Source: a virus. Taken from it: a DNA stretch of 21,977 nt. A program made the position numbers and the translations under genes. The DNA lies in IMG/VR virus record IMGVR_UViG_3300034759_000237, positions 1 through 21,977 of that record. One strand, written 5' to 3'. This document shows, in pieces, positions 1 through 21,977 of this stretch; the stretch's first letter is position 1; the number at the start of each line of letters is the position of its first letter. The notes under the pieces were generated by a model that worked only from the letters and a program-made list of their open reading frames with translations, ran no database searches and was not told the DNA's origin.

Positions 1-189
1 GCAACCGGTGCACTACGTCTGCAGTGACCAAATGTGACAGCCAGGGGCTTGAAAAAAGTGCATGTCGAACACGTGTCGTTCATGCGTGTAGGGGTGTATA
101 CTACTAGTATAAAAAGTTTATATGGAAAACAATCGACGCAACATTATCACGCTGAAGTAAGAAGACCACCGTTTTTAAACGGTGGATGA
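1..189 (+). pseudogene. Possible 3' remnant of an IS200/IS605-family tnpB
   Basis: Frame 1 is open from about 28 to a TGA at 187-189 and ends in residues RRPPFLNGG; the same frame is interrupted by a TGA at 25-27. The final codons lie inside a perfect hairpin (166-185). A TnpB stop codon embedded in the right-end hairpin is common in IS200/IS605 elements, and this is the main reason for the call. No catalytic motif or zinc-finger cysteines can be seen because only the tail is in the window. If correct, this is a decayed or 5'-cut fragment next to the CRISPR repeats. The alternative is plain non-coding DNA: a TATA-like AT-rich run (about 108-123) also sits here and could serve as a CRISPR leader promoter. 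Confidence 0.35.
166..185. repeat. Perfect 9-bp hairpin, right-end-like
   Basis: CCACCGTTT (166-174) pairs with AAACGGTGG (177-185) around a 2-nt centre; a folded form would open to a 4-nt or larger loop. Its placement after a GAAGA context and before ATGAAG resembles the subterminal hairpin of IS200/IS605 right ends. It could also act as a terminator-like structure upstream of the CRISPR repeats. Confidence 0.5.
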
Positions 190-210
190 AGTATCTAATG
201 CAAAAATCAT

Positions 211-320
211 ATTCAAAAGCAAGATCCACTAAAACAAGGATTGAAACTCAGAAGCTCAGGACAGTTCGTGTAGTTCTGAAGTGATTCAAAAGCAAGATCC
301 ACTAAAACAAGGATTGAAAC
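211..320 (+). CRISPR. Mini-CRISPR array: two 37-nt repeats, one 36-nt spacer
   Basis: Two identical 37-nt repeats lie at 211-247 and 284-320, separated by a unique 36-nt spacer (248-283). Each repeat begins ATTCAAAAGC and ends ATTGAAAC, the canonical 8-nt crRNA 5' handle of type I-A/I-B and III repeats, so transcription should run on the + strand. ATCC and GGAT inside the repeat can form a short stem. No third repeat follows; 321-356 could be read as a terminal spacer-length segment. No cas genes are in the window, so any crRNA would need host Cas proteins. The repeat resembles Methanosarcina repeats as I remember them, which needs a database check. The spacer has an internal TCAGAA/TTCTGA inverted pair. 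Downstream is the virus terminase operon. Confidence 0.82.
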
Positions 321-373
321 GTCGTTGGATTCGATGATGAAGCAGGAAGCCACCATATGAATAGGGTGGTAGT

Positions 374-583
374 TCACACATCCCTCTCTTTTTGTTTCTC
401 CATGATCTTAGTTGCAATTTCCTCTGCAAGTACATCACTCTTATGCTTGATGCTTTCGTTATCCGAATAATACTTTGCAAGGTAATCAATGGCTCTGCTC
501 TTGCTGCAGCTCTGCTCTTTCATGACACGGTGCACTATTGAAAGTGTTTCCCCGCTGAGGGTAAGGCATTGTTTTGATCTCAT
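374..583 (-). CDS. Small ribbon-helix-helix-like protein
   Basis: Encodes 69 residues. A short strand-like segment (LTLSGETL) is followed by two predicted helices around residues 12-40 (VHRVMKEQSCSKSRAIDYLA), the general pattern of Arc/CopG ribbon-helix-helix DNA-binding proteins, then a charged C-terminal tail rich in Lys and Glu. It is the last gene of the leftward operon, 2 nt after the terminase large-subunit stop codon, so it is probably translated from the same message. A role as a transcriptional regulator or packaging accessory is inference. The CRISPR array lies just beyond its 3' end, and a weak CCACC/GGTGG hairpin (350-354/365-369) sits between them. Confidence 0.7.
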   Translation of the reverse strand: MRSKQCLTLSGETLSIVHRVMKEQSCSKSRAIDYLAKYYSDNESIKHKSDVLAEEIATKIMEKQKERDV

Positions 584-585
584 GA

Positions 586-1911
586 CTACCTCGCTTTGGT
601 TCTGATAAGTTTTGATAAGTCCATTTTCTGCGGTCCAAACTTTGATTTACTGAGCTCCGATATGGCCCATACAAGAGCATCCACCCTATCCGGACTCTTG
701 CATTCACCGGGCACCCACTCACACATTTGATCCTCAAGTGCAGGGAAAGACCCGACGTGATGACATTTCCCTTGTTCATACAGAGCGCTGATAGGTTCAG
801 CCCTGACCTGTTTCCCTCTGCTGGCCCGGACAGACCTGTAAGATACTAGAGGGTCAATTGTCCGAAGAGTATACTCCACCAGCTCGCCGCCGTTATTGAC
901 CTCACCAATGACACTGTCAGCAGAATGCTTGTAATAGGCAGCAATGACTTCTTGGGCCCATTTCTTCGGAGTTGTATGGGTCGTATAATCGCCCAGGACA
1001 TAGTAGTGTTGCTTCTCATCCATTCCAGCGACAACGATCCCTGTATCGTCTGCGGATGATGAGGATGTGACTGCAGGATCCACTCCCACGACTATCCTGA
1101 CCAGCTCTGGAGTTTTCGTTACCCTGTTATCCTCGATCACATCTCTGGTCCAGAGGGCTTCCGGATTGTCGTCAAGGATCTCTGCGTTGAGCTCCTGTCT
1201 CCCCAATCGGGTTCCTTCGTATCTACTGATGATCACGTCGATGAAAGCTGGTGCCAGGTTGGACAGGTTCTCGTAGGTGGACCCTTTGGTCACATGAGTG
1301 CTGGAATCGTTCAGGATGTTCTTGACAAGTGGAATGGGTCTTGGGGTTGTGGTGACGGCCACCCTCGGATCATCTCCAAGTCTCAGGCCAAACTGCAGCA
1401 TGTCCCAGGTTTTTTCTGGATACTTCCAGGCAGCTATCTCATCACACCATGCAGTGTCACATTGAGGACCTCTCAGTCTGTCCGGCTCTTCTGCAGAGAA
1501 CAGAAGGGCCATTGCACCGCTTGGCCATGTCAACCTTCTCTTTGATGGCTCATAGACAGGCTCATTCCAAGGAGGACATACTGAAAGGATCCCGGAATCT
1601 CCCTCTACCATAGTATCCCTGGCATCTGCAGATGTTGGAGCTACAAGGTGAATACGTCTGGCTTTACCGGACTCTACTCTTTCCCGGATCCATTCAGACC
1701 CCACTCGAGTTTTTCCCCATCCTCTGCCCGCACATACTAACCAGTATCGCCAGTTGCCTTCCGGAGCTAGTTGGTTAGGCCTGGCCCAGAACTTCCAGTC
1801 ATACTCCAGCTGGAGGATCTCCTCATCCGTGAGCTCACTGAGGATTTTGTTCCTTTCCGATTCTGGCAGCGATGCTATTGATTCGGCTAGTGATGCGTTC
1901 TCTTGCTTCAG
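586..1911 (-). CDS. terL: Terminase large subunit, apparent CTG start
   Basis: The DNA-packaging motor ATPase and headful/cos nuclease that pumps genomes into proheads. With the CTG at 1911 as start it is 441 residues, normal for the family. The ATPase shows Walker A GRGWGKT at residues 62-68 and Walker B TAWCDE ending at D157-E158. The RNase H-like nuclease shows GVDPA (D278), GEVNNGG (E337) and PDRVDAL (D408/D411). The open frame upstream of Walker A runs back to a TGA at 1918-1920 and has no ATG, GTG or TTG before the GTG at 1704, which lies after Walker A and would destroy the ATPase. CTG 1911 has an ideal ribosome site 7 nt upstream. The 5' end overlaps terS by 77 nt in another frame. 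Confidence 0.93.
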   Translation of the reverse strand: MKQENASLAESIASLPESERNKILSELTDEEILQLEYDWKFWARPNQLAPEGNWRYWLVCAGRGWGKTRVGSEWIRERVESGKARRIHLVAPTSADARDTMVEGDSGILSVCPPWNEPVYEPSKRRLTWPSGAMALLFSAEEPDRLRGPQCDTAWCDEIAAWKYPEKTWDMLQFGLRLGDDPRVAVTTTPRPIPLVKNILNDSSTHVTKGSTYENLSNLAPAFIDVIISRYEGTRLGRQELNAEILDDNPEALWTRDVIEDNRVTKTPELVRIVVGVDPAVTSSSSADDTGIVVAGMDEKQHYYVLGDYTTHTTPKKWAQEVIAAYYKHSADSVIGEVNNGGELVEYTLRTIDPLVSYRSVRASRGKQVRAEPISALYEQGKCHHVGSFPALEDQMCEWVPGECKSPDRVDALVWAISELSKSKFGPQKMDLSKLIRTKAR

Positions 1912-2278
1912 ATATGTTCACCTCTACGTTGTTGATTTGGATGTCAGTGCCTTGCTTGGTGTGACCTTGGATATCCGAGATGAACTTGAGATAGTCCAGC
2001 TCAGTAGTCTTATCCCCTGCAGCTCCCTTACTCTTCTCCTCCAATGTTTTGAGAGCCCTTTGCAGGATGCCGGCCTTTGTAGCTCGTTCATCCAGGAGGA
2101 CAAGTTCGACGACCTTCTCTTTGAACTCCGGAGTATTGTTCCACACATTGATGGTCTGCCGGGTGACTTGACATTCTTTTGCAATTTCGTCCTGTGTCAT
2201 TGTACCCAGAGCCATTAATTTTGCAGCTTTGAGACGCTGGCCTGTCCAATTCCATTTTGTCAGCTTTTGTCCGGACAT
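1835..2278 (-). CDS. terS: Terminase small subunit
   Basis: 147 residues. Small subunits recognise viral DNA and recruit the large subunit. Residues about 20-55 form a clear helix-turn-helix (MALGTMTQDEIAKECQVTRQ, then TINVWNNTPEF), the phage small-terminase pattern in which the DNA-binding domain is N-terminal. The middle is helical and charged, suited to oligomerisation; the C-terminal segment after about residue 110 would contact the motor. It lies directly upstream of and overlaps terL, the standard pair. A GAGGTG site 8 nt before the ATG supports the start. The assignment rests on HTH, size and gene order rather than on a unique motif. Confidence 0.85.
   Translation of the reverse strand: MSGQKLTKWNWTGQRLKAAKLMALGTMTQDEIAKECQVTRQTINVWNNTPEFKEKVVELVLLDERATKAGILQRALKTLEEKSKGAAGDKTTELDYLKFISDIQGHTKQGTDIQINNVEVNISEARERITSRINSIAARIGKEQNPQ
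1919..1924 (-). promoter_or_regulatory. Ribosome binding site deciding a CTG start for terL
   Basis: GAGGTG on the minus strand, 7 nt before the CTG at 1911-1909 and inside the terS coding sequence. It is the only strong Shine-Dalgarno match placed to begin a terL product that retains the Walker A motif. Confidence 0.65.
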
Positions 2279-2281
2279 AGC

Positions 2282-2368
2282 TTATACACCTCTACTCTCA
2301 AGGGGTTCGTTCAACCTGAGCGATTCTGGTGAATCCTCAGCCATTTTAGGAGATATGTTCTGTATCAT
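2282..2368 (-). CDS. Tiny coupled ORF (28 residues), uncertain
   Basis: An ATG at 2368 overlaps the stop of the preceding small gene as ATGA and has GGAGG 4 nt upstream. It encodes 28 residues (MIQNISPKMAEDSPES, then LRLNEPLESRGV) and ends 3 nt before the terS start codon. No motif is recognisable. It may be a real micro-protein or simply keep ribosomes moving between the 52-residue gene and terS. Length is too short to exclude chance. Confidence 0.4.
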   Translation of the reverse strand: MIQNISPKMAEDSPESLRLNEPLESRGV

Positions 2369-2523
2369 TTTTCCTCCAGTACTCCGGGCACTTCACTGAG
2401 ATCTCTCAAAAACTTCCTCAACACTGGATACTCGGTCATGTCCAATTTCCTACATTCTGACCAGAGTTGGCGAATGTCTTGTGTGGAGATAAGGAATGTA
2501 TGATTTGTTTCGAGGAATTTCAT
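2365..2523 (-). CDS. Small hypothetical protein (52 residues)
   Basis: Starts MKFLETNHTFLISTQDIRQL and ends EVPGVLEEK. GGAGG lies 6 nt upstream of the ATG, a strong start signal, and the gene fills an otherwise empty gap between the 69-residue gene and terS. The sequence is predicted mostly helical with no metal-binding or DNA-binding motif that I recognise. Position in the terminase operon suggests an accessory viral function, but no specific role can be assigned. Confidence 0.65.
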   Translation of the reverse strand: MKFLETNHTFLISTQDIRQLWSECRKLDMTEYPVLRKFLRDLSEVPGVLEEK

Positions 2524-2551
2524 CTTAAGCCTCCTTCTGACAACCTCCGAT

Positions 2552-2761
2552 TCATCTTACCTCTACCCAGTATCCGGCTTCACGCAGGTACTCAACCATC
2601 GGGAATGTGTCGTCAATGGCGTTGAGGATCTCTTCATCAGTGAAGTTCCTGCAGACCCACTGTAGCACTTGCTGCTTGTATCCAACTTTCTTGATGAACT
2701 CAAGCATGTCTTCAACCTGCACTTCATTTATTTCTTCGATATCATCGATTGCTTCATTCAT
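2552..2761 (-). CDS. Small acidic hypothetical protein
   Basis: 69 residues, strongly acidic in the first 20 (MNEAIDDIEEINEVQVEDML), then a helical stretch with two short repeated-looking Asp/Glu segments (FTDEEILNAIDDTF). No known family is recognised. A GGAG site about 9 nt upstream supports the start. A minimal 7-codon ORF (2765-2788, MVSKIGV) with a perfect AGGAGG site precedes it and could be a coupling peptide or chance. Acidic small proteins in viral early operons sometimes bind host factors or mimic DNA; here that is only speculation. Confidence 0.65.
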   Translation of the reverse strand: MNEAIDDIEEINEVQVEDMLEFIKKVGYKQQVLQWVCRNFTDEEILNAIDDTFPMVEYLREAGYWVEVR

Positions 2762-2797
2762 AGTTCACACTCCGATTTTTGATACCATTGTTCCTCC

Positions 2798-3256
2798 TCA
2801 GTGCGTTTCCATATAGCGTTTTAGTCGGCTGTTTCGGTGTGTTCTCACGACTCTCCGAATTGTGCCAACCGGGATATCCATATCCTCGGCTATCTCACGA
2901 TAGCATCTCATGTTTGCTTCTCGGAGGATCTTCTCCCTCTCGTCGGCTGTCAGGTCCTGAATAGTCTTTGGTCTCACCTTCGAAGCATGATAAGTTCTGA
3001 TGTGTCGCATGAAAGGACCGAACACTTTGACCTGCATTGTTGAGTAGTCTGCCAGGATATACACATGGGGAGGTGAGCCTGCTGGGACATGGAGTTCCAC
3101 ACGATATGGGGATTCTGGGCCTTCGTAGGACTTGATGACCCACTCACCTTTCCACACTCCTGAGGGGTCATAGCGGTCTTCTATGAGTCGGCGAGCTTTC
3201 CAGATGGTTGCATTCATCTTGCGCTCGATTCCGGTGGTGAAGGTGGGGCAGGTCAT
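2798..3256 (-). CDS. HTH-containing protein following the primase
   Basis: 152 residues. The C-terminal part (about 103-150) has a helix-turn-helix: LTADEREKILREA, REIAEDMDIPVGTIRRVV, then a basic tail HRNSRLKRY. The N-terminal part (about 15-95) is beta-rich with Trp and Tyr (WKARRLIEDRYDPSGVWKGE) and matches no fold I recognise. Its ATG overlaps the primase stop as ATGA, so the two are translationally coupled. Function is probably DNA binding in replication or operon control. A later in-frame Met (residue 14) is possible but lacks the coupling. Confidence 0.75.
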   Translation of the reverse strand: MTCPTFTTGIERKMNATIWKARRLIEDRYDPSGVWKGEWVIKSYEGPESPYRVELHVPAGSPPHVYILADYSTMQVKVFGPFMRHIRTYHASKVRPKTIQDLTADEREKILREANMRCYREIAEDMDIPVGTIRRVVRTHRNSRLKRYMETH

Positions 3257-6027
3257 AGGGAGCCCTCCACGAGTCCGGGTTGGTCAGGATGTTTTACAGC
3301 CCGGTTGACATATTTTTGATAGCATTCATGGCAACGGTGTTCTGTCTGGCCATTTATTAGGATAGATTTGTTGAGAGCTGGGGAGGATCCACAGTCTACA
3401 CAATGGGCTTGTGTTTGCTCACCTTCTGTGTCCAATGGACCAGACATCGGTCTTTCGGTGGATATCTTAGCATACCGTCTAATGATATCATTAACTTCAG
3501 TAAACTTGTCAGAAGGCACACTATACCTCTTGCAGTATTCCATTGCCACATGAGTCACATTGAGGTGATTGATGCTCTTTTTGTGTGATGATTCCCATTG
3601 TGGCGCCCAAGCCAACAAGTGTTCCAGCATAGCGGTGTTACCCATATTATCGATATCATGCGGGGGCGCCGATGCGCTGTTACCAGCGATGTTACTACCA
3701 CTGTTACCTCCTTTTTCACTATCAGTCGAACCGCTGATACCACTGATACCCTGTTTTGACTTTTGTGTACGTAAAGAATCAGACTTCTCGGTTTTCACAC
3801 AATTCAGTGTTTTTTGCCGCACTCTATCTATATTGGTATCAGTGGTATCAGTGTGTCTATTGTTATTGTTTATGGAGGTATCAGTGGGGGTATCAGTCGG
3901 GTAACAGTGTGTATCACCCGCATCTAGAGACACCACCGAGTCAAACATTCCAAGGGCGTCGAATTTATCGAGTTTTAGATATGTCTTCAGTGTTTTGTGC
4001 CCCGCAGAATTCTCAACTATTCTTTTTTCAACATAGAATCCCTCAACTTTATGGAGGAGGCCAGCATCTTTGTTTCTGTCCTTTCCATAAATTAGATGTG
4101 ATACTCTACCCACGGATTTCCCCAGAGCCTTGGCGATTTCTTCCCGGGTAGCTTCTCCCCTGCCAGCAAGTACCATACATAGCCGCATTTCCGCATCACT
4201 TAGCTTTAGTCCCTGGTTCCCCGCCCTCCCAGTATATAGTGCCTTGGCATCATTGAAGTCTTGGACTTCTGCTATTAAGGCGCCTTCATGGTCTTTCTGC
4301 CTTTGTCTATGTCGAAGAACGGTATATCCCCTCAGGATATCCAGGAAGATAGAATAATTTCTGCGGTTCCTGGTATCTCTCCATGTAATTCTTTCTACGA
4401 AAGGGATTTTCACAATATAATTGCTTGACTTTATGTCCCGGAGGATCTCTCTGCAGATCAGTACGTTATCGTTCAGGGGTAGGCCAACTTCACCAGATGC
4501 GGCCTTTTTTGACAGGAACTCCACAACCTTTCTATCCTGTTCCTCTGATTCGTCCACGCCCCCGCCGAACTGTCTGTTTAGCAGCTGCAGGCTTTGGTCG
4601 TCGTCCACCGAAGTGAGCCACCAAGATATCCTGGAGGGTATCCTCTTTGTTTCCTCTCTTCGCTTAATATCCAATGTGGTGTATGTGGTTCCCGTCTGAA
4701 AGTTGGAGGTCGCACGCTTGATTACGCCTTCCAGTGTTTCAGATAAATCAATATCATCACAGAAGATGATACTGCCATCCTTCAGCCCCTTCATGTAAAA
4801 AATGGCCTTGTCTGATAGCGTTGTTTCAAAAATCCATTCAGGTGGCACAAGGTGTGCCATGGCTTTGCAGCAGTGTGTCTTTCCTTTACCAGACTCCCCG
4901 CTCACCTTGGGCTGGATGCCGTCCGCGTTTAGAACCGACTGAACGCCAACGGATACTAGTAAGGTCTTAGCAAGTTCGAGGTCCCCCACGTGCAGAGACT
5001 GATGAGTATCAAGGATAAACTGAACTGGATCTCCCCCCTCGGCTATCGCGGCCGCTGCCTCTTTTATTTGAGAATCAATCTCATCGACTCCGTCATCTTT
5101 TTGTGAGATGTATTCTTGTTCCCGCGGATTCACAGGTGCCTTCTCTCTGTCTATATGGAACTGTGATAAGACGGGGTGTGCCTTTATAGACTCGGTTGTT
5201 GCCGTTGCATTGGGGTTGATTTTATCGATCTGGTATGCCGACATTTCCGCATCATAATCATCCATGAAGATTAACATACACAGCAGCATGAGCTCTTGCT
5301 TTGTTGCTCCGTTCCTCGAAAGTTCGGCAAACAGATGAAGTGTCAGCTCTCGACCGGATGCGCCATGGAAAACCGACATGTCCCTAAAATGTGGGTTGCT
5401 CTTTTGGTTATCGGTGAAGTGTGCCTTAAAGAACTTCTGGAAAGTTGGCCTGCATTTGTTTACTTTTGACTCAAGCGAGGACAATGTTTTGGTTACCTCT
5501 TTAATTCTGACCACTGCCTCTTCTGGAAGATGGGGTCTTTCTGTGGGGTTTTTGTTGAACTGATACTTGGCTCCGGAGACATGCTCCGACGGGGTGATCA
5601 CAACATTGGATCCGTTGTTAAGCACTTCAAAACCAAGTGCATGGTGCTTCATAGAATCAATTATAGGTGAATAGTTGAACCATAAATGATCACGCCCGGT
5701 GGTTCTGGACTGAATTACAAAGTCAGTTGTATCAATCCCCTCAAAAATATAGTCCCATATCCCTTTACAGATAAAATCCCGGTCAATCACGGTCACGTCT
5801 GATACTTGACCACATACGTTCCCGATATTGCACCTATTATTTTTAAAGTACTTTACCTTATCCCGGTCGGAGAGTGGTTTATAGTTGCTCCAGTCTTCCA
5901 GAAGTGGCCTTTTGCCTGGGCTGTTTCCATGGTCATCTGGCCTCGAGAGTGGATGAGGACACATGCCTATGCTCTCATAGTAGTCAACTGCTTCCGGAAG
6001 AGACATGTCATTAACTGGAGCAGTCAT
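3253..6027 (-). CDS. Primase-polymerase / ATPase replication protein
   Basis: 924 residues, the main replication enzyme here. N-terminus (about 8-165) matches the bifunctional DNA primase/polymerase (prim-pol) fold: GK-R near 38-40, metal-binding VIDRDF (D82, D84), a histidine in RDHLWF (H114), and GFEVLNNGSNVVITPSEHVS (134-151). A central P-loop ATPase follows: Walker A GESGKGKT (377-384) and Walker B IIFCDD (420-425), consistent with a superfamily-3-like or related helicase. A winged-helix segment spans about 606-670 (REEIAKALGKSVGRVSHLIY). A Thr/Asp/Asn/Ser/Gly-rich linker (about 705-788) contains iteron-like DNA repeats, and a zinc ribbon closes the protein (C876, C879, C899, C902). It probably initiates viral DNA synthesis. 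ATGA overlaps couple it to both neighbours. Confidence 0.9.
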   Translation of the reverse strand: MTAPVNDMSLPEAVDYYESIGMCPHPLSRPDDHGNSPGKRPLLEDWSNYKPLSDRDKVKYFKNNRCNIGNVCGQVSDVTVIDRDFICKGIWDYIFEGIDTTDFVIQSRTTGRDHLWFNYSPIIDSMKHHALGFEVLNNGSNVVITPSEHVSGAKYQFNKNPTERPHLPEEAVVRIKEVTKTLSSLESKVNKCRPTFQKFFKAHFTDNQKSNPHFRDMSVFHGASGRELTLHLFAELSRNGATKQELMLLCMLIFMDDYDAEMSAYQIDKINPNATATTESIKAHPVLSQFHIDREKAPVNPREQEYISQKDDGVDEIDSQIKEAAAAIAEGGDPVQFILDTHQSLHVGDLELAKTLLVSVGVQSVLNADGIQPKVSGESGKGKTHCCKAMAHLVPPEWIFETTLSDKAIFYMKGLKDGSIIFCDDIDLSETLEGVIKRATSNFQTGTTYTTLDIKRREETKRIPSRISWWLTSVDDDQSLQLLNRQFGGGVDESEEQDRKVVEFLSKKAASGEVGLPLNDNVLICREILRDIKSSNYIVKIPFVERITWRDTRNRRNYSIFLDILRGYTVLRHRQRQKDHEGALIAEVQDFNDAKALYTGRAGNQGLKLSDAEMRLCMVLAGRGEATREEIAKALGKSVGRVSHLIYGKDRNKDAGLLHKVEGFYVEKRIVENSAGHKTLKTYLKLDKFDALGMFDSVVSLDAGDTHCYPTDTPTDTSINNNNRHTDTTDTNIDRVRQKTLNCVKTEKSDSLRTQKSKQGISGISGSTDSEKGGNSGSNIAGNSASAPPHDIDNMGNTAMLEHLLAWAPQWESSHKKSINHLNVTHVAMEYCKRYSVPSDKFTEVNDIIRRYAKISTERPMSGPLDTEGEQTQAHCVDCGSSPALNKSILINGQTEHRCHECYQKYVNRAVKHPDQPGLVEGSL
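3675..3909. repeat. Inverted clusters of a 10-bp iteron inside the primase gene
   Basis: The 10-mer GGTATCAGTG occurs on the + strand at 3835-3844, 3844-3853, 3877-3886 and 3889-3898 (last base C), with variant GGTAACAGTG at 3900-3909. Its reverse complement occurs at 3741-3750 and, with one mismatch, 3732-3741; the reverse complement of the GGTAACAG variant occurs at 3699-3708 and 3675-3684. The two clusters face each other around about 3792, with variants outermost on both sides. The right cluster encodes Thr-Asp-Thr and the left encodes Gly-Ile-Ser, so the shared DNA word is not explained by one peptide repeat. This is a candidate replication origin or initiator binding site. Confidence 0.6.
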
Positions 6028-6218
6028 TCCACCTCACCCCCGGCAGTAATTGCTTTGGCTAAGTCCACCATGAGAAGGGGAGTCTTGTTCGTTGACTTGA
6101 TTAAGTCATATAACTCTCCATCGACTGAGGCGAAGTCCTTGATTGTGGGATGTTCTCTGAGGCTCTGAAGCTCGTCAGAACTTGACCCACCACTGTTAAT
6201 ATAACCGATGGGGTTCAT
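6024..6218 (-). CDS. Small hypothetical protein preceding the primase
   Basis: 64 residues from the ATG at 6218 (MNPIGYINSGGSSSDELQSL), which overlaps the upstream stop as ATGA; an earlier in-frame ATG at 6227 would add three residues but lies only 2 nt after AGGAGG. The gene ends with an ATGA overlap to the primase start, so it is coupled on both sides. The middle is predicted helical (LYDLIKSTNKTPLLMVDLAK). No known family is recognised. It is likely an accessory protein of the replication operon. Confidence 0.6.
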   Translation of the reverse strand: MNPIGYINSGGSSSDELQSLREHPTIKDFASVDGELYDLIKSTNKTPLLMVDLAKAITAGGEVE

Positions 6219-6379
6219 GTATAACATGGCCTCCTAGTGGTGCAGGTGGTCATATGGCAATTCAGGGGGGCATTGCCCCCAACTTCTATTGCGATGCTGT
6301 GTTCTTGGTCTGCAGTCGAGCAAATATCAAGATACAATTTCTCGCCGTTGCTGGGGGATTTGATCTGCATGAAGTTCAT
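6215..6379 (-). CDS. Small Cys-containing hypothetical protein (54 residues)
   Basis: Begins MNFMQIKSPSNGEKLYLDIC with the ATG overlapping the upstream stop as TAATG, and GAGGTG 5 nt upstream. It overlaps the next gene by a few bases. Four cysteines (one near 20, three in NCHMTTCTTRRPCYT) hint at metal binding but do not make a classical CxxC pair. No family recognised. The tight coupling and ribosome site are the evidence that it is real. Confidence 0.5.
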   Translation of the reverse strand: MNFMQIKSPSNGEKLYLDICSTADQEHSIAIEVGGNAPLNCHMTTCTTRRPCYT

Positions 6380-6576
6380 TATGCCACCTCAACAGCGACA
6401 CGTTCCCCCGGCTTTCCCTTCCACTCAACCGGCTTCCATGTGGACAGCTGCCTGAGCATTCGGCGCATCCGGTGGTATTCTTCCTCATCTCTGGTGTGGG
6501 CGAAGAGCCATTGCTTTGATTCCTTTGCGCTATACAGTTCTCCTGCGAGTGTTTGCAGGTCCTTGAATTCTGTCAT
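6379..6576 (-). CDS. Small hypothetical protein, first gene of the replication operon
   Basis: 65 residues, starting MTEFKDLQTLAGELYSAKES; helical and rich in charged residues (TRDEEEYHRMRRMLRQL), with a C-terminal basic/beta segment. No family is recognised. GGAGG at 6586-6590 is 9 nt upstream of the ATG, and a TATA box (6624-6633) with a palindrome behind it lies at the expected distance, so this appears to be the promoter-proximal gene of the leftward run through primase and terminase. The following gene overlaps it as TAATG. Confidence 0.6.
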   Translation of the reverse strand: MTEFKDLQTLAGELYSAKESKQWLFAHTRDEEEYHRMRRMLRQLSTWKPVEWKGKPGERVAVEVA

Positions 6577-6623
6577 GTTTTTTTGCCTCCTGTTTTGAGG
6601 AATCCACGAGGACAGGACCGGAA

Positions 6624-6633
6624 GTTATTTAAT
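6624..6633 (-). promoter_or_regulatory. TATA-box promoter of the leftward replication operon
   Basis: On the minus strand ATTAAATAAC reads as an archaeal TATA box. A start site about 25 nt downstream (near 6600) would leave a short leader with GGAGG before the ATG at 6576. Inferred from spacing only. Confidence 0.5.
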
Positions 6634-6640
6634 CAGAGAA

Positions 6641-6659
6641 TCACAATATTTGATTGTGA
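6641..6659. promoter_or_regulatory. Operator-like palindrome TCACAAT-N5-ATTGTGA
   Basis: Perfect 7-bp half-sites (6641-6647 and 6653-6659) separated by 5 bp sit just upstream of the minus-strand TATA box, where an activator or a repressor could act. The AbrB-like or ribbon-helix-helix proteins encoded alongside are candidate ligands (inference). Confidence 0.5.
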
Positions 6660-6723
6660 GTCGTTACTAGAGTCTCTGGGGCCTCGGTTTCAGGGATTCC
6701 TTTAATGCAATTTCTTTTCTTGG

Positions 6724-6888
6724 TTACTGCTCCTTTAGCGGAGTGATTACTATGCTGTTCTCGGTGTCTGCTACATCTACCATGTCGCCCTTCTTCAGGC
6801 CGAACTTATCCCGAAGGTAGGCAGGGATGCAGATGTACGTTCTTTTGTTTCTATCCTGGAATATTGTTCTTTCAGTCATGTTACTCAT
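6724..6888 (-). CDS. AbrB/SpoVT-type transcriptional regulator
   Basis: 54 residues from the ATG at 6888 (51 from an in-frame ATG at 6879). The swapped-hairpin AbrB signature is plain: DRNKRTYICIPAYLRDKFGL, then KKGDMVDVADTENSIVITPL. This family binds DNA as dimers and often regulates its own gene. The minus-strand TATA box (6907-6920) places the transcript start about at the ATG, suggesting a leaderless message. An 18-bp palindrome overlaps that start. It faces away from the rightward operon, the usual position for a lysis/lysogeny or early-gene switch regulator; the role is inferred. Confidence 0.85.
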   Translation of the reverse strand: MSNMTERTIFQDRNKRTYICIPAYLRDKFGLKKGDMVDVADTENSIVITPLKEQ

Positions 6889-6901
6889 ACATATGTATGA
6901 G
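6884..6901. promoter_or_regulatory. 18-bp perfect palindrome over the AbrB start
   Basis: CTCATACATATGTATGAG is fully self-complementary and covers the predicted transcript start and ATG (6886-6888) of the AbrB-like gene. It is a strong candidate for an autoregulatory operator. Confidence 0.6.
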
Positions 6902-6906
6902 CTAAT

Positions 6907-6920
6907 GTTATATATAGTTT
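6907..6920 (-). promoter_or_regulatory. TATA box for the AbrB-like gene
   Basis: Minus-strand AAACTATATATAAC is a good archaeal TATA box. Its centre lies about 24 nt from the ATG at 6888, consistent with leaderless transcription. Confidence 0.6.
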
Positions 6921-6946
6921 GCTCTTACTTTGATTATACGGTAAAC

Positions 6947-6954
6947 TTTAAATA
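6947..6954 (+). promoter_or_regulatory. TATA box for the rightward early operon
   Basis: TTTAAATA in an AT-rich context lies 45 nt before the first rightward start codon (6999), giving a predicted transcript start near 6978. A TTACAA direct repeat follows (around 6964 and 6974) and could be a binding site. Confidence 0.5.
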
Positions 6955-6998
6955 GATTAAATGCTTACAATGTATTACAAGACAATTACGGTGTAAAA

Positions 6999-7142
6999 AT
7001 GGCAAACAAAAAAACCGACAACCCTAGAAACATATACGTAACTGCAATGGTTTCCCAGAAAACATTTGACAAGATAGAAAAAGAGCGCAAGGGGACGCCA
7101 CGAAGCACGTTCATACGTGAACTGATCGAAGGAGTGTTGTAA
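6999..7142 (+). CDS. Ribbon-helix-helix (CopG/Arc-like) regulator
   Basis: 47 residues. The ribbon strand RNIYVTAMVS is followed by helix A (QKTFDKIEKERKG) and helix B (TPRSTFIRELIEGVL), the complete minimal ribbon-helix-helix fold used by small archaeal virus repressors. It is the first gene of the rightward run and divergent from the AbrB-like gene, so it probably regulates this region. Its stop overlaps the next start as TAATG. Confidence 0.8.
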   Translation: MANKKTDNPRNIYVTAMVSQKTFDKIEKERKGTPRSTFIRELIEGVL

Positions 7143-7297
7143 TGAACGCAATTCCTGAAGCATCTGTAACCATTCACCAGAAACTGACATGTGCATCATG
7201 CGGCAGGAGGTTCCAAGTCAATCCTCTTGCAGAGAACCATGCCTTCTGGTGCCCGGAATGCTGTGCAGGCCATGAACATCTCTGGGTGATAGCTTAA
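7142..7297 (+). CDS. Zinc-ribbon protein (51 residues)
   Basis: Two knuckles, C17-A-S-C20 and C37-P-E-C40 (followed by C41), form a classical zinc ribbon; the C-terminus is short and hydrophobic (HLWVIA). Such small proteins bind nucleic acid or protein partners; no specific family can be named. The start codon overlaps the ribbon-helix-helix stop, showing coupling. The following 220 bases hold structured non-coding sequence rather than a gene. Confidence 0.75.
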   Translation: MNAIPEASVTIHQKLTCASCGRRFQVNPLAENHAFWCPECCAGHEHLWVIA

Positions 7298-7310
7298 CGA
7301 TTATCCGGGT

Positions 7311-7336
7311 AGGATACAACAACCTCCCTGTATCCT
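7311..7336 (+). terminator. 8-bp hairpin after the zinc-ribbon gene
   Basis: AGGATACA (7311-7318) pairs with TGTATCCT (7329-7336) around a 10-nt loop, 13 nt after the stop codon. There is no downstream U-run, so it may be an RNA-processing or stability element rather than a true terminator. Confidence 0.4.
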
Positions 7337-7357
7337 GCCTGCTCCACAGATCAACAA

Positions 7358-7413
7358 GACCATGGGCCAAAGCTAGCAGAAGGGCGTAATCGGGTTCAAA
7401 TCCCGACATGGTC
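7358..7413 (+). ncRNA. tRNA-like element without an anticodon arm
   Basis: GACCATG (7358-7364) is perfectly complementary to CATGGTC (7407-7413), giving a 7-bp acceptor-like stem. Directly before the 3' strand lies a textbook T arm at 7390-7406: 5-bp stem TCGGG/CCCGA with loop TTCAAAT. Only 25 nt separate the 5' acceptor strand from the T arm, room for a D-arm-like hairpin but not an anticodon arm; the total is 56 nt. It is not a functional decoding tRNA as it stands. It may be a decayed tRNA, a tRNA mimic with a regulatory role, or an attachment-site relic. Confidence 0.45.
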
Positions 7414-7417
7414 ACTA

Positions 7418-7489
7418 GCCCGCAACGGTCTCTTTTGAAAGACCAACCTTTCCAACCACCCCAAATAACCCCCACAAACCGTTGCGGGC
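7418..7489 (+). repeat. 12-bp inverted repeat flanking a pyrimidine-rich loop
   Basis: GCCCGCAACGGT (7418-7429) is the exact reverse complement of ACCGTTGCGGGC (7478-7489). The 48-nt loop is C/A-rich and includes a competing small hairpin GGTCT/AGACC (7427-7431/7440-7444) that shares bases with the big stem. The right arm ends 28 nt before the next start codon, so a leader-RNA switch or transcript-processing role is possible. Confidence 0.6.
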
Positions 7490-7517
7490 AAAATCAACAA
7501 CAAAAGAAGGAAAGCAA

Positions 7518-7799
7518 ATGAAAGAAACTGAAACAACTATCAGAATTGACATGTCCCGTTTCCCCCGGGAATACTGGACGAGTGAAGAAGACCCATTCCA
7601 CAAGATCGAAGGCGATGTCCTTGAAGATGTGTACGACTGGGTACAGAAACAGATTCCTCATTTCCCATGCGCTGTAGAACTGGATGGCTGGGCACCTGCT
7701 CCGATCATTGCCAGGGTCGTGAAGGCACTGTGTGATACTGGGAACGTTGACAACTTCTATATGCACAAGCCACGGTGTGCAAGATGCAAGGTGTGGTGA
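7518..7799 (+). CDS. Hypothetical protein (93 residues)
   Basis: Start chosen at ATG 7518 because of the GAAGGAA site just upstream; a TTG at 7482 lies inside the inverted repeat and is unlikely. Residues 1-45 are acidic/aromatic (FPREYWTSEEDPFHKIEGDV), a central segment is helical (PAPIIARVVKALCDTG), and the C-terminus has a lone CARC knuckle (HKPRCARCKVW). No known family recognised. The stop overlaps the next start as TGATG. Confidence 0.65.
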   Translation: MKETETTIRIDMSRFPREYWTSEEDPFHKIEGDVLEDVYDWVQKQIPHFPCAVELDGWAPAPIIARVVKALCDTGNVDNFYMHKPRCARCKVW

Positions 7800-8149
7800 T
7801 GATGGAAGATAAGATTAAGCCACTTGCACTGAACCTTCACGCAAAGAGAACCCAACTGGAACGCATCATGGACGATCTCAAATCCATCCGGACAGGTCAC
7901 TATCTTGACATACAGGCACTCTCACAGGACAAAGATCAGGCCAAAGCACTTGGACTCTCAAATGAGAAAGGCCGTGACATAGAACTCGACACTCGCCTGA
8001 AACAGGACCCAGAATATGACCGCCTCGATAAGGTCAAGAGAGCTCTTGAGAATGACATTGCTCTCCTTCAGATTGACCTGGAACACGAGAGACATTCCTT
8101 CGAGGTGTGGAAGATTTGCGAGCTTCAAAAGGTCATGGGGTTGGTCTGA
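7799..8149 (+). CDS. Coiled-coil hypothetical protein
   Basis: 116 residues from ATG 7799 (or 115 from the next ATG), favoured by AAGGTG 5 nt upstream and by stop-start overlap. Nearly the whole protein is helical with heptad-like spacing (LHAKRTQLERIMDDLKSI near the start; YDRLDKVKRALENDIALLQI later), suggesting a dimeric coiled coil. No enzyme motif is seen. It sits in the early recombination operon; comparable coiled-coil genes near RecT genes in phages are sometimes nuclease or annealing accessories, which is only an analogy. Confidence 0.65.
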   Translation: MMEDKIKPLALNLHAKRTQLERIMDDLKSIRTGHYLDIQALSQDKDQAKALGLSNEKGRDIELDTRLKQDPEYDRLDKVKRALENDIALLQIDLEHERHSFEVWKICELQKVMGLV

Positions 8150-8287
8150 ATGAGAACAATCACTCTCACTGACCACGATGAAAAGCTCCTCTACGATGCG
8201 TTTGACATCATAAGTGCACAAACAGAGAGCAACGACACTGTCACAGAGGCACTGAAAGATATTATGGCTGTACTGGAGATGAACTGA
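8150..8287 (+). CDS. Small hypothetical protein (45 residues)
   Basis: Begins MRTITLTDHDEKLLYDAFDI directly after the previous stop (TGA then ATG) and ends immediately before the next ATG. It is acidic and helical. The tight packing on both sides is the evidence for expression; the overlapping GGTC-ATGGGGTTGGTC context offers only a weak ribosome site. No function can be assigned. Confidence 0.6.
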   Translation: MRTITLTDHDEKLLYDAFDIISAQTESNDTVTEALKDIMAVLEMN

Positions 8288-8491
8288 ATGCAAGCACTGC
8301 TCCAGTCAAATGCCTGCCGCCTCTGTGGTCACAAACTCCCCGAAGGTGACACCTTTTGTGATAATGTCTGCGAGGAAGAGTACCACCTGAAGGTGTGTGT
8401 CATCTGTGGGAAATTTGCGGAGACCGGGCACACTGTGAAAGAATCAAGTGCACATCCCGAATGGGCAGGCAGGCGAGTGTGCAAGAGATGA
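8288..8491 (+). CDS. Zinc-finger protein (67 residues)
   Basis: Cysteines at C10-x-x-C13, C24, C28, C37-x-x-C40 and C65 (CRLCGHKLPEGDTFCDNVC, then CVICGKF) allow one or two zinc-binding sites; the first resembles the treble-clef pattern of viral and phage zinc-finger proteins. It starts adjacent to the preceding stop codon and ends 16 nt before the RecT-like gene, which has its own GAGGTG site. A nucleic-acid or partner-binding role in recombination is inferred. Confidence 0.7.
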   Translation: MQALLQSNACRLCGHKLPEGDTFCDNVCEEEYHLKVCVICGKFAETGHTVKESSAHPEWAGRRVCKR

Positions 8492-8506
8492 ATGAGGTGT
8501 TAAAAA

Positions 8507-9400
8507 ATGTCACTAAAACTTGAAAAAGATAAGATCATACCAGTACTGCTGCAAAACAAGGCACTTAAAGTCAACGAGAATGTCTACTCACTACTCATCG
8601 ATGGCGTGAAGTGTGGCATTGACTTCAAGAAGAATGAAATGTTCTGGATGGATGTTGCAGACAGGTCCACAGAGGACTGTCCGGAGTTCAGCAAGTTCAA
8701 AGCACTGTGTTTGGGTGCAATGTTTCCAAAGGGTGGTGAACAGTCTTCCTCTGAGGCCCCGGAAGCCGACCAAAGCACAGAGGCGGAGAAGGAAGAGAAG
8801 TCCACCGAACCAGAATACGAGCCCCCGACAAACCAATCTTTTGTTCCAGCTCCAGCTCCCCGCAGGCAGGTAGCACAGGCCAATCATCAATACACCCGGG
8901 ACCAGATAGAGACCATCAAGGACACCGTGGCCAAGGGCATCAGTGACAGTGAGCTGCAGATGTTCCTGCATATTGCCAACACCTACGGTCTGGATCCATT
9001 CCTCAAGGAGATCTTCTACTCCGAGCAGATGAAGACCATCATTACAAGCAGGGATGGGTATCTGAAGGTTGCTCAGAGAGATCCTGAATTCGATGGTATC
9101 CAGTCAATGGCCGTCTGTGAGAATGACGAGTTCTCAATTGACATGGAGAAGAACAAGGTCAACCACTCTTTTGGGAAAGGAGGCAGAGGCAAGGTCATTG
9201 GTGCTTGGGCTGTCTGCTATAGGAAGGGGAGAAGGCCAGTCATTGCATATGCTGATTATGAAGAGTACAACAAGAAGAATCCCATCTGGAACACCTACAA
9301 GAGTGCAATGTGCTGTAAGGTTGCGGAGGTTTTCGCGCTCAAGAGGCAGTTCGGGATATCCGGACTTGTGACACAGGAAGAGATGGGGGTGGAGGCATGA
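8507..9400 (+). CDS. RecT/Bet-type single-strand annealing protein
   Basis: 297 residues. The C-terminal two thirds (about 125-297) match the RecT/lambda Bet family that anneals complementary single strands: YGLDPFLKEIFYSEQMKTII, TSRDGYLKVAQRDPEFDG, and ADYEEYNKKNPIWNTYKSAM followed by KVAEVFALKRQFGISGL. The first about 75 residues form an extra domain (KLEKDKIIPVLLQNKALKVN) joined by a Glu/Pro-rich linker (about 80-120) not typical of short Bet proteins. It is expected to drive recombination-dependent replication, repair of ends, or mosaic exchange. A GAGGTG site 8 nt upstream supports the start. The ERCC4 nuclease downstream is the likely end-processing partner. Confidence 0.88.
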   Translation: MSLKLEKDKIIPVLLQNKALKVNENVYSLLIDGVKCGIDFKKNEMFWMDVADRSTEDCPEFSKFKALCLGAMFPKGGEQSSSEAPEADQSTEAEKEEKSTEPEYEPPTNQSFVPAPAPRRQVAQANHQYTRDQIETIKDTVAKGISDSELQMFLHIANTYGLDPFLKEIFYSEQMKTIITSRDGYLKVAQRDPEFDGIQSMAVCENDEFSIDMEKNKVNHSFGKGGRGKVIGAWAVCYRKGRRPVIAYADYEEYNKKNPIWNTYKSAMCCKVAEVFALKRQFGISGLVTQEEMGVEA

Positions 9401-9501
9401 TTCTCGATGTGATCAAGCTCGAATATGAGGCAGCCATCCCCACACCTGAAGAAATCGAAGAGGACGCAAAGTACTACGCGGAACATCCGGAGGAACTATG
9501 A
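9397..9501 (+). CDS. Micro-protein (34 residues) after the RecT-like gene
   Basis: ATGA overlap with the RecT-like stop, GGAGG 1-5 nt region upstream, and an ATGA overlap with the next gene. Sequence MILDVIKLEYEAAIPTPEEI, then a strongly acidic end (EEDAKYYAEHPEEL). The double coupling suggests real translation; no family is recognisable. Confidence 0.5.
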   Translation: MILDVIKLEYEAAIPTPEEIEEDAKYYAEHPEEL

Positions 9502-9824
9502 AATCAAGATCTGGTTATGAGCATGAAATCGGGGCGTTTCTAAAAGATAGCAAGTTCCTATTACTATTTTTTATCGTGTTAGATTGTGCAACTACAATAT
9601 ACACAATCTCGGCAGGATTGGGATATGAGGCGAATCCGGTTCTACATTTCCTTTTCTTACAGTATGGTTTATTTATCCTAGTTTTATTAAAACTCGGTGC
9701 AGTCGTTGTTTTTTATGTAATTTACAGGTTGTATCAGGACACTTATAAAATTTATACAATTGTACCTACCGCAGTAGGTATTTATTTGACTATTCGTAAT
9801 ACTCTGGTTATTTTTGGTTTATAA
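9498..9824 (+). CDS. DUF5658-like integral membrane protein
   Basis: 108 residues with three clear transmembrane segments at about 18-40, 48-72 and 85-106. The conserved-looking polar patch LDCATTIYT...GLGYEANPV at the first loop matches the DUF5658 pattern (D..TT...G..EANP) common in archaeal and bacterial membrane proteins of unknown role. Base composition becomes clearly AT-rich compared with the flanking genes, and the following 200 bases share this, which suggests separate acquisition. It overlaps the preceding micro-gene as ATGA. A membrane role such as superinfection exclusion or lysis help is speculation. Confidence 0.8.
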   Translation: MKSRSGYEHEIGAFLKDSKFLLLFFIVLDCATTIYTISAGLGYEANPVLHFLFLQYGLFILVLLKLGAVVVFYVIYRLYQDTYKIYTIVPTAVGIYLTIRNTLVIFGL

Positions 9825-9852
9825 TCCATTATATAAAATTGGAGAGTGTATT

Positions 9853-9969
9853 ATGTCAATAGTACCAGAATTATTATTAAACAATAGTTCAACAATATTA
9901 ACCAACGGCATTTGGTATACACACCCTGACCTAATAAAATACTCTGTTCAACTGAGTTTAATGTCGTAG
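9853..9969 (+). CDS. Short AT-rich ORF (38 residues), uncertain
   Basis: MSIVPELLLNNSSTILTNGI, then a C-terminal part ending VQLSLMS. A GGAGAG site lies about 8 nt upstream of the ATG. The coding content is AT-rich like the membrane gene before it. No motif recognised; it may be a decayed gene in an insertion. Bases 9970-10045 between it and the nuclease hold nothing else recognisable. Confidence 0.4.
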   Translation: MSIVPELLLNNSSTILTNGIWYTHPDLIKYSVQLSLMS

Positions 9970-10045
9970 TGGGAAATACTCTTGCAGTGGAGTGTTTGGA
10001 TAGATATGTAACTCCTTTTGCCGCGATTCATGGGTGGTGGAACTA

Positions 10046-10774
10046 ATGCCTCTACATCCTGACATCCAAGTTGACCTCGAAACAGAGATCATCCAGCTGG
10101 ATAGTCACCTCCGCCAATTTCCCGGCGATGAGAAGGCCCGTGGGAAGCTCAACAGGAAGCTGTCTAAATGGATAGACACTCTCGATATCACCATCTTTGT
10201 AGCTTCAAATGAACAAAAGCCATGGACTTCCGGTGAACTGGGATATCCTACAAAGCCGATGCTCCTGAAAGAAACATCTGGTTTCCAGCAGGTAGGAGAC
10301 TATCAATGTTACATCGAAAGAGGAAGCCGCATTGAAAACAACTTTGCTGGATTTGTAGTTGACCGGAAAGAGTGTTCTGATTTCTATGGTACTCTCTTTG
10401 GGAAGGACGGTGAGAACCGGAAGAACCGCGATAGGTTCTACCGTGAGATTGACCGCTTCAAAGCAGATCCCCGGTTCACTCATTTCTACATCTTTGTAGA
10501 ATGTGACCTCATTACATGGTTGAATTATCTCCCACCCAAGAACCCGGGTAATGACTTGATGATTAATCAAAAGATTGCCGTTCTTGCCTCCTTGCAGGCC
10601 CGTGGTGCTCATGTGATGTGGTGTGGCAATAGAAGGCTGGCTGTGAGGATGTACAGGGAGATGGTTAGGCAGTGGTGCTTGAAGAACTACAGCCGGATAA
10701 TTAGAGGTTGTGGAACTTACGCGGCTGAAATGTCGATGAGTCAGCCGAGGGTTGTTGACGAGGTGAGACTGTGA
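10046..10774 (+). CDS. XPF/ERCC4-type nuclease
   Basis: 242 residues from ATG 10046 (preceded by GGTGGTGG); a GTG four codons earlier is less likely. The ERCC4 nuclease signature is present: GD (84-85) with FVVDRKECSDF giving D106-R107-K108 and D112, an RxRFYREIDRF helix (about 128-138) and the buried FVE strand (E152). Members cut branched or flapped DNA, as XPF, Mus81 and Hef do. There is no helicase domain and no helix-hairpin-helix module in the C-terminus that I can see. The N-terminal 75 residues (LETEIIQLDSHLRQFPGDEK) are unassigned. Neighbouring RecT-like protein suggests joint action on recombination or replication intermediates. Confidence 0.85.
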   Translation: MPLHPDIQVDLETEIIQLDSHLRQFPGDEKARGKLNRKLSKWIDTLDITIFVASNEQKPWTSGELGYPTKPMLLKETSGFQQVGDYQCYIERGSRIENNFAGFVVDRKECSDFYGTLFGKDGENRKNRDRFYREIDRFKADPRFTHFYIFVECDLITWLNYLPPKNPGNDLMINQKIAVLASLQARGAHVMWCGNRRLAVRMYREMVRQWCLKNYSRIIRGCGTYAAEMSMSQPRVVDEVRL

Positions 10775-10938
10775 AACTCTACTATACTGTTAGCGAAGCT
10801 GCCCTGGCACTGAACATGTCTCCCGAACAAGTAAGATCGATGATAGATCTCGGGGATATCCAGGTTGCGGTGATATCTGGGGGATGGAAGAGGATTCCTC
10901 GGGCCGAAATAATCAAGTCGAGAGGTGTACGCACCTAA
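10771..10938 (+). CDS. Excisionase/MerR-like HTH protein (55 residues)
   Basis: Starts with GTG overlapping the nuclease stop as GTGA, with GAGGTG 5 nt upstream. The sequence YYTVSEAALALNMSPEQVRS, MIDLGDIQV and WKRIPRAEIIK is the winged HTH pattern of the HTH_17/excisionase family (helix, turn, helix, then a wing). It could be an excisionase or a repressor. It ends the rightward operon 8 bp before the stop of the convergent late operon. Confidence 0.8.
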   Translation: MKLYYTVSEAALALNMSPEQVRSMIDLGDIQVAVISGGWKRIPRAEIIKSRGVRT

Positions 10939-10946
10939 TATACAAA

Positions 10947-11528
10947 TCAAATCGGTAATATCACATGCACCGTGGGCATTGTAGACCCTGTACCTTGTGT
11001 AAGCAGCGTGTTCTTGTAGTAGAGAGTATTGTGATAAACGGCCCTGGGGTTGATTGACCCCGCCCATATCTCAAAGTGAGTATTGTTCACCATCCTTACG
11101 TCAATGTAGCAGTCCGCGGGTAGGTAGCGCGCATCTTCAAACAGGAATCCAAATAGGGCTTGAGGGCTCGCCCATCCCGAACCATCTGTTTTCAGGAACA
11201 CGTCCGGCTCACCACTGTCTCCGTATATCCACTGCCCCGTATTTGATACATACATCCGAAAGTCATGATAGCTGTCCACAGGCGGCGGAGAATATTGTTG
11301 CCACGAAGGAAACTGAGCAAGGAAATCAAAATTGAAGTCCGGCATCAAAAAAACAAAATCGTTTACATTGAAATTGGAAAATGATGGGATGCACACAGGG
11401 GCATCCGAACCATCGACCGGATACAATATACATGAGTCTCCTACTTGAGGTATCTTACCTTTGACAAAAAACCCTGTCTCACCCCCAAACCTCTGCACTA
11501 TTCCACGATTACCAGGTTCCACACTCAA
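10947..11528 (-). CDS. Probable distal virion protein (193 residues)
   Basis: The last gene of the leftward late operon, overlapping the hub-like gene as ATGA. The sequence is rich in aromatic and Asn residues (SNFNVNDFVFLMPDFNFDFL) and predicted beta, with no recognised catalytic motif. Position after the hub and fibre genes suggests a tail tip or receptor-contact protein. Not recognised at family level. Confidence 0.65.
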   Translation of the reverse strand: MSVEPGNRGIVQRFGGETGFFVKGKIPQVGDSCILYPVDGSDAPVCIPSFSNFNVNDFVFLMPDFNFDFLAQFPSWQQYSPPPVDSYHDFRMYVSNTGQWIYGDSGEPDVFLKTDGSGWASPQALFGFLFEDARYLPADCYIDVRMVNNTHFEIWAGSINPRAVYHNTLYYKNTLLTQGTGSTMPTVHVILPI

Positions 11529-13168
11529 GATATGATCCTCGCCTGTACTATTTTTCCGCTTTCTGTCTGCACTGTGGCAATATCTCCGCTGATGGACAGA
11601 ACAGTGCCGACCTCCGTCATCGGGATGGCACTGATCCGATTCGACACGATAGTGTCGATGTCACTGATAGTCCCACCTGCAGCGTAGTTCATCCGCTCCA
11701 ACAGCAATGACAACTGGCCTTTGTCGGTGACAGCCTTGATGGTGACATACTTCTCGATTCCCGAGATATGGTAGTGGATCCCGATTATCCGGAGCCATCC
11801 CAATGAAGTGAGCTTGGAAGGGAATCCAGACCCCTGGAATCTGATCTTCTGGTATAATCTCAAGTCCATTCTTTTGAGGAACTTGGCTTCAACCGTATAC
11901 GTGGTTGTAGTGAAGTAGTTGTACAGTGCAAGTGCTCTTGCGTTCACTTTTGCCTGGGAGTTCCAGGCACTTGACTCTTCATAGTATTCTCTTGCAATCT
12001 CTTCCCCGTGAGTCAGTGCAGGTGTCTGCATTGTAGCAGAATACCAGTTGCCTGAAGTGTCATTGCCTCTGATGCGGACCCTGTTGATTTTCTCTTCCGG
12101 AGTTCCCTGTACCGAAGGTATCTCCACAAGATGAGGATCCGGCCATGTGATCGTCACAGGTGCGGGTAGGTCCAGGCCAGCTGATGGGTCGTCGATGTCC
12201 TCCTGGTCAATCCAGTATGCAATTGGCTCCGGGGGCGTTGATGTGTTCCACCCGACCACAAATATGAATCCACAGTATTTCGATATCGCATCAATTGCAT
12301 CTCTCTTTGTGGTCTTGGCAGTGAAGTTGAATTCCTTGTCGTCCGCTGTTGAAGAGGCTATCCTGTAGGGTGTGATACCTGTTCCTTCGAGGAGATATTT
12401 GATCCACTCTGCCCAGGTTGTTCTGTTTCCGCCAAGGTTGATGACCAGTGCATCATCTGGCAGGTATTGGGCAGATAGATACCAGCCATAATCGTACATC
12501 ACGACATCCGATTGATTTTGTAGAGCGGTGTGACGGTTCACGGTGTCCGGTGTGAAGCCGGTGAAGATGACCTGGTCAGTTCCTATGTGATCTTTAGTTT
12601 CGTACGAATAGTGGAAGAATTCGACAGGCGAACCCCCCCTGACGGTGGTTGTGAGCACCCACATGGTATCATTGACGCTCTTCGAGATGTCGACAGATTC
12701 TGAGGCAAGAGCAGAGATATCTCCAAAGCTCCTCATCCTGTCAAAACCCGGGTTCATATTCAACGTGGATACGAGAGGTATTCTATCAGTGATTCCTATC
12801 GACGGCGTCAGTTGCATGGTTGCCCTGCCGCCGTTCATGGTTTCGTTGGCAAAGGCCACACTGCCCGCAAGGGATAAGGCACTTGCCAGGGATATGAGGT
12901 AGGTTTCTGTCGATATTGCTGAAAGGGATATCGAGCAGGACACTGCCAGTTTAGCGGAGTCTGCAGTCGATACTGAGCCTGCCAGGGATAGCGTGGCACT
13001 GGCAGAAATCGAATCATCTGATAATATAAAAACAGCGGGCGTGAGTGCCACTGTTGCCGATGCGCCTGTGCTGTCGGTAAAGGACACGTCAGCCGACAGA
13101 GATATTGTCGCTTCTGTACCCAGTTCAAGCTTACCGAATCTGCCAGGGAATACTAATGGATATTTCAC
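11525..13168 (-). CDS. Tail hub/baseplate-like protein with Ser/Ala repeat N-terminus
   Basis: 547 residues from a GTG start. The first about 130 residues are made of degenerate beta-repeats of about 25 residues (SATLSLAGSVSTADS, ALSLAGSVAFANE, SISLSADVSFTDS). Residues about 150-480 look like a tail hub/gp27-type core (KTTKRDAIDAISKYCGFIFV and later YTVEAKFLKRMDLRLYQKIR resemble late-control D-like hub domains). The C-terminus (GTVLSISGDIATVQTESGKI) is an OB-like beta barrel. It would close the tail tube and carry fibres. The hub assignment is inferred from pattern and gene order; the repeat domain is a likely spacer or surface element. Confidence 0.65.
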   Translation of the reverse strand: MKYPLVFPGRFGKLELGTEATISLSADVSFTDSTGASATVALTPAVFILSDDSISASATLSLAGSVSTADSAKLAVSCSISLSAISTETYLISLASALSLAGSVAFANETMNGGRATMQLTPSIGITDRIPLVSTLNMNPGFDRMRSFGDISALASESVDISKSVNDTMWVLTTTVRGGSPVEFFHYSYETKDHIGTDQVIFTGFTPDTVNRHTALQNQSDVVMYDYGWYLSAQYLPDDALVINLGGNRTTWAEWIKYLLEGTGITPYRIASSTADDKEFNFTAKTTKRDAIDAISKYCGFIFVVGWNTSTPPEPIAYWIDQEDIDDPSAGLDLPAPVTITWPDPHLVEIPSVQGTPEEKINRVRIRGNDTSGNWYSATMQTPALTHGEEIAREYYEESSAWNSQAKVNARALALYNYFTTTTYTVEAKFLKRMDLRLYQKIRFQGSGFPSKLTSLGWLRIIGIHYHISGIEKYVTIKAVTDKGQLSLLLERMNYAAGGTISDIDTIVSNRISAIPMTEVGTVLSISGDIATVQTESGKIVQARIIS

Positions 13169-13197
13169 TGCTCGGCCCTCTGTGTCATTTCAGGCCG

Positions 13198-13476
13198 TTA
13201 TTCCGGTCTGCGAGTCCAGTTACCGTCTGCCTGTGCAGCATGTTCAAGGGCCTGCCATGTGCTGTCAAAGGACTCCTGTAAGGCTATCCTTGCGGCTTCA
13301 CGGTCAGCATAGAAGGCCGCTTTTGTTGCCTCGACTACCTTCTGGCCGATGAACTTGGATATCTGCTTTCTAAGGATTGTTACGTATTCCTCATTCGTTT
13401 CTGCGCTTTCGAGGGCCTTTACTGTGCTCTCGTCGAATATATCTTCAAAGGATACTGATTCTGATTTTGATGTCAT
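13198..13476 (-). CDS. Small helical hypothetical virion-operon protein
   Basis: 92 residues, almost all helical and acidic at the start (SVSFEDIFDESTVKALESAE), later basic-aromatic (DREAARIALQESFDSTWQAL). AAGGTG 6 nt upstream supports the ATG. No family recognised. It lies between the carbohydrate-binding-like protein and the hub-like protein; it may be a chaperone or connector of the tail tip. Confidence 0.6.
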   Translation of the reverse strand: MTSKSESVSFEDIFDESTVKALESAETNEEYVTILRKQISKFIGQKVVEATKAAFYADREAARIALQESFDSTWQALEHAAQADGNWTRRPE

Positions 13477-13480
13477 GTGT

Positions 13481-13999
13481 TCACCTTGCTATATTGATTC
13501 CCATTAAGTCGATGTACTTTTTTGATGAGTCGGGGGCTAGTGCTGAGATCGAGTCTATGTAAGCATCAACTGTTGAACCTCCGGGCATCTGTTGTTGTAT
13601 TTTCATTGCATAGGATTCAAACCTTAACGTCTGTTCACCCGTTATGCCCGATGTATCGACAGTTACCTTTGTCCATGATGATTGTGCAGAGGTTCGAGTG
13701 AACACCGCTGTACCGCCAATCAATGCTCTGAAATGTGGTGTTCCTGCTGTGTCAACATTAGTATATGTGGCTACCCTATACCAAAACGTGAGTTCATCCA
13801 CATTCGTAAAATCTACTGTTTGTGATATAAACCCCGTTACAGTCCCATACACGCCCGCAGGACCACCAATGGAAGCATAAGTTCTGAACGCCCTGTCTCC
13901 TTCATATATGGAGCCTGTCGATGAACCCGTATTTGCCCCGCTTACCGTCCATCCTGTATTTCCGTCCTCCGCACCGCCGTTGGTCACCCTTTCCATCAT
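13481..13999 (-). CDS. Jelly-roll, carbohydrate-binding-like tail protein
   Basis: 172 residues. The start NGGAEDGNTGWTVSGA is the typical opening of jelly-roll carbohydrate-binding modules (N-G-x-E-x-G...W), followed by alternating beta strands (TVDFTNVDELTFWYRVA, SQSSW-like TSAQSSWTKVTVDTSGITG, QTLRFES, YIDSISA). It probably binds sugars of the host surface (S-layer glycan or methanochondroitin), making it a candidate receptor-binding component. GGTGAG upstream and an ATGA overlap with the previous gene support the start. Ligand is not determinable. Confidence 0.7.
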   Translation of the reverse strand: MMERVTNGGAEDGNTGWTVSGANTGSSTGSIYEGDRAFRTYASIGGPAGVYGTVTGFISQTVDFTNVDELTFWYRVATYTNVDTAGTPHFRALIGGTAVFTRTSAQSSWTKVTVDTSGITGEQTLRFESYAMKIQQQMPGGSTVDAYIDSISALAPDSSKKYIDLMGINIAR

Positions 14000-14460
14000 G
14001 AGAAGCTCACCTGCACATACAAGTCCTTGCCCGCTACCGTGCTGCCTATCTGAGTCACCGCCACGATAAGGACATCTCCCGCAGAGCAGGACACCCTTTC
14101 TGAGTCCAGGATTCCGGTTGCAGAAGTGTTCCCTGCTGCTATGGTGATGGGAGTGTCGCTTGAAAAGATGCTGTCCGTTGTCGTAGGTGTGACAGTTGGG
14201 TCGGATACCTTGTAGACCTGCACAAGTAAAGATGCGCCTGTGGGTGCTGTTTTAACCGATGCATAGGCTTCCTTTATGGTGCATGACTCCCTTATCTCAT
14301 GCCGGAACAGCGATGCAACCGTCAGATCGCCTTCCCATCCCCAACGGAGAGGGGCACGGCTGGTCTTGACGTATGCCACAAGTGCGTTATATTCGGCAGC
14401 CGACAGTCTGCCGTCAGCGGTTTCTCCTCCGTCCTCTATCTTAGTGTCATCCCATGCCAT
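13996..14460 (-). CDS. Beta-rich tail fibre-like protein (154 residues)
   Basis: After a short acidic head (MAWDDTKIEDGGETADGRLS) the protein is beta-rich (EIRESCTIKEAYASVKTAPT, SLLVQVYKVSD, ITIAAGNTSATG, DVLIVAVTQIGS), the pattern of trimeric or jelly-roll appendage proteins. It is coupled to the carbohydrate-binding-like gene through ATGA. Likely part of the fibre or tip; no family name is justified. Confidence 0.65.
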   Translation of the reverse strand: MAWDDTKIEDGGETADGRLSAAEYNALVAYVKTSRAPLRWGWEGDLTVASLFRHEIRESCTIKEAYASVKTAPTGASLLVQVYKVSDPTVTPTTTDSIFSSDTPITIAAGNTSATGILDSERVSCSAGDVLIVAVTQIGSTVAGKDLYVQVSFS

Positions 14461-14482
14461 AGCTCATCTCTCATGAGTTCGT

Positions 14483-14854
14483 TTAGCTGACCGTCACGTC
14501 TACGGTTATCTCGACAGATTCCCCGTTGCTGTACACTTTGTCGGCTGTCAGAACGTGCCTTAAGAGCATCGTGCCTGCGCTGGGAGCATTGAATATCCCG
14601 ATCTCTCTTATGGTCACGGCTCCTGTGAAATTGAAGGTGTTTACAAATCGGGCCTTGTAGTCCGCTACATAGCTGCAGGTTGCTGCTGCCCTGCCTGAAC
14701 CATTGGCCGTGTTCTCGGTCACAAGTGCTGTCTGTGTGGCTGCCTCTGCTGTGCTTCCGCTTCCGGTAGCCATATAGGTGAAGGCTGCCACTGAGTCCAC
14801 ACCGTTAAGCAGCTTGGCGACTGCCAGTTTTCCTGCGTTGGTTATTGTTGCCAT
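14483..14854 (-). CDS. Tail fibre/collar-type protein
   Basis: 123 residues. ITNAGKLAVAKLLNGVDS near the start, FTYMATGSGSTA, and the C-terminal REIGIFNA...MLLRHVLTADKVYSNGESVE match the common phage tail-fibre protein pattern in which a small N-terminal helical region precedes a beta domain with an E-I-G-I-F-N-A core. It probably attaches or forms the base of a fibre. The gene starts one base after the stop of the upstream 42-residue gene. Confidence 0.7.
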   Translation of the reverse strand: MATITNAGKLAVAKLLNGVDSVAAFTYMATGSGSTAEAATQTALVTENTANGSGRAAATCSYVADYKARFVNTFNFTGAVTIREIGIFNAPSAGTMLLRHVLTADKVYSNGESVEITVDVTVS

Positions 14855-14983
14855 TTAGTTTCTCAACTCCGTTGTTATTTCCCGGCCATCCGGGAACACT
14901 TCTGTTTTCTCAATCGGTACGCCCTGTGCGTCCTTACGGACCAGGGTAATCTTTTCCACTTTAGCATTAGTCGCCGTTATCAT
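14855..14983 (-). CDS. Small hypothetical protein (42 residues)
   Basis: Start at ATG 14983, which overlaps the upstream stop as ATGA and has GAGGG 7 nt before it; a longer reading frame extending to 15073 runs inside the upstream gene and is rejected. Sequence MITATNAKVEKITLVRKDAQ, then a beta/acidic end (EKTEVFPDGREITTELRN). No family recognised; probably a small tail-operon protein. Confidence 0.65.
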   Translation of the reverse strand: MITATNAKVEKITLVRKDAQGVPIEKTEVFPDGREITTELRN

Positions 14984-15321
14984 GTAGTGTCCCTCTTGAA
15001 TGTGATATTGTAAGTGTACTTCCCGCTTCCGAAGATGATCTCCTTGTAGGAGAACGGCGGGGATATGTAGCAATTTTGATAACTTGTCCCATCTATCACC
15101 AACGTTTTGGGCTGGCCAATCTTCCCCAAGAGCGTGGTGATGTCTGCAAAATCCTCAGTGTAACATTTGTATGACCTGACGAACTTCGGCTCAGCCAGTG
15201 CATCAATAGCAGTCTTACCGCTCAACAGAAGAGTTTCCTGGAACTCGAAGTCAACATTGATTTCATTCCTCTCCAGGATATCCAGTGTGAAAGAATCGAA
15301 TACAACTACAGTTTCGCTCAT
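14980..15321 (-). CDS. Minor (distal-tail-like) protein following the tape measure
   Basis: 113 residues, beta-rich (VVVFDSFTLDILERNEINVD, KFVRSYKCYTEDFADITTL, KTLVIDGTSYQNCYISPPFS), ending in an antiparallel pair (KYTYNITFKRDTT). The position right after the tape measure and the predicted beta-sandwich are those of a distal-tail (Dit) protein, but it is shorter than typical Dit proteins, so this is a positional inference. ATGA overlap with the tape-measure stop. Confidence 0.6.
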   Translation of the reverse strand: MSETVVVFDSFTLDILERNEINVDFEFQETLLLSGKTAIDALAEPKFVRSYKCYTEDFADITTLLGKIGQPKTLVIDGTSYQNCYISPPFSYKEIIFGSGKYTYNITFKRDTT

Positions 15322-18320
15322 CCTCTGATACCTCTCTGTACCCTGGCCCGTGTCATCCTGCTCTCATAGTCACGCATGAACTGCTCGAAAGGATAGTCCT
15401 TGCTCAGCGTCATGTTCTGGATGATGAGGGTGTTTCCTCCAATGTTGTTGGTCTGACTACTGGCAGTAGCTGCAGCTCCGAAAGATTGGTCGGCTGTAAT
15501 GGGTGGCACCATGCCTGCAATGTCACTCATTCTGCTCCGGACCACCCCTTCAAGGCCCTTGGTAGATTCCAAGATGGGATCCACAAAGAATGCATCCCAA
15601 TTCGGCAGTTTCTTCAATGCTCCCTCTTTTGCAGGACTGAAAGGGAAATAGTTCCTGACGCGGGAGACCACGCGGCTTACCGCGCTTGTGACCTTTGGTG
15701 CAGCTGAGGTTATCCCCCTGGCCAGGTTCGACATGATGGAGGACCCTGCTTTTGCAGCAGTTGAGGCTGCTGAACTGAGAGCACTGGAGACGCTGCTTAG
15801 GGTGCTGGTTACTGTGCTGGTAGTGGACTTGCTTGCGGATGAGCTGCTGCCGGAAGAGCTGGAACTGGAAGAGGATGTACTGCTGGATCTGGATGAGAAG
15901 CTCAGTGCCGAGCTGACCGCAGATGTCAGAGAGGATATTTTCGATTTGATTCCATCTATCAGTGACTGTATCCATGCCGCACCGATATTGTAGAACGTAG
16001 ATACTGCATTAGAGAGGGCCTTGAATATGTTGTTCACAGCATTCTGCAGAGCTGCAACGATGTTGTTCCAGCCGCTTGACCACCCGCTTAGCATGGAATT
16101 CATCGCACCAACTAGATACGAAACTATAGAGGACAGTACCCCGGACAGAGTAGAGTATATCGAATTCAGCACATTGGACACGATGTTTCTCATAGTCCCG
16201 CCTGCAGAAGAGACTGTATTCAATGTCTCACTCATCATCGAAGATATGATAGAGGATATGTTGTTCACTGCATTTTGTAGAGCTGCAACAATGTTGCTCC
16301 AGCCACTTGACCACCCGCTCAGCATAGAGCTCATTGCATTGACAAGGAATGAAACGATAGTGGAGAGTACCCCGGACAGAGTAGAGTATATCGAATTCAG
16401 CACAGTGGATACAGTGTTCCACAGAGCCCCACCTGCAGATGTGACTGTGTTCAATATTCCAGCTGCATAGTTTTGAATCCTGGTCCAGTAATACCCAAGG
16501 TACCATTCTAAAGCTGTATCATACCGATCAAACCATCCGGTAATGATACCAAGCAGTCCGTCTAATATCCCCGTGATATAATCCACAAAGGTGGACACGA
16601 TTATTCCAGCTGTATTCCACGCCCCCGCCCAGTCGCCAGTGATGAGCTGTGCCGCGAGGACAATGAAGTTTCCGATTTGTTCAACAACGTAGGATACTAT
16701 TGAGATGATTGGGGGCAATACTGCCTGCACCACGGAAAGAAGTACTTTGATATGGCTTTCAATCAGCCACATGATAGCAGATGCGATCACACTTACTGCA
16801 GCAGTGATCACGGGACTGTTGTCTGTCCACCACCCACCGAACACTTCGAGTGCATCAGTGACAAACTGTTTGATGAGTTCAATTACGGGAGTAGCGGCTT
16901 CTTTGATAGTGTTGAATGTCTCTTTGACCACGGGGCCGATCTTATCCCAGTTTTTGTATATCACATATGCAGCAAGCGCCAAGGCTGCAAGTGCTATTCC
17001 CACCGGACCGAGTATCACACCTACAACTCCCGAGAGTGTAGCTCCAAGGCCACCTACCACTGCAGTCAGGCCACCAGCTCCCCCAATGAATGTAAGCAGG
17101 CCACCTATCCCGGACATGAGAGTACCAACGACAAGCAGTACCGGACCAACTGCAGCAGCGATTGCTCCCAGTACGACGATGATTTTCAGAACAGGAGTGG
17201 GTATTTTTGACAGCCGCTGTGCAAGTGCTGTCATGCCTTTGACAAGAGGAAGCACTCCCACTGTCACAACGTCGCCCATCGCGATCATCAGTTCTTCCAT
17301 AGCAGACTTCAATTCACGTGCTGCACCACCAGGGCCACCCTGCATGATGTCTGCCATTTCCTGTGCGGCACCACCCGCATTCTCTAATGCCAATGTTTGC
17401 TCCCTGATAGCATCAGTACCTATACTCATCAGGGCAAGCATACCCGGCCCGGCTTCCTGTCCGAACAACTCCATAGCGTCTGCCGTGGATAACCCAGCCC
17501 TGGACAGAGTCTCGAGGATATCCGTGAATGAACGCGTGCTGGGGTCCACGTCTGCAAGGGTAAGGTTGTATTGTTCCAGCACATTCGCTACTCTAGCAGT
17601 GGGGCTTGCCAACCGTGTCATAGCACCTCTAAGAGCAGTACCCGCCCTGCTTCCCTGGATACCCGCATCGGACATCTTACCGATGAGGGATGCGGCCTCT
17701 TCCATTGACATACCCATCGCCGCTGCAAGGGGTGCTGCGTAGGACATTGCCTCACCAAGCTGTTGAATATCGGTGTTGGATGATGCTGCGGCCTTTGCAA
17801 GCACGTCAGCAACTCTCCCTGCCTCTGATGCCTGCAGCCCAAATCCTGTCAGGACATTGGAAGCTATATCAGCAGCTGTGCCCAGGTCGATAGCCCCAGC
17901 GGATGCCAGGTTCAGCATATCATCGGTTGCTGCAAGGATCTCATTCACATTGAATCCCGCCATTGCAAGATACTGCATACCTTCTGCGGCTTCAGATGCT
18001 GAGAAGGCAGTTGTGGAACCCAGTTCCCTGGCAAGTGACCGGAGCTGTTCAAACTCTTCCCCGGTGGCACCGGATACTGCCATCACCTTTCTCATGGAGT
18101 CGTCGAAATCAACTGCAGTCTTATATGAGAGGGCAGCCATACCCACCAGCGGTGCTGTTACTGCCATTGACATGGTCTTGCCGGCCGCAGACATCTGCTT
18201 GCCTGCACTTTGCAGTTTGCCACCGAGCTGGTTGACCTCGTTGCCAACCTCCGCAAATGCCTTCTTGAGCTGGCCAATATCACCAACGATTGATACAACA
18301 AGATTACCGATTGCCGACAT
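15318..18320 (-). CDS. Tail tape measure protein (TP901-type)
   Basis: 1000 residues. Tape measures set tail length and are ejected with the DNA. The N-terminus has a coiled region (NEVNQLGGKLQSAGKQMSAA) and a TP901 core about 55-330 (DFDDSMRKVMAVSGATGEEF, TTAFSASEAAEGMQYLAMAG, GFGLQASEAGRVADVLAKAA). A long hydrophobic Gly/Ala/Val stretch spans about 378-455, suited to membrane passage. A 77-residue unit is duplicated in tandem (16028-16466) and a Ser-rich tract lies at about 807-847. A rule of thumb of about 1.5 angstrom per residue gives a tail near 150 nm (estimate). A large + strand ORF opposite is a shadow. Confidence 0.95.
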   Translation of the reverse strand: MSAIGNLVVSIVGDIGQLKKAFAEVGNEVNQLGGKLQSAGKQMSAAGKTMSMAVTAPLVGMAALSYKTAVDFDDSMRKVMAVSGATGEEFEQLRSLARELGSTTAFSASEAAEGMQYLAMAGFNVNEILAATDDMLNLASAGAIDLGTAADIASNVLTGFGLQASEAGRVADVLAKAAASSNTDIQQLGEAMSYAAPLAAAMGMSMEEAASLIGKMSDAGIQGSRAGTALRGAMTRLASPTARVANVLEQYNLTLADVDPSTRSFTDILETLSRAGLSTADAMELFGQEAGPGMLALMSIGTDAIREQTLALENAGGAAQEMADIMQGGPGGAARELKSAMEELMIAMGDVVTVGVLPLVKGMTALAQRLSKIPTPVLKIIVVLGAIAAAVGPVLLVVGTLMSGIGGLLTFIGGAGGLTAVVGGLGATLSGVVGVILGPVGIALAALALAAYVIYKNWDKIGPVVKETFNTIKEAATPVIELIKQFVTDALEVFGGWWTDNSPVITAAVSVIASAIMWLIESHIKVLLSVVQAVLPPIISIVSYVVEQIGNFIVLAAQLITGDWAGAWNTAGIIVSTFVDYITGILDGLLGIITGWFDRYDTALEWYLGYYWTRIQNYAAGILNTVTSAGGALWNTVSTVLNSIYSTLSGVLSTIVSFLVNAMSSMLSGWSSGWSNIVAALQNAVNNISSIISSMMSETLNTVSSAGGTMRNIVSNVLNSIYSTLSGVLSSIVSYLVGAMNSMLSGWSSGWNNIVAALQNAVNNIFKALSNAVSTFYNIGAAWIQSLIDGIKSKISSLTSAVSSALSFSSRSSSTSSSSSSSSGSSSSASKSTTSTVTSTLSSVSSALSSAASTAAKAGSSIMSNLARGITSAAPKVTSAVSRVVSRVRNYFPFSPAKEGALKKLPNWDAFFVDPILESTKGLEGVVRSRMSDIAGMVPPITADQSFGAAATASSQTNNIGGNTLIIQNMTLSKDYPFEQFMRDYESRMTRARVQRGIRG
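16028..16466. repeat. Tandem 231-bp duplication in the tape measure gene
   Basis: Copies begin at 16028 and 16259, a period of 231 bp (77 codons). A 39-bp stretch is identical in both copies, ending CGAATTCAGCACA, while other parts have diverged. Both encode NSIYSTLSGVLS, then GWSSGW, then NIVAALQNAVNNI. Length change by such units would alter tail length in steps. Confidence 0.85.
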
Positions 18321-18918
18321 TACGCACCTCTCTTGATAGCATTTCCATAGATTGCCCGGAACTTAGCAAGGTCTGGTTCATCTCCCACGAGTGTTTCGGG
18401 ATTTTCCTGCTCTTGTTTCTGGTCCATTGCCTTACCGAGCACAGACCAGAACACCTTGGCCTGCAGCTCGATTCCTTTGACGCCCTTCTCATAGTACATC
18501 ATAGCCTGTTCCAAGGACATCTCATCAAGGATGTAGTCAGGAGAAGCCCATGAGTACATCATTCCGAGCTGGGCGAAGATGTCTCCGATGGTGAGGGTAA
18601 GTTTTTTTCTGTGCCTTGCCTGGCTTCCATAGCCTTGAGTCGGGCAGTCACCGGCTCCATGACAAATTGTGCAAATTCAACGAGGGTGAACATGTCCACG
18701 TTGTCGATGAGCCAGTCTTTTGTTATTTTAGGATTGGATCTCTGACAGGCGATTGCCACCACCTCAAGGAGATCCTCGATTCCCTGGCCAGACTCAAGAG
18801 CAGCCTGCTTCTCCGGAGATGATGTGAGCTCTATGAGCTTCAGGGTTGCACGGGTAGAGAATACAGAGACATCAACCTCTTCCCCTGCTATCCTGGCGAT
18901 CCTCTTCTGAGGGACCAC
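18320..18918 (-). CDS. Tail assembly chaperones G and GT via -1 frameshift
   Basis: Two overlapping frames: an upstream 119-residue protein (18559-18918, GTG start) and a downstream frame to 18320. The heptamer A AAA AAC (18601-18607 on the minus strand) sits in the upstream frame as GAA AAA AAC; slipping back one base reads LTLTIGDIFAQLG and continues without a stop into MMYSWASPDYILDEMSLEQA, giving a 199-residue fusion. This is the hallmark of phage tail chaperones G/GT, which coat the tape measure during tail assembly, and they lie between tail tube and tape measure as expected. An independent start at the ATG at 18562 (ATGA overlap) is possible but has no good ribosome site. Confidence 0.9.
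18601..18607 (-). promoter_or_regulatory. Programmed -1 frameshift site A AAA AAC
   Basis: A perfect X XXY YYZ slippery heptamer in the zero frame of the chaperone gene, followed in the -1 frame by an open path to the downstream chaperone domain. I did not resolve a downstream pseudoknot by eye. Confidence 0.85.
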
Positions 18919-18954
18919 CGTACCAAAGTCCTTCAGAATATCAGATGACAGGGA

Positions 18955-19749
18955 TTATGCCCCCTGTTCATCGTATATCTCGAAGAGCTGGTCGCCGACT
19001 GGCCTTGTGACGTCCAGGACTCCCTTCATCTTCAGGTGTGGCATTGCAGGGTCGTCGTCGTCATCTGCAGGGAACTCGATGTTCTGGCCTTCGTTGACTG
19101 TGGCCTTGTAGAGAGTGATCTGGAACTTCTTGCCATTCTCATCGGTGTTTGTGATCCTTACCACCCTGTCAGCGATCGCTGTCTTGCCACCACTCTTGAG
19201 CGTGACAGCTGAGTTCGGGGTGTAGGTATAGTCCACCAGTACACCTTCACCAGAGGATATCACGGTTGAGCCGCTCACCCTGGCAATTGTGGTATATCCA
19301 GCACTGTCCACAGCAATCACGTAGTCGGTGTTCCGGACAGCTGCATTGCCGCTGGCATCAGTCACAACGATGTTGCTGACCTCTGTGCCGTTTCCGTTCC
19401 GGTGGTTTAGCCTCACGGATGCGGTTCCGGTGAGAGTATGTGCCTCATTCTCGACGTTTATGGGCGTGCCCGCTACAGTTGCATAGGTGTCCAGACCACC
19501 TCTGATGGTGTTGAGGTTCGCTAAATTGACCTCCATCATGTCACATTCTATGAATGCAACGTGCTCCTTGACGCCGACCTTCACGACACCCGCATTGTCG
19601 CTCTTGACCTCCACGTCCTCCCATTCTTCTTTGAATACTGCGTTCCGGACTGCTCCGATATCGACAAGCGTTGCTACTGAGGTGCCTACCTCAAGTTTTC
19701 CGGAACCGAATCTTATGGTTCCGGCATTCTGTACTGTGGTCTGTGCCAT
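18955..19749 (-). CDS. Major tail tube protein
   Basis: 264 residues. It forms the tail tube by hexameric stacking. The N-terminus (TIRFGSGKLEVGTSVATLVD, then GAVRNAVFKEEWEDVEVKSD) and the middle (TDYVIAVDSAGYTTIARVSG, then VLVDYTYTPNS) match the beta-sandwich tube fold with an inserted beta domain seen in many siphovirus tube proteins, and an acidic loop (ADDDDD) precedes the C-terminal strands. It is placed directly before the chaperone pair and after the tail terminator, the standard order. Confidence 0.88.
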   Translation of the reverse strand: MAQTTVQNAGTIRFGSGKLEVGTSVATLVDIGAVRNAVFKEEWEDVEVKSDNAGVVKVGVKEHVAFIECDMMEVNLANLNTIRGGLDTYATVAGTPINVENEAHTLTGTASVRLNHRNGNGTEVSNIVVTDASGNAAVRNTDYVIAVDSAGYTTIARVSGSTVISSGEGVLVDYTYTPNSAVTLKSGGKTAIADRVVRITNTDENGKKFQITLYKATVNEGQNIEFPADDDDDPAMPHLKMKGVLDVTRPVGDQLFEIYDEQGA

Positions 19750-19761
19750 TTTGATGTCTCC

Positions 19762-20145
19762 TTATGGTGGAAAGTGAATTACTTTGAAATCGACAGGTAC
19801 GTGATAGAGGCCTGTCTCGTCCTCAATTGCATCAAGTGAATTGACGTATACAATCCTCTTGATGTGGTTTCCAGATGCTATCCCCTTGTAGCGTTCCAGG
19901 CAGGATATGACTGCCTCTGACAGGTCCTGTACTATCGCGAAGGATCCTGCCCAGCACGAGACCTGGTATCGTGGAGTGCCGTGGCCGGTAATGTGGTCAC
20001 GTGGTCCACTGATCTTGTGAATGGTCAGTGCCGGCAGAGTGGCGTTGAGCGGCATCTTCAGTGGATATATTCGGCTGTCAACAATAGCCCGGACTGCATT
20101 GTCATTATACAGCAGTGTCCGAATGGCGCCATGCAAGGAGGTCAT
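19762..20145 (-). CDS. Tail completion/terminator protein (DUF3168-like)
   Basis: 127 residues with the pattern of DUF3168/lambda gpU-type tail terminators: start SLHGAIRTLLYNDNAVRAIV, RIYPLKMPLNATLPALTIHK, an HITGHG turn, and a helical SEAVISCLERYKG segment. These proteins cap the growing tail and join it to the head. ATGA overlap with the upstream gene. Position before the tail tube gene agrees. Confidence 0.82.
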   Translation of the reverse strand: MTSLHGAIRTLLYNDNAVRAIVDSRIYPLKMPLNATLPALTIHKISGPRDHITGHGTPRYQVSCWAGSFAIVQDLSEAVISCLERYKGIASGNHIKRIVYVNSLDAIEDETGLYHVPVDFKVIHFPP

Positions 20146-20570
20146 GAGTACCTCCTGATCACCTGTTCGAGCTTCTTGGCAATGGCCTTCTCGATCTCGT
20201 CTGTATTCTCGTCGAGAGCTGGCCTCAAGAAAGGTCTGGGTTGTTGGTTGTATCGCCTGCCGATCTTGTCAGTGTCCATGAACCCATATTCCAATCTGCG
20301 AGCATACTCCATTGAGGACCCTACAGCCATCTCGCATCTCTCGTCCGTTTTTTTGATGACCGCAGGACTAACCTCGGCTATGTTCCGAAACAGGTTACCT
20401 GTGACGCGGTTCGGGAAATCACCGCCTTTTGCGGAGTTCTCCTGAGCTTCGCGGACCACGACCATTGCACCCGCTGAAGTGGCTTCCTCGAGGACATCTG
20501 AGATATCCTTGCCGAGGGCATCCAGCTTCTTCTCGAGCTCCTTCACTCCACTGACGGTCATTTTGAACAT
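20142..20570 (-). CDS. HK97 gp10-like neck/tail-connector protein
   Basis: 142 residues from ATG 20570, which has AGGAGG 6 nt upstream; a longer frame upstream runs into the preceding gene and is rejected. Motifs: GVKELEKKLDALGKDISDVL, VVVREAQENSAKGG, TGNLFRNI, MEYARRLEYG, QPRPFLRPAL, which match the HK97 gp10/phage neck protein family that connects the head to the tail terminator. Overlaps the terminator gene by an ATGA. Confidence 0.88.
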   Translation of the reverse strand: MFKMTVSGVKELEKKLDALGKDISDVLEEATSAGAMVVVREAQENSAKGGDFPNRVTGNLFRNIAEVSPAVIKKTDERCEMAVGSSMEYARRLEYGFMDTDKIGRRYNQQPRPFLRPALDENTDEIEKAIAKKLEQVIRRYS

Positions 20571-20572
20571 GG

Positions 20573-20851
20573 TCATCCTCCTGAAAAAGACACTAGGAAT
20601 CCAAGCACCTGCAGAGCAACAAGCACAACGAATCCAATTGCTGCATTCCTCCCCAGCCATTTGTTCTGCTGGTCCTCGAGTGCCCGGATTCTCTCTTCAT
20701 GATCATCGACCGGGCATCTTCCCAGATCACGGATCGTTTTGTCATGCTCGTTGATGCGGTAATTGATCTGGTCAATGGAGGCTCTGATATGCTTGACGTC
20801 GTTGCGCGTTTCGATGATTTTGTTATAAGTATCGGTGTCTATTTCGGTCAT
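20573..20851 (-). CDS. XhlA-like coiled-coil protein with C-terminal membrane segment
   Basis: 92 residues: a coiled coil (about 8-65; TRNDVKHIRASIDQINYRIN, DHEERIRALEDQQNKWLG) followed by one transmembrane helix at about 71-90 (AIGFVVLVALQVLGFLVSFS). This arrangement matches the hemolysin XhlA/phage lysis-associated family. It interrupts the usual Hc-Ne connector pair, starting by TAATG overlap. A holin-like or membrane-tethering role is possible; the fold prediction is clear but function is inferred. Confidence 0.7.
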   Translation of the reverse strand: MTEIDTDTYNKIIETRNDVKHIRASIDQINYRINEHDKTIRDLGRCPVDDHEERIRALEDQQNKWLGRNAAIGFVVLVALQVLGFLVSFSGG

Positions 20852-21201
20852 TATTCCACCGCCTTGAGGTCACATTCATAGTGGTGCAGGGTGTTTGAGA
20901 ACATCCAGAAGATTGGCTTCACGGCAGTGACAGTATACCTTTTTGAGAAGCCGGGTACTGTGCTTGTGATGACCTGTCCTTCTGCAATTGATGTGACTGC
21001 AGGCAGTATCACAGCCGGAGTAGCAACCAGATACTTCCCGCTTTCTGGGTCTATTAGCCCGCTTTTGCTGTTGTTGTGGAAAAATCTACACGGAGAGCTC
21101 GTAGATGTTTCTGTATATATAGGTTCACCGTACTCATTCTGAGAGGTCTGTGTCCTGCTCACAATACTGCAGGTGTGAACCATCCCGGTATCGCTTACCA
21201 T
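20851..21201 (-). CDS. Head closure protein (Hc-like)
   Basis: 116 residues from ATG 21201 (GGAG 7 nt upstream; a TTG two codons earlier overlaps the upstream stop). The start MVSDTGMVHTCSIVSRTQTS and a later strand (FSKRYTVTAVKPIFW) match the beta-barrel head-closure proteins (HK97/SPP1 gp16-like), which plug the connector. Placed between the adaptor and gp10-like protein as expected, apart from the extra membrane-protein gene between them. Confidence 0.75.
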   Translation of the reverse strand: MVSDTGMVHTCSIVSRTQTSQNEYGEPIYTETSTSSPCRFFHNNSKSGLIDPESGKYLVATPAVILPAVTSIAEGQVITSTVPGFSKRYTVTAVKPIFWMFSNTLHHYECDLKAVE

Positions 21202-21203
21202 GT

Positions 21204-21587
21204 TCAATCTCCTTTGTTCACCGTTTTGACTCCGGCCCGGCCATAGAGTACAGAGTATCCCGAAACAGAGAACCTGTACTGCTTCATGTACTTCTCAGCG
21301 GCCTTCTCATGCTTCTCGATATCAACATCCACACTGTTGGACTGCGACTCGCTGCCGAACTTGACCTGTTGGGCCAGCTCTCCGGTGAACTTCATCTTCT
21401 GGAGAGTCATGGCAGCTGCAAGGTGAGTACATGCCAGAACAAGCCGGGTATCTGTCGAACTGGAACTACAACCTGTTGTAAGAACAACAATGCTCTCAGC
21501 ATGGGAGATGATGTTCCCAATGTCAGTATCTGTGAGGGTTTTTGGGTCCACTATTGCTCTGACGTCTGCAGCTGTACATAGGGCCAT
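21204..21587 (-). CDS. Head-tail adaptor (gp6-like)
   Basis: 127 residues, mostly helical: CTAADVRAIVDPKTLTDTDI, GNIISHAESIVVLTTGCSS, LACTHLAAAMTLQKMKFTG, HEKAAEKYMKQYRFSVSGY. This is the four-helix adaptor (Ad1, HK97 gp6/SPP1 gp15) pattern that forms a ring below the portal. The neighbouring head-closure gene supports the assignment. Confidence 0.78.
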   Translation of the reverse strand: MALCTAADVRAIVDPKTLTDTDIGNIISHAESIVVLTTGCSSSSTDTRLVLACTHLAAAMTLQKMKFTGELAQQVKFGSESQSNSVDVDIEKHEKAAEKYMKQYRFSVSGYSVLYGRAGVKTVNKGD

Positions 21588-21588
21588 A

Positions 21589-21804
21589 CTATCTGTCCTC
21601 GATTTTCCTCAACAGAGTGAATGATTCGCGGCCGCCCTGGGTAAATCCGACTACCCGGACAGTGTTGTTGGCAGGATCTACATGGATGTGTATGGAGTGC
21701 GTGCCATCGATACCTGTGGCAGACTGCTCCCACGATTCCCCTGTGGGAGCAGGATCCTCATCTGATATGAGTGCCACGTATGCTACGATGACACGCTTGT
21801 CCAT
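21589..21804 (-). CDS. Small virion-operon protein (71 residues)
   Basis: Beta-rich: MDKRVIVAYVALISDEDPAP, TGESWEQSATGIDGTHSI, VDPANNTVRVVGFTQGGRES. No recognised family. It lies directly upstream of the adaptor gene in the head region. It could be a minor head or decoration protein, but that is a positional guess. Confidence 0.6.
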   Translation of the reverse strand: MDKRVIVAYVALISDEDPAPTGESWEQSATGIDGTHSIHIHVDPANNTVRVVGFTQGGRESFTLLRKIEDR

Positions 21805-21807
21805 GTT

Positions 21808-21975
21808 TTACGCCGCCGTCTTTTTGCTCTTGAATTTCTTCTGCTCATCGGGTGGCATTGGTTCCTGTTCGGGTATGTCAGGAATGATCTGAACCGAATT
21901 ACCGAGGCGAATTGCTCTCTCCTCGGCACACTCAAATTCCTCTTCTCTCCTGAACTTCATCTCCTTGCCGTCGAT
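21808..21975 (-). CDS. Partial ORF running off the right edge
   Basis: Open frame of 55 residues ending at TAA (21808-21810); the 5' end is outside the window. Visible residues (IDGKEMKFRREEEFECAEER, then AIRLGNSVQIIPD and a Pro/Lys tail) are charged. No family recognised; a head-region gene by position. The ATG inside (before KFRREEEF) could be a start, but its ribosome site would abut the codon, so continuation is more likely. Confidence 0.65.
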   Translation of the reverse strand: MDGKEMKFRREEEFECAEERAIRLGNSVQIIPDIPEQEPMPPDEQKKFKSKKTAA

Positions 21976-21977
21976 AT

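What the first reader, a model, noticed from the sequence alone, without database searches (positions are those of the whole stretch)
211..320. Virus-linked mini-CRISPR array without cas genes
Seen: two identical 37-nt repeats flank a single 36-nt spacer next to the terminase operon of a head-tailed virus. Known: mini-arrays carried by archaeal viruses can use host Cas proteins against competing viruses, and solitary viral repeats can act as RNA anti-CRISPRs that occupy Cas complexes. Inferred: either role may apply here. The repeat ends in the ATTGAAAC crRNA handle, so host processing is plausible. The spacer has no visible match within this window, so it does not target this virus itself as far as I can read. 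An assembly junction with host DNA is the main alternative.
Basis: partly seen in the sequence, partly recalled or inferred. Interest (0 to 1): 0.85.

Follow-up and report, generated by a model that had tools for sequence, protein, structure and literature searches.

The report
Virus-carried mini-CRISPR aimed at rivals
A tailed virus of methane-producing archaea carries a one-guide CRISPR array whose repeat is identical to the repeats of its likely hosts and whose guide matches the packaging gene of related viruses, so it probably borrows the host's immune system to keep competitors out.

Summary
In detail: two identical 37-nt CRISPR repeats (211-247, 284-320) flank one 36-nt spacer (248-283). 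The array is not an assembly junction. A second IMG/VR contig (27,443 bp; imperfect 187-nt end overlap, so about 27.26 kb and probably circular) carries it between portal and terminase genes. A sister virus with 94% identical terminase lacks only this ~250-bp cassette. The repeat is identical to that of the type I-B CRISPR-Cas locus of Methanolobus psychrotolerans (31 copies) and to an array end in a Methanomethylovorans MAG. The key new result is the spacer's target. It matches 34/36 nt in another virus contig and 32/36 nt in a head-tailed provirus of Methanomethylovorans hollandica that is syntenic with this virus. Both sites lie at the same position of an HNH endonuclease gene nested in the intein of the large terminase. 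Nearly all mismatches are codon-synonymous. The carrier has no such site (best self-match 22/36). The host leader is absent, so the array is probably not self-updating. Best explanation: a viral crRNA loaded into the host I-B Cascade/Cas3 excludes related competitors. This is a new member of the known virus-borne mini-CRISPR class. Expression and interference were not testable here.

The parts
211..247 (+). CRISPR repeat 1 (37 nt, ends in ATTGAAAC handle)
   Evidence: exact match to 31 repeats of Methanolobus psychrotolerans YSF-03
248..283 (+). single spacer (36 nt)
   Evidence: 34/36 to L204:9430-9465(-); 32/36 to Methanomethylovorans hollandica provirus G083:C2:1202894-1202929(+)
284..320 (+). 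CRISPR repeat 2, identical to repeat 1
128..378 (.). inserted cassette absent from sister virus L046 (15 nt in its place)
   Evidence: blastn: window 1-127 = L046 5114-4987, window 379-1894 = L046 4971-3456
94..129 (.). 36-nt AT-rich viral promoter-like block, conserved in the empty-site relative and repeated (97%) a second time in the genome upstream of a head gene; on the + strand TTTATATG at 117-124 could fire toward the array, on the - strand TTTTTATA would fire toward the next small gene
   Evidence: sequence; conservation and second copy; promoter role inferred
166..185 (+). perfect hairpin CCACCGTTTTTAAACGGTGG upstream of the array
   Evidence: sequence; fold
350..369 (+). hairpin CCACC-N10-GGTGG downstream of the array, followed by a T-rich stretch
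   Evidence: sequence; fold
374..583 (-). small ORF (69 aa), last gene before the cassette
   Evidence: conserved in L046
586..1830 (-). terminase large subunit, without intein
   Evidence: Terminase_6N 5e-28, Terminase_6C 2e-15; PHROG terminase large subunit
1835..2278 (-). terminase small subunit, homologous to TerS of both targeted viruses
   Evidence: PHROG terminase small subunit 7e-12; alignment

Best explanation
This is a virus-borne, cas-less mini-CRISPR array that supplies one crRNA to the host's type I-B CRISPR-Cas machinery. The virus infects a methylotrophic methanogen of the Methanosarcinaceae (Methanolobus or Methanomethylovorans). A + strand transcript, probably started in the AT-rich viral promoter block (94-129), would be cut by host Cas6b at the two repeats. 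This would give ATTGAAAC + TCAGAAGCTCAGGACAGTTCGTGTAGTTCTGAAGTG. Loaded into host Cascade, the crRNA would direct Cas3 to DNA of related head-tailed viruses that carry an HNH-containing intein in their large terminase gene, and so exclude them from co-infected or lysogenic cells. Shown here: the array, its place inside the viral genome, the empty site in a sister virus, repeat identity with a host I-B locus, protospacers in two related viruses, absence of a self-target and absence of the host leader. Inferred: transcription, processing, PAM compatibility and interference.
For: Array real. Internal to virus in a second contig from another IMG record, only 2 differences in the shared 21,977 bases. 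Empty site in L046. Exact 37-nt repeat in M. psychrotolerans beside Cas8b(TM1802)-Cas7-Cas5-Cas3-Cas6b-Cas1-Cas4. 36 of 37 nt visible and identical at a Methanomethylovorans MAG contig edge. Protospacers 34/36 (L204) and 32/36 (M. hollandica provirus), expected by chance about 1e-7 and 7e-7 under a random-base model. The reversed-pattern control gave no hits in 238 genomes. Mismatches follow codon logic: both L204 mismatches and two of the three codon changes in M. hollandica are synonymous, and the spacer reads YQKLRTVRVVLKC in the HNH frame. The M. hollandica provirus is syntenic with the carrier: portal 53%, head proteins 46-62%, tail 60-66%, tape measure 52%. No self-target above 22/36. 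The spacer has the same sense as the target gene, which fits DNA targeting by type I rather than RNA targeting by type III.
Against: No perfect (36/36) protospacer was found. L204 has a mismatch at spacer position 7, the M. hollandica copy at position 1. No transcript data. The host PAM is unknown: both sites have 5' TTA, but they are homologous, so this is one observation. The host is inferred from the repeat and from the target's host; no host spacer against this virus was found among about 770 + 29 + 139 examined. The + strand promoter is inferred only.
Confidence: 0.74

Rival explanations
1. RNA anti-CRISPR (Racr-like) decoy: the viral repeats are expressed to occupy host Cas6b/Cascade subunits and weaken immunity against the virus itself; the spacer sequence is incidental.
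For: Viruses do encode solitary host-like repeats that inhibit Cas complexes (PMC10651486). A scan here found many virus contigs with one repeat-like 3' end of this class. A repeat identical to the host's would bind host Cas6.
Against: Two full identical repeats with a normal-length spacer make a functional guide, and the spacer has significant, coding-sense matches in two related viruses. SRUFinder in PMC10651486 sets such arrays apart from solitary repeats.
Confidence: 0.1
2. Passive remnant: a host repeat-spacer-repeat unit picked up by recombination, now neither expressed nor useful.
For: No host leader upstream. Only one virus population carries it; the sister L046 does not. Orientation is opposite to the operon. 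No perfect target is known.
Against: Both repeats are still identical to the host consensus with no decay. The target is a relative of the carrier rather than a random element. The array is placed next to a viral promoter-like block.
Confidence: 0.14
3. Assembly or provirus-boundary artefact: host CRISPR sequence joined to the viral contig.
For: The array is 210 nt from the end of this contig, and the contig ends are 127-nt k-mer overlaps with another contig.
Against: A contig from another IMG record has the same array with over 13 kb of viral sequence on each side. Both flanks of the insertion are contiguous in the empty-site sister. No host leader or further spacers are attached.
Confidence: 0.02

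Closest known systems
Virus-borne mini-CRISPR arrays of Saccharolobus portogloboviruses SPV1/SPV2 (Medvedeva et al. 2019, PMC6858448)
   Same: Cas-less array of 1-2 spacers in an intergenic region; repeat matches the host; spacers target close relatives of the carrier near the locus of the array; carrier lacks the target
   Different: Here: head-tailed methanogen virus, type I-B repeat, no host leader (SPV arrays have leaders); target is an intein-nested HNH gene in the terminase; no reciprocal array in the target was seen in the sequence held
Leaderless phage mini-arrays of the Faure et al. comparative analysis (as described in PMC6858448 and PMC11656645)
   Same: No leader, repeats identical to host, spacers against related viruses, target genes close to the array position
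   Different: Archaeal (Methanosarcinaceae) virus; empty-site sister available
Chiyouvirus / Fuxivirus mini-arrays of Bathyarchaeia viruses (PMC10848311)
   Same: Archaeal virus with mini-array; the Chiyouvirus repeat is identical to the host's
   Different: Those arrays had self-targeting spacers or no target found, and virus-encoded Cas2 or type IV-B genes; here a rival target is identified and no cas gene was seen
RNA anti-CRISPRs / solitary repeat units (PMC10651486)
   Same: Host-like repeat in an intergenic region of a viral genome
   Different: Two repeats plus a targeting spacer; not solitary

Membership tests
Virus-borne mini-CRISPR array | 1-3 spacers between CRISPR repeats inside a viral genome, without cas genes | tested here: met
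   no cas gene among window proteins scanned
Virus-borne mini-CRISPR array | repeat identical to that of a host CRISPR-Cas system | tested here: met
   37/37 in M. psychrotolerans type I-B locus; 36/36 visible in Methanomethylovorans MAG
Virus-borne mini-CRISPR array | spacer targets a related virus, not the carrier | tested here: met
   34/36 and 32/36 in two related viruses; best self-match 22/36
Virus-borne mini-CRISPR array, SPV subtype | host-type leader with promoter | tested here: not met
   1-210 does not resemble host leaders that are alike among themselves; the leaderless phage subtype lacks this feature too (PMC6858448)
Virus-borne mini-CRISPR array | crRNA made and interference with the rival | not testable with these tools
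   needs RNA data and infection or transformation assays
RNA anti-CRISPR (Racr, solitary repeat unit) | a single repeat not associated with a second repeat | tested here: not met
   two repeats 73 nt apart
RNA anti-CRISPR (Racr, solitary repeat unit) | inhibits the host Cas complex | not testable with these tools
   no functional data available
Type I-B CRISPR-Cas (host machinery used) | Cas8b, Cas7, Cas5, Cas3, Cas6b beside an array with this repeat | tested here: met
   on L197, array at L197:9080-end

The most novel reading that the evidence does not exclude
The guide is aimed at a mobile element rather than at one virus. It recognises the HNH endonuclease gene nested in a terminase intein, which occurs in at least two different rival viruses. 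One viral spacer would then exclude every rival carrying that homing element and block its spread into the carrier's lineage.
Probability: 0.2. Interest if true: 0.68.

Novelty: new member of a known kind. Interest (0 to 1): 0.55.

Why it matters
Inter-viral warfare with borrowed CRISPR has been worked out mainly in Sulfolobales. This case extends it, with an identified target, to tailed viruses of methylotrophic methanogens, some of whose candidate hosts are in culture (M. hollandica DSM 15978, M. psychrotolerans YSF-03). It comes with a natural empty-site control and a sequenced target provirus, so the hypothesis can be tested directly. It also suggests that leaderless viral arrays can be acquired as a block next to a viral promoter.

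Tried and rejected
The spacer against GenBank phages and PLSDB plasmids gave only chance-level hits. An exact 20-nt spacer seed in IMG/VR found only the twin contig; the target appeared only after a codon-degenerate pattern. Host spacers against this virus (about 770 + 29 + 139) gave no convincing match. PAM inference from host spacers against the fetched loci gave no usable hits. Leader homology: a score with nominal P 0.01 against one of six leaders on shuffling, scattered and not placed at the leader-repeat junction, was judged chance. Bases 321-356 as a second spacer: rejected. tRNA or integration-site reading of the left end: no tRNA found. Assembly junction: rejected. Pfam hits for HNH are individually weak (below gathering), but the HNH motif and 68% identity between the two proteins support the assignment.

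Full report
Observation. The window is a whole IMG/VR record of 21,977 bases. Two identical 37-nt repeats, ATTCAAAAGCAAGATCCACTAAAACAAGGATTGAAAC, lie at 211-247 and 284-320 and flank a 36-nt spacer, TCAGAAGCTCAGGACAGTTCGTGTAGTTCTGAAGTG, at 248-283. Rfam calls both CRISPR-DR7 with 56.4 bits against a cut-off of 37. The stretch after the second repeat is not followed by a third repeat, so this is a one-spacer array.

Is it part of the virus? Yes. The only other IMG/VR contig with the repeat, IMGVR_UViG_3300034521_000267 (27,443 bp), carries the same array at 13,661-13,770. It continues on the far side into a small zinc-finger-like ORF, a holin-sized ORF, and portal, head and capsid genes. Over the shared 21,977 bases the two differ at two positions. 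That contig's ends overlap by 187 nt (186 identical to each other), which makes the genome about 27.26 kb and probably circular or circularly permuted. The window's ends are exact 127-nt overlaps with a 5.5-kb contig that fills the missing portal/capsid stretch. The left edge of the window is therefore an assembly-graph break, not a virus-host border. A sister virus, L046 (IMGVR_UViG_3300040971_000213, terminase 94% identical), is contiguous across the place and has 15 nt where this virus has about 250 nt (window 128-378). The cassette is an insertion between the last small ORF after TerL and an AT-rich promoter-like block.

Whose repeat is it? Among 112 Methanosarcinaceae genomes the exact 37-mer occurs only in Methanolobus psychrotolerans YSF-03, 31 times. 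It stands next to genes for Cas8b (TM1802), Cas7, Cas5, Cas3, Cas6b, Cas1 and Cas4, a type I-B locus. The contig edge of a Methanomethylovorans MAG shows the same repeat over all 36 visible bases. Other Methanosarcina, Methanolobus and Methanomethylovorans genomes carry versions with one to a few changes, mostly near the 5' end.

What does the spacer match? Nothing useful turned up in named phages or plasmids. A search of Methanosarcinaceae genomes with up to 3 mismatches over 27 nt gave one hit, which extends to 32/36. The genome is Methanomethylovorans hollandica DSM 15978, identified through its 285,109-bp plasmid, NC_019972.1. The hit sits in a head-tailed provirus that is collinear with the window virus: portal 53%, head proteins 46-62%, tail proteins 60-66% and tape measure 52% identical. 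Translating the spacer gives YQKLRTVRVVLKC. A codon-degenerate scan of IMG/VR then found one further contig, L204 (IMGVR_UViG_3300035102_000096), with 34/36 identity and both mismatches synonymous. Its small terminase is a close relative of the window's (69% over 295 nt). In both viruses the site lies at the same place in a 322-codon HNH endonuclease ORF nested in an intein of the large terminase. Chance expectations under a simple random-base model are about 7e-7 and 1e-7. The reversed-pattern control found nothing in 238 genomes of the class. The carrier's best self-match is 22/36.

How it most likely works. The spacer is in the same sense as the target genes. A crRNA could therefore not pair with their mRNA but could pair with their template strand, which fits DNA interference by type I-B and speaks against type III RNA targeting. 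Cas6b of the host should process a + strand transcript at the two repeats. A + strand TATA-like element, TTTATATG at 117-124, lies in a block that is conserved in the empty-site relative and repeated elsewhere in the genome. That block also has the right shape for a promoter in the opposite direction, so array transcription from it is inferred. Host leaders share a recognisable sequence that ends at the first repeat. The viral upstream sequence does not have it, so canonical Cas1-Cas2 updating at this array is unlikely. The unit was more probably acquired by recombination with a host array, or it descends from an event that left no leader.

What is and is not known. The combination of host-identical repeats, one spacer, no cas genes, a relative as target, no self-target and an array placed close to the targeted region matches the class described for SPV1/SPV2 (PMC6858448) and reviewed in PMC11656645. 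The missing leader matches the phage examples cited there. PMC10848311 reports archaeal virus mini-arrays without a rival target. PMC10076291 shows that metagenomic viral arrays against other viruses are not rare (about 0.45% of viral elements). The finding is therefore a new member of a known kind. Its particular value is a resolved target, a sister without the cassette and hosts in culture. The spacer target (an HNH gene in a terminase intein shared by two rivals) is unusual and opens a reading in which a mobile element, not one virus, is the object of exclusion. That remains a hypothesis.

Noticed in passing
L204:7831-10545 (-) with nested L204:8769-9737 (-); L193:625-3027 with nested L193:1229-2197; L198: The targeted terminase inteins (PF14890) contain a 322-codon HNH endonuclease ORF in a different reading frame, while the intein/terminase frame stays open all through it. 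Synonymous shuffling of the HNH ORF gave 12-16 stops on average in that frame and never an open one in 2000 trials; observed 0 in both. An out-of-frame, overprinted homing endonuclease inside an intein; a third relative (L198) looks the same. One literature search found no paper holding all four search terms.
   Followed up: partly
L126-L162 (viral contigs): A scan for TANAACAAGGATTGAAAC found over 30 IMG/VR contigs with a single repeat-like unit (many with the preceding ATCCA too), and two isolate-derived records (L132, L147) with a two-repeat mini-array spaced 71 nt: candidate solitary repeats / RNA anti-CRISPRs and mini-arrays.
   Followed up: no
94-129: A 36-nt AT-rich block is duplicated (97%) at a second place in the viral genome, upstream of a head gene, and conserved in relatives: likely a shared viral promoter.
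   Followed up: partly
166-185 and 350-369: The array is bracketed by two hairpins with CCACC...GGTGG stems, absent from the empty-site relative; possible processing or termination elements of the cassette.
   Followed up: no
16025-16224 and 16256-16455: 200-nt direct repeat, 84% identical, inside the tape-measure gene.
   Followed up: no
3690-3750 and 3835-3895: 61-nt inverted repeat, 75% complementary, within the primase/helicase-like gene (Prim-Pol N-terminal domain).
   Followed up: no
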